Source of the DNA: Actinomyces timonensis DSM 23838
GTDB taxonomy: Bacteria > Actinomycetota > Actinomycetes > Actinomycetales > Actinomycetaceae
Reading direction: 5' to 3'
Length of the DNA stretch: 64,000 nt
NCBI RefSeq assembly: GCF_000295095.1
Contig: NZ_JH806633.1
Location: 237,025 to 301,024, forward strand
Shown in pieces: positions 1 to 64,000 of the stretch. Numbering within the stretch: the stretch's first letter is position 1; each line of letters opens with the position of its first letter. Under the pieces are notes generated by a model. It did no database searches, was not told the DNA's origin, and saw only the letters and a list, made by a program, of their open reading frames with translations. Both the position numbers and the translations under genes were made by a program.

Positions 1-76
1 CCCGAGCGCGCCGCGCTCGGCGAAGTCCTCCGCGCGCGGCGCCCAGAAGCGGGCCGCGGATCGCCCCTCCCAGGCA

Positions 77-451
77 GTGCCCGCGCGGCGCGCGGCGAGG
101 CTCGAGGTCACCAAGGGGGCCCCGCGCGCCGAGAGCGCTCCGCGCGCTGAGCGCGTGGCCCCCCGGGGCGCTCTCGCCTCCCTGCCCGCGCCGATGCGCC
201 GGGGCCTCGTCTCGATGGCCGTCGTCGTGCTCCTCGCCCTGGTGGCCGCCGTCGGCATCATCGCCAGCGGGCTCATTGCCCCCGTGGAGACCTCCACCGC
301 GACGGTCCAGGCGGGCCAGTCCCTGTGGGACATCGCCGCGGCCACGGGCGCCTCGGATGTCTCCGAGGCCATGGCCCAGATCGTGGATCTCAATGATCTC
401 GACTCCTCAACGATCCACCCGGGGCAGACCCTCGTCGTCCCAGTCCACTGA
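77..451 (+). CDS. LysM-domain membrane-anchored protein (possibly 5'-incomplete)
   Basis: A 124-residue protein with a basic, Ala/Pro/Arg-rich N-terminus, one hydrophobic segment at about residues 43-65 ([20 protein letters not shown]), and a C-terminal LysM-type domain at about 73-123 ([10 protein letters not shown], then [12 protein letters not shown]). LysM domains bind peptidoglycan, so the protein is probably anchored in the membrane facing the wall. In many actinobacteria a small LysM protein sits between lexA and nrdR, and here nrdR follows about 100 bp downstream. The chosen start is GTG at 77, but the frame is open back to the window edge, so the true start may lie outside. Role in cell-division control is possible by analogy to YneA-type proteins; that is inference. 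Confidence 0.75.
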
Positions 452-554
452 CGCCTCTCCCAGGAGTCATGGCTGGGTGGGGGCTTCTTGCGGCGCGGGC
501 GGTGTGCGCCTAGGCTCCACGTCACAGGCCATGCTTCGACCCCGAGGAGCCCGC

Positions 555-1019
555 GTGCACTGCCCCTTCTGCCGCCATGACGGTTCTCGCGTGGTTGACT
601 CACGGACCTCCGATGACGGCCTGGCCATCCGCCGTCGTCGCGAGTGCCCCGCCTGCGGCCGGCGCTACACGACGATCGAGACGGCCAGCCTGTCCATCCG
701 CAAGCGCTCCGGCGCCGTCGAGCCCTTCTCCCGGGACAAGGTGATCGTGGGAGTGCGCCGCGCCTGCCAGGGCCGCCCCGTCTCCAATGACGACCTCGCC
801 CTCCTGGCCCACAAGGTGGAGGAGGCGATCCGTGCCACCGGCCAGGCCATCGTCGACTCCCACGAGGTCGGCCTGGCGATCCTCGGGCCGCTGCGCGAGC
901 TCGACGAGGTCGCCTACCTGCGCTTCGCCTCCGTCTACTCCAACTTCAACAGCCTGGAGGATTTCGAGAGGGCCATCGCCGACCTCCGCGCGGCGCACGC
1001 CGACCAGGCCCGCGCTTGA
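555..1019 (+). CDS. nrdR: Transcriptional repressor NrdR
   Basis: NrdR represses ribonucleotide reductase genes, sensing ATP/dATP through an ATP-cone. The 154-residue protein starts [16 protein letters not shown] and has the four-cysteine zinc ribbon (CPFC at 2-6, CPAC around 31-34), followed by the ATP-cone ([13 protein letters not shown] and onward). The length matches the family (about 150 aa). GTG at 555 was chosen because the conserved N-terminal Met-His-Cys begins there, with GAGGAG just upstream; the same frame is open further upstream but that stretch does not resemble the family. It is convergent with the mannosyltransferase gene, 10 bp apart. Confidence 0.97.
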
Positions 1020-1029
1020 GGCCGTCCCC

Positions 1030-2169
1030 TCAGCGCTCGTCGATCGCGGCCACGAGCCGCTCCACCAAGGACGGCCACGTCCACCGCTCGGTCATGAGCT
1101 CCCTGCCCGCGGCGCCCATCCGGGCGCGCATCTCTGCGTCGGAGAGCTGGCGGACGATCGCCTCCACGAGCGCGTCCTGATCGCGCCCATCGACGACGTT
1201 GCCGGTCACGCCCTCCTCAACGGTCTCGGGCGCGCCGCCGCTCGTCCCCGCGATGACGGGCAGGCCCGCCGCCGAGGCCTCGAGAAACACGATGCCTAGG
1301 CCCTCGACGTCGAGCCCCCCGCCGCGCGTGCGGCAGGGCATGGCGAAGACGTCCCCCATGGCCACATGCCCGGGCAACTCGTCGTAGGGGACCTTGCCAG
1401 TCAGGATGATGGAGTCGCGCGCGGGGGAGTGGCGCTTGAGGAGCGCCAGGCGCCGCGCGTAGGAGCCCCAGCCCACGATGACCAGGCGCGCGCCCGGGAC
1501 CCGCTCGGCCACGCGCGGCCAGGCCTCGATGAGGGAGTCCTGGCCCTTGCGGGCCACGAGCCGGGAGACGCACACGACCGTCGGTGCATCGCCCAGGCGG
1601 TACCGCTCGCGCAGCGCGGCGCGGGCGGCGGGGTCGGGGTGGAAGCGCTCGACGTCGATGCCGCTGGGAAGGTGGGCGGTGAGGGCGCCCGCTGGCATGA
1701 AGGGGCGCAGGCGGCCGAGCGTGTACTCGGAGATGTAGGTGACGACGTCGGCGTCGCGGAAGATGCGGCGCAGGAGCTGGCGCGATCCGGGCAGCATGGA
1801 CCAGCCGACCTCGTGCCCGTGGGTGGTGGCGATGACGCGGCTCGCCCCGGCCCTCTTCGCGGCGCGGCCGAGCAGTCCGAGCGGGGCGGCGGCGCCGAAC
1901 CAGACGGTCTCGATACCTCGCTCGACGATGATCCTCTCCATCCTGCGGCGAACGTCCGGTGTGGGCAGGAGCATATGCGTGGGCATGCGCACGACGTCGA
2001 AGGGGAGCTCTGAGTCGAAGGCACTGGCCGCCTCGGGTCCCTCCGGGGGAGTGGAGGCCAGGACGGTCAGGTCCGAGGGCGGCAGGCGGCGGGTGTAGTC
2101 ATCGAGGTAGGACTGGATCCCGCCGACGACGGGCGGGAAGTCATTCGTGACGAGGAGTGTCCGGCGCAT
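1030..2169 (-). CDS. pimB: GT4 glycosyltransferase, PimB-like mannosyltransferase
   Basis: A GT-B fold, family 4 glycosyltransferase of 379 aa. The N-terminus TNDFPPVVGGIQSYL is the Gly-rich acceptor-side loop typical of PimB'/MgtA enzymes; the C-terminal donor-binding half includes VSRLVARKGQD and the EX7E-like stretch EGLGIVFLEASAAGLPV. PimB' adds the second mannose to phosphatidylinositol monomannoside at the inner membrane leaflet. The exact acceptor cannot be settled from sequence, so the symbol is tentative. The start is supported by a TAGACT -10 box ending 6 nt before ATG with no ribosome binding site, suggesting a leaderless transcript. It follows the IclR regulator gene on the same strand. 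Confidence 0.85.
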   Translation of the reverse strand: MRRTLLVTNDFPPVVGGIQSYLDDYTRRLPPSDLTVLASTPPEGPEAASAFDSELPFDVVRMPTHMLLPTPDVRRRMERIIVERGIETVWFGAAAPLGLLGRAAKRAGASRVIATTHGHEVGWSMLPGSRQLLRRIFRDADVVTYISEYTLGRLRPFMPAGALTAHLPSGIDVERFHPDPAARAALRERYRLGDAPTVVCVSRLVARKGQDSLIEAWPRVAERVPGARLVIVGWGSYARRLALLKRHSPARDSIILTGKVPYDELPGHVAMGDVFAMPCRTRGGGLDVEGLGIVFLEASAAGLPVIAGTSGGAPETVEEGVTGNVVDGRDQDALVEAIVRQLSDAEMRARMGAAGRELMTERWTWPSLVERLVAAIDER

Positions 2170-2175
2170 ACCGCG

Positions 2176-2181
2176 AGTCTA
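2176..2181 (-). promoter_or_regulatory. -10 box, probable leaderless promoter of the GT4 gene
   Basis: On the minus strand TAGACT is followed by CGCGGT and then the ATG at 2169. The 6-nt gap places the transcription start at or next to the start codon. No Shine-Dalgarno sequence is present. Confidence 0.55.
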
Positions 2182-2194
2182 GATGGACGGGTGG

Positions 2195-2935
2195 CTAGCC
2201 CTCGTCGGCGGTGCGCAGGATCTCGGACAGGCGGCGGGCGGCGGCCATGACCACGGCGCCGTGCATCCGGCCCGGCTGGCGGCCCATCCGCTCGATCGGC
2301 CCGGAGATCGACACCGCGGCGATCACCTTGCCGCTCGCGCCCCGCACGGGGGCTGAGACCGAGGCGACGCCCGGCTCGCGCTCGCCCACGGACTGCGCCC
2401 AGCCGCGCCGGCGCACCGCGGAGAGCATCGTGGCGTTGAAGCGCGCCCCCACCAGGCCCCGGTGCAGCCTGTCCGGCTCCTCCCAGGCCAGCAGCACCTG
2501 CGCCCCCGAGCCTCCCAGCATGGACATCGTCGCCCCCACCGGGATCGAGTCGCGCAGGCCGATCGGGCGCTCGGCGTTCGCCACGCACACGCGCACATCG
2601 CCCTGGCGCCGGTAGAGCTGGGCGGACTCATGCGTCTTGTCCCGCAGCGCCGCCAGCACCGGGCCGGCGGCCGTGAGCAGGTGATCCTCGCCGGCGGCCG
2701 AGGCGAGCTCGGTCAGGCGCGGCCCGAGGATGAAGCGCCCCTGGGAATCGCGCGCGACCAGGCGGTGGTACTCCAGCGCGACGGCGATGCGATGGGCCGT
2801 CGGCCGGGCCAGGTGGGTGGAGGAGACGAGCTGGGCGAGAGTCGCCGGGCCCGCTTCCAAGGCACTCATGACGAGGGCGGCCTTGTCGATGACGCCCACA
2901 CCGCTGCTGCTCTCTGACTCCAAGGCTTCGTCCAT
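2195..2935 (-). CDS. ltbR: IclR-family regulator of leucine biosynthesis (LtbR/NdgR-like)
   Basis: A 246-residue IclR-family regulator: winged helix-turn-helix at about 15-75 (KAALVMSALEAGPATLAQLVSS, then LARPTAHRIAVAL) and the IclR effector domain to the C-terminus (PVGATMSMLGG, ISGPIERM). Divergent placement directly upstream of leuC is the signature of LtbR of Corynebacterium and NdgR of Streptomyces, which control leuCD and other amino-acid genes. The start ATG at 2935 has CAGTAT 6 nt upstream, consistent with a leaderless message. The open frame continues far upstream antisense to leuC, but that extension is a GC-rich shadow. Function by family and context is strong; the ligand is unknown. 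Confidence 0.93.
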   Translation of the reverse strand: MDEALESESSSGVGVIDKAALVMSALEAGPATLAQLVSSTHLARPTAHRIAVALEYHRLVARDSQGRFILGPRLTELASAAGEDHLLTAAGPVLAALRDKTHESAQLYRRQGDVRVCVANAERPIGLRDSIPVGATMSMLGGSGAQVLLAWEEPDRLHRGLVGARFNATMLSAVRRRGWAQSVGEREPGVASVSAPVRGASGKVIAAVSISGPIERMGRQPGRMHGAVVMAAARRLSEILRTADEG

Positions 2936-2941
2936 ACTCTG

Positions 2942-2975
2942 ATACTGCCATCCCGAGGGGTGAGACCTCAAGTAT
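2942..2975. promoter_or_regulatory. Divergent ltbR-like/leuC promoter region
   Basis: Two -10-like elements face away from each other: CAGTAT on the minus strand (2947-2942), 6 nt before the IclR start, and AAGTAT on the plus strand (2970-2975) for leuC. Together they form a GATACT/AGTATC inverted repeat. The intervening bases are the likely operator for the IclR regulator; that is inference from the layout. Confidence 0.45.
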
Positions 2976-3043
2976 CGTCGAGAATCCACGGCAACGGTGT
3001 GTCGCGGAAGACAGTGACCAGCAGAGACTGAAGGGATAGCGCG

Positions 3044-4486
3044 ATGGGAATGACCCTCGCCGAGAAGGTGTGGCGGGACCATGTGGTCAGGCAGGGGGCG
3101 GACGGAGCCCCGGACCTGCTCTACATCGACCTCCACCTCGTCCACGAGGTGACCAGCCCGCAGGCCTTCGAGGGACTGCGCCTGGCCGGGCGCCCGGTGC
3201 GCCGCCCCGAGCTGACCATCGCCACCGAGGACCACAACACCCCCACCCTCGACATCGACCTGCCGATCGCCGACGTCACCAGCCGCGCCCAGATCGACAC
3301 CCTGCGCGCCAACTGCGCCGAGTTCGGGGTCCGCATCCACTCCCTGGGAGACGCCGACCAGGGCATCGTCCACGCCGTCGGCCCCCAGCTGGGCCTCACC
3401 CAGCCCGGCATGACGGTGGTCTGCGGCGACTCGCACACCTCCACCCACGGCGCCTTCGGGGCCCTCGCCTTCGGCATCGGCACCAGCCAGGTCGAGCACG
3501 TGCTCGCCACTCAGACCCTGCCCGTGGCCCCCTTCAAGACCATGAGCGTCACCATCGACGGCGACCTTCCCGCCGGCTCGGGCGCCAAGGACATCATCCT
3601 GGCGATCATCGCGAGGATCGGCACCAACGGCGCCCAGGGCCACGTCATCGAGTACCGCGGCCGCGCCATCGAGCAGCTCTCGATGGAGGCCCGCATGACG
3701 ATCTGCAACATGAGCATCGAGGGCGGCGCCCGCGCCGGCATGATCGCCCCCGACCAGACCACCTTCGACTACCTCGCCGGCCGCCCCCACGCCCCCCAGG
3801 GCGCCGACTGGGACGCGGCCCTGGAGTACTGGCGCACCCTGCGCACCGACGACGACGCCGCTTTCGACACCGAGGTGGTCCTCACCGCCGCCGACATCGA
3901 GCCCTTCGTCACCTGGGGCACCAACCCCGGCCAGGGCCTGCCGATCTCCGCGGCCATCCCGGACCCCGCCACCATCGCCGACGAGACCGAGCGCCGCGCC
4001 GCCGAGCGGGCCCTGGAGTACATGGACCTCGCCCCCGGCACGCCCCTGCGGGACATCGCCGTGGACACCGTCTTCCTCGGCTCGTGCACCAACGGGCGCA
4101 TCGAGGACCTGCGCGCCGCCGCCGAGGTCCTGCGCGGCCGCGCCAAGGCCCCGGGCGTGCGCATGCTCGTGGTCCCCGCCTCGGCCCGCATCCGCCTCCA
4201 GGCCGAGGCCGAGGGCCTGGACGAGGTCTTCAAGGGATTCGGTGCCGAGTGGCGCAACGCCGGGTGCTCGATGTGCCTGGGCATGAACCCCGACCAGCTC
4301 ACCCCCGGCGAGCGCTGCGCCTCGACGTCGAACCGCAACTTCGAGGGCCGCCAGGGCAAGGGCGGGCGCACCCACCTGGTCTCGCCCGTCGTCGCCGCCG
4401 CCACGGCCGTGCGCGGGAGGCTGTCGACGCCGGCGGACCTCCCGCCGCTGAATGGGCAGGCCGCCACCGCGGGCAGGGCCGCCTGA
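3044..4486 (+). CDS. leuC: 3-isopropylmalate dehydratase large subunit
   Basis: LeuC with LeuD isomerises 2-isopropylmalate to 3-isopropylmalate in leucine synthesis. At 480 aa it has the family length. Visible aconitase-type features include [24 protein letters not shown], the [10 protein letters not shown] motif carrying the first cluster cysteine, and [11 protein letters not shown] carrying the CxxC pair for the 4Fe-4S cluster. The start is ATG at 3044 with GAAGGG upstream. It lies divergent from the LtbR-like regulator and 37 bp ahead of leuD, forming a leuCD operon probably controlled by that regulator. Confidence 0.98.
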
Positions 4487-4523
4487 GAGACACTGGGACG
4501 AGACAGGGAAGAGCGAGAGCATC

Positions 4524-5177
4524 ATGGACAAGTTCATCCGCCACACCGGCATCGGCGCCCCCCTGCGCCGCAGCGCCGTCGACACCGACCAGATCATCCC
4601 GGCGGTCTACCTCAAGCGCATCACCCGCACGGGATTCGACGACGCCCTCTTCTCCGCATGGCGCGCCGGCGAGCCCGACTTCATCCTCAACCAGGACGCC
4701 TACAAGCGCGCCTCCGTGCTCGTGGCCGGCCCCGACTTCGGCACGGGCTCCTCGCGCGAGCACGCCGTGTGGGCGCTCAAGGACTACGGCTTCAAGGTGG
4801 TCCTCGCCCCCCGCTTCGCCGATATCTTCCGCGGCAACGCCGGCAAGCAGGGGCTCGTGGCAGGGGTCATCAGCCCTGAGGACTGCGAGCAGCTGTGGAA
4901 GATCCTCGAGAACGAGCCCGGCACCGAGATCACCGTGGACCTGGAGGAGCGCAGCGTCGTGTGCGGCGGCCTGCGCACCACGTTCCAGATCGATGACTAT
5001 GTGCGCTGGTGCCTCATGGAGGGCCTCGACGACATCTCCCTCACCCTCACCGATGAGGACGCCATCAGCGCCTACGAGGCCGCGCGCCCCTCCTTCAAGC
5101 CGGCCACGCTGCCCGCGCGCCACCTCCCGGCCGCCGAGGTTGTTCCCGCTCGCAGTGCGGAGATGCCCACACCCTGA
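4524..5177 (+). CDS. leuD: 3-isopropylmalate dehydratase small subunit
   Basis: LeuD supplies the substrate-specifying swivel domain of the isopropylmalate isomerase. The 217-residue protein carries the hallmark [20 protein letters not shown] near the N-terminus and the [14 protein letters not shown] loop. The start is ATG at 4524, 37 bp after leuC, where the family-typical N-terminus MDKFIRHTG begins; upstream in-frame codons overlap leuC and do not resemble the family. The C-terminal 20 or so residues are Pro/Ala-rich and variable. It forms an operon with leuC. Confidence 0.98.
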
Positions 5178-5277
5178 GGGGTCGGCGGGGCGCCCTGCCT
5201 CGCCTATGCTTGGCTAGCCCGCCGTCCCTGCGCCGGGCGGAGCGCGGACCACGCCGCGCGGCATCAAGGAGGTAGGC

Positions 5278-6600
5278 ATGGTCGACGGGCTTCTTCAGGT
5301 TGAGGGCGGCCGTCCGCTCAACGGCGAGATCACGGTGCGCGGCGCCAAGAACCTCGTTCCCAAGGCGATGGTCGCGGCGCTGCTCGGCACGACGCCGTCG
5401 GTGCTCGGCAACGTCCCCCTCATCCGCGACGTCGAGGTGGTCTCGGGGCTGCTCACCCTCCACGGCGTCCATGTGGACTACGACCAGACGGCCGGCATCC
5501 TCAGCCTCGACCCCTCCCGGGTGGAGTCCGCGCACGTGGCCGACATCGATGCCCATGCCGGCAGCTCGCGCATCCCGATCCTCTTCTGCGGGCCCCTCCT
5601 GCACCGCCTCGGCGAGGCCTTCATCCCCGACCTCGGCGGATGCCGCATCGGGGACCGCCCCATCGACTTCCACCTCGACATCCTGCGCCGCTTCGGCGCC
5701 ACCGTCGACAAGCTCGAGGGCGGTATCCGCCTGACCGCCCCCGAGGGCCTGCGCGGCACCGTCATCGAACTGCCCTACCCCAGCGTGGGCGCCACCGAGC
5801 AGACCCTCCTGACAGCCGTGCGCGCCGACGGGCGCACCGAGCTGCGCGGCGCCGCCGTCGAGCCCGAGATCATGGACCTCGTGGACGTCCTGCAGAAGAT
5901 GGGCGCCATCATCTCCGTGGACACCGACCGCACCATCCACATCGAGGGCGTCGAGGAGCTCACCGGCTACCGCCACAGTGCCCTGCCCGACCGCATCGAG
6001 ACGGCATCCTGGGCCTCCGCCGCCCTGGCCACCGGCGGCGACGTCCTCGTCCACGGTGCCCACCAGAGCCACATGACCACCTTCCTCAACTTCTTCCGGA
6101 AGGTCGGCGGTGCCTTCGACGTGCGCGAGGACGGCATCCGCTTCTACCACCCCGGCGGTGATCTGCACTCCATCGTCGTGGAGACGAACGTCCACCCCGG
6201 CTTCATGACCGACTGGCAGCAGCCGCTCGTCGTGGCCCTCACCCAGGCCGACGGCGTCTCGATCGTCCACGAGACCGTCTACGAGAACCGCTTCGGCTTC
6301 ACCAAGGCCCTGTGCAAGATGGGCGCGGCCATCCAGGTCTACCGCGAGTGCCTGGGCGGCACCGCCTGCCGCTTCGGCCAGCGCAACTTCTACCACTCCG
6401 CCGTCATCTCCGGGCCCACCCCGCTGCGCGGGGCCGACATCGTCGTGCCCGACCTGCGCGGGGGCTTCTCCCACCTCATCGCCGCCCTGGCCGCCCAGGG
6501 GACGAGCCGCGTGGAGGGCATCAACCTCATCGACCGCGGCTACGAGCACTTCATGAGCAAGCTCGGCTCGCTGGACGCCAAGGTGACCCGCCTGGCCTGA
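5278..6600 (+). CDS. murA: UDP-N-acetylglucosamine 1-carboxyvinyltransferase
   Basis: MurA transfers enolpyruvate from PEP to UDP-GlcNAc, the first committed cytoplasmic step of peptidoglycan synthesis. The 440-residue protein has the two-fold EPSP-synthase-like architecture, with GGRPLNGEITVRGAKNLVPK near the N-terminus and the active-site loop GGCRIGDRP, in which the reactive cysteine is retained (some fosfomycin-resistant MurA enzymes carry Asp here). A good AAGGAGGT ribosome binding site precedes the ATG at 5278, and a TATGCT hexamer near 5207 could be the promoter. It is followed by plsC and gpsA, a lipid and envelope neighbourhood. Confidence 0.95.
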   Translation: MVDGLLQVEGGRPLNGEITVRGAKNLVPKAMVAALLGTTPSVLGNVPLIRDVEVVSGLLTLHGVHVDYDQTAGILSLDPSRVESAHVADIDAHAGSSRIPILFCGPLLHRLGEAFIPDLGGCRIGDRPIDFHLDILRRFGATVDKLEGGIRLTAPEGLRGTVIELPYPSVGATEQTLLTAVRADGRTELRGAAVEPEIMDLVDVLQKMGAIISVDTDRTIHIEGVEELTGYRHSALPDRIETASWASAALATGGDVLVHGAHQSHMTTFLNFFRKVGGAFDVREDGIRFYHPGGDLHSIVVETNVHPGFMTDWQQPLVVALTQADGVSIVHETVYENRFGFTKALCKMGAAIQVYRECLGGTACRFGQRNFYHSAVISGPTPLRGADIVVPDLRGGFSHLIAALAAQGTSRVEGINLIDRGYEHFMSKLGSLDAKVTRLA

Positions 6601-6634
6601 CGCTCCCGGCGCCACACCGCCGGCCCGATCCGGC

Positions 6635-6640
6635 TAGAGT
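6635..6640 (+). promoter_or_regulatory. -10 box, probable leaderless promoter of plsC
   Basis: TAGAGT ends 6 nt before the GTG start at 6647, with no Shine-Dalgarno sequence between. This supports GTG 6647 rather than the in-frame ATG at 6665 as the start. Confidence 0.5.
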
Positions 6641-6646
6641 CGTGCC

Positions 6647-7423
6647 GTGCCCCAGAAGCGTCCTATGAGCCTGTTCTACCGCTTCGCCTCGCGCGGAGCG
6701 ATCATCCCCTTCCTCAAGCTCGTCTCGCGCCAGCGCGTGACCGGCACCGAGCACTTCCCAGCCGACGGCGGCTTCATCGCCGTGGCCAACCACCTGTCCA
6801 ACATCGACGCCCTCACCGCCATGCGCGCGCTCGTCGACGCCGACGTCCCCGCCTACTCCCTGGCGAAGGCCAGCCTGTTCAAGATCCCCGTGGTAGGCCA
6901 GGTGCTGCGCGCCGGTGGCCAGATCCCCGTCGAGCGCGGCACGGCCAGCGCCTCCGACGCCCTGCGCGAGGCCGAGAGGATCCTCGCCGGTGGTGGCGTC
7001 ATCATGATCTTCCCCGAGGGGACGCTCTCGCGCGATCCGCTCGCCTGGCCGATGGTCGGCAAGACCGGCGCCGCGCGCCTGGCCATGCGCACCGGCGTTC
7101 CCGTGGTGCCCATGGCGCAGTGGGGCGGCCAGGACATCATGGACACCTGCACCGACGCCTTCCACCCCTTCCCGCCCAAGCCCGTCACCGTGCGCGTGGG
7201 CGAGCCCCTGGACCTCACCCGCTTCGGCAGCGACACCGAGGACCGCGACGCCGTGCGCGCCTGCACCGCCGAGATCATGCGCGCCATCACCGCCGAGCTC
7301 GAGATCATCCGGGGCGAGAAGGCCCCCCGCCCCTTCGACCCCCACTACGACATCGACCACGGCCCCGGGGCCTACGGCGAGCGCCTGCCCGACCCCGCCC
7401 CGGGCGAGGAGGCCGGGAAGTGA
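6647..7423 (+). CDS. plsC: 1-acyl-sn-glycerol-3-phosphate acyltransferase family protein
   Basis: A 258-residue membrane-associated PlsC-type acyltransferase that would acylate lysophosphatidate to phosphatidate. The HX4D catalytic motif is NHLSNID at about residues 47-53; the substrate-binding block is FPEGTLSRD, and GGVIMIFPEGT is also visible. The downstream gpsA overlaps by 4 bp (GTGA), so glycerol-3-phosphate supply and its acylation are translationally coupled. The C-terminal tail (about 230-258) is Pro/Asp/Gly-rich and not part of the core. Acyl-chain specificity is unknown, and several PlsC paralogues per genome are common. Confidence 0.9.
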   Translation: MPQKRPMSLFYRFASRGAIIPFLKLVSRQRVTGTEHFPADGGFIAVANHLSNIDALTAMRALVDADVPAYSLAKASLFKIPVVGQVLRAGGQIPVERGTASASDALREAERILAGGGVIMIFPEGTLSRDPLAWPMVGKTGAARLAMRTGVPVVPMAQWGGQDIMDTCTDAFHPFPPKPVTVRVGEPLDLTRFGSDTEDRDAVRACTAEIMRAITAELEIIRGEKAPRPFDPHYDIDHGPGAYGERLPDPAPGEEAGK

Positions 7424-8463
7424 GCGGCGCCCCGGGGCAGACAGCGCCAACGCGCGCCGCCATCATCGGCTCGGGCGCCTGGGGCACCACCTTCGCCGCC
7501 CTTATCGCCGAGGCAGGCGGCAGCGCCACCATCTGGGCGCGCCGGGCCGAGATCGCCGAGGAGATCAACGCCGGCAGCAACGAGCGCTACCTCCCCGGCC
7601 TGCGCCTGCCCTCCGCCGTCCGGGCGACGACGGACATGGCCGCTGCCGCCGACGGCGCCGAGATGGTCGTCGTCGCCGTGCCCTCCCAGGCCTCCCGGGG
7701 GATCGTCGCCCCGCTGGCCGGGCGGCTCGATGAGCGCGCCGCCGTCGTCTCCCTCATGAAGGGCATCGAGCTGGGCACTGGCCTGCGCATGAGCGAGGTC
7801 ATGGGGCAGGCCCTGGAGGTGGGGCCCGAGCGACTCGCTGTCATCTCCGGTCCCAACCTCGCCGACGAGATCGCCGCGCGCCAGCCCACCGCCACCGTCA
7901 TCGCCGCCGCCGATGAGGACCTGGCCGCGCGCGTCGCCGCCGCCTGCGCCACCGCGACCTTCCGCCCCTACACGAACACCGATGTGCTCGGCGTCGAGCT
8001 GTGCGGGGCGGTCAAGAACGTCATCGCGCTGGCCGTCGGCATGGCCGCGGGCCGGGGCTACGGCGACAACTCGAAGGCCACGATCATCACCCGGGGCCTG
8101 GTGGAGATCACCCGTCTGGGCCTGGCCCTGGGCGCGAGCCCCGAGACCTTCGCGGGCCTTGCCGGGATGGGAGACCTCGTGGCCACCTGCTCCTCGCCAC
8201 TGAGCCGCAACCAGTCCTTCGGGAGGCGCCTGGGCGAGGGCATGAGCGTGGACGAGGCGGCCGCGGCCTCACGGGGCGTGGCAGAGGGCGCCAAGTCGGC
8301 GCGAGCCGTCCTCGATCTCGCCGCCCGCCACGGCGTGGACATGCCGATCACCGCGGGCGTCGTCGCCGTCGTCGAGGGGGCGGCGAGCGTCGAGGAGGTC
8401 AACGACGCGCTCCTGGCCCGCCCCCGCAAGACCGAGGGCGTCCACGGCGAGCGGATCGACTGA
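7420..8463 (+). CDS. gpsA: NAD(P)H-dependent glycerol-3-phosphate dehydrogenase
   Basis: GpsA reduces dihydroxyacetone phosphate to sn-glycerol-3-phosphate for phospholipid synthesis. The 347-residue protein has the N-terminal Rossmann motif IIGSGAWGTTFAA (about 14-26), SLMKGIE, VISGPNLADEIA, and the catalytic-lysine region CGAVKNVIALAVG, followed by the all-helical C-terminal domain. GTG at 7420 overlaps the plsC stop (GTGA); the conserved N-terminus begins about 12 residues later, so this start is reasonable. Ends 65 bp before the convergent AMIN-like lipoprotein gene. Confidence 0.96.
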   Translation: MSGAPGQTAPTRAAIIGSGAWGTTFAALIAEAGGSATIWARRAEIAEEINAGSNERYLPGLRLPSAVRATTDMAAAADGAEMVVVAVPSQASRGIVAPLAGRLDERAAVVSLMKGIELGTGLRMSEVMGQALEVGPERLAVISGPNLADEIAARQPTATVIAAADEDLAARVAAACATATFRPYTNTDVLGVELCGAVKNVIALAVGMAAGRGYGDNSKATIITRGLVEITRLGLALGASPETFAGLAGMGDLVATCSSPLSRNQSFGRRLGEGMSVDEAAAASRGVAEGAKSARAVLDLAARHGVDMPITAGVVAVVEGAASVEEVNDALLARPRKTEGVHGERID

Positions 8464-8528
8464 GGGCCGCCCCTCCTAAGGCGCCGCCGACGAGAGCCCC
8501 ATCTCCGCGCCGCTCAGGGGCGCTTCGC

Positions 8529-9218
8529 TCACGGGTGCTTGACGTCCACGACGAGCCGGGTGGGCGAGCTGAGAGCGAAGACCCGGTAGGACTGCGAGTT
8601 GGTGCCCAGGACCAGCTGGTACTGGGCCTCGACGGTCGGGTCGTAGTAGACCGAGGCGATCGCGGGCAGGTCCAGGCCCACGCTGAGGGTTGTCTGCGCC
8701 GACGCGATCTCCTCAGCGGTGGAGGGCATGCGCGCCCCTGTGCCGAAGACGCGCAGGATGTGGCTGCCGGAGGGCTGGATCGGGTCGCCCTTGCCCTGCG
8801 TGCCGGCGTCGGACACCCAATCCGCCTGCCAGCCGGGCGTGCCCTCTCCGGCCAGGTCGACGACGATGCGGTCGTAGTCCTCATGCGCGCCAGTGCGCAC
8901 GCCGGTCACCAGGAGGCTCGCCCCGTCGCTTGCCGCCTGTGTCGCGCCCGTGTCCGTCCAGGGCGCGTCGGTGTTCGCCTCATCGGCGGACCCCGAGGCG
9001 GTCGCGATCGTGGCGGCCGTGGGAAGCGGCTCACCGGTGGGGGTCATGGGCGCCGTGGCCGTGGCGCTCGCGCCCTCGGCGGTGGAGGGGGCAGCGTCCG
9101 AGGCAGAGGGGGTGGATGAGGCGGAGTTGTTGGTGGAGCCGCAGGCGGCCAGCGCCAGGGAGGACAGGGATGCGAGGGCGGAAGCGGTGAAGATGCGTCG
9201 GCTGGGCGCGATGGTCAT
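8529..9218 (-). CDS. AMIN-like domain lipoprotein
   Basis: A 229-residue predicted lipoprotein. The signal peptide ends in the lipobox LALAAC at about residues 21-26, after RRIFTASALASLSS. A Ser/Thr/Ala-rich linker (about 30-90) leads to a C-terminal beta-rich domain (about 98-229; TGVRTGAHEDYDRIVVDL, then SSPTRLVVDVKHP) that resembles the AMIN-like domain found in exported actinobacterial proteins. Its function is unknown; AMIN relatives target proteins to the envelope. The gene sits just downstream of a NarL-type response regulator on the same strand but is probably transcribed on its own, with an AGGAGGAACC ribosome binding site before ATG. Confidence 0.8.
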   Translation of the reverse strand: MTIAPSRRIFTASALASLSSLALAACGSTNNSASSTPSASDAAPSTAEGASATATAPMTPTGEPLPTAATIATASGSADEANTDAPWTDTGATQAASDGASLLVTGVRTGAHEDYDRIVVDLAGEGTPGWQADWVSDAGTQGKGDPIQPSGSHILRVFGTGARMPSTAEEIASAQTTLSVGLDLPAIASVYYDPTVEAQYQLVLGTNSQSYRVFALSSPTRLVVDVKHP

Positions 9219-9262
9219 GGTTCCTCCTCGGGGAGCGGGTTGGGATGACGATAGAGGGCGCC

Positions 9263-9973
9263 TCAGTCCCGCTCCAAGTCCAAGTCCCCCCTGCGCATGG
9301 CCTCCGCCACAGCAGCCGCCCGAGAGTCGACGCCGAGCTTGGCGTAGGCGCGCAGCAGATGCGTCTTGACGGTCGCCTCCGAGACGTACAGCCGCGCGCC
9401 GATCTCCGCGTTGGACAACCCCTGGGCAACAGTGGCGAGCACCTCGCGCTCGCGAGGGGACAGGGGCGGGCCGGGCGGAGCGGCGGCTCGCTGGGAGGCG
9501 CGCATGAGACGGGACGCGATCGATGGGGACATGGAGGGGCGCGCCCGGGCGGCGGCGCGCACGGCGGCGGCGATCTCCTCCCTGGGGGCGTCCTTGAGGA
9601 GGTAGCCCACGGCCCCCGCCCGCACCGCCTTGAGGATGTCGGAATCGGTGTCGTAGGTGGTCAGGATGACGACGCGCGGGGCATCCGGCAGTGCCAGGAT
9701 CTCGCGCGTGGCCTCCACGCCGCCCATGGAGGGCATGCGCAGGTCCATGAGGACCACATCAGCGCGCGTGGCGCCGGCCAGCTCCACGGCCTGAGCGCCG
9801 TTGCCGGCATGGCCGACCACCTCGATGCCCTGCTCATCCTCCATGAGCCGGACGATCCCCGAGCGCACGACCGGGTGGTCGTCGACGACGATGAGGCGGA
9901 CACCGCTTGTCGCGGCGGAGGACTCATCGGGGCTCTTCCGGGGAGCCAGGGGCGGATCGGCCAAGCGCTTCAT
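9263..9973 (-). CDS. NarL/LuxR-family response regulator
   Basis: A 236-residue two-component response regulator. The receiver domain (about 25-145) shows the acidic pair VVDDHPVVRSG, the phospho-acceptor Asp in DVVLMDLRMP, and the switch Thr and Lys in LTTYDT and YLLKDA. The C-terminal LuxR-type HTH (about 165-230) has LSPREREVLATVAQGLSNAEI and SEATVKTHLL. It overlaps the preceding histidine kinase gene by 4 bp (ATGA), so the two form one unit. The adjacent ABC exporter is the likely target, as in LnrJK-LnrLMN and similar drug-sensing modules. A CAGAAT hexamer 6 nt before ATG lies inside the kinase gene. Confidence 0.93.
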   Translation of the reverse strand: MKRLADPPLAPRKSPDESSAATSGVRLIVVDDHPVVRSGIVRLMEDEQGIEVVGHAGNGAQAVELAGATRADVVLMDLRMPSMGGVEATREILALPDAPRVVILTTYDTDSDILKAVRAGAVGYLLKDAPREEIAAAVRAAARARPSMSPSIASRLMRASQRAAAPPGPPLSPREREVLATVAQGLSNAEIGARLYVSEATVKTHLLRAYAKLGVDSRAAAVAEAMRRGDLDLERD

Positions 9974-11028
9974 AGCGGTATTCTGGCCTCTAGGAGAGTC
10001 CCAGTCATGCCTTTGGGCGCGCTAGTCCGCGCCGGGTCCACCGTCAGGCCGCCACCCAGCGCTTCCAGGCGCTCGCGCATGCCTGTCAGGCCGGTGCCCT
10101 CCGGCGCTCCCTGGATTCCGGCGCCGTCGTCCTCCACCTTCACGACGAGCTCAGGAGCGCAGCCGTCCTCGATGGAGACCTCGACGCGGGCCCAGGAGGC
10201 GCGCGCGTGGCGGCGCACATTGGCCAGCGCCTCTTGGACGATTCGTAGGACCGCCGCCTCCACCTGCGGGGACAGGTCACGGGTCAGGAGAAAGTTGAGC
10301 GCGGGGACGGGGCCGCCGTGCTTGGGCTGCGCCTCGCACAGTCGCCTGAGCGAGTCCCCGAGGCCGTCGCGCATGCCCGGCGGGCCATCACCGGCGATGA
10401 GGGCGCGAGCCTCGCCCAGGCCCTCGCGGGCGATCGCGCCCATGCGCTCGTGGACATCCGCGGCCTCCTGCCCCGTGGCGGAGGCCGCCACCTGCGACAG
10501 GGTGATGAGCGAGACGAAGGACTGGGCGAGGGTGTCGTGAACCTCGCGCGCCCAGCGCTGCCTCTCGGCGTTGGCGGCCGCCGAGCGCTCCGCGGCGACG
10601 AGCGCCTCCTGGGTCCTCTCCAGCTCATCCAGGGCCCGCTGGGTCGCAGCCAGGGCCTCCTCCTTGTCCGCCAGGGCGCTCCTGGCGCGCTCGCCCAGGG
10701 AGGCGATCCAGGTGAGCCAGAAGCCGATGCTGATGGAACCGGCTGTGGACAGTAAGGCAACGAGTGCGGCCGGCCACAGGCCGATCTGCCCGGTCAGGCA
10801 CGCCGCGATGCCCACACCGAAGACCGCGCTCGCCACACTCGCGGTGCGCGCATTGCGATGCGTGATCCACAGCGCCGGGTAGACCAGTGAGAAGCCCCCG
10901 CAGGCCAGGGGTGTCAGGCTCAGGGGGTAGAGCTCACCGGCCGCCAGGACCCATGCGGCGGCGCACCACCACCAGCGTTCAAAGGGCCCCGCGGGCTCGG
11001 TCATCTCACGAGGGTCGGCGGCGCTCAT
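9970..11028 (-). CDS. Sensor histidine kinase (HisKA_3 type)
   Basis: A two-component membrane kinase of about 352 aa. N-terminal hydrophobic segments at roughly residues 20-115 (such as WWCAAAWVLAAGELYPLS and VASAVFGVGIAACL) look like 4-5 short TM helices with no large extracellular sensor. A coiled linker then leads to the DHp helix with the phospho-acceptor His in REVHDTLAQSF (about 158-168), and to an HATPase_c domain ending LTGMRERLEALGG. This intramembrane-sensing layout is typical of kinases paired with drug-efflux ABC transporters. The start is uncertain: ATG 11028 has GAGACT 6 nt upstream, but 11004 and 11118 are also in frame. ATG 11028 lies inside the hairpin that follows the ABC operon. 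Confidence 0.88.
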   Translation of the reverse strand: MSAADPREMTEPAGPFERWWWCAAAWVLAAGELYPLSLTPLACGGFSLVYPALWITHRNARTASVASAVFGVGIAACLTGQIGLWPAALVALLSTAGSISIGFWLTWIASLGERARSALADKEEALAATQRALDELERTQEALVAAERSAAANAERQRWAREVHDTLAQSFVSLITLSQVAASATGQEAADVHERMGAIAREGLGEARALIAGDGPPGMRDGLGDSLRRLCEAQPKHGGPVPALNFLLTRDLSPQVEAAVLRIVQEALANVRRHARASWARVEVSIEDGCAPELVVKVEDDGAGIQGAPEGTGLTGMRERLEALGGGLTVDPARTSAPKGMTGTLLEARIPL

Positions 11029-11061
11029 GGGTGAAGTCTCGCCCATGAGCGCCGCCGACCC
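11012..11061 (-). terminator. Perfect 20-bp inverted repeat between ABC permease and kinase genes
   Basis: Arms 11012-11031 and 11042-11061 are exact reverse complements (20 of 20) with a 10-nt loop. With a small bulge the pairing extends outward through CTCACG/CGTGAG. It starts 14 nt after the permease stop codon on the minus strand, the expected place for an intrinsic terminator, although there is no U-tract. The likely ATG of the histidine kinase (11026-11028) is inside the kinase-proximal arm, so the element may also influence kinase expression. Confidence 0.6.
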
Positions 11062-11075
11062 CCTGCGTGAGGACC

Positions 11076-11900
11076 TCACCGGTCGAAGGTGTCCCGGCGC
11101 GAGGCGATGATCGCCCACACCACGCCGATGACGACCCAGGCAGTCAGGACTGCCAGGCCCATGCCCGTGTTCCAGGAGCCGCCCAGCTCATTGGACTTCA
11201 GGGCGTCGGGGAGGAAGCCCTGGCGCAGGAGCTGGGTGGACCACCGCACCGGGAGGACGGAGACGGCGTTGACGAGCCAGCTCGGCAGCATGTCCATCGG
11301 CAGGAAGAGCCCTGAGACGAAGGGGATGATGATGAAGATCGGCAGCACCACTCCCAGGGTGACCTGGGAGGTGCGGAGCGTGCGGCCCAGCGCGATCCCG
11401 ATCGCCGCGCAGTAGGCGGTCGTCAGGACGCACACCAGCAGGATGAGGCCCCAGGCGGCTGGTGAGGTCGGCAGGCTCACCCCCAAGGCCAGGACGCCGG
11501 TGAGAATGAGGACCACCGTGCACAGGGCCGTGATGAGCGCTGACGAGATGATCTTGGACATCAGGAAGGCCCAGGCGGGGCACGGCAGCAGGGCCAGGCG
11601 CCTGAGGAAGCCCTCCTCGCGCTCGTTGGTGACATCGATCGACAGGTTGAACAGGCAGTTGGACATGATTCCCAGGGTCGCCATGGCGGGCAGCGAGATC
11701 GCCGCGTAGCTCAGGCCTGTGGGGTATGCCTGGTTGAAGACCGTGGCGAACAGGACGTACATGCCCACGGGGTAGGCCATGGCCATGATGATGACGATCG
11801 GGGTGCGCCACATCTTGCGCAGGTTCTTGACAGCCAGGCCGCCCACGATCCGGCCGGATGACCCGGGGCGGTGCGCGGCGTGGGTGGGTGCGGTGGTCAT
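11076..11900 (-). CDS. ABC-2 type transporter permease
   Basis: A 274-residue integral membrane permease with about six TM helices (for example VIIMAMAYPVGMYVLFA, LPAMATLGIMSNCLFNL, ALITALCTVVLILTGVLAL, GVVLPIFIIIPFVSGLFLP, and a last helix near the C-terminus), typical of ABC2_membrane drug and lipid exporters. ATG at 11900 overlaps the ATPase stop by 4 bp. The upstream in-frame extension lies inside the ATPase gene and is discarded. It works with the ATPase encoded just upstream, and the downstream two-component system probably senses the exported compound. The substrate is unknown. Confidence 0.9.
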   Translation of the reverse strand: MTTAPTHAAHRPGSSGRIVGGLAVKNLRKMWRTPIVIIMAMAYPVGMYVLFATVFNQAYPTGLSYAAISLPAMATLGIMSNCLFNLSIDVTNEREEGFLRRLALLPCPAWAFLMSKIISSALITALCTVVLILTGVLALGVSLPTSPAAWGLILLVCVLTTAYCAAIGIALGRTLRTSQVTLGVVLPIFIIIPFVSGLFLPMDMLPSWLVNAVSVLPVRWSTQLLRQGFLPDALKSNELGGSWNTGMGLAVLTAWVVIGVVWAIIASRRDTFDR

Positions 11901-12802
11901 GAGGCCCTCCTGGCTGGCTCGGGTGCGGAATCCTCGGACTGGTGGTGCGCCTCGACGAGGGCCAGGTAGTGGTCCTCCAGGCTCGGGCGCGCGACCTGCA
12001 GACCCGGCACCTCGCCGTCCCTTCCTCGCAGGCGGCCCATGAGGTCGGCGACGACGGCGGTGGGGGTGGGGGTCTCGACGCTGCGGGTGGCCCCGTTCTC
12101 GATCCAGGTCACCTTCGAGGTCTGCCCGGAGGCGGCGCGCAGGGCCGCGGGGCTGCCCTGCTCGACGATGCGCCCGTCCAGGAGGATGGCGACGTCGTCG
12201 GCCAGGACCTCCGCCTCCTCCAGGTAGTGGGTGGTCAGCAAGATGGTCGTGCCGTCGCTCTTGAGGTCGGACACCAGCTGCCACAGGGCGCGGCGAGCCC
12301 CGGGGTCGAAGCCGGTGGTCGGCTCATCGAGGAATAGCAGCTCGGGGCGCCCCACGATCGCCATGGCGATGTCGAGGCGGCGGCGGCGACCACCGGACAG
12401 GCGCCCGGCCAGGGTGTGGGCGTCGTCGGTCAGGCCCACTCGCTCAACGGCCTCGTCGACGTCCATCGGGTGGGCGAAGAAGCGGGAGACGAGATCGACG
12501 ACCTCGCGCACCCTCAACTCGCCGAGGTCGCCCGAGGTCTGGGAGACGACTCCCAGACGGGACCTCCACGTGTCCAGGCGCGGCCCCGGGTCCTGGCCCA
12601 GCACCCGTACCGTGCCGGAGGTGGCGCGGCGCAGGCCCTGGAGGATCTCCACGGTGGTGGTCTTGCCGGCTCCGTTGGGGCCCAGCAGGCATAGGGTCGT
12701 GCCGTGGGGAACGGTCAGGTCCAGGCCCTGCAGGACCTTCTTGGGCGGGTACTCCTTCGTCAGGGAACGGATCTCGATCGCGGGGCTGCGTGTGGTGTCC
12801 AT
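11897..12802 (-). CDS. ABC transporter ATP-binding protein
   Basis: A 301-residue ATPase of the DrrA/CcmA-type drug exporter family. Walker A is GPNGAGKTT (about 39-47), the Q-loop lies near VVSQTSGDLG, the signature is LSGGRRRRLD, Walker B is LLFLDEPTTGFDP, and the H-loop is LLTTHYLEEAE. The C-terminal ~80 residues form a DUF4162-like extension. It is the first gene of a permease-kinase-regulator cluster transcribed leftward. AATAAT lies 7 nt before the ATG with no Shine-Dalgarno sequence, suggesting a leaderless start. The substrate is unknown; antibiotic or lantibiotic export is a reasonable inference from the architecture. Confidence 0.93.
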   Translation of the reverse strand: MDTTRSPAIEIRSLTKEYPPKKVLQGLDLTVPHGTTLCLLGPNGAGKTTTVEILQGLRRATSGTVRVLGQDPGPRLDTWRSRLGVVSQTSGDLGELRVREVVDLVSRFFAHPMDVDEAVERVGLTDDAHTLAGRLSGGRRRRLDIAMAIVGRPELLFLDEPTTGFDPGARRALWQLVSDLKSDGTTILLTTHYLEEAEVLADDVAILLDGRIVEQGSPAALRAASGQTSKVTWIENGATRSVETPTPTAVVADLMGRLRGRDGEVPGLQVARPSLEDHYLALVEAHHQSEDSAPEPARRAS

Positions 12803-12809
12803 CGGCTTG

Positions 12810-12815
12810 ATTATT
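12810..12815 (-). promoter_or_regulatory. -10 box, probable leaderless promoter of ABC ATPase gene
   Basis: On the minus strand AATAAT ends 7 nt before the ATG at 12802, in one of the few AT-rich spots of the ABC-ddl divergent spacer (12803-12961). The rest of that 159-bp spacer shows no gene. Confidence 0.45.
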
Positions 12816-12949
12816 GGGATGCGACTCTCTCGGCGGTATCGCTCGGACAGGCGACGGTCCTGTCATCTGATCGGCTGACACATAGGCCGGGAAAACGGCG
12901 GTATGGCGGGAGGAACCGCCGGCCTTCCTCCGGGCGGGGGCGCCCACGG

Positions 12950-12955
12950 TAGCCT
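12950..12955 (+). promoter_or_regulatory. -10 box, probable leaderless promoter of ddl
   Basis: TAGCCT ends 6 nt before the ATG at 12962; no Shine-Dalgarno sequence is present. Confidence 0.5.
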
Positions 12956-12961
12956 GAGCCC

Positions 12962-14167
12962 ATGTCTGAGACCCTGGAACCCACCGCTCCCGCAGCTGAA
13001 CCCGCCTCCGACGCCGCTGGGGCGCCCACCGCCTCCCCCGCGCCCGGCAAGCGGGTGCGCGTCGCCGTCGTCTTCGGGGGGCGCAGCGGGGAGCACACGA
13101 TCTCCTGCGCCACCGCCGCCGGGGTCCTGTCCGCGATCGACCGGGAGCGCTACGAGGTCGTGCCCATCGGCATCACCCTGGACGGCAAGTGGGTCCTCGT
13201 CGACGACGACCCCGCCGCCCTCGAGCTGCGCGACGACGCCCCGCCGGTGCAGGTCACCGCCGAGGGCCTCGGGCGCGGGGAGCTCGCCATCCGCCTGGGC
13301 GGGGGAGTGCCGGTTGCCCTCACCCAGGCCGGCCCGAGCATCCTGGAGGCGATCGACGTCGTCCTGCCCCTCCTGCACGGCCCCTACGGCGAGGACGGCA
13401 CCATCCAGGGGATGCTGGAGATGCTGGGCCTGCCCTACGTGGGCTGCGGCGTCCTCGCCTCCGCGGCCGGCATGGACAAGCAGGTCACCAAGGTCCTCCT
13501 CGCCGACGCCGGGATCCCCACCGCGCCGCACGTCGTCGTCGGCCCCCACGCCTGGAAGCGCGACCCCGAGGCCATTCTCGCCGCCTGCCAGGACCTCGCC
13601 TACCCGCTGTTCGTCAAGCCCGCCCGCGCCGGCTCGTCGCTCGGCATCACGCGCGTGGAGGCGCCCGAGCAGCTGCGCGCCGCCATCGAGACCGCCCGCG
13701 AGGTCGACCCCAAGGTGCTCGTGGAGTCCGGGATCGTGGGCCGCGAGATCGAGGTCGCCGTCCTGGGCGGCCGCGGCGATGAGGCCCCCCGCGTGGCCGA
13801 GCCCGGCGAGATCGCCATGGACACCGCCCACGGCGCTGGCGAGTTCTACGACTACGAGACGAAGTACCTCGCGCACGACGCCGTCGCCATGGTCTGCCCC
13901 GCGCCCGTCGCGCCCGAGGAGCGCGAGCTGCTCATGACCACCGCCGCCCGCGCCTTCGAGGCCATCGGCGCCGAGGGCCTGACCCGCGTCGACTTCTTCC
14001 TCACCCCCGACGGGCGCGCGATCGTCAACGAGGTCAACACGATGCCCGGCTTCACCCCCTTCTCCATGTACCCCTACATGTGGCAGAAGAGCGGGATGAC
14101 CTACCCCGAGCTTGTCAGTGAGCTCATCGAGCTGGCCCTGGCCCGCCCCACGGATGTCAACCGCTGA
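12962..14167 (+). CDS. ddl: D-alanine--D-alanine ligase
   Basis: Ddl joins two D-alanines with ATP to make the dipeptide end of the peptidoglycan precursor. It is a 401-residue ATP-grasp enzyme: N-terminal VAVVFGGRSGEHTISCATA (about 36-54), HGPYGEDGTIQGMLEMLG, ATP-grasp loop KPARAGSSLGI, and metal-binding VNEVNTMPGFTPFSMYP near the C-terminus. The first ~33 residues are a low-complexity Ala/Pro extension. The residue after EDGTIQGMLEMLGLP is Tyr (LPYVGCGV), the form associated with D-Ala-D-Ala rather than D-Ala-D-lactate synthesis. thiL starts 1 bp after the stop. Confidence 0.97.
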   Translation: MSETLEPTAPAAEPASDAAGAPTASPAPGKRVRVAVVFGGRSGEHTISCATAAGVLSAIDRERYEVVPIGITLDGKWVLVDDDPAALELRDDAPPVQVTAEGLGRGELAIRLGGGVPVALTQAGPSILEAIDVVLPLLHGPYGEDGTIQGMLEMLGLPYVGCGVLASAAGMDKQVTKVLLADAGIPTAPHVVVGPHAWKRDPEAILAACQDLAYPLFVKPARAGSSLGITRVEAPEQLRAAIETAREVDPKVLVESGIVGREIEVAVLGGRGDEAPRVAEPGEIAMDTAHGAGEFYDYETKYLAHDAVAMVCPAPVAPEERELLMTTAARAFEAIGAEGLTRVDFFLTPDGRAIVNEVNTMPGFTPFSMYPYMWQKSGMTYPELVSELIELALARPTDVNR

Positions 14168-14168
14168 G

Positions 14169-15302
14169 ATGCGGGGGAGCGTGGGAGCGCGGGGCGGCCC
14201 GGGCGGGGATGACGCCGGGCTGACCGTCGCCGAGGTCGGCGAGGAGGGCATCATCGCCCGCTTCACCCCACTGCTGCCCCACGCCGCGGGCGAGGTCGTG
14301 GGCACCGGCGACGACTGCGCCGTCCTGGCCGCGCCCGACGGCCGCTACGCGGTGAGCACCGACGTGCTCGTCGAGGGCTCGCACTTCCGCACGGACTGGT
14401 CGACGCCGCAGCAGGTGGGCCGGCGCGCCGCCGCCCAGAACCTCGCCGACGTCGCCGCTATGGGCGCCTGCCCGACCGCCCTGACGGTGGGGCTCGCCAT
14501 GCCGGGAACGACGCCCATCGCCTGGGTGGAGGGGATGGTCGCGGGACTGGGCGAGGCCTGCCGCGAGTGCGGCGCGGGCGTGGTCGGCGGCGACCTCGTC
14601 AGTGGTCCCACTATCGTCATCTCCGTGACCGTCCTGGGCGACCTCCACGGGCGCGCCCCCGTGCTCCGCTCCGGGGCGAGGCCCGGGGACGCCATCGTGC
14701 ATGTGGGCGCGCCGGGGCGCAGCGCGGCCGGGCTGGCGCTCCTCAGCGCCGGGATAGGCGTGGGGGATGGCGGCGGCGCGGACAGCCCCGAGGGCGGGCG
14801 CGCGAACGATGAGACCGCGGAGGCGCGGGCGTGCCTCGCTGCCTTCCGCGCGCCGAGCCCGCCCCTCGCGGCGGGCCCCGCACTGGCCGAGGCCGGGGCC
14901 ACCGCGATGATGGACGTCTCGGACTCCCTGCTGCGCGACGGCGACCGGATCGCCCGCGCGAGCGGCGTCCTCCTCGATCTTGACGAGCCCGCCCTGGGCG
15001 GGAGCGCGCTCGCGGACGCGGCGGGATCACTCACGCCGGTTGCCCGCTTGATCGCCGACGATGAGGCAGCTGCCGTGGCGCTGGCCCGCGCGTGGGTGCT
15101 CACCGGGGGAGAGGACCACGGCATGCTGGCCACCGTGCCCGCCGAGGTCGCCGCTGCTCCCGCCGGTTCCCCGGGAGGCCTCCCCGAGGGGGCGCGCGTC
15201 ATCGGCCGCGTGCGCGAGACAGGCGCAGGCGAGAGGCCAGGGGTGCGAGTGGGCGGCCGGGCCCCGGAGGCCGGCCTCGGCTGGGACCACTTCGGGGGCT
15301 GA
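14169..15302 (+). CDS. thiL: Thiamine-monophosphate kinase
   Basis: ThiL phosphorylates thiamine monophosphate to the cofactor thiamine diphosphate. The ~377-residue protein has the PurM/AIR-synthase fold markers GTGDDCAVL (about 41-49), STDVLVEGSHFRTDW, AAQNLADVAAMGA and MDVSDSLLRDG. ATG 14169, one base past the ddl stop, is the simplest start; ATG 14154 within the end of ddl is also in frame. The C-terminal half contains a Gly/Glu-rich insertion near residues 195-215 that is not conserved in the family. A large stem-loop follows the stop codon. Confidence 0.93.
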   Translation: MRGSVGARGGPGGDDAGLTVAEVGEEGIIARFTPLLPHAAGEVVGTGDDCAVLAAPDGRYAVSTDVLVEGSHFRTDWSTPQQVGRRAAAQNLADVAAMGACPTALTVGLAMPGTTPIAWVEGMVAGLGEACRECGAGVVGGDLVSGPTIVISVTVLGDLHGRAPVLRSGARPGDAIVHVGAPGRSAAGLALLSAGIGVGDGGGADSPEGGRANDETAEARACLAAFRAPSPPLAAGPALAEAGATAMMDVSDSLLRDGDRIARASGVLLDLDEPALGGSALADAAGSLTPVARLIADDEAAAVALARAWVLTGGEDHGMLATVPAEVAAAPAGSPGGLPEGARVIGRVRETGAGERPGVRVGGRAPEAGLGWDHFGG

Positions 15303-15341
15303 GCGTTCTCCGGCGTCCGAGACTGGACAGGCTGGACTCTG

Positions 15342-15443
15342 GCGTCTGGGGGCGGGAAGGCCAGGCCCATCATCCGCGCCCCTCGTGCCTCGGGGCGCTC
15401 CCGCCAGCCCCGCCACGGTCCTGGCCCTCCCGCCCCCAAACGC
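15342..15443 (-). repeat. 102-nt stem-loop with 24-bp arms and nested hairpin
   Basis: Arms 15342-15365 and 15420-15443 are inverted repeats with two mismatches. Read on the minus strand both mismatches become G-U wobbles, so the fold is better as a minus-strand RNA. Inside the loop GCGCCCC and GGGGCGC form a second 7-bp hairpin. It lies between thiL and the AT-richer 2H-phosphoesterase gene. It could be a terminator for thiL, a small RNA or a miniature element; no target-site duplication was identified. Confidence 0.6.
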
Positions 15444-15514
15444 GAGGCGTCCGCAACCGCAGGGCGCGCGCCCAATACCGACCTCAGCGCAATACCTCTT
15501 CATCTAAGGAGTGC

Positions 15515-16219
15515 ATGATGGAAACTCTGCACGAGTTCAATGACCGCGTCAGATCGTTCCAGATAAATTCGGTGCCCGATGAGCCGCGATTCGGGCTCCC
15601 CGTGTCGCTGCAAGAGAAAGTTGCCCAGCGGACCGGCGCGCTGCGGCCATACTACGGGAATACTGTCGCATATCTCCTTTCTGACGGTGCGAGAGACCTT
15701 GTCGGCTCTGCTGTGAATGAACTTAATTCTCGTTTCGGTGAATCGCTGTCGCTTCCGCTTCCCCTGGAAACGGCGCACGTGACGCTTCATGATCTCTACG
15801 CCTCCCCGGACCGAGCGCACGTCGCTCGACAAATCGACGCCAGTACCGCGATTGTGGTAGATGCGGTCGCGAAAGCGCGCGCGATAGGCGCTATTTACAC
15901 CGAATGCACAGCCGTTTTCAATCTTATGAACACGAGCGTCGCCATCGGACTCAGAGCTGCAGATCAGGATGAGCATCGCAAACTACAGGCCGCGCGGCAT
16001 CTGTTTGACAAGATTGTCCCCTCTGGTCAATATACTCCCCACATCACGCTTGCTTACTATAGGCCCTCGGCACCCATTCTATTGCCACCAGAAGAATTCC
16101 GGGACGCGCTCAAGGATCTTACCGAAGGCCTCGCTGGCGCTCCTGTCGTGCTTGAACCTGACCGGCTACACGCAATGTGCTTCAGTTCAATGAAGGAGTA
16201 TTGGACGGTCAGGCAATGA
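15515..16219 (+). CDS. 2H phosphoesterase / 2'-5' RNA ligase-like protein
   Basis: A 234-residue protein with the two His-x-Thr motifs of the 2H phosphoesterase superfamily: AHVTLHDL (about residues 87-94) and PHITLAYY (about 181-188). Family members hydrolyse or form 2',5' or cyclic phosphodiester bonds (LigT, CPDases, anti-CBASS Acb1). The sequence reminds me of Firmicute-type 2H proteins with a leading LHEFNDRV and a central NLMNTSVAIGL. Base composition is visibly AT-richer than its neighbours and codon use differs (many third-position A/T), which suggests horizontal transfer. AAGGA at 15506-15510 serves ATG 15515 or 15518. The substrate is unknown; RNA repair or cyclic-nucleotide cleavage are both possible. 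Confidence 0.8.
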   Translation: MMETLHEFNDRVRSFQINSVPDEPRFGLPVSLQEKVAQRTGALRPYYGNTVAYLLSDGARDLVGSAVNELNSRFGESLSLPLPLETAHVTLHDLYASPDRAHVARQIDASTAIVVDAVAKARAIGAIYTECTAVFNLMNTSVAIGLRAADQDEHRKLQAARHLFDKIVPSGQYTPHITLAYYRPSAPILLPPEEFRDALKDLTEGLAGAPVVLEPDRLHAMCFSSMKEYWTVRQ

Positions 16220-16390
16220 AACGATGTGAAAAGTATAGTTTATCTATTTGCTGAGCATGTGCTTCAGTCCTAATTGATAGGAGCGTCGCGTTGGCGACGC
16301 GGGCGTGGCCTCGGGGGCATGGCAGGCGGTGGACTCGCCGTCGTGCTCGCTGCTGTGACCGTTCGGTCGTCCATCGAGAGCGCGCACAAT

Positions 16391-16515
16391 CCGTTGAGAG
16401 CTTCCCCAGGCCGTTGAAAGCATGTCCAAAAGCCGTCTTGAGCACCCCGCTACGGGATGCTCAAGACGGTCTGGAGATGCTTCAGACGGTCTCCAGGTGC
16501 TTTCGACGGCTCCGC
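16391..16515. repeat. Mirror-image cluster of six ~20-bp repeats
   Basis: Three units start at 16391, 16411 and 16433 (CCGTTGAGAGC, CCGTTGAAAGCA, CCGTCTTGAGCA). They are followed by three inverted units at 16456, 16476 and 16496 (GATGCTCAAGACGG, GATGCTTCAGACGG, GGTGCTTTCGACGG). Spacing is 20-22 bp. The central pair forms a perfect 12-bp stem (16433-16444 with 16458-16469) with a further 4-bp inner stem around CTA. Confidence 0.75.
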
Positions 16516-16815
16516 CAGCGCCTCGCCGCTCCGCGCATGACGAGGCATGTAGGACGTTTTCTGTTGGTTCTGGTGTCTGCTGGCGCTGGGGTCGATGGTC
16601 CGGTCGGCGGTCTCGTCGGGTGCGCGGAGCACCGGCGGCTGCGCCTCGCACTGCTGGTTGCGCTGAGCACCTTCGGATGCGTTCCCACCGCACCCCACGG
16701 TGCTGGAGGCAACCACCGGTGCAGGACGCACCCCGCGGCGGACTCCAGGCGCTGGCCGACGGCGCAGCGTCGCCGATGACTCCCACGCCCCGCTCCGCCC
16801 GGCTCGCCTGTACGC

Positions 16816-16964
16816 GGGTTCGCGGATCATGCCGGGGGTTCGCGGATCATGCCGGGGGTTCGGGGCGCAGGACGGGGGTTCAGGGCACAGGACGGGGCCG
16901 TTGCCCCCGTCCAGTGGGGGAAGACCCCGGCCAGAGGGGCGAACCCCCGTCCAGAGGACCACGA
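16816..16964. repeat. Second cluster of 20-bp repeats in opposed orientation
   Basis: Four direct 20-bp units (16816-16835, 16836-16855, 16856-16875, 16876-16895) share GGGTTC plus a terminal CGG; the first two are identical. After a 9-nt gap, three 20-bp units (16905-16924, 16925-16944, 16945-16964) share CCCCGTCCAG or CCCCGGCCAG and read as the reverse complement type. The head-to-head layout matches the cluster at 16391 although the sequence differs. Confidence 0.7.
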
Positions 16965-17139
16965 CGGCCACCTATCGGAGGAGGCCTCTCCTGTCTCCCG
17001 GGCTCACTCTGGGCTCGCACGGGTGACACCCCGCCCCCGCGCTCGCGCAGCGGCGCGACGCTGGTGGGCCCCACCCCACGGGCGGCACGGCCAGGACCGG
17101 CAGGCGCGTGCGGGGTCCGCCCCCTGACTCCGCCACGCT

Positions 17140-17372
17140 GATTCCGGTGCCATCGCAAGGAAAACACGGAGCCTGACCAACACGACATGTCCGGGTCCCC
17201 ACTGCCCGATCAGTGAGTCAAGACACGGGTTTTCCCTGACATTGCAACGAAAAACCCGTGTCCGACCAACACAGAATGTCCGGGGATGAACTCAGGGCGA
17301 ACCGACTCAAGCCCCGAGAAAACCCCGCGATTCCAACGAAAAACAGGCCTCAAACCAACACAAAGTGTCCTA
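17140..17372. repeat. Three degenerate 89-bp tandem repeats
   Basis: ACCAACAC occurs at 17176, 17265 and 17354, and TGTCC at 17188, 17277 and 17366, both exactly 89 bp apart. Each unit also contains a CAA(C/G)GAAAA tract about 20 nt earlier. In the middle unit, GACACGGGTTTT (17222-17233) and AAAACCCGTGTC (17251-17262) are a perfect 12-bp inverted repeat with a 17-nt loop. The units lie beyond the rpmB terminator. Confidence 0.75.
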
Positions 17373-17386
17373 TAGGCCCATGACGA

Positions 17387-17414
17387 AGGCCGCCGCCCCG
17401 TGGGGCGACGGCCT
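17387..17414 (-). terminator. rpmB terminator hairpin
   Basis: AGGCCGCCGCCCC (17387-17399) pairs with GGGGCGACGGCCT (17402-17414), with one mismatch and a 2-nt loop. It lies 32 nt downstream of the rpmB stop on the minus strand. Confidence 0.7.
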
Positions 17415-17445
17415 CGATCATGAGCCTCGGCGGGCGGGCGCGCAC

Positions 17446-17637
17446 TCAGACGTTGCGCGTGACCTTGCCGGCCTTGAGGCAGGACGTGCACACGTTGAGG
17501 CGCTTGGGGGCGCCCTTCACGAGCGCGCGCACACGCTGGATGTTGGGGTTCCACCGGCGGTTGGTCCGCACGTGGGAGTGCGAGACGCTCTTGCCGAAGA
17601 TGGGGCCCTTGCCGCAGACGTCGCACACAGCAGCCAC
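17446..17637 (-). CDS. rpmB: Large ribosomal subunit protein bL28
   Basis: The 63-residue L28 family protein begins AAVCDVCGKGPIFGKSVSHS and contains TNRRWNPNIQ. The first CxxC (CDVC) and the second (CTSC, about 50-53) are both present, so this is the zinc-binding C+ form. The GTG start at 17637 has AGGAGAG upstream. It is divergent from the FakA-like gene and followed by a strong hairpin. Organisms with C+ L28 often carry a zinc-independent paralogue elsewhere; none is visible in this window. Confidence 0.97.
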   Translation of the reverse strand: MAAVCDVCGKGPIFGKSVSHSHVRTNRRWNPNIQRVRALVKGAPKRLNVCTSCLKAGKVTRNV

Positions 17638-17881
17638 GGATCTCTCCTGATCTTCCTTGCTTCAACGCTGGGGCCTCCTCGGCCCCGCGCCAGGTCTTAC
17701 CGCCCGAGGCCGAGCCTCAGGCAACCAGGACACAATAGCGGAACCGCGCGTCAGGCCCCAACCAGCGCCGGCGTGGGCTCAGGCACATGGCGACGGTACC
17801 CTTGCCCCAGGCACCGCACCGTGGACGGGCCGCGCTCGGCCGGGCGCACCAGGAAGAACGCAGTAGGAAGAAGGGGAAGGC

Positions 17882-19687
17882 ATGGGACCACTCGCCACCG
17901 ACCAGGGCCCCGCGCCCCGCCTGGACGCCCCCGCCCTGCGCCGCTGGCTCTCTCTCGCGACCGGCATCGCCGAGCGCTCCCGGAACCTCGTCGACTCCCT
18001 CAACGTCTTCCCCATCCCCGATGCCGACACCGGAACCAACGTCCTTCTCACCCTGCGCTCCGCCCTCGACGCCGTCGCCCTCCTGCCACCAGGTGCCGAC
18101 GCCGCGCAGACCAGCCGGGCCATCGCCGACGGCGCCATCCGGGGCGCCCGCGGCAACTCCGGGCTCCTCGTCTCCCAGGCCCTCGCCGCGCTCGCCGAGA
18201 CCTGCGCGAGCGCCCCCGATCCCGCCGGGCTGCGCCCCGTCGAGCTCGTCCACGCCCTGGAGCAGATGGCCTCCAGCACCTGGTCCGCCGTCTCCCGGCC
18301 CGTCACCGGCACCCTGCTCACCGTGGCCGCCGACGCCGCCTCCTCGGCCCGCGACGCCCTCGCCTCCGCAGGGCCCCAGCAACCCGCCACCCCCGTCCTC
18401 ATCGCCATCGCCGCCGCCCTGGGCGCCCAGGAGAGCGTCGTCGAGACCGGGGGGCTCGGCCACGGCCCCGTCGACGCCGGCGGCGCCGCCCTCATGCTCC
18501 TGCTCACCAGCCTCGCCGACACCCTCGACACCGTCAGCCTCCCCGTGGGCCCGGGCCCCGCCCCCAGTCCGGCCACCGACGTCGCCCTCCAGATGCTCAC
18601 CGACCTCGCCGCGGGCGGCGCCACCCACCAGGGCTCGGGCGCGGACGCCGAGGGCATGTCCACCGGCGAGTTCGAGGTCATGTACCTCCTGGAGGCCACC
18701 AGCGCCCAGGCCGAGCGCCTGCGCGCCACCCTGGAGCGCATCGGCGACTCCGTGGGCGTCGTCGGCACCCCCGACGCCCTCGGCGTGGGCCTCTTCCAGG
18801 TCCACGTCCACACCGACACCCCCCGCGCCGCCCTGCCCAAGACTGGCCGCGCCCGCCAGATCTGCGTCCACCACCTCCACGCCACGCCGCTCATCGCCCC
18901 GGCCGACGAGCCGCCCGCCCCCTGGCTGGAGGCCGGTGGAGGGGACAGCCACGTCGTCTCCTTCGAGCGCCTCGCCGCGCGCCGTGCCCGCCGCAGCGCC
19001 AGCGGCCCCGCCCCGCGCCCCGCCCATCCGCGCACCACCCCGCGCATCGGCGTCATCGCCTGCACCCGCGCCCCCGGCCTCATCGAGCAGCTCGCCCGCG
19101 CCGGGGCCGCCGTCGTCCTCGACCCCCGGCGCGAGGGCATCAGCCGGGCCGCCGGCGACCTCGGCGCCGACGAGGTCATCGTCCTTCCCTGTGACGACGA
19201 CGCCACCACCGCCGCCCACGAAGCCGCCCGCACCCTCGCCGCCAGGGCCGCAACCGCCACCGGCGGGGGAGAGGGCACCCACCTGACCATTGGCGACACC
19301 GACGACGAGGCCCAGGTCCTCGCCGCCACCGTGGCTCTCGCCGGTCAGGTCGAGCGGGACGGCGCTCAGATCGGGGACCTCGCCCGCCGCGCCTGGCGCG
19401 CCGCCGCCCACGTGCGCACCACCGCCCTCAGCGGCGCCGCCGCCGAGCCCGACGCCGTCGCCCGCGCCGTCGCCGCCTCACTGCGGGCGGATGACGAGAT
19501 CCTCACCGTCATCCTCGGGCGCTCCGCCCTGCCCGACGTCGGCTTCATGGCCCGCGAGGCCGCCGCCCGCCCCACCGGCGCTGTCAGCGACCCCTACGGC
19601 GGCGAGGGCGACGGCGGCGACGCCATCGAGGTCATCGTCCTGGCTGGCGACCAGCCCACCCCCGACGTCCTCCTCGCCTTCGAGTGA
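17882..19687 (+). CDS. DAK2-domain protein, fatty-acid kinase FakA-like
   Basis: A 601-residue YloV/FakA-like protein. The N-terminal DAK2 (Dha kinase nucleotide-binding) domain spans about 15-215, with the metal-binding DADTGTNV, GARGNSG and GGLGHGPVDAGG loops. A middle domain begins near EFEVMYLLEA, and a C-terminal DegV-like region begins near RIGVIACTRAPGL. FakA phosphorylates fatty acids presented by a FakB (DegV) partner; no FakB gene is in this window. GAAGAAGGGGAAGG precedes the ATG. The neighbouring recG is the usual actinobacterial partner and overlaps by 4 bp. The linker (about 360-385) is longer and more Arg/Ala-rich than in Firmicute FakA. Confidence 0.88.
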   Translation: MGPLATDQGPAPRLDAPALRRWLSLATGIAERSRNLVDSLNVFPIPDADTGTNVLLTLRSALDAVALLPPGADAAQTSRAIADGAIRGARGNSGLLVSQALAALAETCASAPDPAGLRPVELVHALEQMASSTWSAVSRPVTGTLLTVAADAASSARDALASAGPQQPATPVLIAIAAALGAQESVVETGGLGHGPVDAGGAALMLLLTSLADTLDTVSLPVGPGPAPSPATDVALQMLTDLAAGGATHQGSGADAEGMSTGEFEVMYLLEATSAQAERLRATLERIGDSVGVVGTPDALGVGLFQVHVHTDTPRAALPKTGRARQICVHHLHATPLIAPADEPPAPWLEAGGGDSHVVSFERLAARRARRSASGPAPRPAHPRTTPRIGVIACTRAPGLIEQLARAGAAVVLDPRREGISRAAGDLGADEVIVLPCDDDATTAAHEAARTLAARAATATGGGEGTHLTIGDTDDEAQVLAATVALAGQVERDGAQIGDLARRAWRAAAHVRTTALSGAAAEPDAVARAVAASLRADDEILTVILGRSALPDVGFMAREAAARPTGAVSDPYGGEGDGGDAIEVIVLAGDQPTPDVLLAFE

Positions 19688-22074
19688 GCCCCGAGGAAGC
19701 GCCCATGACCCCGCGCCCCTCTCCCGGCCCCGCCAGCGCGCCCGGCCCCCGCGCCACCAGCCGCCCGCCCGGCTCCGTCCCATTCCTGCTCCGGCCCCTC
19801 GACAAGGTCCTGGGCAAGCGCACCGCCGACCAGCTCGCCAAGCAGGGCGCTACCACCGTCGCCGGGCTCCTGCGCCTCCTGCCGCGCCGCTACGACACCT
19901 GGGGCGAGCTCACCGACCTCGCCACCCTCGCCGAGGGCGAGCAGGCCACCCTCCAGGCCGAGGTCGTCCGCTCGGCCTCCCGCCGCACCCGCTCCGGCCG
20001 GCCGCCCGCCATCCTCGAGGCCACCGTCACCGACGGCAGCGGCCTCATGGACGTCGTCCTCTTCGGGGCCCCCGGGCTCATGAGCGCCTACGCCGCCCAG
20101 CTCGCCCCGGGCTCCACCGTCCTGCTCAGCGGGAAGGTCGGCATGCGCCAGGGCCGGCGCCAGCTCGCCAGCCCCCGCTTCCAGGTCCTCACCGACCTCG
20201 ACGACGCCGAGCGCGAGGCCCTCCTGGCCCGCCCCGTCCCCATCTACCCCGCCACCGACGCCTTGCCCTCCTGGCGGGTCGCCAAAGCCGTGCGCACCAT
20301 CCTCGACCAGCTCGGCCCCGACGACGTCCCCGACCCCATCCCCGACGAGCTGCGCCAGGCCGAGGACCTCATCGACGCCCTCACCGCCTACCAGTGGGTC
20401 CACACGCCCCAGGATGCCTCCCAGTGGAAGGCCGCCAGGGCCCGCCTGCGCTACGAGGAGGCCCTCGTCACCCAGACCGCCCTCGCGCAGCGCCGTGCCG
20501 AGCACGCCGCCAGCCGCACCGCCGTCGCCTGGCCCGAGCCCGAGGCGAGCGGCAGCCTGCGCGCCGCCCTCGACGACTCCCTGCCCTTCACCCTCACCGA
20601 GGGCCAGAGGCGCGTCGGCGACGAGCTCGCCGCCGCCCTGGGCTCCACCACCCCCATGCAGCGCCTCCTCCAGGGCGACGTCGGCTCCGGCAAGACCCTC
20701 GTCGCCCTGCGCGCCATGGCCCAGGTGGTCGGCGGGGGAGGGCAGGCCGCCCTCCTGGCCCCCACCGAGGTGCTGGCCGCCCAGCACCGCGACTCCCTCG
20801 CAGCGCTCCTCGGCCCCCTGGCCAGCGCCGGCACCCTCGAGTCCTCCCTCCTCACCGCCCCCGGGGAGCCGCCCGCACCCACCACCGCCCTCCACCTGCT
20901 CACCGGCTCAACGCCCGCCCCCGAGCGGCGCCGCATCCTCGCGGCGCTGGCCGGAGGCGAGCCCGGCATCGTCGTCGGCACCCACGCCCTGCTCTCCGAG
21001 ACCGTCCAGATGCCCTTCCTCGGCCTCGTCGTCGTCGACGAGCAGCACCGCTTCGGCGTGGCCCAGCGCGACGCCCTGCGCGAGCGCCCCGGCATCACCG
21101 ACCCCGCCACCGGACAGGTCCGCACCCCCCACCTGCTCGTCATGACCGCCACCCCCATCCCGCGGACCATCGCGATGACGGTCTTCGGGGACCTGTCCAC
21201 GAGCGTGCTGGACGAGCTGCCCGCCGGGCGCAGCGCCGTCGAGACCTTCCTCGTGCCCTGGGAGCGGCGCTCCTGGGTGGAGGGCCTGTGGCGCCGCGCC
21301 GCCACCGAGATCGCGGGCGGCGGCCGGGTCTACGTGGTCTGCCCGCGCATCGAGGCCGGCGACGACGGCGCCGAGGACGCCCCGGAGCCGCTCGCGGCCG
21401 GGGCGGGGGCGGACCTGCTCGACGGCCTCGCCGGGGGAGGAGAGGGCGCGCCCGCCCGGCCGCTGGCCGCCGTCGAGGACTGGGCCGAGCGCCTCGCCGC
21501 CGAGCCCGCCCTGGGCGGGGCCGGGGTCGGAGCCCTCACCGGCCGCATGACCTCGGCGGAGAAGGACGCGGCCATGCGCGCCTTCGCCTCCGGGGCCGCG
21601 CCCGTGCTCGTGGCCACCACCGTCATCGAGGTCGGCGTCGATGTCCCCGAGGCCACCATGATGGTCATCCTCGACGCCGACCGCTTCGGCCTGTCCCAGC
21701 TCCACCAGCTGCGCGGGCGCGTGGGGCGTGGTGAGCGCCCCTCGGTGTGCATGGCCGTCACCGGGGCCGAGGTCGGCTCCCCCGCCTACCACCGGCTGCG
21801 GGCCTTCGCCTCCACCCTCGACGGCTTCGCCCTGGCCGAGGCCGACCTCGAGCTGCGCAGCGAGGGCAATGTCCTGGGCGCCGCGCAGTCCGGGCGCCGC
21901 AGCGACCTCGACCTGCTGCGGGTGCGCCACGACGCCGCCCTCATCGAGCGCGCCCGATCCCAGGCCGAGGCCATCATCGCGGCGGATCCCGGGCTCGCCC
22001 GGCACCGCGCGCTCGCGGCCGCCATCGCCGACCGCCTCGACGACGAGGCCCAGGCCTACCTCGAGCGCTCCTAA
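19684..22074 (+). CDS. recG: ATP-dependent DNA helicase RecG
   Basis: RecG remodels stalled replication forks and Holliday junctions. The 796-residue protein has an N-terminal wedge/OB region (RYDTWGELTDLATLAEGEQ), Walker A GDVGSGKTLVAL (about 338-349), the DEQH box VVVDEQHRFG, motif III MTATPIPRT, and C-terminal helicase motifs TTVIEVGVDVPEA and QLHQLRGRVGRG. GTG 19684 overlaps the stop of the FakA-like gene (GTGA); ATG 19705 is an alternative. An acidic, Gly-rich insertion near 560-590 (GDDGAEDAPEP) is not conserved. It is convergent with rsmD, 21 bp apart. Confidence 0.96.
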   Translation: MSPEEAPMTPRPSPGPASAPGPRATSRPPGSVPFLLRPLDKVLGKRTADQLAKQGATTVAGLLRLLPRRYDTWGELTDLATLAEGEQATLQAEVVRSASRRTRSGRPPAILEATVTDGSGLMDVVLFGAPGLMSAYAAQLAPGSTVLLSGKVGMRQGRRQLASPRFQVLTDLDDAEREALLARPVPIYPATDALPSWRVAKAVRTILDQLGPDDVPDPIPDELRQAEDLIDALTAYQWVHTPQDASQWKAARARLRYEEALVTQTALAQRRAEHAASRTAVAWPEPEASGSLRAALDDSLPFTLTEGQRRVGDELAAALGSTTPMQRLLQGDVGSGKTLVALRAMAQVVGGGGQAALLAPTEVLAAQHRDSLAALLGPLASAGTLESSLLTAPGEPPAPTTALHLLTGSTPAPERRRILAALAGGEPGIVVGTHALLSETVQMPFLGLVVVDEQHRFGVAQRDALRERPGITDPATGQVRTPHLLVMTATPIPRTIAMTVFGDLSTSVLDELPAGRSAVETFLVPWERRSWVEGLWRRAATEIAGGGRVYVVCPRIEAGDDGAEDAPEPLAAGAGADLLDGLAGGGEGAPARPLAAVEDWAERLAAEPALGGAGVGALTGRMTSAEKDAAMRAFASGAAPVLVATTVIEVGVDVPEATMMVILDADRFGLSQLHQLRGRVGRGERPSVCMAVTGAEVGSPAYHRLRAFASTLDGFALAEADLELRSEGNVLGAAQSGRRSDLDLLRVRHDAALIERARSQAEAIIAADPGLARHRALAAAIADRLDDEAQAYLERS

Positions 22075-22095
22075 GAGCGCCCCGCGCCCTTTGGT

Positions 22096-22671
22096 CTAAT
22101 CCGAGTCCTCGCCGGAGGGCTCGGCGAACCAGACGGTCGTCTCGCCGTACTTCTTGGACGCGAAGCGGCGCAGGCCCGCGGGCCAGTCCGGCTCGCCCGA
22201 GCGCGTGGCCCGCTCGACGACGACCACCGCCCCCTCGGCCAGCCACGGGTCCCGCTCGCGCGCCAGCGGGGCGAGGATCTCGGACAGGGCCGCCGAGTCC
22301 ATGCCGTAGGGCGGGTCGATGAGCACGAGGTCCACCGGCGCCCCGGCGGCCCCGGCCAGGTAGCCGGCGGCGCTGGCCTTGACCACCCGCACCCCGGCCA
22401 GCCCCAGCGAGCGCGCGTTGCGCTGGCACACGGTCACCGCGCCCTTGGCGGAGTCGACGAGCGCCACCTCGGCGGCCCCCCGGCTCGCCGCCTCCAGCCC
22501 CAGGGCGCCCGAGCCCGCGCACAGGTCCAGCACGCGGGCGCCGTCGAGAACCCCCAGGTGCTCCAGCCGGGAGAACAGGGCCTCGCGCACGCGCTCGGAG
22601 GTGGGGCGCGTCCCCGCCGCCGGCACCTCGATCCGCCGCCCGCCAGCGCTGCCCGCCACGATCCTCGTCAT
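22096..22671 (-). CDS. rsmD: 16S rRNA (guanine(966)-N(2))-methyltransferase
   Basis: RsmD methylates G966 of 16S rRNA. The 191-residue protein starts MTRIVAGSAGGRRIEVP, has the SAM-binding DLCAGSGALGLEAASRGA (about 47-64) and the catalytic motif IDPPYG. Its usual partner coaD is divergent, 108 bp away. The start at 22671 is supported by TAGGCT 7 nt upstream, giving another leaderless candidate; the longer open frame upstream runs antisense to coaD and is discarded. Confidence 0.95.
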   Translation of the reverse strand: MTRIVAGSAGGRRIEVPAAGTRPTSERVREALFSRLEHLGVLDGARVLDLCAGSGALGLEAASRGAAEVALVDSAKGAVTVCQRNARSLGLAGVRVVKASAAGYLAGAAGAPVDLVLIDPPYGMDSAALSEILAPLARERDPWLAEGAVVVVERATRSGEPDWPAGLRRFASKKYGETTVWFAEPSGEDSD

Positions 22672-22678
22672 GGGCCGG

Positions 22679-22684
22679 AGCCTA
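22679..22684 (-). promoter_or_regulatory. -10 box, probable leaderless promoter of rsmD
   Basis: On the minus strand TAGGCT ends 7 nt before the ATG at 22671. No Shine-Dalgarno sequence is seen. Confidence 0.5.
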
Positions 22685-22767
22685 CGCGACGCCCCGGCCG
22701 CAGGGGCCCTCGTGGGCCCGCTCGGGTCCTCCCGGCGCGCGTCCCGCACGCGCGCCAGCCCCGCCGC

Positions 22768-22773
22768 TAGCGT
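22768..22773 (+). promoter_or_regulatory. -10 box, probable leaderless promoter of coaD
   Basis: TAGCGT ends 6 nt before the ATG at 22780, back to back with the rsmD promoter. Confidence 0.5.
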
Positions 22774-22779
22774 GGCACC

Positions 22780-23337
22780 ATGTCCGTGCTGTCCGCGCCG
22801 TCCGAGCCCGCCCCACCGTCCCCGCCGGTGGCGCCCCACACGAGCGCCCTGGCGGTCTACCCGGGCAGCTTCGACCCCATCACCCTGGGCCACGTGGACA
22901 TCGTCCGCCGCGCCGCCGCCCTCTTCGACGAGGTCATCCTCGGCATCGCCCACAACGCGGCCAAGACCGGGCGCCACCTGCTCGACATCGACACCCGCCT
23001 GCGGCTGGCCCGCGACGCCGTCGAGGGCATCAAGGGCGCTCGCGTCGAGATCATCCCCGGCCTGCTCGCCGACTTCTGCCGCGAGCGCGGCGCCAGGGCC
23101 ATCGTCAAAGGACTGCGCCACGGCACCGACCTCGACGCCGAGGCGCCCATGGCCCTGGCCAACCGGGAGCTCGGCGGGCCGGAGACCGTCCTGCTCATCG
23201 CCTCCCCGGCCCACGCCCACGTCTCCTCCTCCCTGGTCAAGGACATCGCCTCCTACGGCGGGGACGTCACCCCCTACGTCCCGCCCGCCGTCGCCACCGC
23301 GCTCGCCCAGCGCCTGGCCGCCACCCCTGGGCCCTGA
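22780..23337 (+). CDS. coaD: Pantetheine-phosphate adenylyltransferase
   Basis: CoaD adenylates 4'-phosphopantetheine, the penultimate step of coenzyme A synthesis. The 185-residue nucleotidyltransferase has the T/HxGH motif in YPGSFDPITLGHVDI (about 27-41), GLLADFCRERGA, VKGLRHGTDL and the ISSS-like loop HVSSSLVKDIA. The first ~22 residues are a Pro/Ser-rich extension not found in the family. ATG 22780 is preceded by TAGCGT and is probably leaderless. The sepIVA-like gene follows 57 bp downstream. Confidence 0.97.
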   Translation: MSVLSAPSEPAPPSPPVAPHTSALAVYPGSFDPITLGHVDIVRRAAALFDEVILGIAHNAAKTGRHLLDIDTRLRLARDAVEGIKGARVEIIPGLLADFCRERGARAIVKGLRHGTDLDAEAPMALANRELGGPETVLLIASPAHAHVSSSLVKDIASYGGDVTPYVPPAVATALAQRLAATPGP

Positions 23338-23394
23338 CCCCGCCGCCCGGACACCCCAGACCGCCCAGCCCGACCCATCCTGAAGGACTCAGCC

Positions 23395-23940
23395 GTGACC
23401 AAGCCGCACGACGCGTCAGACGACCTCCTCGACATCCTCGACGCCCTCGACGAGCTCATCGCCACCGCGCGCTCCATGCCGATGAGCGCCTCGGCGATCG
23501 TCAACCGCGACGACGCCCTCGACCTCATCGACCGCGCCCGCCGCTCCGTGCCCACCGCCATCCACCGCGCCCAGGCGATCGTCGCCGACGCCGACGCCGT
23601 CCTGGCCCGCAGCCACGACGAGGCCGAGCGCATCGTCGTTCACGCCCACGAGGAGGCCGAGCAGATCGTGGCGGGGGAGAACATCGTGCGCATGTCCAAC
23701 GACCGCGCCGATGAGATCATCGCCGCCGCCGAGGAGCGCGCCTCGGCCCTGCGCCGGGGCGCCGACGAGTACTCCGACCGCTCCCTGGCGACCCTGGAGG
23801 CCGAGGTCGCCAAGATCTCCGAGCAGATCCGATCCGGGCGCGAGGTCCTCGCCTCCCGCCTGGGCGCCTGGGACGGCATCATCGGCGGCGGGGACGCTGA
23901 TTCGGCTGCCTCCGCCGACTCGCGCCGCTCGTCCTGGTGA
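23395..23940 (+). CDS. SepIVA-like coiled-coil septation protein
   Basis: A 181-residue, highly charged, almost entirely helical protein. It has DDLLDILDALDELIATARSMPMSASAIVNRDD near the N-terminus, then a long Ala/Glu/Arg coiled coil (about 60-165; AHEEAEQIVAGENIVRMSND). The position just before DUF177 and rnc matches mycobacterial sepIVA (Rv2927c), a DivIVA-domain protein needed for septation and polar growth. Family assignment rests on the coiled coil, the N-terminal motif and synteny. The start is GTG 23395. It probably acts at the cytoplasmic face of the division site or cell pole. Confidence 0.75.
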   Translation: MTKPHDASDDLLDILDALDELIATARSMPMSASAIVNRDDALDLIDRARRSVPTAIHRAQAIVADADAVLARSHDEAERIVVHAHEEAEQIVAGENIVRMSNDRADEIIAAAEERASALRRGADEYSDRSLATLEAEVAKISEQIRSGREVLASRLGAWDGIIGGGDADSAASADSRRSSW

Positions 23941-24046
23941 GGCGGCCCGCGCGAGGGGCGCTTCTCACGCTGGCGCGCAGCGCCGGGGCGCGCGAGGAGC
24001 GCCGCCGGGCGAGTACATTCGGCGCATTCGCACTCCTGGAGGAATC

Positions 24047-24604
24047 ATGACTGGACTCGTCGTCGACATCCTCGACCTTCCGCCGGCCATCGGCGCCACC
24101 AAGCAGATCCACCTCGACCTTCTCGCCCCCGAGGACCTGGGGACCGAGCTCATCGGCGCCGAGCCCGGCAGCCCGCTCGTCGTCGACGCCACCCTGGCCT
24201 CGATGGAGGACGGCGTGCTCGTGCGCGGGCGGGCCCAGGCGCATATCCATGGCGAGTGCGCGCGCTGCCTGACCGACCTCGACGAGGACCGCGAGATCGC
24301 CTTCGACGAGCTCTACCTCCTGCCCGACAAGGCCGCCGAGGCCCGCGCCGATGAGGAGGACGAGGAGGCCGACGACCTCTTCGTCACCGGGGAGACCACC
24401 CTCGACCTCGAGCCTGCCCTGCGCGACGCCCTCATCCTGGGCCTGCCCATGCGCCCCCTGTGCCGCCCCGACTGCGCTGGCCTGTGCTCCCAGTGCGGGG
24501 AGCGGCTCGACGACCTGCCCGCCGACCACCACCACGAGTCCATCGACCCCCGCTGGGCCGCGCTGTCCGGGCTGCTGCCGGACACCGATGGGGAGCAGGG
24601 CTGA
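24047..24604 (+). CDS. DUF177 (YceD-like) protein
   Basis: A 185-residue YceD/DUF177 protein with the conserved C-x-R-C centre GECARCLTDLD (about 68-78) and a second cysteine group CRPDCAGLCSQCG (about 143-155), a likely zinc site. In bacteria it is linked to rRNA and 50S biogenesis and normally precedes rpmF; here rnc follows directly, with ATG overlapping the TGA. GGAGGA lies 4-9 nt before the ATG at 24047. TACATT near 24015 may be a promoter. The acidic stretch ADEEDEEADD near residue 105 is expected for the family. Confidence 0.9.
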   Translation: MTGLVVDILDLPPAIGATKQIHLDLLAPEDLGTELIGAEPGSPLVVDATLASMEDGVLVRGRAQAHIHGECARCLTDLDEDREIAFDELYLLPDKAAEARADEEDEEADDLFVTGETTLDLEPALRDALILGLPMRPLCRPDCAGLCSQCGERLDDLPADHHHESIDPRWAALSGLLPDTDGEQG

Positions 24605-25398
24605 TGGGGCGCCGCATCCCGCCGCCGGCCCGCGACGACGTCGAGACCCTCCTGTTCCGCTGGGGCGAGGGCATCGACCCCGAGCTGCTCGACCTCGCCC
24701 TCACCCACCGCTCCTGGGCCCACGAGAACGGCGGCCTGCCCACCAACGAGCGCCTGGAGTTCCTCGGCGACTCCGTGCTCGGCATCATCGTCACCGAGCG
24801 CCTCTTCCGCGCCCACCCCGAGTCCCCGGAGGGCCAGCTCGCCAAGATGCGCGCGGCCACCGTCTCCGAGCCCGCCCTGGCGGCCGTCGCCCGCGACCTG
24901 GGCCTGGGGGAGTTCATCAAGCTCGGCAAGGGGGAGGCCCTCTCCGGGGGGAGGGACCGCGCCTCCATCCTGTCCGACACCGTCGAGGCCCTCATCGGCG
25001 CCACCTACCTGACGGCCGGGCTGGAGCCCACGCGCGCCGTCGTCGAGAGGCTCGTCTCCCGCTTCCTGGCCACCGCCCGCACCCGCGGCGCCGGGCTGGA
25101 CTGGAAGACCAGCCTCCAGGAGCTCACCGCCGCCCACTCCATGGGGCTGCCCTCCTTCGAGGTCGAGGGCGTCGGCCCGGACCACAACCGCTCCTTCTCC
25201 GCCCGCGCCATCATCGACGGCGTGGCGATGGGCGAGGGAGAGGGCCGCTCGAAGAAGATCGCCGAGCACGCCGCCGCCGAGGCCGCCTACGCCACGATCC
25301 TGGCGGCCAAGGGCGATGGCGGCCTGGACCTGCCCGGTGTCAACGACGCCCTGCGCGAGGACCTGGCCAACCACGGCCAGCGCGAGCCGCTGCGCTGA
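24604..25398 (+). CDS. rnc: Ribonuclease III
   Basis: RNase III cleaves double-stranded RNA during rRNA maturation and turnover. The 264-residue protein has the catalytic signature NERLEFLGDSVLG (about 48-60), DTVEALIGATYL carrying the second acidic cluster, and a C-terminal dsRNA-binding domain (about 175-245; DWKTSLQELTAAHSMG, SKKIAEHAAAEAAY). ATG 24604 overlaps the DUF177 stop (ATGA-type coupling). The expected rpmF (L32) gene between DUF177 and rnc is absent. A 10-bp tandem repeat begins inside the last codons. Confidence 0.97.
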   Translation: MGRRIPPPARDDVETLLFRWGEGIDPELLDLALTHRSWAHENGGLPTNERLEFLGDSVLGIIVTERLFRAHPESPEGQLAKMRAATVSEPALAAVARDLGLGEFIKLGKGEALSGGRDRASILSDTVEALIGATYLTAGLEPTRAVVERLVSRFLATARTRGAGLDWKTSLQELTAAHSMGLPSFEVEGVGPDHNRSFSARAIIDGVAMGEGEGRSKKIAEHAAAEAAYATILAAKGDGGLDLPGVNDALREDLANHGQREPLR

Positions 25399-25430
25399 CC
25401 GCCGCTGACCGCCGCTGACCGCCGCTGATC
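25391..25430. repeat. 10-bp tandem repeat at the end of rnc
   Basis: GCCGCTGACC-type units at 25391, 25401, 25411 and 25421; the first and last differ by one base each. The rnc stop codon falls in the first unit and later units repeat TGA out of phase. Confidence 0.8.
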
Positions 25431-25437
25431 TCCTCCC

Positions 25438-25454
25438 CGCGCGCCCGGCGCGCG
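25438..25454. terminator. GC hairpin downstream of rnc
   Basis: CGCGCGC (25438-25444) pairs with GCGCGCG (25448-25454) around a CCG loop, 40 nt after the rnc stop. There is no U-tract, so the terminator role is tentative. Confidence 0.35.
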
Positions 25455-25519
25455 ATCGCGGGCGCCGACAGCCCCACGGGCATCCGGCCGCACGTGTGAC
25501 GTAGGTCCTCAGACGCTGC

Positions 25520-25525
25520 TAATCT
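25520..25525 (+). promoter_or_regulatory. -10 box, probable leaderless promoter of DevR-like gene
   Basis: TAATCT ends 7 nt before the ATG at 25533, a near-consensus -10 with no Shine-Dalgarno sequence before the start codon. Confidence 0.55.
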
Positions 25526-25532
25526 CGGGCAC

Positions 25533-26189
25533 ATGCCGAATGCTGCAACGCCTGGGACAGTCCGCGTCATGATCGTGGACGACCACGAGATCGTCCGCCG
25601 GGGGATCGCCGAGATCATCGACCGCGCTGATGGCATGGAGGTCGTGGCCGAGGCCGGGTCGAGGGCCGAGGCCGTGCGCCGCGCCGAGCTCGTGCGCCCC
25701 GACGTCATGCTCGTCGACCTCCAGCTCCCCGACGGCACCGGCATCGAGGTCATGCGGGAGGTCCGCGACTCCGTGCCCACGGCCCTGCCGATCGTCCTGA
25801 CCTCCTTCGACGACGACGAGGCCCTCGCCGAGGCCCTTGAGCTCGGCGCCCGCGCCTATCTGCTCAAAACCGTCCACGGCGCCGAGATCAGCGACGTCGT
25901 CCGCGCGGTGGCCTCCGGCCGCGTCCTCCTGGACGAGCGCACGGTCACGCGGCGCCGCGCCGACCACGACGACCCCACCGCCGAGCTCACCAACGCCGAG
26001 CGCAAGGTTCTCGACCTCATCGGCGACGGCCTGTCCAACAGGGAGATCGGCGAGAAGCTGGGCGTGGCGGAGAAGACCGTCAAGAACCACATCACCTCCC
26101 TGCTGGCCAAGATGGGCCTCCAGCGCCGCACCCAGGTGGCCGCCTGGGTGGCGGGGCAGCGGGCCTCCGGCTGGCGCAACAAGAGCTGA
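25533..26189 (+). CDS. DevR/DosR-like NarL-family response regulator
   Basis: A 218-residue response regulator. The receiver domain (about 10-130) has VMIVDDHEIVRRG, phospho-acceptor DVMLVDLQLPDG, and switch residues in VLTSFDDD and YLLKTVHG. The LuxR HTH (about 150-212) has LTNAERKVLDLIGDGLSNREI and AEKTVKNHITSLLAKMGLQRRTQVA, the last very like DevR. It is convergent, 35 bp from a GAF-domain kinase of the DevS type that is co-transcribed with cydDC, so it is the likely partner. Hypoxia or redox control of cyd is inferred from this context. Confidence 0.9.
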   Translation: MPNAATPGTVRVMIVDDHEIVRRGIAEIIDRADGMEVVAEAGSRAEAVRRAELVRPDVMLVDLQLPDGTGIEVMREVRDSVPTALPIVLTSFDDDEALAEALELGARAYLLKTVHGAEISDVVRAVASGRVLLDERTVTRRRADHDDPTAELTNAERKVLDLIGDGLSNREIGEKLGVAEKTVKNHITSLLAKMGLQRRTQVAAWVAGQRASGWRNKS

Positions 26190-26224
26190 GGCGGCAACAG
26201 AGGCCGCGCGGGCAGCACCAGGGG

Positions 26225-28132
26225 CTATGAGCGGTCCAGCGGCGCGATCCAGGTGAAGATCGTCCCCCGCCGGGGCCCGTCCGAGCGCGCCCTGGGGCCG
26301 ATGGAGAAGCTGCCGCCGTGGCGCCTGGCCCGCTCGGCCATATTGGCCGTCCCCGAGCGGCGCGTGACCGCCGGGTCCACCCCGACGCCGTCGTCCCTGC
26401 AGGCGATCGCCACGAGAGGGTAAGTCGTGCCCGCCCAGTTCTCCTCCACGCGCTCACCGGCGGGCAGCACGCCGTTGACCCGCACGTGGATCGTGGCCGA
26501 GGAGGCGCGGGCGTGACGGGCCACATTGCTCAGGCCCTCCCTGACCACGGCGACCATGTCGTCGGCGACGTCGTCGTCCACGGCCGCGGCGATCGCCCCG
26601 GACAGCTCCCCGTAGGCGTCCCCGCCCTCCTCGGTGAGGGCCCTGCCGTCCACGGTGATGAGCAGCGAGGGCGCGAAGCCCAGGGAGGTGCGGGCCAGTG
26701 AGGCCTCGCATCGCAGCCGCTCCACGAGCCCGACCTCCTCGTCGCGGTCCCGCAGGGAGTGGACGATGGAGCGGATCTGGCTCACCGAGTCGTCGACGGC
26801 GGACAGGACTGAGTCCAGGACGGCGCGCATCGCGTCGCAGTCGATGTCCGCCTTGCCGAGGCGGTCCCTGGCGGCGGTGACCTGCATCCCGGTCGCGAAG
26901 AGCTGCTGGATGGCCAGGTCGTGGAGGTCGCGGCCGATGCGGGCGCGCTCGTCGAGGAGGGTGGCCATCTCCTCGGCGTGCTGGGCGTCGGCCAGCTCGA
27001 AGGCCATGGTGGCCTGGCCCGCCACGAGCTCGGCGATCTCCAGGTCCTGCTGCGTGAACGGGGCCTCGCCGGGCTCGCGCAGCAGGAGCATGACGCCGAC
27101 GCCCCGGTCGCGGTGGATCATGGGGGCGTAGAGGGCCGGGCCGAACCGCGCCAGCGCCTCCACCTTGAGGTCCTCCGCCCCCCACGCCTCGATGAGCGAG
27201 GGGACGGTGAGGCCGGTGCGCCGCGTGAGGGTGGACATGGCGCGCCCTTCGGGTGGGAAGTAGGTGCCGATGAGCCGATCGGCGTGGTTCCCGTCCGCGA
27301 TCTCGCAGATCCAGGTCTCGCCCACGCTGGGCAGGACGAGCGCGGAGGTGCCCGCGTGGGCCACCTCCCGCACGCGCCGCGCGATGAGGCCCAGCGCGTC
27401 GTCCTGCTCGGCGCCCGACAGCAGGAGGGTCGTGATCTCCTGGGACAGGGCCATCCACTGCTCGCGGTCCCGGGCCTGGCGGTACAGGCGGGCGTTCTCG
27501 ACGGCGATCGCGGCCGCCTCGGCCAGCGTGACGACGGCGTCGATCTCGGTGCGCCCGAAGCCCCCGGGGCGGTCACCCAGGTAGAGGCGACCGAAGAGCC
27601 TCCCGTGCGCGCGCACCGGGACCGACAGCATGGAGCCGGACTCCTCGCCCTCGATGGCCCCGGTGAACGCGGTTGCCCCCGACAGGTCGTTGACGACGAC
27701 GACCCCCTGGGGGATCCCCTCTTCCGGCCTGCCGTCCACGAGCCCGGGGGCATCGGGCGCCCCGGAGGCGGGGGCCTCGCCGAGGACCCGCTGGAGGATC
27801 TCGGGCTGGTCCCCGATGAGTGTGGGGACATTGCCGGTCGATGGGGGAGCCGCCGCCTCGGGCTCGACGACGGCGTCCTTGCTCACGGCGATCGTGCCCC
27901 ACTCGGCGCCGGTGATCGAGCACGCCGAGTCCACCAGGCGCCGCAGCGCCTCGGTGACCCGCAGCGAGCTGGTCAGCCGCAGGGCGGCCTGGACGACGTC
28001 GACCGCGCGCTCCCAGGACGGCTCGCCGCCCTGGGGCCCGGCCGCCCCCTCCTGGTGGGCGTGAACGGCGTAGGCCAGGGGCCCGCCCGGGCCCCGCCCC
28101 CGCGGGTCCAGCGCTTCCTCGTGCTCAGGCAT
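26225..28132 (-). CDS. GAF-domain sensor histidine kinase, DevS/DosS-like
   Basis: A soluble two-component kinase of 635 aa without TM helices. Two GAF-like sensor domains lie at about 50-215 (including SMLSVPVRAHGRLFGRLYLG) and 230-390. The HisKA_3 phospho-acceptor is in ARIGRDLHDLAIQQLFATGM (about 397-416), a motif shared with DevS/DosS, and an HATPase_c domain runs to the C-terminus (GVGVDPAVTRRSGTANMAER). DevS GAF domains bind heme; heme ligation here is unproven. The start overlaps the end of cydC by 8 bp, so the kinase is translated as part of the cyd operon. Confidence 0.9.
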   Translation of the reverse strand: MPEHEEALDPRGRGPGGPLAYAVHAHQEGAAGPQGGEPSWERAVDVVQAALRLTSSLRVTEALRRLVDSACSITGAEWGTIAVSKDAVVEPEAAAPPSTGNVPTLIGDQPEILQRVLGEAPASGAPDAPGLVDGRPEEGIPQGVVVVNDLSGATAFTGAIEGEESGSMLSVPVRAHGRLFGRLYLGDRPGGFGRTEIDAVVTLAEAAAIAVENARLYRQARDREQWMALSQEITTLLLSGAEQDDALGLIARRVREVAHAGTSALVLPSVGETWICEIADGNHADRLIGTYFPPEGRAMSTLTRRTGLTVPSLIEAWGAEDLKVEALARFGPALYAPMIHRDRGVGVMLLLREPGEAPFTQQDLEIAELVAGQATMAFELADAQHAEEMATLLDERARIGRDLHDLAIQQLFATGMQVTAARDRLGKADIDCDAMRAVLDSVLSAVDDSVSQIRSIVHSLRDRDEEVGLVERLRCEASLARTSLGFAPSLLITVDGRALTEEGGDAYGELSGAIAAAVDDDVADDMVAVVREGLSNVARHARASSATIHVRVNGVLPAGERVEENWAGTTYPLVAIACRDDGVGVDPAVTRRSGTANMAERARRHGGSFSIGPRARSDGPRRGTIFTWIAPLDRS

Positions 28133-29939
28133 CGGCGTCCTCCTGTGAGAGGGACCAGCGGTAGGCCTCCGAGGTCCTCATGAGCTCATCATGCGTGCCG
28201 CGGGCCAGGATGGTGGCGGGTTCGCCATGAGCGGCCTCGCTGCCTCCACGGCGGCCCAGCACCAGGATCTCATCGGCGCCGGCCAGGGCGCTCAACCGGT
28301 GCGTGATGAGCAGGACCCCCCGGCCCTCGCGCCGCCCGGCGCCCAGCAGGTCGGCCACGAGCCGGTCGGCGGTGGCGGCGTCGAGGTGCTCCCCGGGCTC
28401 GTCGATGAGGAGCAGTGGCGCGGGGGCGGCCAGGGCGCGGGCCAGGAGCAGGCGGCGCCGCTCCCCGCCGGACAGGCCGGTGGCGCCGGTGCCCAGGATC
28501 GTGTCCAGCCCCTCGGGCAGGGCCTGGAGCCATGGGGCCAGTCCAGCGCGCTCGAGGAGGGCGGTGGCCCGCTCGGGCGTGAGCGCCCCGTCGGCAACCC
28601 TGAGGTTCTCCAGGACGGTGGTGTCGAAGACGTGGGCGTCCTCGGCGGTGAGCGTGAGGCGGGTGGCCACGTCCTGGCGCTCGGCTCCCCAGGGCGGGGC
28701 GCCGTCGATCATGACCTCGCCGGCCATGGGCTCGATGAGCCCGGCGAGGGTGAGGAGGAGCGTCGTCTTGCCGATCCCCGAGGGCCCGACGATCGCCAGG
28801 CGCCGCCCGGGGGCGAGGTCGAGGTCGATCCCTGAGGCCACCACCGGGCCCGCGGGCCACCCCACGGCCAGGCCGCGGGCGCACAGGCTGGGCCCGCCGT
28901 CGGCCACTGGGGGCAGCGGCGAGGGATCGGGCACGCGTGCCGCGGAGGCCTCCGCGGCCTCGACGAGCTCGACGACGCGCCGCGCCGCCCCGGCCGAGCG
29001 GACGAGCTGCACACTGGCCGGGCCGAGGGCGGCCACCGCCTCGAAGGCGGACAGCGGCACGAGGACGAGCACAGCCAGCATGACCGGCGCGAGCCGCCCG
29101 CTGCTGACCGCGGGGATCCCCACGGCGAGGGCGCCGAGGACGGCGAGGCCCTGGGCGGCGACGTCGAGGGCGGCGGCCGCGGCGGCCGGCCTGGCCCCCG
29201 CGTCGCGGGAGGCGGCCAGATGCGCCTCGGCATGATCGAGGGCCTCCAGGAGGCGCGGCATCCGCCCCGAGACGCTCAGCTCGGAGCCGGACTCGAGGGC
29301 GGTGAGCACATGGGCGGACAGATCCGTGGCCTGCTCCTGGCGCGCCAGCTCGGCGGCGCGTGCCGCGCGCATCGTGATCGCCGGCCCGATGATCCCCGAC
29401 AGCGCCAGGCTGGCGGCGAGGATGAGCCCGGCGGGCCAGTGGACGATCATGATGCCGGCCACGGTGCCCGCGCTCACGGCCGCCGCGATCGCCATGGGCA
29501 GGTAGGCGCGGATGACGAGGTCCCCGACGGCGTCGATATCCGCTCCCACACGGGCCAGCACATCCCCCCGGCGCAGCCCGGCGACCGTGTCGGTGCGGGA
29601 GGCCGCCAGGGCCTCGTAGAGGCGGGAGCGCAGTGAGCTCATGCCCCGCAGCGCAGTGGAGTGCGAGACTAGGCGCTCGCAGTAGCGCAGCACCGAGCGG
29701 GAGACCCCGAAGAGCCGCACCGCGACGGGGGCCACGCCGAGCGCCGCGATCTCGGGCATCTGGGCGGCCCTCGCGATGAGCCAGGCGGCCACCGCCGCCA
29801 GGCCCACGGCACTGCCCAGGCCCAGTGACCCGGCGAGGACGGACAGGGCGAAGCGGCGGCGGTCGAGTCCGAGCAGGTCGACGGCGCGGCGCAGGGCCCG
29901 CCTCTCGTCGGCGGTCAGGGGGGCGGTGAGGCGGGTCAT
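28125..29939 (-). CDS. cydC: Thiol reductant ABC exporter subunit CydC
   Basis: CydDC exports cysteine and glutathione (or carries heme) and is needed to assemble cytochrome bd. The 604-residue half-transporter has an N-terminal six-TM ABC domain (about 30-310) and a C-terminal ATPase with Walker A GPSGIGKTTLLLTLAG, signature LSGGERRRL, Walker B LLLIDEPGEHLD and H-loop LLITHRLSAL. The signature is intact, and GEHLD (CydC-like) distinguishes it from CydD. ATG 29939 overlaps cydD by 4 bp; its stop overlaps the DevS-like kinase gene. Confidence 0.94.
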   Translation of the reverse strand: MTRLTAPLTADERRALRRAVDLLGLDRRRFALSVLAGSLGLGSAVGLAAVAAWLIARAAQMPEIAALGVAPVAVRLFGVSRSVLRYCERLVSHSTALRGMSSLRSRLYEALAASRTDTVAGLRRGDVLARVGADIDAVGDLVIRAYLPMAIAAAVSAGTVAGIMIVHWPAGLILAASLALSGIIGPAITMRAARAAELARQEQATDLSAHVLTALESGSELSVSGRMPRLLEALDHAEAHLAASRDAGARPAAAAAALDVAAQGLAVLGALAVGIPAVSSGRLAPVMLAVLVLVPLSAFEAVAALGPASVQLVRSAGAARRVVELVEAAEASAARVPDPSPLPPVADGGPSLCARGLAVGWPAGPVVASGIDLDLAPGRRLAIVGPSGIGKTTLLLTLAGLIEPMAGEVMIDGAPPWGAERQDVATRLTLTAEDAHVFDTTVLENLRVADGALTPERATALLERAGLAPWLQALPEGLDTILGTGATGLSGGERRRLLLARALAAPAPLLLIDEPGEHLDAATADRLVADLLGAGRREGRGVLLITHRLSALAGADEILVLGRRGGSEAAHGEPATILARGTHDELMRTSEAYRWSLSQEDADA

Positions 29940-31735
29940 CTCGCCTCACCCGCCGCGCTCGCGGTGGCCGCCTCGCGGGCGTCGGGCCCGGCCGCTGGAT
30001 CATGGGCCGAGCGGACCTCGATGACGTCGTCGGCCATCGAGATGAGGGCCTGGCGGTGGGCGATGACGACGATCGTGCGACCGTCCGCCCGCAGCGCCTC
30101 GACGGCGCGCAGCACATGGGCCTCGCTGGCGGCGTCGAGGTGGGCGGTGGGCTCGTCGAGCACCACGAGCGGCGTGGGCGCCAGGAGGGCGCGGGTCAGG
30201 GCGAGGCGCTGGCGCTGCCCGATGCTCAGTCCGACCCCGCCCTGGCCGATCGGCGTCATCCATCCGCGATCCAGGGAGGCGATGACCTCGTCGAGCCCCG
30301 CCCTCGCGGCGGCGCGCCGGGCGGCGTCGGGGATGGGGGCGCCGGAGGCGGCCAGCTGGGCGGCCTCGTCCTCGCCCAGGACGTGGGCCAGGAGCGTGCC
30401 GGGCAGGATGGCGGGCCGCTGGGGGACCCAGGAGATCTGCTCCCACCAGCTGGCGGGGTCGATCTCCGCCAGGTCGATCGGCGCGCGGGCGGCCTGGGTG
30501 GCCTGCCCGCCCGCGGGGCCGGCGGGGGAGCCGGGGGAGCGGGAGGCCCCCTCCTCCTCGATGAGGACGCGGCCCCTGTCGGCGGGCAGCAGGCCCAGGA
30601 GCACCTGGGAGGTGGTGGTCTTGCCCGCCCCGGAGTCCCCGGTGAGCGCGACGAGGCGCCCGGGGCGGATGACCGCGCTGAGGCGGTGGGGTGCCCATGC
30701 CCCGCGCGCGGCAACGGAGAGGTCCTCGATACGGATCGTCGCGGTGGCGAGGGAGGGGACTGGCGCGGTGCCGCGCTCGGGGATGGGGGTATCGAGGATC
30801 TCGAAGACGGCGTTCGCGGCGGCCACCCCGTTGGCGGAGGCGTGGAACTGGAAGCCGACCTGCCTCAGGGGGTTGAAGACCTCCGGGGCGATCATGATGA
30901 CGAGCAGGCCCGTGGCCAGGTCGAGGTCCCCGTACAGGAGCCGGAAGCCGACCTCGACGGCGATGATCGCCACGGACAGCGTGGTGATGAACTCCAAGAC
31001 CGCGCCGGACAGGAAGGCCACGCGCAGGGTGGACATCGTGGTGGCGTTGTAGGCGTCGCCGAGCGCCCTCACCCGCTTGGCGGGCCCCGCCTCGCGACCC
31101 AGCGCCTTGAGCGTGGGCAGGCCCGCGATGAGGTCGAGCACCTGCGACCCCAGGCGCTCCATGGCCTCCAGGCGCGCCTCGGAGTGCGCCTGCGTGAGGC
31201 GCCCGATGAGGATCATGAAGATCGGGATGAGGGGGATCGCGATCGCGACGGCCACCGTGGATGCCCAGTCCTGCGTGAGCATGACGAGCCCGGTGGCGGG
31301 CGTGACCGTGGCCGCCAGGAGCAGCTGGGGAAGATAGCGGACGAAGTAGGGCTCGAGGTCGTCCAGCCCCCGGGTGAGCAGGGTGGCGGTGTCGGCGCCG
31401 TGCGAGGCCTGCCATCGCGGCCCGAGCGCCGCCGCGTGGACGAGCACGCGGCGCCGCAGCTCGATGATCGTGCGGGTGGCGGCGCGGTGCGCCAGGGCCT
31501 CCTGCGCGCGCACGATGAGGGCGCGGGCGGCAACGACGACGGCGATCCCCCCGATGAGGGCCAGCGCTCCGTCGAGGGCGCCGCCCGACGTGATGACAGG
31601 CGCGATGGCGCGCGCGATGAGGAAGGCCTGCGCGACGACGAGCATCGCGGTGAGGGCCCCCGTGGCCGCCGTGGTGATGATGTAGCGCCGCGCCGAGCGG
31701 GCGTAGCGCATGAGGCGCGGATCAAGGGGCTTCAC
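29936..31735 (-). CDS. cydD: Thiol reductant ABC exporter subunit CydD
   Basis: A 599-residue half-transporter partnering CydC. The TM domain spans about 15-320 (starts RLMRYARSARRYIITTA; SHGADTATLLTRGLDDLEPYF is the CydD-type intracellular loop). The ATPase domain has Walker A LTGDSGAGKTTTSQVLLG, signature LSIGQRQRLALTRAL and Walker B VVLDEPTAHLD. A ~30-residue Gly/Pro/Ala-rich insert (near 395-425) follows the first ATPase strands. It is separated from cydB by an 85-bp gap containing a 12-bp stem hairpin. Confidence 0.94.
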   Translation of the reverse strand: MKPLDPRLMRYARSARRYIITTAATGALTAMLVVAQAFLIARAIAPVITSGGALDGALALIGGIAVVVAARALIVRAQEALAHRAATRTIIELRRRVLVHAAALGPRWQASHGADTATLLTRGLDDLEPYFVRYLPQLLLAATVTPATGLVMLTQDWASTVAVAIAIPLIPIFMILIGRLTQAHSEARLEAMERLGSQVLDLIAGLPTLKALGREAGPAKRVRALGDAYNATTMSTLRVAFLSGAVLEFITTLSVAIIAVEVGFRLLYGDLDLATGLLVIMIAPEVFNPLRQVGFQFHASANGVAAANAVFEILDTPIPERGTAPVPSLATATIRIEDLSVAARGAWAPHRLSAVIRPGRLVALTGDSGAGKTTTSQVLLGLLPADRGRVLIEEEGASRSPGSPAGPAGGQATQAARAPIDLAEIDPASWWEQISWVPQRPAILPGTLLAHVLGEDEAAQLAASGAPIPDAARRAAARAGLDEVIASLDRGWMTPIGQGGVGLSIGQRQRLALTRALLAPTPLVVLDEPTAHLDAASEAHVLRAVEALRADGRTIVVIAHRQALISMADDVIEVRSAHDPAAGPDAREAATASAAGEAR

Positions 31736-31751
31736 GTGCTCAATCCTAGGA

Positions 31752-31791
31752 GGCCGGGCGGCGGGGGCATGGAGTCCCTCGCCGCCCGGCC
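31752..31791 (-). terminator. Hairpin between cydB and cydD
   Basis: GGCCGGGCGGCG (31752-31763) and CGCCGCCCGGCC (31780-31791) are a perfect 12-bp inverted repeat with a 16-nt loop, 29 nt after the cydB stop on the minus strand. It may end or attenuate cydAB transcription before cydDC. There is no U-tract. Confidence 0.6.
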
Positions 31792-31820
31792 CCGGTCAGG
31801 AGCGGTTTCAGGCGCGCCGC

Positions 31821-32951
31821 TCAGTAGGCGGCCGGCTCGGGCAGGGAGGAGTCGCGCACCTTCGTGGGGTGCAGGCCACCGGCGGCCGGATCGATCGCCT
31901 CCACGTTGATCCGCTTGGACAGGACGTGGTACGCCCACACCGTGTACGCGATGACGGTGGGGATGAGGAGGATGGCGACCACCGTGCACAGGATGAGGGT
32001 GGTGCGCTCCGCTGCCGCCTGGGTGATCGTCAGCGAGTAGGCCGAGTTGATCGAGGAGCGCATGACGTCGGGCGCCATGGCCACGAAGATGAGGGCGGTG
32101 ACGGCCGCGATGGCCGCGAAGTGCAGGCCGAAGGCCCAGCCCTGCCGGCCCCGGTGCGCCATGACGAGCGAGGCGGCCAGCGAGCCGATGGCCACGGCCA
32201 GCACCAGCCAGCCGGCGCCGTTGGGGGAGTAGGCGGCCTGCGCCCACGCCCCCCAGATGAGGCTGACGAGCGCCGAGGCGATGCCCGAGCGCGCCGCGAA
32301 GGACTCGGCCCGCCGCGAGAAGTCGCCGGCGGTCTTGAGGGCCACGAACATCGCCCCATGCGTGATGAACAGGAGGCAGATCATGACCCCGCCCAAGAGG
32401 GTGAAGGGGGTGACGAGGTCGAAGAACCCGCCGGTGATCTGGTGCGCCGCGCCGCGCATGAGGGAATCGGCCGGGACATGCGCCGGGTCCACGGGCGCCC
32501 CGGTGGCGGTCTCGACGACCTCGACCTTCATGCCCCGCACCATGTTGGCGAAGGCGACGCCCCACAGCAGGGCGGGGATGAGGGTGGACAGCGTGTGCGC
32601 CCAGTCCCAGGCGTTGTGCCATCGGGGGGAGTTGATCTTCCCCCGCCACTCGATGGCGCAGACCCTGACGATGAGGCCGACGACGATGAGCAGCAGGGCG
32701 AGATAGGCGCCGGAGAAGAGGGTGGCGTACCACTCGGGGAAGACGGCGAACATGGCCGCGCCGGCGGTGACGAGCCAGACCTCGTTGCCGTCCCAGTGCG
32801 GGCCGATGGCCCCCATCATGGCGCGGCGCTCGCGCTCATCGCGCCCCAGCGCTTTGATGATCATGCCGACGCCGAAGTCGAAGCCCTCGATGGTGAAGTA
32901 GCCGATCCACAGGAAGGCGATGGTGAGGAACCAGAAGGTGGTGAGTGACAT
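31821..32951 (-). CDS. cydB: Cytochrome bd ubiquinol oxidase subunit II
   Basis: CydB is the second subunit of the bd-type quinol oxidase, which reduces oxygen at low concentrations. The 376-residue protein starts TFWFLTIAFLWIGYFTIEGFDFGVGM, with the conserved GFDFGVGM motif, and has about nine hydrophobic helices. A loop near residues 130-150 (TATGAPVDPAHVPADS) matches the CydB family's periplasmic insert. It lies 47 bp downstream of cydA in the same operon. Confidence 0.97.
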   Translation of the reverse strand: MSLTTFWFLTIAFLWIGYFTIEGFDFGVGMIIKALGRDERERRAMMGAIGPHWDGNEVWLVTAGAAMFAVFPEWYATLFSGAYLALLLIVVGLIVRVCAIEWRGKINSPRWHNAWDWAHTLSTLIPALLWGVAFANMVRGMKVEVVETATGAPVDPAHVPADSLMRGAAHQITGGFFDLVTPFTLLGGVMICLLFITHGAMFVALKTAGDFSRRAESFAARSGIASALVSLIWGAWAQAAYSPNGAGWLVLAVAIGSLAASLVMAHRGRQGWAFGLHFAAIAAVTALIFVAMAPDVMRSSINSAYSLTITQAAAERTTLILCTVVAILLIPTVIAYTVWAYHVLSKRINVEAIDPAAGGLHPTKVRDSSLPEPAAY

Positions 32952-32998
32952 GGCAGTTCCTTGGTGTCCTAGGTGTTCCTAGCGTGCCGTGAAGCGGC

Positions 32999-34498
32999 TC
33001 AGTACGAGAAGGTCAGGACGGCGCCGGCATCCGTCGCGGCGTCGTCGTCGGGCGCGGTCCGCGGGGTCGGCACGCCCTCGCGGACATAGCGGCGCAGCAG
33101 GATGAACCAGACCACCCCGAGGGCCGCGTACAGGAGGGTGAAGACGATGAGCGAGGTGAGCACCGTCGTCGAGGACACCGCTGTGGACACGCCGTTGGAG
33201 GTGCGCAGGAAGACGTCGGTGACCGGGTCGGCCAGGTTGGGGACGACCACCCAGGGCTGGCGGCCCATCTCGGTGAAGATCCAGCCGAAGGAGCTGGCGA
33301 GGAAGGGCAGCCCCATGGTCCACAGCGCCGCCCTGCCCAGCGATGGGCGCGTGATGAGGCGCCCGCCCCTGGTCAGCCACAGGGCCAGGAAGCCGAGGGT
33401 CATCGAGGCCATGCCGAGCCCGATCATGAGGCGGAAGGACCAGAAGACGGCCATGACGTTGGGCGTGTAGTCGATGCGGTTGCCGGCGGCGTCGGTGGAG
33501 CCGTAGCGGGCGGAGTACATGTGCTGGGCGTCGTTGAGGCCCATGACCTCGGCGTCGAAGTCATTGGTGGCCATGAAGGAGTAGACCTTGGGCACTGAGA
33601 TGAAGCGGCTCATGCCGGACTCGCAGTCCCCGAAGGCGACCGCCGTGAAGGGGGCGCCGGACTCGGTGTCGCACAGGCCCTCGGCGGCCGCCATCTTGGC
33701 GGGCTGCTCCTCGACGACCAGGTGGCCCATGAAGTGGCCGGAGCCGGCGGCGGACAGTCCGCCGACGATCATGGTGATGGCGGCGAAACGGGTGAGGCGG
33801 CGCCACAGCTCGCGCGCCTCGACATCCTGGTTGGCGCGGGCCGCCTTGGTCATCCACCACACGGACACCCCAAGGATGACGGCGCCGGCCACGAGGAAGG
33901 AGGAGGTGATGACGTGCAGCACCGTGGTGATGAAGATGCGGTTGGTGATGACCTCGAGGAAGCCGCTGAGCCCATCGAGCTCGGCGCGGCCGGTCTCGGC
34001 GTTGACGATGGCGCCCACGGGGTGCTGCATCCAGGAGTTCGCCGCGAGGATGAAGGACGCTGAGAAGAGCGTGCCCAGCGCCACCATCCACATGCACAGG
34101 TTGTGGATCTTGGGCGACAGGCGATCCCATCCGAAGACCCACAGGCCCAGGAAGGTCGACTCCAGGAAGAAGGCGACGAGGGCCTCGAAGGCCAGTGGCG
34201 CGCCGAAGATATTGCCCACGAAGCGCGAGTACTCGGACCAGTTCATGCCGAACTGGAACTCCTGGACCAGGCCCGTGGCGACGCCGAGGGCGAAGTTGAT
34301 GAGCAAGACCTTGCTGAAGAACTTGGTGGCGGTCTTCCAGTGCTCGTTGCCCGTGCGGATCCACAGGGCCTCCATGAGCGCCACCAGTGGCGCCAGGCCG
34401 ATCGTCAGCGGGACCAGCACGAAGTGGTAGACCGTCGTGATGCCGAACTGCCAGCGGGCCAGGTCGAGGGAGTCCAGTGCCATCGGTGCGAGGGCCAT
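32999..34498 (-). CDS. cydA: Cytochrome bd ubiquinol oxidase subunit I
   Basis: CydA holds the b558, b595 and d hemes of the bd oxidase. The 499-residue protein has RWQFGITTVYHFVLVPLTIG (the early heme ligand His), the heme-b558 region AKMAAAEGL, and the MGRQPWVV signature (GRQPW). The quinol-binding Q-loop is of the short type. ATG 34498 with AAAGGTG upstream gives the standard N-terminus; the longer frame is a shadow. A promoter with TACACT lies further upstream. It is first in cydABDC-kinase. Confidence 0.97.
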   Translation of the reverse strand: MALAPMALDSLDLARWQFGITTVYHFVLVPLTIGLAPLVALMEALWIRTGNEHWKTATKFFSKVLLINFALGVATGLVQEFQFGMNWSEYSRFVGNIFGAPLAFEALVAFFLESTFLGLWVFGWDRLSPKIHNLCMWMVALGTLFSASFILAANSWMQHPVGAIVNAETGRAELDGLSGFLEVITNRIFITTVLHVITSSFLVAGAVILGVSVWWMTKAARANQDVEARELWRRLTRFAAITMIVGGLSAAGSGHFMGHLVVEEQPAKMAAAEGLCDTESGAPFTAVAFGDCESGMSRFISVPKVYSFMATNDFDAEVMGLNDAQHMYSARYGSTDAAGNRIDYTPNVMAVFWSFRLMIGLGMASMTLGFLALWLTRGGRLITRPSLGRAALWTMGLPFLASSFGWIFTEMGRQPWVVVPNLADPVTDVFLRTSNGVSTAVSSTTVLTSLIVFTLLYAALGVVWFILLRRYVREGVPTPRTAPDDDAATDAGAVLTFSY

Positions 34499-35062
34499 GA
34501 GCGCACCTTTCGGAGAAGATGAACGGATATATAAGTAGTGCCACATTGGGTGGGCGCCACGTATAGGGATTGGGTTGGTTTGAGTGTAGGCCACCGACTG
34601 ACGCTGTGTCTGTATATTCCGGCGCCGCGAGGCGCCCTGGCGCCCAACCGCGCTCAATGGCGGTCCCCATGAGCGCCTCGGGCGCCGCCCGTGGCCCCGC
34701 CTTCCCCGCGGCGCGCGGGTCGGAGCACCCGGAGAGCGCGGAGTGCCGGGAGCGGTCGGAGTGCTCTACACCTCGAAGACTGTCGGCCCGGTCGCGCTGC
34801 CCAGGGCTGGCGATATGGAATACTCTGGCCCGGCCCCGAGCGCCCTCGTACAGGCGGTCGGAGTCCGAGCCTCGTCGGCTACCCCGGCAGTGGAGACTTG
34901 CGCCGCATCGCGCGCCGCCGCACTCCCGTGCCGAGCGGGTGCCATGACGAGCCGGCGCCTCACGGCGCAGACGCAGACTTTCTCTGCTCCTCATCGAGGA
35001 GCTGACAGCGCCCCGGCGCCGCGAGTACGGGCGGCGCGCGGGCATCCGGAGAGTGCATCACG
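34499..35062. other. cydA-rne divergent intergenic region (564 bp)
   Basis: No gene is called. The AT-richer 34520-34615 stretch, read on the minus strand, holds candidate cydA promoter elements (CTACACTC near 34585). On the plus strand TACTCT at 34821-34826 may be the rne promoter, which would give a roughly 230-nt untranslated leader, as long rne leaders are common and autoregulatory. Short open frames here have no family resemblance. Confidence 0.45.
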
Positions 35063-37693
35063 ATGCCACGAGCCAAGAAGACCACTGACGCCGCTGCCGA
35101 GGCCGTCGAGCTCCAGGAGGCCGCCGAGCCCGCGGAGTCGCCCGCCGCGCCTCCGCGCCGCCGTCGCAAGGCCACCGCGGCCGCCGCCGCCCCCGAGGCC
35201 GCTCCCGCTCCCCAAGCTGAGAAGAAGACCTCCCGGCACGCCGCCGCGACCGAGGCGGGCTCCGGCGTCGATGGGCAGGCGGCCTCGCAGGACGATCAGC
35301 CGATGCTGCCCGTCGCCTCCCTCCTCTTCCAGGCGCCCGACCCGTCCCGCGCCAAGCGCCGTCGTCGAGCCTCCTCGGCGACGACGACCCCCCAGGAGGT
35401 CCCCGCGGCCGAGCAGCCCGCCAGCGGGCGCGGCAAGGGCGACGACGGCGAGGGCGCCGATGCGGCGGGCCAGCAGGACCCCGACTCCGCCTCCGAGGAG
35501 GCCTCCGCCTCTTCGGGCAAGGGGCGCCGTCGCCGCAAGGCGACCGCCCCGGCCTCCGCGCCCGAGCATGTTGACGAGCCCGCGCCCAGCCGGCGCCGCT
35601 CGCGCAAGAAGAAGGCGGCGGACACCGCTGCCGATGCCGACGGGGCTGAGCCCCAGGAGTCCCAGGACTCGTCGATCCCCGCCGAGGACGAGTCCGCCCA
35701 GCCCGCCGAGGGCGCGGGTGAGACTGATGGCGCTGACGACTCCTCCGACTCCGATGCCGGCCAGGGAAAGCGCAAGCGCCGCCGTGGTGGTCGGGGACGC
35801 CGCTCCCGTGGCCAGTCCGCCCAGGACAGCGCCGAGGACGGCTCCAGCGACGACGCCCCCAGCTCCGAGGACGCCGACGACGCGGAGCCGGACGACCAGC
35901 AGGCCAGTGGCTCCGCGGATGGCGCGGAGGACCCCGACGGCGCCGAGAGCTCCGATGAGGGCGGCTCCTCGCGCCGCCGTCGCCGTCGCCGCTCCCGCAG
36001 CCGCTCGGACCGCGAGCCCCGCGAGTCCCGGAGCAGGGACATCCGCGACGAGGTCACCGCCCTCAAGGGCTCCACCCGCCTGGAGGCCAAGCGCCAGCGC
36101 CGCCGGGAGGGCCGTGCCGCGGGCCGCCGCCGCCCGATCGTCACCGAGGCCGAGTTCCTCGCCCGCCGCGAGAGCGTCGACCGTCGCATGATCGTGCGCG
36201 AGCAGGACGGGCTCAACCAGATCGCGGTCCTCGAGGACGGTCTGCTCGTCGAGCACTACGTCGCCCGCCATACGCAGGCCTCGATGGTCGGCAATATCTA
36301 CGTCGGCCGCGTGCAGAACGTCCTGCCGTCCATGGAAGCCGCCTTCGTCGATCTCGGCAAGGGCCGCAATGCGGTGCTCTACGCCGGCGAGGTCAACTGG
36401 GACGCCGCGGGCATGGAGGGCAAGCCCCGCAGGATCGAGGATGCCCTTTCCAGCGGGGATACTGTCCTCGTCCAGGTCACCAAGGACCCCATCGGACACA
36501 AGGGGGCGCGCCTGACCAGCCAGATCACCTTGGCCGGCCGCTACCTCGTCCTCGTGCCGGGCGGCACGATGACCGGCATCTCCCGCAAGCTGCCGGACAC
36601 GGAGCGCGCCCGCCTCAAGAAGATCCTCAAGCGCGTCGTCCCCGACTCCGCCGGCGTCATCGTGCGCACCGCCGCCGAGGGGGCCTCGGAGGAGCAGCTC
36701 GCCGCCGACGTCAAGCGCCTCGTGGACCAGTGGGCCTCGATCGACAAGCGCGCCAAGTCGGTCCTGAGCGGCTCGGGGAAGGCCCCGGTCCTCCTCAAGG
36801 GCGAGCCCGAGCTCGCGCTGCGGGTCGTCCGCGATGTCTTCAACGAGGACTTCCGCCAGCTCGTCGTCTCCGGGCCCGAGGCCTGGCGCACCATCTCCGA
36901 GTACGTCACCGAGCTCAGCCCCGATCTCGCCGATCGCCTGCAGCACTGGGTGGAGCCGGAGGACGTGTTCACCGCCCACCGCGTCGACGAGCAGCTCGCC
37001 AAGGGCTTCGACCGGAAGGTTTGGCTCCCCAGCGGCGGCACCCTGGTCATCGACCGCACCGAGGCCATGACCGTCATCGACGTCAACACCGGGCGCTTCA
37101 CCGGCGCGGGGGGCACGCTGGAGGAGACCGTCACCCGCAACAACATCGAGGCGGCCGAGGAGATCGTCCGCCAGCTGCGCCTGCGCGACATCGGCGGCAT
37201 GGTCGTCATCGACTTCGTCGACATGGTCCTGGAGTCCAACCGGGACCTCGTGCTGCGCCGGCTCGTGGAGTGCCTGGGCCGGGACCGCACCCGCCACCAG
37301 GTCACCGAGGTCACCTCGCTCGGCCTGGTGCAGATGACGCGCAAGCGTGTCGGCCAGGGACTCGTCGAGGCCTTCTCCACCCCCTGCGACTGCTGCGGGG
37401 GTCGTGGCTTCATCGTCCACGAGAGCCCCGTCGAGAACCAGCAGGCGGATATGTCGGCCTCGGGCTCCCGCTCCTCGGGCCGCAAGGGGCGCAAGAACAA
37501 GGAGGGCTCGGCGAAGTCCCCGGATCACGTCTCTGGCAAGGCCGGCTCCCCCCGCCCCGACCAGCCGGAGGAGGCCGGTGGCGACGAGGCAGCGCGCGCC
37601 GCCGTCCGCGGCGCCCTCGCCCAGATCGCCGCTGCCGCCGAGCACGCCCACGAGCACGCGCAGGAGGCCTCCCCGGCGGCCGACGCCGACTGA
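35063..37693 (+). CDS. rne: Ribonuclease E/G
   Basis: RNase E processes rRNA and mRNA. The 876-residue protein has a long acidic/basic low-complexity N-terminal extension (about 1-370, with Arg- and Asp/Ser-rich tracts) typical of actinobacterial RNase E. The S1 domain follows (about 405-480; GNIYVGRVQNVLPSMEAAFV), then the DNase I-like catalytic part with VIDVNTGRF (catalytic Asp, about 670) and VVIDFVDM (about 714), the Zn-link CDCC at about 775, and a short low-complexity tail. ATG 35063 is chosen because the frame closes just upstream. It is divergent from cydA. Confidence 0.95.
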   Translation: MPRAKKTTDAAAEAVELQEAAEPAESPAAPPRRRRKATAAAAAPEAAPAPQAEKKTSRHAAATEAGSGVDGQAASQDDQPMLPVASLLFQAPDPSRAKRRRRASSATTTPQEVPAAEQPASGRGKGDDGEGADAAGQQDPDSASEEASASSGKGRRRRKATAPASAPEHVDEPAPSRRRSRKKKAADTAADADGAEPQESQDSSIPAEDESAQPAEGAGETDGADDSSDSDAGQGKRKRRRGGRGRRSRGQSAQDSAEDGSSDDAPSSEDADDAEPDDQQASGSADGAEDPDGAESSDEGGSSRRRRRRRSRSRSDREPRESRSRDIRDEVTALKGSTRLEAKRQRRREGRAAGRRRPIVTEAEFLARRESVDRRMIVREQDGLNQIAVLEDGLLVEHYVARHTQASMVGNIYVGRVQNVLPSMEAAFVDLGKGRNAVLYAGEVNWDAAGMEGKPRRIEDALSSGDTVLVQVTKDPIGHKGARLTSQITLAGRYLVLVPGGTMTGISRKLPDTERARLKKILKRVVPDSAGVIVRTAAEGASEEQLAADVKRLVDQWASIDKRAKSVLSGSGKAPVLLKGEPELALRVVRDVFNEDFRQLVVSGPEAWRTISEYVTELSPDLADRLQHWVEPEDVFTAHRVDEQLAKGFDRKVWLPSGGTLVIDRTEAMTVIDVNTGRFTGAGGTLEETVTRNNIEAAEEIVRQLRLRDIGGMVVIDFVDMVLESNRDLVLRRLVECLGRDRTRHQVTEVTSLGLVQMTRKRVGQGLVEAFSTPCDCCGGRGFIVHESPVENQQADMSASGSRSSGRKGRKNKEGSAKSPDHVSGKAGSPRPDQPEEAGGDEAARAAVRGALAQIAAAAEHAHEHAQEASPAADAD

Positions 37694-37835
37694 TACTGGT
37701 TGGTCAGGGCCAAGGTCCCAGCGCCCGGGCGTATCGCGGGCGTCGACGTCGAGAACATCTGATCTGACCTCCTTATTGTGACGGCGGATCCCTGGAGATC
37801 CCCTACCATGGGATGAGATGACGCAATGCCATCAT

Positions 37836-37857
37836 CCGGGGGGGGGATTGCCCCCGG
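37836..37857. repeat. G9 tract and hairpin upstream of nrfH
   Basis: CCGGGGGGGGG (nine G, 37838-37846) faces CCCCCGG (37851-37857), a small stem. A G9 homopolymer is prone to slippage. It lies in the leader if nrfH starts at 37887, or inside the coding region if the ATG at 37818 is used. Confidence 0.7.
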
Positions 37858-37886
37858 TGCCGAGCACAGAGTCGTGGGGAGGGGCC

Positions 37887-38366
37887 ATGGCGGCGGCCAC
37901 CGTCAGGAGGATCGGGATCGCCGCGATCCTGCGCTGGATCGTGGCGTTCGCACTCGGTCTTCTCATTGGCCTCATGGCCTACACCTTCGTGTACGCCAAG
38001 GGTTTTTCCTACCTCAGTAACGACCCGAAGGCCTGCGTCAACTGCCATGTGATGGAGGACCAGTACAAGTCCTGGCAGGCGGGACACCACCGGCACAGCG
38101 CCACCTGCGGCGACTGCCACCTGCCGCATGACAACATCGTCCACAAGTACTGGGTGAAGGCGGAGGACGGCTTCCTCCACGGCCTGAAGTTCACCACCGG
38201 CGACTACCCCGAGAACATCGTCATCCGGGACGTCAACATGGATGTCGCCAATGAGGCCTGCGTGCACTGCCACGCGGACGTCACCGATGACATGCGCCAC
38301 GGGGCCCTCAACCGCAACGAGGTCTACGACTGCGTGCACTGCCATTCCGGGATCGGCCATGAGTAG
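37887..38366 (+). CDS. nrfH: Cytochrome c nitrite reductase small subunit NrfH
   Basis: NrfH is the membrane-anchored NapC/NirT-type cytochrome that passes electrons from menaquinol to NrfA. The 159-residue protein has one N-terminal TM helix (IGIAAILRWIVAFALGLLIG) and four CxxCH heme sites: CVNCH, CGDCH, CVHCH and CVHCH. CVNCHVM retains the Met that ligates heme 1 in the family. ATG 37887 with GGGGAGGGG upstream is chosen; ATG 37818 would add 23 unconserved residues across a G9 tract. nrfA follows immediately. Confidence 0.95.
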   Translation: MAAATVRRIGIAAILRWIVAFALGLLIGLMAYTFVYAKGFSYLSNDPKACVNCHVMEDQYKSWQAGHHRHSATCGDCHLPHDNIVHKYWVKAEDGFLHGLKFTTGDYPENIVIRDVNMDVANEACVHCHADVTDDMRHGALNRNEVYDCVHCHSGIGHE

Positions 38367-38379
38367 AGAGGATCAGGCC

Positions 38380-38536
38380 ATGGACACCGCCGACGAGAGC
38401 TCGAAGGAGCTCGCAGCGGAGGTCGAGCGCGACGGCGCCAAGCGCCCAGCGAAGGACGCGGACTCCGGTGAGGAGGGCCGCAAGCGCTCCTTCTTCGCCG
38501 GGCCCGTGTTCATGGCGCTGCTCGTGGCGCTGGTCC
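38380..38536 (+). other. Displaced N-terminal coding segment of nrfA
   Basis: From ATG 38380 (or 38359, overlapping the nrfH stop) a frame encodes a charged N-terminus and the start of a TM helix (SFFAGPVFMALLVALV), then leaves the nrfA frame because of the 25-bp duplication and ends at 38670. Removing one repeat copy joins it in frame with NrfA. The segment therefore looks like the original N-terminal tail of nrfA. Confidence 0.7.
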
Positions 38537-38560
38537 ATGGCGCTGCTCGTGGCGCTGGTC
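38511..38560. repeat. Perfect 25-bp tandem duplication at the start of nrfA
   Basis: 38511-38535 and 38536-38560 are identical. Because 25 is not a multiple of three, the second copy shifts the frame from the upstream start codons (frame of 38359/38380) into the NrfA frame. It also creates a new in-frame ATG at 38537. Confidence 0.95.
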
Positions 38561-39973
38561 GCCGGGGCGACCTTCGTCGTCACCATGCTGCTCATGAGCA
38601 TCAACAACCACCAGGCCGAGGGCTCACGGGCCTTCTACAACGTCGTGCAGCTCGACGAGACCACCTATGACCCCGCGGTCTGGGGCCAGAACTACCCCAT
38701 CCAGTACGCCGACTACAAGAAGACCGCCGAGTTCACCCCCGCCGAGCACGCGGGCACGATGGTGCCGCAGTCAGTCGAGGGCGACCCCCGCACGGAGGTC
38801 AAGTCCCAGAAGCTGGAGGAGGACCCCCGCCTGAAGGAGATGTGGGCCGGCTACGCCTTCGCCGTGGACTACCGGCACGCGCGCGGGCACGAGTACGCCA
38901 CGATCGACCAGCAGTACACGCTGCGCAATGCCAAGGACCAGCAGCCCGGCACCTGCGCCAACTGCCACGTCTCGGCGCCCGCCCTCTACGACAAGCTCGG
39001 CAACGGCGATCGCGAGGCGGGCTTCGAGGCCACCGGCACGATGAAGCTCTCGCAGGTCCTCTCTGACGACTCGGTGTCGCACCCGGTGGCCTGCATCGAC
39101 TGCCACGACCCCAAGACCATGGATCTGCGGGTCACCCGCCCGTCGTTCATGCGGGGCATCAAAGCCCTCAAGGCCAGCCAGGGCGTGAGCGACTTCAATG
39201 TCAACAAGGACGCCACCCCCCAGGAGATGCGCACCTACGTGTGCGCCCAGTGCCACGTGGAGTACTACTTCAAGGGGGACAACAAGGTCCTGACCTTCCC
39301 CTGGGACAAGGGCATCGACATCGACAACATCTACTCCTACTACCAGGAGCAGGGATTCACCGACTGGACGCATGAGAAGACCGGGGCGCCCATGCTCAAG
39401 GCCCAGCACCCCGAGTTCGACATCTGGTCCAACTCGGTCCACGCGGCCAACGGCGTCGGATGCGCCGACTGCCACATGAACTACAAGCGCGTGGGCTCCG
39501 GCAAGGTCTCCAACCACCACGTCACCACCCCGATGGTGGATGTCAACGCCTCCTGCGGCACCTGCCACAAGACCGGCGACGGCGTCCTGGAGAAGCGCGT
39601 GAGGACGATCCAGTCCAACTTCATCTCCTCGCGCGACCGCGCCTTCGACTCCCTGGTCGGCCTCATCACCGAGCTGGAGGCCGCCAAGACCAACGGCACC
39701 TCGCAGGAGTCGATCACGCTGGCCCAGCAGTACCAGCGCAAGGCGAGCTTCTACCTCGACTACGTGTACTCCGAGAACTCCTACGGCTTCCACGCCCCGG
39801 ACTACGAGCAGAGGATCATCAACCAGGCTGAGAACGCTGCTCAGAACGGCCGGCTGGCGCTGACGGGGAAGACGGAGGAGGAGCTCAAGGAGTCTGATGT
39901 CTCGGCCGCCAATGCCACGCACTACCCGTCTGACAAGGCGGCGACCGGCACGTCCCAAGGCAGCGGCCACTGA
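38537..39973 (+). CDS. nrfA: Ammonia-forming cytochrome c nitrite reductase NrfA (5' frameshifted)
   Basis: NrfA reduces nitrite to ammonium by six electrons outside the membrane. Five CxxCH heme sites are visible: CANCH, CIDCH, CAQCH, CADCH and CGTCH. The first, the active-site heme motif, is CxxCH rather than the common CxxCK. The signatures QCHVEYYF and KAQHPEFDIW are intact. As read, translation can begin at ATG 38537 (MALLVALVAGATFVV, a signal-anchor helix), giving about 478 residues. The original start was probably 38380, separated by a 25-bp duplication that breaks the frame. It lies in an nrfHA operon followed by its maturation genes. Confidence 0.9.
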   Translation: MALLVALVAGATFVVTMLLMSINNHQAEGSRAFYNVVQLDETTYDPAVWGQNYPIQYADYKKTAEFTPAEHAGTMVPQSVEGDPRTEVKSQKLEEDPRLKEMWAGYAFAVDYRHARGHEYATIDQQYTLRNAKDQQPGTCANCHVSAPALYDKLGNGDREAGFEATGTMKLSQVLSDDSVSHPVACIDCHDPKTMDLRVTRPSFMRGIKALKASQGVSDFNVNKDATPQEMRTYVCAQCHVEYYFKGDNKVLTFPWDKGIDIDNIYSYYQEQGFTDWTHEKTGAPMLKAQHPEFDIWSNSVHAANGVGCADCHMNYKRVGSGKVSNHHVTTPMVDVNASCGTCHKTGDGVLEKRVRTIQSNFISSRDRAFDSLVGLITELEAAKTNGTSQESITLAQQYQRKASFYLDYVYSENSYGFHAPDYEQRIINQAENAAQNGRLALTGKTEEELKESDVSAANATHYPSDKAATGTSQGSGH

Positions 39974-40929
39974 TGGCGGGCGCTGGGGACAGCGGTGCCC
40001 GGGGCGACGCCCCCGCGCCGGATGATGACCGCGTCCGCCGAGTCCGCGAGCTTCTCGATGAGTTGAGCCCGCAGGAGCGCCAGGCGCTCCTGCGGGCGGA
40101 GGACGAGCCCGAGGATGCTGGGACCGGCGCGGAGGACAGCTCCGGGCGCGCCGCGAAGCGCGGGTCGAAGAGCTCCCAGGAGGACGTCGCGGGCGGCGCC
40201 AGCGCCGCCGAGTCGGAGGACGAGGACGAGTCCGACGCCTTCTACGCCGGCCTGGAGGAGGACGACGACCTCATCGGCTCCAAGCTCGCCTCGCGCCGCG
40301 CAAAGCGGGGCAAAGGCGAGAACAAGGACTCCGAGTCCGCGCCGAGGCGGCGGGCGCCCCTGTCGAGCGCGGAGCGCATCGCGCTCGTCGCCGCGGTCAT
40401 CCTCGGCATCGCGGCAGCGATCTGGTACAGCAACGTCGGGGGACTCTCCTCCGGCTCGCCCCATGGGGGCGCGATGGCCAGCGCGCGGGCCGAGTCCACC
40501 GAGCGGGGCACGGGGGAGTGGGCGGAGGAGATCTCCAGTCTCGAGGCGCAGATCAAGGCCGACCCCACGAACCTCGACCTGAAGATCAGGCTCGGCGAGG
40601 CCTACGCCGGTCTTGGGGACTACGACCGGGCGATCGAGACGATCCAGGGCGTCGCCGACGAGAACCCGAGCAAGGCGGAGGCCTGGTACGACCTCGGCTT
40701 CCTCCACCTGCAGACCTCCTCTCCCGACGAGGCCGCCTCCAAGGCCGCCTGGCAGAAGGTCATCGATCTCGACCCCGATTCGGAACTGGCTGGCAAGGCC
40801 CGCACGCATATGGACACCCTCGCCTCGCAGGGGGCGGGCCAGCAAGGCTCCGCTGGCATGCCGCCGGGGCATCCCGCCATGCCGGGCTCCGGCGCGACTC
40901 CTGCCGCTTCGAGCGGGAATGGGCAGTGA
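39973..40929 (+). CDS. TPR-repeat membrane protein, cytochrome c maturation helper
   Basis: A 318-residue protein with a long acidic, low-complexity N-terminal cytoplasmic half (about 1-130), one TM helix (about 135-155; AERIALVAAVILGIAAAIWY) and tetratricopeptide repeats facing outward (about 180-275; DLKIRLGEAYAGLGDYDRAI, EAWYDLGFLHLQ), followed by a Pro/Gly tail. The layout resembles CcmI/NrfG-type TPR chaperones that present apocytochromes for heme attachment. ATG overlaps the nrfA stop. Its position between nrfA and the System II genes supports a role in NrfA maturation; there is no direct proof. Confidence 0.8.
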   Translation: MAGAGDSGARGDAPAPDDDRVRRVRELLDELSPQERQALLRAEDEPEDAGTGAEDSSGRAAKRGSKSSQEDVAGGASAAESEDEDESDAFYAGLEEDDDLIGSKLASRRAKRGKGENKDSESAPRRRAPLSSAERIALVAAVILGIAAAIWYSNVGGLSSGSPHGGAMASARAESTERGTGEWAEEISSLEAQIKADPTNLDLKIRLGEAYAGLGDYDRAIETIQGVADENPSKAEAWYDLGFLHLQTSSPDEAASKAAWQKVIDLDPDSELAGKARTHMDTLASQGAGQQGSAGMPPGHPAMPGSGATPAASSGNGQ

Positions 40930-41753
40930 TGACGTCCGTCTCCATCCCCGTCGCTCTGCTCGCGGGCCTCATGGCCTTCGCCTCGCCCTGCTTCCTGCCC
41001 CTGGTGCCCGCTCTCCTCGCCCACCTCGCCGGGCGCGGGAGCGCCGCCGCGGCGGAGATCCCCTCACTGCGCCGCGCCCCCGTGATCACCAGCCGCGACC
41101 TCGGTCGTCCGGCGGGCGGCGGCGCGGCGGTCGCCCTGGCCCGCCCGGGGGGCGGCGAGGCCGCTCGCCCCGCCCCGCCCCGGGTCATCCTCAACGCCAG
41201 TGCCTTCGTCCTCGGCTTCTCCGCCGTGTTCGTGGGGCTGTGGGCGCTCATCGTCTCCGGCGCCGTCGCCCTGGGCCCCCACCGCCAGACCCTGCGCCTC
41301 GTGGGCGGGGCCCTGCTCGTTGTCATGGGACTGCACACCGTCGGGCTGCTGCGCATCGCGCTCCTGGACCGCGCCCTGGGCGGCGGCCTCGGCGACACCG
41401 GCCGCCCCGGTAGGGGAGCGACCCCCGCCAGCTCACTGCTCATGGGCGTCGGCTTCGCGCTCGGCTGGTCGCCCTGCATCGGCCCGGTGCTCGGCGCGAT
41501 CATCGCGCTCGCCTCGCAAACCGCCTCCGCCTGGCAGGGACTCGCGCTCATGATCGTGTTCTGCGCCGGGCTCGGCGCGCCCGTGATCGTCCTGGCCCTG
41601 GGCATCGACCGCGCCGCGACCAGGACGGCATGGCTGCGCGCCCACGGCCGCGCCATCCGGCTCGCCTCAGGAATCCTGCTCATCGCCGTCGGGGCGCTGA
41701 TGGACATGGACCTGCTGGCGCCGCTCTCCGGCCTCGTGAGCACCCCACTATGA
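40929..41753 (+). CDS. ccdA: Cytochrome c biogenesis protein CcdA
   Basis: CcdA carries reducing equivalents across the membrane to keep apocytochrome cysteines reduced. The 274-residue polytopic protein has both redox cysteines in ASPCFLPLVPA (about 18-28) and GWSPCIGPVLG. Six or so TM helices are visible, with an Ala/Gly/Arg-rich loop (about 35-85) longer than in typical CcdA. ATG 40929 overlaps the stop of the TPR gene. It feeds the ResA-like thioredoxin three genes downstream. Confidence 0.93.
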   Translation: MTSVSIPVALLAGLMAFASPCFLPLVPALLAHLAGRGSAAAAEIPSLRRAPVITSRDLGRPAGGGAAVALARPGGGEAARPAPPRVILNASAFVLGFSAVFVGLWALIVSGAVALGPHRQTLRLVGGALLVVMGLHTVGLLRIALLDRALGGGLGDTGRPGRGATPASSLLMGVGFALGWSPCIGPVLGAIIALASQTASAWQGLALMIVFCAGLGAPVIVLALGIDRAATRTAWLRAHGRAIRLASGILLIAVGALMDMDLLAPLSGLVSTPL

Positions 41754-41763
41754 GGAGGACTCC

Positions 41764-43422
41764 ATGACAGACAAGGAATCCAAGGCCGCCGCGGGCTCGA
41801 CAGGCACTGAGCGGGCGGCCGAGGTCACCGCGCCCGATATCAGCGGTGGTGAGCGGGATGTGCCGGTCGTCGAGCTGTTCCTGTGGCTCTACCGGCTCTT
41901 CTACTCCAAGACCCTCGGCCTGACGGTCATCCTCCTGTTCGCTGTCTACGCCTTCATCGGCTCGCTCCTGCCGCAGGCGACGAAGGAAGTCCTGGCCGAC
42001 CCGTGGGCCAAGGAGGCGTTCCTCAATGCCAGGCGCCCCGCGCTCGGCAAGATGACGACGGCCCTCGACGCGCTGGGCCTCTTCCACGTCTTCACATCCA
42101 TCGGCTTCTACGTGGTGGTCTCGCTGCTCGCCCTGAGCATCATCGCCTGCACGGTCCACCGCATCCCCGAGCTGGTCAAGCGGGAGAAGGAGCCCCGGGT
42201 GCATGTCGCCCCCAGGTTCTTCGACAAGGCCCGCTACCGCGCGCGCATCCCCAGCGCCCACGGGGTCCACAGCTCCCTGGAGGAGACCCGCGAGGCCCTG
42301 CGACGCGCCCGCTGGCGGGTGATCCCGGATGACCGCGACCCCGAGCACTGCCTCTACGCCGACCGCAACGCGCGCTCGGGCATCGGCACCGTCCTGGCGC
42401 ACACGGCCTTTGTCCTCATCCTGGGCGCGTTCGTCGTCTCCTCCACCTGGGGCATCGAGGAAGACCTCACCGTCCCCGTCGGAACCAGTGTCGAGATCGG
42501 CCATGGGACGGGGCTGAGCGTCCGCGCCAACTCCTTCACCGACTCCTACACCGACACCGGGCAGGCCATGGACTACATGTCCGACCTGAGCATCCTGCGC
42601 GGTGGCGAGGAGGTCGCCCGCCAGGAGGTGCGGGTCAACTCGCCGATGTCAATCGACGGCTACAGGCTTCACCAGGCCTCCTACGGGACGTCGGCGGATG
42701 TCACCATCGCGGACGCCGCGGGGACCGTCCTCGCCCAGCGCAGCGTGCCGCTCCAGTGGCAGACCCCGCGGAAGACCGAGGTCTATGGGCGCGTCGACCT
42801 GCCCGACGGCAGGGTGGTGTACGTGTTCCTGCCAGCCTCGGGGCAGGCGATGTCCGAGATCGCTCCCGGGACCGCCATCTTCGCCCTGGCCCCCGATGGC
42901 CACACCGACCCCCAGTCCGAGCAGCGGGCCGAGGCCGGGACCGCCGCCCAGCTCGAGGACCTCACCGTCACCTTTGACCGGGAGCGCCAGTACACGGCCC
43001 TCACCCTCCGCCATGACCCGGGCACCCCGATCATGTGGATCGCCTCGGCGCTGCTGATGATCGGGATGTCGATCACCTTCCTCATGCCCTACCGGCGCCT
43101 GTGGGTGAGGGTTGAGCCCGACGGCGAGAATGGCTCGGGCAGCGTCGTCCGCCTCGGCTCGGTCTCGCGCCTCGACATCACCTTCGAGCGGATGTTCGCC
43201 ACGCTCGTCGGGCGCATCGAGGACGCCGTCGCCTCGCAGGACGCTCCTGAGGCGTCGGAGGACTCCGACGAGCCCCCGGACCCCGGGGAGTCATCCGACG
43301 TGGCAGGATCGTCCCCGTCCGAGGAGCCCGCCGGCCCCGACAGTGACGCCGGGTCCAAGGGCCCCGATCCCGCCACCAGAGCCAAGGAGAGCAAGGAGAA
43401 GGAGCCCAGCGACCATGAATAA
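41764..43422 (+). CDS. resB: Cytochrome c biogenesis protein ResB
   Basis: ResB (Ccs1) with CcsB forms the System II heme export and ligation complex. The 552-residue protein has the N-terminal TM segments (YSKTLGLTVILLFAVYAFIGSLLPQ, VFTSIGFYVVVSLLALSIIACTVHRIPEL), a third TM (VLAHTAFVLILGAFVVS), and a large outer domain ending with a fourth TM (MWIASALLMIGMSITFLMP). The C-terminal ~90 residues are acidic and low-complexity. The stop overlaps ccsB by 8 bp. Ten base pairs separate it from ccdA, with GAGGACTCC before the ATG. Confidence 0.95.
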   Translation: MTDKESKAAAGSTGTERAAEVTAPDISGGERDVPVVELFLWLYRLFYSKTLGLTVILLFAVYAFIGSLLPQATKEVLADPWAKEAFLNARRPALGKMTTALDALGLFHVFTSIGFYVVVSLLALSIIACTVHRIPELVKREKEPRVHVAPRFFDKARYRARIPSAHGVHSSLEETREALRRARWRVIPDDRDPEHCLYADRNARSGIGTVLAHTAFVLILGAFVVSSTWGIEEDLTVPVGTSVEIGHGTGLSVRANSFTDSYTDTGQAMDYMSDLSILRGGEEVARQEVRVNSPMSIDGYRLHQASYGTSADVTIADAAGTVLAQRSVPLQWQTPRKTEVYGRVDLPDGRVVYVFLPASGQAMSEIAPGTAIFALAPDGHTDPQSEQRAEAGTAAQLEDLTVTFDRERQYTALTLRHDPGTPIMWIASALLMIGMSITFLMPYRRLWVRVEPDGENGSGSVVRLGSVSRLDITFERMFATLVGRIEDAVASQDAPEASEDSDEPPDPGESSDVAGSSPSEEPAGPDSDAGSKGPDPATRAKESKEKEPSDHE

Positions 43423-44353
43423 TGTTCTCTCCATCGGTCAGTTCCTCCTGACCTCCGCCATGGCGATCCTCGTCCTCGCCGTCGTCTGCGACGCCGTCGT
43501 CCTCACCGGGCGCGGGGCGCGGGCCCAGGCCATCCCCGCCATGGCGGGCGGGGCGCGCGGTGACACCGCCCATGGCAAGGGGCGGGGGAGCGGCGCGACC
43601 CACTCGGCCCACTGGGCGCGCGCCTCACGGCCGGGCCTGCCCAAGGGGCTCGCGCTGTATGCCACCGGGTTCACGGCGATCGCCCTGGTGCTCATCACCG
43701 CCTACCTGGTGCTGCGCACCAGCGCCTCGGGATACAGCCCCTTCGCCAACCAGCACGAGTTCGCGGTGTCCTTCACCTTCGGCATCCTGCTCATGTACCT
43801 CATCGCCGAGTTCCGCTACCGCGTGCGCTGGCTGTCCGTCGTCGTCCTCCCGGTGGTCGTCGCCCTGCTCATCTACGCCAACAGCCAGGACAAGGCGATC
43901 AAGCCCCTCGTCCCCGCGCTGCGCAACTCCCTCATGCTGACGCTCCATGTGTTCTTCGCGGTGCTGGCCTACGGGGCAGCCTGCGTGTCCTTCGCGGCGG
44001 CGATCCTCTACCTCCTCCACCCCCACCTGAAGAGGTTCCGGTCCCTGCCCTCGCGCGAGGTCCTCGACGACGTCGGCTACAAGGCCGCCACCGCCACCTT
44101 CCCCCTGCTGACCATGATGACCGTCCTGGGCGCCGTCTGGGCGAACACCGCCTGGGGCCGCTACTGGGGATGGGACCCCAAGGAGACCGCCGCCCTCGTG
44201 ACCTGGCTGGTCTACGGCGCGTACCTCCATGCCAGGGTGACAAGGGGATGGCAGGGCTCGCGAAGCGCCTGGCTCCTCATCCTCGGATTCAGCGCGGTGC
44301 TCTTCGCGTACTTCGGAAACCACTTCTTCGGAGGGCTGCACTCCTATGGCTGA
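43415..44353 (+). CDS. ccsB: Cytochrome c biogenesis protein CcsB (ResC)
   Basis: CcsB/CcsA is the heme-handling core of System II. The 312-residue polytopic protein has the WWD-type signature WGRYWGWDPKETAALVTWL (about 248-266) that binds exported heme, and conserved histidines in LHVFFAVLAY and near the C-terminus (FGNHFFGGLHSYG). ATG 43415 overlaps the resB stop by 8 bp. A Gly/Arg/His-rich loop (about 40-70) is unusual relative to the family. The stop overlaps the ResA-like gene by 8 bp. Confidence 0.95.
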   Translation: MNNVLSIGQFLLTSAMAILVLAVVCDAVVLTGRGARAQAIPAMAGGARGDTAHGKGRGSGATHSAHWARASRPGLPKGLALYATGFTAIALVLITAYLVLRTSASGYSPFANQHEFAVSFTFGILLMYLIAEFRYRVRWLSVVVLPVVVALLIYANSQDKAIKPLVPALRNSLMLTLHVFFAVLAYGAACVSFAAAILYLLHPHLKRFRSLPSREVLDDVGYKAATATFPLLTMMTVLGAVWANTAWGRYWGWDPKETAALVTWLVYGAYLHARVTRGWQGSRSAWLLILGFSAVLFAYFGNHFFGGLHSYG

Positions 44354-45050
44354 TCGTGAGGAGAGGGACGACGAGGCCCTCCTGGACGAGTGCGGGGCGA
44401 GCCCCGCGCTCTCGACGGCGAAGGGCGGGGGCGCGGACTCCGGTCCCCGCGCCCATCGCCGCATGCCGGTGTGGCTGACCAATGTCCTCGTGCTGACGGT
44501 GGCCACGGCGCTCATCCTGGGCGGTGTCTGGCTGACCGGCTCATGGCGTTCCAACGACTCCTCCGCCTCGGGCTCCGGCCAGGGCGACGGCGGGGTGACG
44601 ATGCTGTCCACGGACGCCCCCAGCGGCGCCGCCCCCCAGGTGGGCCAGGAGGCCCCCGCCTTCAGCGCCACGGATATCAACGGCAAGCCGGTGGACCTCA
44701 CCAAGCTTCGGGGCAAGCCGGTGTGGCTGCTCTTCGGCGCCACGTGGTGCACCGAGTGCCGCACCGAGGCCCCTGATGTCCAGGCGATCTCCCAGGAGTA
44801 CGGGGACCAGCTGACGGTTGTGGCCATCCACGTCCAGGACAACACCCAGACCGTCGCCGACTACACCCAGAGGCTCGGGCTGACGTACCCCACCGTGGTG
44901 GACACCGATGACACGATCTCCTCGGCCTACGGGGTGTACGGCATCCCCGCGCACTGGTTCATCAGCGCCGACGGCACGATCGCGGCCACGCGGGTCGGTG
45001 CGATGTCCCAGTCCCAGATGCGCGAGCAGGTGCAGGCGCTCGTCGGCTAG
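44346..45050 (+). CDS. resA: ResA/TlpA-like membrane-tethered thioredoxin
   Basis: A 234-residue protein with a cytoplasmic tail, one TM helix (about 41-62; WLTNVLVLTVATALILGGVWL) and an extracytoplasmic thioredoxin fold. The active site is WCTEC (Cys 135 and 138) and the cis-Pro lies in YGIPAHWF. ResA reduces disulfides in apocytochromes and receives electrons from CcdA, encoded in the same operon. ATG 44346 overlaps the ccsB stop by 8 bp. It is the last gene of the nrf-ccs operon and is followed by a hairpin terminator. Confidence 0.92.
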   Translation: MADREERDDEALLDECGASPALSTAKGGGADSGPRAHRRMPVWLTNVLVLTVATALILGGVWLTGSWRSNDSSASGSGQGDGGVTMLSTDAPSGAAPQVGQEAPAFSATDINGKPVDLTKLRGKPVWLLFGATWCTECRTEAPDVQAISQEYGDQLTVVAIHVQDNTQTVADYTQRLGLTYPTVVDTDDTISSAYGVYGIPAHWFISADGTIAATRVGAMSQSQMREQVQALVG

Positions 45051-45060
45051 CGCGGCCGGC

Positions 45061-45092
45061 CTGCGCCGGGCGTGCCCGCCGGGCCGGCGCAG
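45061..45092 (+). terminator. Terminator of the nrf-ccs operon
   Basis: CTGCGCCGG (45061-45069) and CCGGCGCAG (45084-45092) form a perfect 9-bp stem, 10 nt after the resA stop. Confidence 0.6.
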
Positions 45093-45145
45093 CCCGGGGT
45101 GCGCTCATCCGTGCCGAAGAACACAGGCTCGCCGCAGTCCTGGGC

Positions 45146-45199
45146 TTGGAGCCCCGGGAGCCTTTCACCTAAAGTAGTCAGCCGGTGCGTGTCGCACCG
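45146..45199 (+). promoter_or_regulatory. rplU promoter and leader hairpin
   Basis: TTGGAG (45146-45151) and TAAAGT (45170-45175) with 18-bp spacing form a plausible sigma-A promoter. It is followed by a perfect 7-bp hairpin CGGTGCG-TGT-CGCACCG (45183-45199) in the leader. GGTGCGTG recurs at about 45222. Confidence 0.5.
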
Positions 45200-45283
45200 T
45201 TTGCCCAGGAGAGCGCCCTCCCGGTGCGTGCCGATCAGGCCCGCCGGAGGCGCTCCGCAGATTCGGAAGAGATGAGCATTCCC

Positions 45284-45592
45284 GTGGTCTACGCGATCGT
45301 CAAGGCTGGTGGCCGTCAGGAGAAGGTCTCCGTCGGCGACGTCGTGGTTGTCGACAAGCTTGCCGGTGAGATCGGCGACGAGGTCACCCTCGCCCCCGTC
45401 ATGCTGGTGGACGGCGACAAGGTGACCGCCTCCGCCGCTGACCTTGCCAAGTCCTCCGTCAAGGCCGAGATCGTCGGCGACGAGAAGGGCCCCAAGATCA
45501 ACATCCTCAAGTTCAAGAACAAGACCGGCTTCCGCAAGCGCCAGGGCCACCGCGCCCAGCTCACGGCCGTCAAGGTCACCGCGATCAAGTGA
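45284..45592 (+). CDS. rplU: Large ribosomal subunit protein bL21
   Basis: The 102-residue L21 has [18 protein letters not shown] at the N-terminus and [22 protein letters not shown] at the C-terminus. GTG 45284 is chosen because L21 proteins start Val/Tyr-Ala-Ile-Val; the ATG at 45272 in frame would add four residues. It is followed by rpmA and obg, the standard order. Confidence 0.96.
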
Positions 45593-45643
45593 CGCCCAGC
45601 GCCACCGAAGAATCGCACCAGTCAAGAGAGAGAGAAGCCTGAG

Positions 45644-45901
45644 ATGGCACACAAGAAGGGTCTTGGTTCCTCCCGCAACGGCCGTGACTCGAACGCCCAG
45701 CGCCTCGGCGTGAAGCGCTACGGCGGCCAGTTCGTCAAGGCCGGCGAGATCATCGTCCGCCAGCGCGGCACCCACTTCCACCCCGGCAACAACGTGGGCC
45801 GCGGCAACGACGACACCCTGTTCGCCACCGCCGCCGGCAATGTCGAGTTCGGCACCCACCGCGGCCGCAGGGTCGTCAACGTCGTGCTCCCCGAGGCCTG
45901 A
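45644..45901 (+). CDS. rpmA: Large ribosomal subunit protein bL27
   Basis: L27 of 85 residues, starting [21 protein letters not shown] with [13 protein letters not shown]. There is no N-terminal propeptide of the Firmicute type. AGAGAGAAGCC precedes the ATG. It lies between rplU and obg. Confidence 0.97.
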
Positions 45902-46031
45902 GCCTCGCGCGCACCCGGACTTTCGCGAGGGCGAACGGCTTCGGCCGTCCGCCCTCGCGCCGTTCCCGGGACCGGGCCGCGGCGCCCGTCCCGGCCCCCA
46001 ACCACCCCGGCCCTACCCGCGAGGAGAGACC

Positions 46032-47636
46032 ATGCCCAGTTTCATCGATCGAGTGGTCCTCCACGTCGCCGGGGGCGACGGCGGTGACGGCTGCACCTCC
46101 ATCCACCGGGAGAAGTTCAAGCCCCTCGCGGGCCCCGACGGCGGCGACGGCGGGCACGGCGGCGACGTCATCCTCGCCGTCGACCCCCGGACCACCACGC
46201 TGCTGAGCTACCACCGCTCCCCGCACCGCAGCGCCGGGAAGGGCACCCCGGGCATGGGCGACTGGCGCCGCGGCGTCGACGGCAAGGACCTCGTCCTGCC
46301 CGTCCCCGAGGGCACCGTGGTCAAGGACGCCGAGGGGCGCGTCCTGGCGGACCTCGTGGGCCCCGACGCGCGCGTCGTCGTCGCCCAGGGCGGCACCGGC
46401 GGGCGCGGCAACTTCTCCCTGGCCAGCTCCAAGAGGCGAGCCCCCGGCTTCCACCTCCTCGGCGAGCCCGGCCAGGTCCTCGACGTCACCCTCGAGCTCA
46501 AGACCATCGCCGACGTCGCGCTCGTCGGCTACCCGAGCGCCGGCAAGTCCTCCCTCATCGCCGCCATGAGCGCTGCCCGCCCCAAGATCGCCGACTACCC
46601 CTTCACCACGCTCGTCCCCAACCTCGGCGTCGTGGAGGCGGGGGACACCCGCTACACGATCGCCGACGTCCCAGGCCTCATCCCCGGGGCGAGCGAGGGC
46701 AAGGGCCTGGGCCTGGAGTTCCTGCGGCACATCGAGCGCTGCGCCGTCATCGTGCACGTCCTGGACTGCGCCACCCTGGAGCCCGGCCGGGATCCGCTCA
46801 GCGACCTGGACACCATCGAGGCCGAGCTCGCCGCCTACTCCGAGCGCCTCGGCGATGACAACGACCCGCTCCTGACCGGTCGAGTGCCGCTGATGGACCG
46901 CCCGCGCGTCGTCGTCCTCAACAAGGCCGACGTCCCCGACGCCGCCGAGCTCGCCGAGTTCGTCACCGCCGATATCGCCGCCCGCGGCCTGCCGGTCTTC
47001 ACGATCTCCGCGGTGGCCCACACCGGCCTGCGCGAGCTCTCCTTCGCGCTGGCCGAGCGGGTGCGCGCAGCCCGGGAGGCCCAGCCCGCCTCGGCCGCCG
47101 AGCTCGCCCAGGCGCGCGAGGCCGCCCGCCCGGTCATCCGGCCGGCCGCCGTCGGGCGGCGCGGCAAGGAGGACATCGCCGTCGTGCGGCCCATCAACCA
47201 CCCCGCCGAGGGGCGCGTGTACCAGGTGCGGGGGGACAAGCCCGAGCGCTGGATCCTCCAGACCGACTTCTCCAACAACGAGGCAGTCGGCTACCTCGCC
47301 GACCGCCTGGCCACCGGGGGAGTCGAGGACCTGCTCGTCAAGGCAGGCGCGCGCGCCGGGGACGCCGTGCTCATCGGCGAGATCGACGGCGGCGTCCTGT
47401 TCACCTGGGAGCCCACCATGACCACCGGGGCCGAGCTCCTCGGCGCGCGGGGGACCGACACGCGCGTCGAGGACTACCACCGGCGCACGAACGCCGAGCG
47501 CCGCGAGCAGTACCACGAGCGGATGGACGCCAAGGAGGCCGCCCGCCAGGAGCTGCGGGACGAGGCCGCCGAGGGCATCTGGACCGACGCCTCCTCGTGG
47601 CCCCGCGGGGGCGGCGACGACGGGGCGGACTCGTGA
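46032..47636 (+). CDS. obg: GTPase ObgE/CgtA
   Basis: Obg is a ribosome-associated GTPase involved in 50S maturation and stress control. The 534-residue protein has the Gly-rich Obg fold (about 1-158; [24 protein letters not shown]), G1 [11 protein letters not shown]3 [10 protein letters not shown]4 NKAD, and a C-terminal OCT domain (about 370-450) with a charged tail. ATG 46032 follows GAGGAGAGACC. It overlaps proB by 4 bp. Confidence 0.97.
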
Positions 47637-48763
47637 GCGCGCGCCCCACGGCGCTCCCCGAGGGCTCCCGCGTCGTCATCAAGGTGGGCTCCTCCTCCCT
47701 CACCCGTGACGACGGCGGGCTCGACCTCAACCGCATCGATGTGCTCGCCAAGCTCGTGGCGGGCATGAGGCGGCGCGGCCACGACGTCGTGCTCGTCTCC
47801 TCCGGCGCGGTCGCCGCCGGCCTGCCCCCGCTGGGGATCGAGCGCCGCCCCGACGACCTCAGCATGCTCGCAGCCGCCGCCTCGGTGGGCCAGAGCCACC
47901 TCATGGCCCGCTGGCAGACGGCGATGAGCAACTACGGGGTCGTCGTCGCCCAGGTGCTCCTCACCGCTCAGGACGTGGCCGTGCGCAGCCACTACCGGAC
48001 CGTGCGCGCCACCTTCGACACCCTCCTCGACCTGGGCACCGTGCCGATCATCAACGAGAACGACGCCGTGGCCACCACGGAGTTCAACCTGGGGGACAAC
48101 GACCACCTGGCCGCGCTCGTCGCCCACCTGGTCACCGCCGATGTCCTCGTCCTCCTCACAGACGTCGACGGCATGTGGACCGCCCGCCCGGGCACGCCCG
48201 GCGCCGAGCCCATCCGCTACGTGCCCGGCGGGGCGAGCCTGGCCGACGTCGACGTCACCGGCTCGGGCTCGGCCCTGGGCACCGGTGGGATGCGCACGAA
48301 GGCCCAGGCCGCCACCATCGCCTGCGCCTCCGGGACCGCGACGATCATCGCCTCGGCCGATGACGCCGCCCGCCTCCTCGGGCCCGGGGGAGTACCGGGG
48401 GACCTCGGCACCTGGTTCGACCCCACCGGCCCCCACCGGCCCAGCCGGCGGCTGTGGATGGCGCACGCCTCCCGGGTCGAGGGCCGCGTGCTCATCGACG
48501 CCGGTGCGGCCCAGGCCCTCACCGTGGGCAAGAAATCACTCCTCCTGCCCGGCGTCGTGGGGATCACCGGCGAGTTCGAGTCCGGCGCCGTCGTCGAGGT
48601 GGTCGGGCCAGCGGGACCCGTCGCCCGGGGGATCTGCCGCTACGCCTCGACTGAGATCGAGGAGGTCCTCGACGCCCGCAGCGGTGGAGCGCCGATGCCG
48701 GACCACCTCGCGCCCGTCGTCCATCGCGACGACCTGGCCGAGCTGCCGCGCCTGGCGGGCTGA
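47633..48763 (+). CDS. proB: Glutamate 5-kinase
   Basis: ProB phosphorylates glutamate in proline synthesis. The 376-residue protein has an amino-acid kinase domain ([16 protein letters not shown] at about 14-29, [39 protein letters not shown]) and a C-terminal PUA domain (about 280-370). The GTG start overlaps the obg stop. proA lies about 1 kb downstream, separated by a convergent lipoprotein gene. Confidence 0.97.
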
Positions 48764-48764
48764 G

Positions 48765-49448
48765 TCACTTCCGCGTGAGGGTGAGGGTGCCCTCGGAGCG
48801 CTCCAGGACGATGGAGCCATCGGCGCCGCGGGTGATGGAGCGAGCCACGAAGAGGCTCCCGTCGCGATTCGTGATCGTGAAGCCGTGGGAATCCTGGCCG
48901 ATCTCCCAGCCGTCGTACTCCGGCAGGCAGGACGCCGCGGCACTGGTGACGGCGGAGCCGACATAGGTGTGGTCGGCGTTGAACGTGGCCTCGAGCCCGA
49001 CGCACTCGGGCGAGGAGGCCTGGGAGATCGTGAAGGTGGCGCCGCTGAGCGCGGACTCCAGCGCTCCCTTCTCCGAGCTCATCGAGGCCTCCGTCGAGGC
49101 GCGGTTCTCCGTGGCCTGGGCCGACGGGGCCGGCGAGGCCTGCTCAGCGGCCGCGGAGGAGGGACGGTCTGGGGAACCGCTGGGGCCCGCGCTGGCGCTC
49201 GCCGCGGTCGGCTCCGCCTCCGGCTGGATCGAGGATGGCGCGCGACTGGCTCCAGCGCTCGCGGACGGCCCGACCGCTGGCCGGCCTCCACCGGCCGCGC
49301 CCGGCGGGACGACGATCGTCGGCTCGGGCGAGGGCGAGGCCCCACCGGGGCGCCCGCCGTCATCGGCCGGGGTGCTCTGGCAGGCCGCCAGCGGCGCGAG
49401 GATCGCGAGCGCCATGGCGCAGTACGACGCGCGACGGCGAGGTCTCAT
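48765..49448 (-). CDS. Predicted lipoprotein of unknown function
   Basis: A 227-residue predicted lipoprotein. The signal peptide has lipobox LAPLAAC (about 17-23) after RRRASYCAMALAI. A ~110-residue Pro/Ser/Ala-rich linker follows. The C-terminal ~90 residues (from SGATFTISQASS to the end) form a compact beta-rich domain with two cysteines (about 150 and 177), perhaps disulfide-bonded. I do not recognise the domain; it loosely recalls META/HslJ-like folds. It is encoded opposite proB and proA and is convergent with proB (1 bp apart). Confidence 0.65.
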   Translation of the reverse strand: MRPRRRASYCAMALAILAPLAACQSTPADDGGRPGGASPSPEPTIVVPPGAAGGGRPAVGPSASAGASRAPSSIQPEAEPTAASASAGPSGSPDRPSSAAAEQASPAPSAQATENRASTEASMSSEKGALESALSGATFTISQASSPECVGLEATFNADHTYVGSAVTSAAASCLPEYDGWEIGQDSHGFTITNRDGSLFVARSITRGADGSIVLERSEGTLTLTRK

Positions 49449-49789
49449 GTGCTGACTCCTCGGGAGACTGGGTAGGAGCGCGCCTTCGCACCACGAGCGG
49501 TGGTGATGGCACGAGGATGGAGAGCCGGAGGGCACCGGCAGCGCCATAGCGCGGCCGGGTTTCGCAGGAGTCTACCGCGACAAGGCCCCCCTGCCCAGGG
49601 CGAATACCGCCCAGGTCCGCCTCAATGCCAGGACAGGGCCAGCGCGCAGCCCTCTCAGGGCCAGCGCGGGGCCCACCGCTGACCGCTCACTGGGATGTGG
49701 GCTAGTGGGGCTGGCCGGCAGGGGGCCGGCCCCTCTCACTCATTGTTCTGCCCACTCGCGCGCTTGCCCGTGGACCGTAGGGTGTTCTC
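49449..49789. other. Lipoprotein-proA divergent intergenic region
   Basis: No gene is visible in 341 bp. The end next to proA holds the TAGGGT element. GGGGC and CCGGCCCC stretches near 49710-49735 could form a hairpin. The lipoprotein end holds its ribosome binding site (GGAGTC on the minus strand). Confidence 0.4.
49778..49783 (+). promoter_or_regulatory. -10 box, probable leaderless promoter of proA
   Basis: TAGGGT ends 6 nt before the ATG at 49790; there is no Shine-Dalgarno sequence. Confidence 0.5.
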
Positions 49790-51145
49790 ATGACGACGAC
49801 GCGGTCCACCCAGCCCACCACCGCCACCCAGGCGGCCGCCCCGGCCCCCTCCGCCGAGGCGGGCGCCGAGGCCTACGTCCGCCAGGTCGCCCAGGCGGCG
49901 CGCTCGGCGCAGCGCGAGTTCACCGGGGCGACCCGGGCGGTCAAGGACGAGGCCCTGCAGGCGATGGCATCAGCCCTGCGGGCCCAGAGCGGGCGCGTCC
50001 TCGCGGCCAATGAGGAGGACCTGGCGGCCGCCCGCGAGGCCGGCATGAAGGAGGGGCTCATCGACCGCCTCGCCCTCGATGAGGTCCGGATCGAGCAGAT
50101 CGCCGCCTCCGTGGAGGAGATCGCGGCCCTGCCCGATCCCGTGGGCCAGGTCGTCGACGGCTCCACCATGCCCAACGGGCTGAGGGTGCGCAGGCTCCGT
50201 GTCCCCATGGGCGTCGTCGGCATGATCTACGAGGCCAGGCCCAACGTCACGGTGGATGTCGCCGCCCTCGCGGTCAAGTCCGGCAACGCCGTCGTCCTGC
50301 GCGGCGGCAGCGCGGCCGAGCGGAGCAACGCCGCGATCGTCGAGGTGCTCCGATCCTCCCTCACCGCCCAGGGACTGCCCGCGGACCTCGTGGTCACCAT
50401 CGACCCCGCTGGCCGTCAGGGCGCCCAGGCCCTCATGCGCGCCCGGGGGTATATCGACGTGCTCGTGCCGCGAGGGGGCGCGGGACTCATCCGCGCCGTC
50501 GTCGAGAACTCCTCTGTCCCGGTCATCGAGACCGGCTCGGGCAACTGCCACGTGTACGTCGACGCGAGCGCTGATCTCGAGTCGGCGGTGGAGATCATCG
50601 TCAACGCCAAGACGCAGCGCGTCGGTGTCTGCAACGCCGCCGAGACGCTGCTCGTCCACCGAGCCGTCGCGGAGGGCTACCTCCCTGCCGCCGCCCGGGC
50701 CCTCTGGGAGCGCGGTACGACCCTCCACGCCGATGAGCCCGCCCGCGGCATCCTCGCCGGTCCCTCCGCCGAGGCGGGCGCCGAGTCCCTTCTCGTCGCC
50801 GCTGACGAGGAGGACTGGGGGACCGAGTACGGCTCCCTGGACCTGGCCGTCCGGGTCGTCGATGACCTCGAGACGGCGATCAGCCACATCCGCCGCTACA
50901 CCACCGGGCACACCGAGGCGGTCCTCGCCCAGGACGCGGCCGTCATCAACCGCTTCATCGCTTCCATGGACTCGGCGGCGGTGATGGTCAACGCCTCCAC
51001 CCGCTTCACCGATGGCGGCCAGCTCGGCCTGGGCGCCGAGCTCGGGATCTCCACCCAGAAGCTCCACGCCCGCGGCCCCATGGGCCTGGCCGAGCTGACG
51101 ACGACCACATGGGTGGTGGAGGGCGACGGCCACGTGAGGCCCTGA
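49790..51145 (+). CDS. proA: Glutamate-5-semialdehyde dehydrogenase
   Basis: ProA reduces gamma-glutamyl phosphate to glutamate semialdehyde, completing the ProB step of proline synthesis. The 451-residue aldehyde-dehydrogenase-fold protein has VPMGVVGMIYEARPNVTVD (about 142-160), KSGNAVVLRGGS, GSGNCHVYVD and the catalytic cysteine in RVGVCNAAETLL. The first ~27 residues form a Thr/Ala-rich extension. ATG 49790 has TAGGGT 6 nt upstream (leaderless). It ends 16 bp from the convergent DeoR regulator gene. Confidence 0.97.
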   Translation: MTTTRSTQPTTATQAAAPAPSAEAGAEAYVRQVAQAARSAQREFTGATRAVKDEALQAMASALRAQSGRVLAANEEDLAAAREAGMKEGLIDRLALDEVRIEQIAASVEEIAALPDPVGQVVDGSTMPNGLRVRRLRVPMGVVGMIYEARPNVTVDVAALAVKSGNAVVLRGGSAAERSNAAIVEVLRSSLTAQGLPADLVVTIDPAGRQGAQALMRARGYIDVLVPRGGAGLIRAVVENSSVPVIETGSGNCHVYVDASADLESAVEIIVNAKTQRVGVCNAAETLLVHRAVAEGYLPAAARALWERGTTLHADEPARGILAGPSAEAGAESLLVAADEEDWGTEYGSLDLAVRVVDDLETAISHIRRYTTGHTEAVLAQDAAVINRFIASMDSAAVMVNASTRFTDGGQLGLGAELGISTQKLHARGPMGLAELTTTTWVVEGDGHVRP

Positions 51146-51161
51146 GCCTCCTCACGCCCCC

Positions 51162-51938
51162 TCACACGGTGATGACCTCGATGCCGGCCCGCCGCAGGGG
51201 CTCGACCTGCTCGGGCGCCGCGCCGGAGTCTGTCAGCACCGCGTCGATGCGATCAGCCCGGCAGATGAGGGCGAAGGCCGCCTCGCCCAGCTTCGTGTGA
51301 TCGGTGACGACCACGACGCGCCGGGCGCAGCGCACGAATGCGGCGCCGACCGCCGCCTCGCCCTCGTGCTGCGCGTAGGCGCCCTGGGCGTCGATCCCCT
51401 CGACGCCGAGGAACAGCGTGCCGATGGTGATCTGGGGGAGGATGAGCTCGGCCAGCGGGCCGGTGAGCTCATAGGAGCGCGCGCGTGCCACGCCCCCGGT
51501 GACCACCACGCGCACACCCTGGCGCACGGTGAGCTCTGAGGCGATATTGACCGCATTGGTCACCACGGTGACCGGATGGTCGGGGGCGGTGGCGCCCTCC
51601 AGGAGGGCGATCTCGCGGGCCACCTCCGTCGTCGTGGTTCCGCCGTTGAGGCCGACGGTGTCCCCCGGGCAGACCATGGCCGCGGCCGCGCGGGCGATCC
51701 TGGTCTTCTCATCGGCCATCCGGGAGGTGCGGTAGCGCAGGGGGAGCTGCGCGGAGGTCGGGTTGGCCGAGGCGCCGCCGCGCGTTCGGGTGAGGAGCTG
51801 CTGGTTCGCGAGCAGGTCGAGGTCGCGCCGGGCGGTGGCCGCGGAGACGCCGAGGCGCGAGACGATGTCGTCGATGTGGACTCCGCCCTCCTCGACGACG
51901 ATCCCCAGGATCGCGGAGAGTCGTTCGTGCCTGGACAT
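51162..51938 (-). CDS. DeoR/GlpR-family transcriptional regulator
   Basis: A 258-residue DeoR-type repressor. The HTH spans about 5-60 (RLSAILGIVVEEGGVHIDDIVSRLGVSAATARRDL), followed by the DeoRC sugar-phosphate sensor domain with the IGLNGGTTTTEVAREI-like anchor (VGLNGGTTTTEVA) and VTDHTKLGEAAF. Such regulators usually answer to a sugar phosphate and control a nearby sugar operon, but none is adjacent here. ATG 51938 (GAGGAGCC upstream) gives the standard N-terminus. Confidence 0.9.
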   Translation of the reverse strand: MSRHERLSAILGIVVEEGGVHIDDIVSRLGVSAATARRDLDLLANQQLLTRTRGGASANPTSAQLPLRYRTSRMADEKTRIARAAAAMVCPGDTVGLNGGTTTTEVAREIALLEGATAPDHPVTVVTNAVNIASELTVRQGVRVVVTGGVARARSYELTGPLAELILPQITIGTLFLGVEGIDAQGAYAQHEGEAAVGAAFVRCARRVVVVTDHTKLGEAAFALICRADRIDAVLTDSGAAPEQVEPLRRAGIEVITV

Positions 51939-52241
51939 GGAGGCTCCTCCTCGGCTCGTCAGGCCCCAGCGGGCCGCGCGGGCCCGGACGAGGGATTCTC
52001 TGGCGGCTGGTCGCGGCAGGTTGTGGCGATGCCGGGACGCGAGTGCGAGGCGTCCCGGCTCAGGAATACGAAGAATGATGGCACTGCCTGACGCGTAGCA
52101 CGCGTGCGGCACGCGGCTCAAGATCTGAGGGGAATCCCACGAGACGCAATGGCGCGTGTGGCGAAGGCCCCCGAATTGTGCGCGTCATGGCAGGATGGGG
52201 GCATCCCGTGTGTACGCGCGGGACCGACCGAAGGAGTATTC
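51939..52241. other. DeoR-nadD intergenic region
   Basis: About 300 bp between divergent genes with no convincing gene. A moderately AT-rich stretch (52060-52085) may hold the DeoR promoter on the minus strand. AAGGAG at 52231-52236 is the nadD ribosome binding site. Confidence 0.4.
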
Positions 52242-52964
52242 GTGCCCAAGAGCGCTGGTGAGGCGGGCGTGGCGCAAGGAGCGTCGCGCCAGTTGCGCAT
52301 CGGCATCATGGGCGGGACCTTCGATCCCATTCACCACGGGCACCTGGTGGCAGCGAGCGAGGTCCAGCACGCCTTCGACCTCGATGAGGTGATCTTCGTC
52401 CCGACGGCGACGCAGCCCTTCAAGAAGGACCGCCGAGTCTCTCCCGCGGAGCACCGCTACCTCATGACGGTCATCGCGACCGCCTCCAACCCGCGGTTCA
52501 CCGTGTCCCGGGTCGATATCGACCGCGGTGGCACCACGTACACGATCGACACCCTGCATGACATCGCCGCGAAATACCCTGGCGCCGCGCTCTACTTCAT
52601 CACCGGAGCCGACGCACTCGCGCAGATCCTCACATGGAAGGACAACGAAGAGATCTTTGAGCTCGCCCAACTCGTGGGCGTGACCCGACCGGGCCACGTT
52701 CTGACGGATATGGGCCTGCCAGAGGACAGGGTCTCCCTCATGGAGGTCCCCGCGATGAGCATCTCATCAACGGACTGCCGTGAGCGAGTGAGCGACGGGG
52801 GCCCCGTGTGGTACCTCGTGCCCGACGGGGTGGTTCAGTACATTCGCAAGTACGGCCTCTACCGTAGGGCCGGGCGGGCGTCATCGACGACGTCGATGAC
52901 CGCACGCGTCGCGCGAGAGCAGTCGCTCAGGAAGGAGAACGACGGTGAGCCCGGAGCCCACTGA
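52242..52964 (+). CDS. nadD: Nicotinate-nucleotide adenylyltransferase
   Basis: NadD converts nicotinate mononucleotide to deamido-NAD. The 240-residue nucleotidyltransferase has [15 protein letters not shown] (about 22-36), [11 protein letters not shown], the substrate region [15 protein letters not shown], and the C-terminal [10 protein letters not shown] motif. GTG 52242 has AAGGAG 5 nt upstream; upstream in-frame ATG/GTG codons lack this site. Its 3' end overlaps the next gene by 20 bp. Confidence 0.95.
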
Positions 52965-54825
52965 CGCCACGACATCCGATTCGACAGGCGACCACGACCA
53001 CAGCAGCCGCCGGTCCATCCGGCAGGCGGAGCGGGAGGCGGAGCGCGAGGCGATCCTCACCGGTCAGCAGCCCCTTCTGACCCGCAGGGAGATGAAGCGC
53101 CTGCGCGAGGAGGCCGAGGCGCTGCGCGCCGCCGTCGCCGCGGGCGAGATCACCATCGAGCAGGCCCGCGCCCTCCAGGACCCGCTGGCCGACGAGCACA
53201 ACATCACGATCTCCTCATCCTCGGCCGCCTCCTCAGCAGAGGCCGCGGATGGGGCCCACGACTACTCCGCCTCGGAGGGCGCGCTCGGCGTCGGGCACAG
53301 CTCGGGCTCTGAGCGCCCCGACAAGCCCGTCGCGACCCCAGGGGGCGGCGTGGTCGCCGAGCCGGCCGGGTCGGCGGTGAGGGGGACCTCCTCCGCCGGG
53401 GTCGACTCCTGGCAGTACAGCTCCGGCTCGTCCACCTCCTCCACCGGGGCCGGCGGCTCCTCCTCCGATCGCTCAGCGCCCGCTGATGAGCACCAGGGGC
53501 GCACGAGCCACGCGGCGGCCTCCCAGGCCGAGGGGCCCGCGGCCGGCCACGAGGGCTCCGCCGAGGTCGCGGAGCTCCCCTGGGTGCGCGCCTGGTACGC
53601 CAGCCCCCAGGTCGCCCCTCCCGGAACCTCCTCCGCCGCCATGGGCGGGACCACCGATCCGACTCCGAGGCCGCACGACGACGCCGGTGAAGCAGCGCCG
53701 GCATCCTCTGAGTCCTCTGGCTCCCCCGCATCCCACGCTCTCCCGCGCGCGCAGGGCGCGCCGTCGGGGCACGAGCAGCAGATCGGCTCAGCCGGTGGCT
53801 CGCTGAGCGCGGACCAGGTCGCCGAGATCTCCGAGGTGGAGACCGGGGTCCTTCCCGCCTCCGACCTCCCGCTCATCCAGGACGGCCCGCGGACGGCCGA
53901 CGGAGGCGCCCGGCCGGCGTCGGGAGGCCTGGGCACTGGCGGCGGCGCGCAGAGCCCGTCGACGCCCCTGTCGCGGCGCTCGCTCATGGACCGGGGCTCC
54001 CAGACTGACTCGTCGGCCTCCCCGGGCTCCTCGGCCAGCGCCCAGCAGGCCGCCTCGCCCCAGCCGCGGCGCGGATGGCAGCCCCCTGAGGCCGGCCAGG
54101 GCAACGAGCCCACCTGGCGGACGACCGCGCGCGACGGCTCGCCGCTCAGGGCCCCGCAGGCCGAGGCCTCCCCGGCGCCGGAGCAGGGGAGCGCCACTGC
54201 CGCCCCGGCCGAGAGCGCGACGGCCGAGCCCTCCGCGCCCAGCGCGCTCCGCAGGCCGATCGTGCGCATCCCGGCGGCCGCCCAGGGCGTCCGGACGGTG
54301 AACTCCAGCACCGGCAAGCTCAGCTCGGTCCAGCCCGTCGATGAGGACTTCGATGGGATCGACTCCCCTCAATGGCGCGCCCTGCGCTCCGGGGACGAGG
54401 CCCCGCTCGAGGCGGAGGCCTCCGCGCCCAGTATCCCGGCCGGCCCCGCCGACACCGTGGTCACCCGGGTGCCCGCGGACCTCAGGGATGCTCCAGTGGG
54501 GGACTCGGGCTATGTCGTCCCCTCGCCCTACGGCGCCTATGGCGGCTACAACGAGCCCTCCGCTCCGGCGGCACCCGCGGCATCCGAGCCGAAGCCCAGC
54601 CAGCCGTCCCTCGGGGCCCAGCCCTCGACGGAGTCCTGGGAGGACGTCACGCGAGCGGACAAGGATTCCTCGGGATCGCCGGCGAGCCGCCGGACACTCG
54701 CGATCCTCCTCGCCTTCATCCTCGCGGCGGTCGTCCTCATCGTCATCTGGTTCGTCGTCACGCAGTTCGGCGGTTCCTCCGTCAACGCCGAGGCGATGCC
54801 CACCTGGACCCCCCTCCTGACCTGA
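52945..54825 (+). CDS. Large low-complexity single-pass membrane protein, unknown
   Basis: A 626-residue protein I do not recognise. The N-terminal ~75 residues are charged and helical ([40 protein letters not shown]), a likely coiled coil. Residues about 85-570 are Ser/Gly/Pro/Ala-rich and probably disordered. One TM helix lies near the C-terminus ([20 protein letters not shown], about 587-606), followed by a short tail. The layout implies a large cytoplasmic region with a C-terminal anchor. It lies between nadD (20-bp overlap) and rsfS, where many actinobacteria carry a LytR-type or unknown membrane gene. The start GTG 52945 has AAGGAG upstream. Confidence 0.8.
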
Positions 54826-54897
54826 TCGCGCGCCGGCCGTGAGGCCATCGCGCGGCCAGGTCAGGCCATCGTCATATCCCACCCCAGAAGGAGCCCC

Positions 54898-55311
54898 ATG
54901 GCCGCGACCGAACGCGCCGTCGAGCTGGCGATCGCCGCCGCGCGCGCGGCCGCTGAGAAGAAGGCGGAGGAGATCATCGCGATCGACGTCTCCGAGCGCC
55001 TCGCGCTCACCGACGTCTTCCTCGTGCTCTCCGGCAGTAATGACCGGCAGGTGAGGGCGATCGTCGACGCCGTCGAGGAGGCCATGGCCCGCGCCGGCGC
55101 CAAGCGCCGGATGCGCGAGGGCTTCGAGGAGGCGCACTGGGTGCTCCTGGACTACGACGAGGTCATGATCCACGTCCAGCAGGACGAGGACCGGGAGTAC
55201 TACGCCCTGGAGCGCCTCTGGAAGGACTGCCCCGTCATCCCCCTCCCGGCAGAGCTCGCGGAGATCGCCGAGGCCGCCCAGGCGACGCGGGCCCCCGGGG
55301 CCCGCGACTGA
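54898..55311 (+). CDS. rsfS: Ribosomal silencing factor RsfS
   Basis: RsfS binds L14 and blocks subunit joining when nutrients are scarce. The 137-residue protein shows the family motifs LALTDVFLVLSGSNDRQVRAI (about 36-56), EGFEEAHWVLLDYDEVMIHV and REYYALERLWKDCP. AGAAGGAGCC precedes the ATG. It follows the unknown membrane protein, as part of nadD-X-rsfS-phosphatase. Confidence 0.96.
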   Translation: MAATERAVELAIAAARAAAEKKAEEIIAIDVSERLALTDVFLVLSGSNDRQVRAIVDAVEEAMARAGAKRRMREGFEEAHWVLLDYDEVMIHVQQDEDREYYALERLWKDCPVIPLPAELAEIAEAAQATRAPGARD

Positions 55312-55323
55312 GCCGGCACCGCC

Positions 55324-55992
55324 ATGACCAACGTCATCCTCTGGCGCCACGGGCAGACCGACTACAACCTGGGGGGCCGCGTCCAGGGCCGGGTCGATAT
55401 CCCCCTCAACGCCACCGGCCAGGCGCAGGCCGAGGCCGGCGCCGAGAGACTGGAGGACTACCTGGGCTCCCTCGTCGCCGCGACCGGGCCGGGTGGCGGG
55501 GCGCCGGCGCCGTGCCAGATCGTCTCCTCGCCTCTGTCCAGGGCACGCGCCACGGCGCAGGCCCTGGCCGTCCGCCTGGCCGCGGAGGTGACGACCCACC
55601 CAGGCCTCGCCGAGCGCGACTTCGGCATGTGGGAGGGGCTCACCGCCGAGGAGATCGAGAAGGGCTGGCCCGATGCCTACGCCGTGTGGCGCACCGGCCA
55701 TGACCCCCAAGGGGTGGAGGTCGAGCCCCGTCGCGCCGTGGGCCAGCGCTTCAGCGACGCCGTCAGGAGCCTCGCCGCGACCACGGGGGAGGGGCCGCTC
55801 ATCGTCGTCGCGCACGGATCGGCCATCACCCAGGGCACGACGGCGCTGCTCGGCATGGACGCGTCCACCTGGTTCGGGCTGCGGGGCCTGGACAACGCCC
55901 ACTGGGCCCGGCTGCGCTCCTCCCATCGCGATCCCGGCTGGGAGCTCGTGGACTGGAACGCCGGTGCTGCTCCGACGGCGCTGCTGCCCTGA
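55324..55992 (+). CDS. Histidine phosphatase family protein
   Basis: A 222-residue branch-1 histidine phosphatase (phosphoglycerate mutase-like). The catalytic RHG is in ILWRHGQTDYNLGGRVQGRVDIPL (about 6-29), then IVSSPLSRARATAQAL, ERDFGMWEGL and the second His in VVAHGSAIT. In actinobacteria the enzyme downstream of rsfS is often a glucosyl-3-phosphoglycerate phosphatase (GpgP). That specificity is inference. It starts 12 bp after rsfS. Confidence 0.9.
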   Translation: MTNVILWRHGQTDYNLGGRVQGRVDIPLNATGQAQAEAGAERLEDYLGSLVAATGPGGGAPAPCQIVSSPLSRARATAQALAVRLAAEVTTHPGLAERDFGMWEGLTAEEIEKGWPDAYAVWRTGHDPQGVEVEPRRAVGQRFSDAVRSLAATTGEGPLIVVAHGSAITQGTTALLGMDASTWFGLRGLDNAHWARLRSSHRDPGWELVDWNAGAAPTALLP

Positions 55993-56104
55993 CGCCCGGC
56001 GCTTCGGCGCTGCTCGGTGAGCCAGCACACGCGCGGCGGATTTGCCCCAGGGGCCCGCGAGTCCATAGAGTTATCCGCGTCGCCCAGCGGGGTGGCGCCC
56101 GTGA

Positions 56105-56177
56105 GGGGCTATGGCGCAGTTGGTAGCGCGCTTCCATGGCATGGAAGAGGTCGGGGGTTCGAATCCCCCTAGCTCCA
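56105..56177 (+). tRNA. tRNA-Ala (GGC), first copy
   Basis: A 73-nt cloverleaf: acceptor GGGGCTA/TAGCTCC with the G3-U70 wobble that defines alanine tRNAs, anticodon stem CTTCC/GGAAG with loop ATGGCAT (anticodon GGC), T-arm GGGGG-TTCGAAT-CCCCC, discriminator A. The 3' CCA is not encoded. Confidence 0.95.
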
Positions 56178-56212
56178 CGATCCGATCGGCTCAGCCGAGC
56201 GGATATTCCTTC

Positions 56213-56285
56213 GGGGCTATGGCGCAGTTGGTAGCGCGCTTCCATGGCATGGAAGAGGTCGGGGGTTCGAATCCCCCTAGCTCCA
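56213..56285 (+). tRNA. tRNA-Ala (GGC), second identical copy
   Basis: Identical over all 73 nt to the copy at 56105, with a 35-nt spacer. Same GGC anticodon; CCA is not encoded. Both read the GCC codons that dominate in this GC-rich genome. Confidence 0.95.
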
Positions 56286-56297
56286 CCCCTCACCGAG

Positions 56298-56325
56298 ACC
56301 GGTCGATATCATGATCGAAACCGGT
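56298..56325 (+). terminator. Hairpin downstream of the tRNA-Ala pair
   Basis: ACCGGT-CGAT (56298-56307) pairs with ATCG-AA-ACCGGT (56314-56325), with a 2-nt bulge and a 6-nt loop. It is 12 nt past the second tRNA. Confidence 0.45.
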
Positions 56326-56571
56326 TCCGAGCCCACAGGTCGAGCACCGCTCCTCGGCTCGATCCACTGATCCCCACGGTTTCCCCGCCGATCATCGCCG
56401 ACGCCGTCGCTGTGCTCCCTCGACCCCGCCGCTCATGCGGTTGAGCGATCGCTCGATACCCGCCCTCGCGGCGAGCGGGCTCGACACACCCCCACCCTCT
56501 GAGGGTAGCCTCACCTGTGGCGTGAGGGCGCCTGGGAGCGCCCCTCCCGACCGCCTGATGGAGGAGACGGC

Positions 56572-57474
56572 ATGAGCCCAGCCCACGAGCACCAGCCCAC
56601 CGGCGTGCCCGGCATCGACGAGCGCGCGCGCCGCACGGCCCGCAGGCTCCTCGCGGGTGCCGGAAGCGCCACCGTGAGCGCCTACAGGCTCGACCCCTCC
56701 GGAGCGGGCGCCTATGTCGCCCACGCGCTCGACGTCGATGGGCTCATCCTCATCGCCATCCGCCCCCAGCCCGGGACGCCTCTGGCCGACGCCCCGGACG
56801 ACCGGCTCGTCGACGTCCGCCTCGACATCGTCCTCGACGCCTCCGAGCCCGGCATCCGCGTCACCGCCGCCAGCGCCCATGTCCTGGGAACCCTGCGCTG
56901 GGTCCCCGCCAACTGGGTCGAGACCGTCCTCGCCGAGTGCGCCACGCCCGTGTGCCATTGCGCCATCACGGGGGAGGACCCCCTCGGCCGCGTCAGCGAG
57001 CTCGCCCGCACCCCCGGGGCGCGCCTCGCACTGGTCCAGGGGAGCCGCGTCATCCTTCACGGGCCCGACGGCGTCTCCCGCCACATGGTGGAGGACCTCG
57101 CCGGCCACGGCGACGAGGAGGCCGCGATACTTCAGGCCGCGTGGTCACCGCTGGAGGTCCTCGACGCCCACGAGGCCGTGCGATCCCTCGGAGACCTGTC
57201 CCTGCGGGCCCTGTGCGAGGCCGTCATCGCCGATGAGGCACCGGGCTCCCTGTGCTCGAGGCGCCCCAGCATCGGCGTGGCGCGGAGCCTCATCGAGCGG
57301 GTCCTCGTTGTCGACGTCGACCCCTGGGGCGCCACCCTCATGCATGTTGGCGCCGAGGAGACCCGCACCGTGCTCGTCGCCCTTCCCGCAGCGCCCCTCG
57401 CCCCGGCCGAGATCGCCCCCGCCCTGGGAGCGCTCGCCGACGAGCTCCTGCCCGCGCGCTTCCAGCCGCGCTGA
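56572..57474 (+). CDS. Conserved-looking protein of unknown function
   Basis: A 300-residue soluble protein. The N-terminal half (DERARRTARRLLAGAGSATVS, DVDGLILIAIRPQ, about 13-150) loosely resembles split-barrel heme- or FMN-binding proteins such as HugZ. The C-terminal part has long hydrophobic strands and helices (VLVVDVDPWGATLMHV). No catalytic motif was recognised. A TAGCCT box near 56507 and GGAGGAG before ATG 56572 give it its own promoter and ribosome binding site. It is convergent with glycerate kinase. Function is unassigned. Confidence 0.7.
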   Translation: MSPAHEHQPTGVPGIDERARRTARRLLAGAGSATVSAYRLDPSGAGAYVAHALDVDGLILIAIRPQPGTPLADAPDDRLVDVRLDIVLDASEPGIRVTAASAHVLGTLRWVPANWVETVLAECATPVCHCAITGEDPLGRVSELARTPGARLALVQGSRVILHGPDGVSRHMVEDLAGHGDEEAAILQAAWSPLEVLDAHEAVRSLGDLSLRALCEAVIADEAPGSLCSRRPSIGVARSLIERVLVVDVDPWGATLMHVGAEETRTVLVALPAAPLAPAEIAPALGALADELLPARFQPR

Positions 57475-57512
57475 GCGCCACAGAGAGCGACGGGCGCGGG
57501 CCCGGTGCGGGC

Positions 57513-58655
57513 TCACCCGCCGAGGCGCTCCCGGACCCAGCGCGCCGTCGCCGCCCGCAGGTTGGCCGCTCCCTCCGCGAGCGCCCGCTCCAGCGGGGTG
57601 CCCTCTGGTGTGATGGGGACCAGCGCGGAGACCCCCTCATCGAGCAGCGCCCGCGCGCTCGGATCGATCCTCCCCGCCAGGATGACCACAGACGAGCCTG
57701 CCGCTCTCGCGGCCCTCGCCACGCCCGCAGCGGTCTTGCCCTGAAGGGTCTGGGCGTCCACCGACCCCTCCCCGGTGAGAACCGCCGTCGCCCCGATCGC
57801 TGCGCGCTCGAGCCCAGTGGCCTCGATGAGGATCTCGACGCCGGGGCGCATGACACCGCCGAGGAACGCCATGATCGCCCAGCCCAGCCCTCCCGCGGCG
57901 CCAGCGCCCTCGCACGACGCGATGGCCTGGCGCTCCGACCCACTGAGCTCGGCCAGCCGAGCGAGATGACGGTCGAGCCGCTCGACCTGGTCGGAGCTCG
58001 CCCCCTTCTGCGGGCCGAACACGGCGCTGGCACCCTGGGGCCCCAGCAGCGGTGAGCGGACATCGCAGGCGGCGAGGATCTCCGCCTCCGCCAGGCGCGG
58101 ATCGAGCCCTGAGGCGTCAATGCCCGCCAGCTGGCCGGGCCCGTCCGCCGCCCTCAGGGAGAGCGGGCTCGGGTCCAGCGGCTCGCCCCCGCCATCGAGG
58201 AAGCGGGCGCCGAGCGCCCTCAGCATGCCCGCGCCGCCATCGTTCGTCGCCGTACCGCCCAGGCCAATGATGATCCGGCGGGCGCCGGCATCGAGGGCCG
58301 CGCTCACGAGCTCGCCCACCCCTCGGGTATCCGAGGCCATGACGTCGCGCTCATCCGGGGCGATCATCCCCAGGCCCACCGCCGTGGCCGCGTCCAGGAT
58401 CGCGGTGCTCCCGGCCAGGTGGAACGAGCCCGTCGTCGGGCGGCCCAGCGCGTCATGGATCGCGGCCTCGGCCGACCTGGCCCCCAGCGCCGCGGCGAGC
58501 ACCTGGGCGAAGCCCTCACCGCCGTCGGCCATGGGGCACTCGAGGCACTCGGCGCCGGGATCGGCGTCAAGCACGCCCAGGCGCATCGCCTGAGCGGCCT
58601 CGATAGCGGTCATCGATTCCTTGAAGGAGTCCGGGGCGAGGACGAATCGGCTCAT
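57513..58655 (-). CDS. glxK: Glycerate kinase
   Basis: GlxK/GarK-type glycerate 2-kinase, making 2-phosphoglycerate from glycerate. The 380-residue protein starts RFVLAPDSFKESMTA, with MADGGEGF, IIGLGGTATNDGGAGML (nucleotide-binding) and GEGSVDAQTLQGKTAAGVA near the C-terminus. ATG 58655 is favoured over the ATG 18 bp upstream because family proteins start there and GATCCT lies 6 nt before it. Confidence 0.95.
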   Translation of the reverse strand: MSRFVLAPDSFKESMTAIEAAQAMRLGVLDADPGAECLECPMADGGEGFAQVLAAALGARSAEAAIHDALGRPTTGSFHLAGSTAILDAATAVGLGMIAPDERDVMASDTRGVGELVSAALDAGARRIIIGLGGTATNDGGAGMLRALGARFLDGGGEPLDPSPLSLRAADGPGQLAGIDASGLDPRLAEAEILAACDVRSPLLGPQGASAVFGPQKGASSDQVERLDRHLARLAELSGSERQAIASCEGAGAAGGLGWAIMAFLGGVMRPGVEILIEATGLERAAIGATAVLTGEGSVDAQTLQGKTAAGVARAARAAGSSVVILAGRIDPSARALLDEGVSALVPITPEGTPLERALAEGAANLRAATARWVRERLGG

Positions 58656-58819
58656 CGATGAAGGATCCCACACCTGGGGCGCCTCCGCTGGGCGTCGGCC
58701 GGGCGCTCCTCAAAGGAATCCTCGGCCTCGGCTGGGCAGGCGACGGCCCCCGTGGCTGGGAGCCATGGGGGCCGGTTCCTCGTCAGGAGACGAGCACCTC
58801 CGCGCAGAGGGGCTCGCTG

Positions 58820-59092
58820 TCAGTTGGCCTCGTAGGACAGGCAGGCGGCGGTGTCCCCGCCGATGCTGACGCCCTCTGCGGTGCACATGAGGTCGGAGTT
58901 GTGCACGCACTCGAGGCGCTGGCAGGCGCCCACGTGGCCCTCGGCGACGGGCAGGCCGCCGCGGGCGTCGAGGGTGATGAAGGTCGAGCAGGCAGCAGCG
59001 CCGTCAACGGTGATCGCGAAGGCGGTGCAGCCCCCGTTGTTGAAGGCGCAGGAGGTGGCGGTGCAGGTGGAGATGGGGGCGACGGCGGCCAT
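58820..59092 (-). CDS. DUF1540 protein with two Cys4 repeats
   Basis: A 90-residue protein with two DUF1540-type modules. Cysteines at 10, 15, 22 and 35 and at 57, 62, 70 and 84 show near-equal spacing (5,7,13 and 5,8,14), suggesting two metal-binding or disulfide knuckles. DUF1540 proteins are small, function unknown, common in Firmicutes and actinobacteria. GAGAGGAG precedes ATG 59092. It is monocistronic between glxK and the MBL-fold gene. Confidence 0.85.
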   Translation of the reverse strand: MAAVAPISTCTATSCAFNNGGCTAFAITVDGAAACSTFITLDARGGLPVAEGHVGACQRLECVHNSDLMCTAEGVSIGGDTAACLSYEAN

Positions 59093-59263
59093 GGTGGGCT
59101 CCTCTCGAATGGCGCCTCGCGGCGCCGGTGACTCGGACACCAATACAGTGACTCGGTTCCGCCAGCACCGCCAAGGAAGGCGCCCCTGAGGGCGCCGTTG
59201 TGAGGGGAGGAATCGTTGGTATTCCAGGCATATCCGAACATGATGACACTGCGCGCGCCGGGC

Positions 59264-59283
59264 GCGCTGGACTAGTCCAGCGC
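59264..59283. promoter_or_regulatory. Perfect 20-bp palindrome upstream of DUF1540 gene
   Basis: GCGCTGGACTAGTCCAGCGC is self-complementary over all 20 bases. It lies between the MBL gene end and the DUF1540 gene start, 170 bp upstream of the latter. It could be an operator or, as RNA, a hairpin with a CUAG loop ending the MBL transcript. The 290 bp around it contain no gene. Confidence 0.5.
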
Positions 59284-59382
59284 CGCGAGTTGCCGCCCCG
59301 GGATGTTTCCTAACGCAGGCAGGCAAGCCTGGGCTGCGGCATTTTCGCAAGCGCGCAATGATCCAGGCGGGGCAGCCTCCCG

Positions 59383-60237
59383 TCAGTCGAGTTGGACCGG
59401 CGTCCCGTGCTCCACGAGGCGCAGCGCCCCACCGACGCCGGCGTCGTCGAAGGCCGGCTGGATCGTCTCCACCCCCTGGGAGAAATGCGTCCAGTGGGAG
59501 TAGTGAGCGGGGATGATCCGCGCGGGGGAGAGCACTTGCGCCGCCGCGGCCGCGCGCTCGCTCGTCAGGGAGAGCGGCCGCCCGTCGAACTTCGTGGGGA
59601 CCCGGGCCGCGCCGATATTGAGCACCGCCCAGTCGACGGGCCCCAGGCGGTCCAGGATCGTCACGACGGTGCCCACCGAGGCGTTGTCCCCCGACAGGTA
59701 CACGGTGGGCAGGCCCTCGCCGGACAGGACGAAGCCCGTCACCTCCGTGTTGATGAAGCCGTCCTCGCCGCGCTCGCCGTCGATGGGGCCATGGATCGCC
59801 GGAACGGCGGTGATGGCCAGGGCGCCGCCGTCCGGCCGCGCGAGCTCATAGGACTCCCAGGGCGCCAGGCCCACCGCGGGGACGCCGAGCCTGCGGGCCG
59901 CGCCGGGATTGGTCAGGATGAGCGGAGCGGCGAGGGCGTAGGCGCGGCCCTCGGCGTCGAGATTGTCCGGATGGTCGTCGTGCGAGATGAGGACGGCGTC
60001 GGGGACGCCGATCTCCTCGGCGCTGAGCGCGGGTGGCGCGGTCTTGACCAGGTAGCCCTTCCCGCCGGCGGGGCCGAGGGTGGGGTCAATGACGAGGCGC
60101 AGGCCCCCCAGATCGACGACGGCGGTTGGCCCGCCGGTGACGATGACCTGATCCGCCGCGCCCGGCGCATCCCCGCTGGCAGGGCGAGAGGAGAGGGAGA
60201 TCGACGACGCGGGCTGAGACTGGGGCTGGGCGCTCAT
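59383..60237 (-). CDS. MBL-fold metallo-hydrolase (UlaG-like)
   Basis: A 284-residue metallo-beta-lactamase-fold protein. The metal-binding motif is SHDDHPDN (HxxxxDH variant of HxHxDH) at about 84-91; later ligands are likely in AIHGP, YLSGDNA and IPAHYSHW. Residues 1-25 are low complexity. Resemblance is to UlaG/YtnP-type lactonases and phosphodiesterases; the substrate is unknown. CAGGAT 6 nt before the ATG suggests a leaderless start. Confidence 0.88.
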   Translation of the reverse strand: MSAQPQSQPASSISLSSRPASGDAPGAADQVIVTGGPTAVVDLGGLRLVIDPTLGPAGGKGYLVKTAPPALSAEEIGVPDAVLISHDDHPDNLDAEGRAYALAAPLILTNPGAARRLGVPAVGLAPWESYELARPDGGALAITAVPAIHGPIDGERGEDGFINTEVTGFVLSGEGLPTVYLSGDNASVGTVVTILDRLGPVDWAVLNIGAARVPTKFDGRPLSLTSERAAAAAQVLSPARIIPAHYSHWTHFSQGVETIQPAFDDAGVGGALRLVEHGTPVQLD

Positions 60238-60243
60238 ATCCCC

Positions 60244-60249
60244 ATCCTG
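60244..60249 (-). promoter_or_regulatory. -10 box, probable leaderless promoter of MBL gene
   Basis: On the minus strand CAGGAT ends 6 nt before the ATG at 60237. Confidence 0.4.
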
Positions 60250-60304
60250 CCAGCGCCGGGGCGCCGGGTGAACCGCGTCTCAGGCGCGGTGCGCGCCACT
60301 CCGA

Positions 60305-61057
60305 TCAGCAGTGCGCTGCCGCCACCGCGAGGCGCAGCGCCCGCTCGAATCGCGTCTCGCGCTCCGCCGGGCTCATATCCCCCGAATGATCCAGCAGGTG
60401 GTCCGAGACGGTGAGGACGGCGAGGGCCTGCTTCCCCTCGGCGGCGGCCACGCCGTACAGCGCCGCGGCCTCCATTTCCACGGCGAGCACGCCGTGGGCG
60501 GCCAGCGCCTCGGTCTGCCCCGGGGGCGTGAAGTAGAAGTGATCCCGCGAGACGATCGTGCCCATGTGGACCGCGCCTCCGCTCGCCTCGTCCGCGGGGA
60601 GGCTGGGGGCGGCGGCCCCGCCGTCGTCGAGTGAGGCCTCATAGGCGGCGCGCGCCAGCTGGAAGTCCGCGATGGCGGAGAAGGAGATCCCCGGGATCCG
60701 GGCCTGGTTCATGGCGGAGTCCGTGTGGGCCCCGGTCGCGATGACGACGTCACCGACCCGCACGTGGGGCGCGATCCCACCAGCGGTGCCGACGCGGATG
60801 ATCCGCTCCACCCCGAACCGCGTGAACAGCTCGGTGGCGTAGATCGTGCAGGACGGCTGGCCCATGCCCGAGCCCATGACGGAGAGAGGGCGGCCGTTGA
60901 CCGTGCCCGTGAAGCCCAGCATCCCGCGCACGTCGGTCACCAGGCGGGCGTCGGGCATGAGCGCGGTCGCGATCCTCTCGGCGCGCCGGGGATCCCCGGG
61001 CATGAGGACGGCCGGGGCGAAGTCGCCGGGCTCGGCGTTGATATGGGTGGTGGCCAT
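60305..61057 (-). CDS. deoD: DeoD-type purine-nucleoside phosphorylase
   Basis: DeoD phosphorolyses purine (deoxy)nucleosides for salvage. The 250-residue protein matches the hexameric class: ATTHINAEPGDFAPAVLMPGD at the N-terminus, VRGMLGFTGT, GSGMGQPSCTIYATEL, VEMEAAALYGVAA and the catalytic SDHLLD near the C-terminus (Asp retained). ATG 61057 has AGGAGAGCC upstream. It is divergent from the NSS transporter gene. Confidence 0.95.
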   Translation of the reverse strand: MATTHINAEPGDFAPAVLMPGDPRRAERIATALMPDARLVTDVRGMLGFTGTVNGRPLSVMGSGMGQPSCTIYATELFTRFGVERIIRVGTAGGIAPHVRVGDVVIATGAHTDSAMNQARIPGISFSAIADFQLARAAYEASLDDGGAAAPSLPADEASGGAVHMGTIVSRDHFYFTPPGQTEALAAHGVLAVEMEAAALYGVAAAEGKQALAVLTVSDHLLDHSGDMSPAERETRFERALRLAVAAAHC

Positions 61058-61247
61058 GAGGCTCTCCTGAGGATGGATGATCTGGAATGGTCTGGACATG
61101 CGTCCCGGATGGTGGACCGGTCGCGGACGGCGGTGGGCCCGAGGCTACGGTGCCAAGGTTGACCGCGGCGCGTGAAGCGCTCTCACGCGGCATCCCGATT
61201 CCCTGCGCCGGGCACCGCTCCGGCGCCGCACCCCAGGAAGGCACAGT

Positions 61248-62834
61248 ATGTCGTCCAGCACCGACGGCGCCCCAGCGGCGCAGGCACCCGAGCGAGAGCA
61301 GTGGAGCGGCCAAGTCGGTTTCCTCTTCGCCGCGATCGGCTCGGCCATCGGGCTGGGGAACATCTGGCGGTTTCCCGGCGTCGCCTACTCCAACGGCGGC
61401 GGCGCCTTCATGATCCCCTACATCGTGGCGCTGCTGTGCGTGGGCATCCCGGTGCTCCTCCTCGACTACGCCCTGGGGCATCGCATGAGGGGCTCGTCCC
61501 CGGCGGTCTTCCGCCGGCTGCACCGGCGCTTCGAGTGGCTCGGCTGGTGGCAGGTCTTCGTCTGCTTCATCATCATGTGCTACTACCCGGCGGTCGTCGC
61601 CTGGTCGATGAGATACGTGCTCTTCTCCGTGGGCACCGCATGGGGGGACGACGCGAAGGGGTTCTTCTACGACTACGTCGGTACCTCCAGGGTTAGTGGC
61701 GACGCTCCTCATTACACGCTTCAGCTCGTGAGCGGTGTGATCATCCCGCTCCTCATCGTGTGGGGCTTCGGGATCTACACCGTTTCCCGAGGGGTCAGCC
61801 GCGGCGTGGAGCGCGCCAACCGGGTCTTCCTCCCATTGCTGGTGGTCCTCTTCCTGGCCCTCGTGGTGCGAGCGGTCCTCCTGCCGGGCGCGACGAACGG
61901 CCTCAACTCCTTGTTCACGCCCCAGTGGGAGGCGCTGACAGATTTCAAGGTGTGGATGGCCGCCTTCGCGCAGATCTTCTTTTCCCTGTCCGTCGGCTTC
62001 GGCATCATGCTCACCTACGCCTCCTACCTGCGGCCTCGCTCCAACCTCGTGGGCACTGGCCTCGTGGCGGCCTTCGCGAACTCCTCCTTCGAGATCCTGG
62101 CGGGTATCGGAGTCTTCGGGACCCTGGGATTCATGGCCCACGCCCAGGGCATCGGTGTCGATGGGATCGAGGGCATCGCGGGGCCCGCGCTCGCCTTCAT
62201 CACCTTCCCCACGGTCATCTCCCAGATGACCGGCGGCGCGATCTTCGGGATCCTCTTCTTCTCCTCCCTCGTCATGGCGGGCCTGACATCCTTCATCTCG
62301 ATCCTCCAGGTCGTGGTCCCGGCGATCGCGGAGAAGACCGGCGCGTCCATCCCCCGCACCGCTCTTGTCGTCTGCCTCCCCGCCGCGGCGCTCTCGCTCC
62401 TCCTGTTCGGCACCACCTCGGGATTGTTCGACCTCGACATCGTCGACGCCTTCATCAACAACATCGGCGTGGTCAGCTCCGCCATCATCATGTGCGTGGG
62501 CGTCACCTGGGTGCTGCGCCGCGCCACGCCCCTCCAGCGCCACCTCAACCTCGTTTCCGAGACCCGAGTGGTGGGCGCATGGTGGCGCTTCCTCGTCGCC
62601 GTCGTCGTGCCCCTCGCCCTGACCTACATCCTCGTCCAGACCGTGCGCTCCTACATCCAGGACGGCTACGAGGGCTACTCGCACGCCATGCTCGGCGCCT
62701 TCGGCTGGGGCATGCTCGCCCTGGGCGTCGTCATCGGGATCGTGCTCACACTCGCCAAATGGCGCACCCCCGTGGACGAGTTCACGCCCATCGACCTGGA
62801 CGCGCCTCTCGCCGCTATCGAGGAGGAGAACTGA
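61248..62834 (+). CDS. NSS-family sodium-dependent transporter
   Basis: A sodium:neurotransmitter-symporter family transporter of 528 aa with about 12 TM helices. The family signature in TM1 is FAAIGSAIGLGNIWRFPGVAY (about 29-49), with YSNGGGAFMIPY following. It is close to bacterial MhsT/LeuT/MetP-type amino-acid transporters; the companion small subunit encoded next suggests a MetPS-like methionine/alanine transporter. AGGAAG precedes the ATG. The last helices are followed by a short acidic tail. Confidence 0.93.
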   Translation: MSSSTDGAPAAQAPEREQWSGQVGFLFAAIGSAIGLGNIWRFPGVAYSNGGGAFMIPYIVALLCVGIPVLLLDYALGHRMRGSSPAVFRRLHRRFEWLGWWQVFVCFIIMCYYPAVVAWSMRYVLFSVGTAWGDDAKGFFYDYVGTSRVSGDAPHYTLQLVSGVIIPLLIVWGFGIYTVSRGVSRGVERANRVFLPLLVVLFLALVVRAVLLPGATNGLNSLFTPQWEALTDFKVWMAAFAQIFFSLSVGFGIMLTYASYLRPRSNLVGTGLVAAFANSSFEILAGIGVFGTLGFMAHAQGIGVDGIEGIAGPALAFITFPTVISQMTGGAIFGILFFSSLVMAGLTSFISILQVVVPAIAEKTGASIPRTALVVCLPAAALSLLLFGTTSGLFDLDIVDAFINNIGVVSSAIIMCVGVTWVLRRATPLQRHLNLVSETRVVGAWWRFLVAVVVPLALTYILVQTVRSYIQDGYEGYSHAMLGAFGWGMLALGVVIGIVLTLAKWRTPVDEFTPIDLDAPLAAIEEEN

Positions 62835-62835
62835 C

Positions 62836-63006
62836 ATGACCGGCCCCGCCATCATCCTCATGCTCGTCTCGATCATCATCATCTGGGGAGGCCTGGCCGT
62901 CTCCGTCACCGCCCTGTACGTGCGCGGGCGCCGCGAGGACCGGGAGGCCCGCAAGGCCGCCCTCGCCGTGGCCCACGAGCACCTGCGCAGCGCGCAGGGC
63001 TCCTGA
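62836..63006 (+). CDS. metS: MetS-family NSS transporter small subunit
   Basis: A 56-residue single-TM protein: TGPAIILMLVSIIIIWGGLA (about 2-21) continuing to VSVTALYV, then a basic/acidic tail. Size, single helix and position one base after the NSS gene match MetS, the small subunit of the Corynebacterium MetPS methionine transporter. AGGAGGAG lies 8-16 nt before the ATG, inside the end of the transporter gene, so the two are translationally coupled. Confidence 0.85.
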   Translation: MTGPAIILMLVSIIIIWGGLAVSVTALYVRGRREDREARKAALAVAHEHLRSAQGS

Positions 63007-63050
63007 GCCCGTCCCCGTAGCCCTCAGGCCCGCTGGCCGGACGGCGCGCC

Positions 63051-63082
63051 GTGCCCCGATCCGTTTCCGAGGATCGGGGCAC
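63051..63082. terminator. Terminator after the NSS/MetS operon
   Basis: GTGCCCCGATCC (63051-63062) and GGATCGGGGCAC (63071-63082) form a perfect 12-bp stem with an 8-nt loop, 44 nt past the metS-like stop. Confidence 0.7.
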
Positions 63083-63088
63083 GTGGGC

Positions 63089-63094
63089 GACAAT
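63089..63094 (+). promoter_or_regulatory. -10 box, probable leaderless promoter of HAD gene
   Basis: GACAAT ends 6 nt before ATG 63101, just after the terminator stem. This favours 63101 over GTG 63083 as the start. Confidence 0.5.
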
Positions 63095-63100
63095 CGCCCT

Positions 63101-63931
63101 ATGACCGCCTCTTCCGACGCCCCGGCGCTCCCCGCGCTGGTTGCCTTCGATCTTGACGACACCCTCGCCCCGTCCAAATCCGCGATGCCCGCGCCCATGG
63201 CCGCCGCCCTGCGCTCGCTGCTCGACGTCGTTCCCGTCTGCGTCATCTCCGGGGGCCAGATCGGGCAGTTCCGGGACCAGGTCCTCGCCCACCTGGGCGC
63301 CGACGACGCCGAGCTGGCCCGCCTCCATCTCATGCCCACCTGCGGCACCCGCTACTACGTCCACAGCGCCAGCGACGACGGCGAGGGGAGCCAGCCGGGC
63401 ATCGAGGGAATGCCGGGCTGGCGACTCGTCTACGCCAACGACCTGAGCCCGCAGCAGATCGAGGAGGGCTTCGCCGTCGTCGAGGCCGAGGCCCGCAGGC
63501 TGGGCCTGTGGGAGGAGCGCACCTGGGGCGACATCCTCGAGGACCGCGGCAGCCAGATCACCTTCTCCGCCCTCGGCCAGGAAGCGCCGCTTGAGGCCAA
63601 GCGCGCCTGGGACCCCACGGGGGAGAAGAAGGGCGCGCTGCGCGACGCCGTCGCCGCCCGCCTGCCCGAGCTCGAGGTCCGCTCCGGCGGCTCCACCAGC
63701 GTGGACATCACCCTCAAGGGGGTCGACAAGGCCTACGGGATGTCCCGCCTCGCGGAGGTCACCGGCATCCCCGGCGAGCGGATGCTGTTCGTCGGAGACC
63801 GCCTCGACCCCGAGGGCAACGACTACCCGGTGCTCGCGCTCGGCATCCCCTGCCACGCCGTGTCCGGCTGGGAGGAGACCGCGAGCTTCGTGGCCGACCT
63901 CGCCCAGCGCATCGCCGCCGGGGGAGCCTGA
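63101..63931 (+). CDS. HAD-IIB family hydrolase
   Basis: A 276-residue haloacid-dehalogenase phosphatase. Motif I is FDLDDTLAPSK (about 14-24), motif II VISGGQI, and motif III/IV K plus VGDRLDPEGNDYPV (about 229-242). A type IIB cap sits between. It resembles phosphomannomutase-like and sugar-phosphatase HAD proteins; the substrate is unknown. In several actinobacteria a HAD hydrolase sits near serS, but no serS is in the window. Confidence 0.9.
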   Translation: MTASSDAPALPALVAFDLDDTLAPSKSAMPAPMAAALRSLLDVVPVCVISGGQIGQFRDQVLAHLGADDAELARLHLMPTCGTRYYVHSASDDGEGSQPGIEGMPGWRLVYANDLSPQQIEEGFAVVEAEARRLGLWEERTWGDILEDRGSQITFSALGQEAPLEAKRAWDPTGEKKGALRDAVAARLPELEVRSGGSTSVDITLKGVDKAYGMSRLAEVTGIPGERMLFVGDRLDPEGNDYPVLALGIPCHAVSGWEETASFVADLAQRIAAGGA

Positions 63932-63943
63932 GGGCGCGGGCCG

Positions 63944-64000
63944 ATGGCACTCCGGGACGAGCCTGGCAGCAAGACCGACGCCGAAGCCGATGACAGGGCC
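63944..64000 (+). CDS. Possible start of a further gene, cut by the window
   Basis: ATG 63944, 12 bp after the HAD stop, opens a frame of 19 codons (MALRDEPGSKTDAEADDRA) that runs off the window. It is a charged N-terminus with no recognisable motif and no clear ribosome binding site. Low confidence. Confidence 0.25.
   Translation, partial: MALRDEPGSKTDAEADDRA

Follow-up and report, generated by a model that had tools for sequence, protein, structure and literature searches.

In this study, we describe a perfect 25-bp tandem duplication within the membrane-anchor codons of nrfA in Actinomyces timonensis DSM 23838, which separates the usual start of the gene from the body of the enzyme by a change of reading frame. 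Our analysis of a 64,000-nt stretch of DNA (the window) establishes the duplication, its derived state, the resulting frame break and an intact, constrained gene body. The probable explanation, in our view, is that nrfA recently lost its function through a mutation specific to this lineage or strain.

Results

The duplication consists of two identical units on the forward strand, the first at 38511..38535 and the second at 38536..38560. Tandem Repeats Finder (TRF) reported a period of 25, 2.0 copies and 100% matches, and an exact scan agreed, so that the perfect 25-bp tandem duplication proposed at 38511-38560 by the first-pass annotation is borne out. The array lies 3′ of nrfH, in the codons of the first membrane helix of nrfA. 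As a null model, first-order Markov simulations of the 64,000-nt window were scanned for units of 10-60 bp; across 100 simulations every perfect two-copy tandem had a unit of 10, 11 or 12 bp, and in 50 simulations identity runs at offsets 10-60 reached 17 at most. Because simulated perfect tandems never exceed a 12-bp unit, a chance origin is excluded. At the breakpoint, the flanks in the window sequence share no extra base and so show no microhomology, and microhomology slippage was rejected as the origin given exactly 2.0 copies and no additional shared base. An internal 12-bp similarity within the repeat was likewise set aside, as it cannot yield a 25-bp step. Since 25 mod 3 = 1, loss or gain of a unit alters the reading frame.

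The consequences for nrfA follow from its two frames. The frame of ATG 38359/38380 terminates at the stop at 38668-38670, while in the NrfA frame a stop at 38360-38362 is followed by open sequence from 38363 to the end of that frame at 39973. The usual start region of the gene (38380..38670, forward strand), encoding the charged tail and the beginning of the membrane helix, ends early at 38670, and the tail that begins at ATG 38380 is in a different frame from the NrfA body (38561-39973); a full-length NrfA product cannot be read from a single frame in this genome. Programmed or stop-codon frameshifting as a means of joining both frames was rejected: it would require a +1 shift in the ATG 38380 frame, and on reaching the stop (UGA then C) ribosomes would already have translated about 44 codons in the wrong frame across the helix. 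On reading the nrfA sequence and frames we saw no classical slippery site, and a scan for promoters and terminators found nothing.

Downstream of the array, the nrfA body (38561..39973, forward strand) is intact. NrfA is defined by five CxxC(H/K) haem motifs, and the translation carries CANCH, CIDCH, CAQCH, CADCH and CGTCH. The body matches Cytochrom_C552 (PF02335) at 398.9 bits (cut-off 24.1), and its best PDB match is the NrfA of 2j7a (E 4.4e-60). It is adjoined by the NrfH partner: nrfH, encoding the small subunit, is intact at 37887..38366 on the forward strand, with the start picked by its Shine-Dalgarno energy (-11.9 kcal/mol, the unit used throughout), and scores 156.6 bits against TIGR03153 (cut-off 134.2; scored from 37818). 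Scores against two NCBIfam models fall below their cut-offs (PRK11125, equivalog, 291.6 vs 595; TIGR03152, exception, 231.5 vs 692.5), and the assignment as NrfA is made on domain, partner and structure match, not on PRK11125/TIGR03152 membership. With the NrfHA complex of PDB 2j7a the locus shares the nrfH-nrfA pair, the Cytochrom_C552 domain and the five haem motifs; it differs in that NrfA here has a hydrophobic N-terminal segment, broken in frame. Pairwise dN/dS of the body between the window and its relatives was 0.130, 0.142 and 0.159 with 0 stops, next to 0.137, 0.203 and 0.201 among the relatives themselves. Because the body is intact and dN/dS low, these values indicate that either the duplication is recent or nrfA is still functional. 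The NIR_SIR domain (PF01077) had 0 matches in this genome, the control having matched in 11/14 genomes, and NrfA is, by this test, therefore the sole candidate for an ammonifying nitrite reductase.

The genes that follow are also on the forward strand. A TPR protein gene (39973..40929) begins at an ATG overlapping the stop codon of nrfA (TGATG), and its Shine-Dalgarno energy is weak (-4.1); it may be translationally coupled to nrfA. Because of this overlap and weak Shine-Dalgarno, and because nrfA stops early, the frameshift may be polar on the TPR gene and lower its translation. Cytochrome c maturation genes, recognised by domain matches, occupy 40929..44353: DsbD_TM (CcdA-like, 40929-41753), ResB (41764-43422) and Cytochrom_C_asm (CcsA-like, ending at 44353). 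The CcdA-like and ResB genes align to three relatives and contain no stops.

Other tandem arrays were observed in these genomes. Apparently intergenic 20-bp arrays with related units occur at two places in the genome, one at window positions 16816-16862 and the other at L175 16753-16794, which is the same place as L123 3753-3794. Several arrays of 19-22 bp were also seen in the sample of the relative G033, together with an exact 2.0-copy 23-bp tandem overlapping long ORFs on both strands (L134, 6225-6270).

Distribution of nrfA in the genus is patchy (20/49 genomes, this one included). Only three of the 48 other genus genomes (G004, G036 and G033, with 94, 93 and 92% identity) aligned over the whole segment, the remaining matches being short and weak; all three belong to species other than that of the window. 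In each of them the 25-bp segment is single-copy, nrfA is read in a single frame that starts at the conserved ATG next to nrfH and encodes 524 residues, and no perfect tandem with a unit of at least 10 bp is present in 16 kb around the gene. The earlier claim that the duplication frameshifts nrfA is upheld by this comparison, and because the segment is single and the frame open in all three closest relatives, the duplication is the derived state. The window NrfA tail is identical to those of L002, L003 and L004 at 34/52, 32/52 and 35/52 residues. More widely, among 24 other genomes with nrfA, 23 were scorable at the N-terminus, and all 23 carry, in the same frame, a basic segment before the helix with at least 2 K/R in the preceding 15 residues. 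Relatives whose NrfA naturally begins at the second-copy Met, a possibility raised by the first-pass annotation, were not seen among them.

Three translation starts are relevant to what can still be made from the locus, and their Shine-Dalgarno energies may be set against a background median of -3.7 (25% quantile -6.2; 10% quantile -8.4). The conserved ATG 38380 is the strongest at -10.1. The ATG at 38537..38539 (forward strand), which had been proposed as a replacement start supplied by the second copy, is indeed in the NrfA frame; its Shine-Dalgarno energy of -2.9 is, however, weaker than the background median and its product would have no basic residue before the helix, which makes it unlikely as a working start. 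An in-frame start overlooked in that proposal, the GTG at 38468..38470 (forward strand), has an energy of -7.4 and opens an ORF of 501 aa (38468-39973) in the shifted NrfA frame, with 4 Arg ahead of the helix and a best hydrophobic window (KD 2.52) the same as that of the NrfA of relative locus L002. We regard GTG 38468 as a moderate candidate, and weak residual NrfA expression in the two-copy state is possible.

A second gene that appears to be broken was found in the preceding step of the pathway. The narG of this genome, examined because of its pathway relevance, is split into two frames on contig C3 near 351570, minus strand (L142), by a one-base difference from close relatives that lies outside any homopolymer or repeat; the three closest relatives each have narG in one frame. 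The adjoining NarH, NarJ and NarI score above the cut-offs of their families; a narK-like gene is in one frame, with a score below its cut-off. Across the genus, narG is over the cut-off in 39/49 genomes and split in three, namely this genome, G018 and G046 (2/41 other genus genomes with narG). In the latter two (G018 C1:828603-832299 and G046 C1:992534-996242) narG extends over several frames, with loss and sequencing error both being candidate causes.

To place these breaks in context, assembly quality was surveyed by comparison with relatives. A first comparison flagged 11/59 stretches as multi-frame, including nrfA and narG. A Pfam scan of nine proteins (seven of the 11 flagged stretches and two unflagged ones) found no domain in 6/7 of the flagged set, an outcome consistent with antisense shadow frames, though not proof of them. 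In the remaining protein, cytochrome bd oxidase subunit I, the domain starts at residue 200, past the off-frame part. The other four flagged stretches are nrfA, narG, rne (off-frame part before ATG 35063) and L169 3301-3803. When the survey was restricted to frames with coding-type substitutions, two of 96 coding stretches (114 kb) were flagged against G033, narG and one in L177, where the off-frame part precedes the judged gene start; narG is thus judged the only credible break. The reverse comparison, G033 against this genome, flagged 0/104, and controls between relatives flagged 0/41, 0/40 and 1/46. The restricted survey does not flag nrfA, whose tail is short and weakly conserved, and it undercounts lesions near gene starts and ends. 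A generally error-ridden assembly was rejected on these results. Within the window, 50 kb aligned to the three relatives contained 18 window-specific indels not divisible by 3. Three of them fall within a coding match, 90 bp or more from its ends: at two the match continues in a single frame, and the other is the nrfA duplication. The indel at 38511 is the only one of the 18 that breaks a coding match.

Discussion

Among the three options put forward by the first-pass annotation, a recent mutation fits best, with identical copies, an intact and constrained body, and no array in three relatives. The extra 25 bp among the codons for the membrane helix would have arisen during replication or repair. 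As this length is not divisible by 3, ribosomes that initiate at ATG 38380 would read the tail and half of the helix and then out-of-frame sequence to the stop at 38670, and NrfA would be made little or not at all. Together, the nrfA and narG lesions would mean that this isolate has recently lost the route from nitrate to ammonium, presumably through relaxed selection in a host or in culture. At the surveyed rates, joint breakage of both genes by coincidence appears unlikely, yet this is suggestive only, because narG was selected on account of the pathway, because 2/41 other genus genomes with narG also have it split, and because lesions at gene ends, that of nrfA included, escape the survey. 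Some observations speak against loss. GTG 38468 offers an anchor with 4 Arg, so some NrfA activity may remain; the single-base lesion in narG could be a sequencing error, and so, less easily, could the duplication; and low dN/dS would equally fit an nrfA that is still functional.

The last point bears on the possibility that NrfA is still made from a downstream in-frame start, GTG 38468 or ATG 38537, as a functional enzyme with an altered N-terminus and perhaps at a lower level. No stop interrupts the NrfA frame after 38363, the body is under purifying selection, and GTG 38468 combines a Shine-Dalgarno energy between the 10% and 25% background quantiles with a hydrophobic segment matching that of L002's NrfA and preceded by arginines. 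This start would nevertheless sit beneath ribosome traffic from the stronger ATG 38380, and its leader is translated in a frame other than the one that relatives use there. ATG 38537 has no recognisable Shine-Dalgarno, and it would omit the basic residues kept before the helix in 23/23 relatives. We consider continued production of a functional NrfA from either start unlikely.

An error of assembly or sequencing, in the duplication itself or in its number of copies, seems improbable. The assembly is in 4 contigs, and there is a second frame break, the one-base break in narG, which would be in keeping with error. Against this, an exact 25-bp tandem is, to our knowledge, not a usual type of error, and a 50-bp array fits within one short read. 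The surveys point the same way: narG was the sole credible break in 114 kb, nothing was flagged in the reverse direction, and only the nrfA duplication among the non-3-divisible indels breaks a coding match.

Phase variation, in which two copies would be OFF and one ON through slipped-strand mispairing or recombination, with a subpopulation keeping nitrite ammonification, is in our estimation quite improbable. The geometry would permit it, as one-copy relatives have an open frame, and there is precedent: spontaneous, reversible tandem sequence duplication is cited for pneumococcal capsule genes (Waite et al. 2001, 2003, as cited in PMC4243769), in titles that report phase variation, at high frequency in that of 2001. 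By comparison with these capsule genes, as far as such citations convey them, the nrfA case comes from one assembly and concerns a metabolic gene, and reversion is not part of its record. Simple-sequence contingency loci, as in Neisseria and Campylobacter, likewise alter a reading frame by a change in repeat number, but they consist of single bases or short units repeated many times, whereas nrfA has two 25-bp copies only, and the three relatives, albeit of other species, are single-copy without an array. The tandem-repeat phase variation of M. tuberculosis (PMC12817950) resembles nrfA in involving copy-number repeats of tens of bp in an actinobacterium; those repeats are in a promoter and show subpopulations in deep reads, while the nrfA repeat is coding and known from one assembly. 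Further, narG, the preceding step, is broken by a one-base, non-repeat lesion, which favours loss over switching. A combined version, in which the duplication is a reversible switch of nitrite ammonification and cells with two copies make a little NrfA, with a different anchor, from GTG 38468, is very improbable, and for the duplication as a maintained switch there is no positive evidence.

In a non-exhaustive literature search we found no published account of this nrfA lesion, and little on short tandem duplications as reversible inactivation. PMC5406005 deals with narG presence in Corynebacterium and with checking frameshifts against reads, not with a narG frameshift. Revertible null mutations caused by tandem duplication within a gene are already known; the present case adds another gene and another organism.

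Conclusion

If the recent loss of nrfA function is real, this isolate cannot, or barely can, convert nitrite to ammonium, and it is probably unable to respire nitrate too. The nrfA lesion, a perfect repeat, would in principle be easily reverted by dropping one copy and the narG lesion would not, so that the pair gives a direct test of loss versus switching. Annotation by gene content would still list nrfHA and narGHJI, and inferring the pathway from gene presence alone would be risky.
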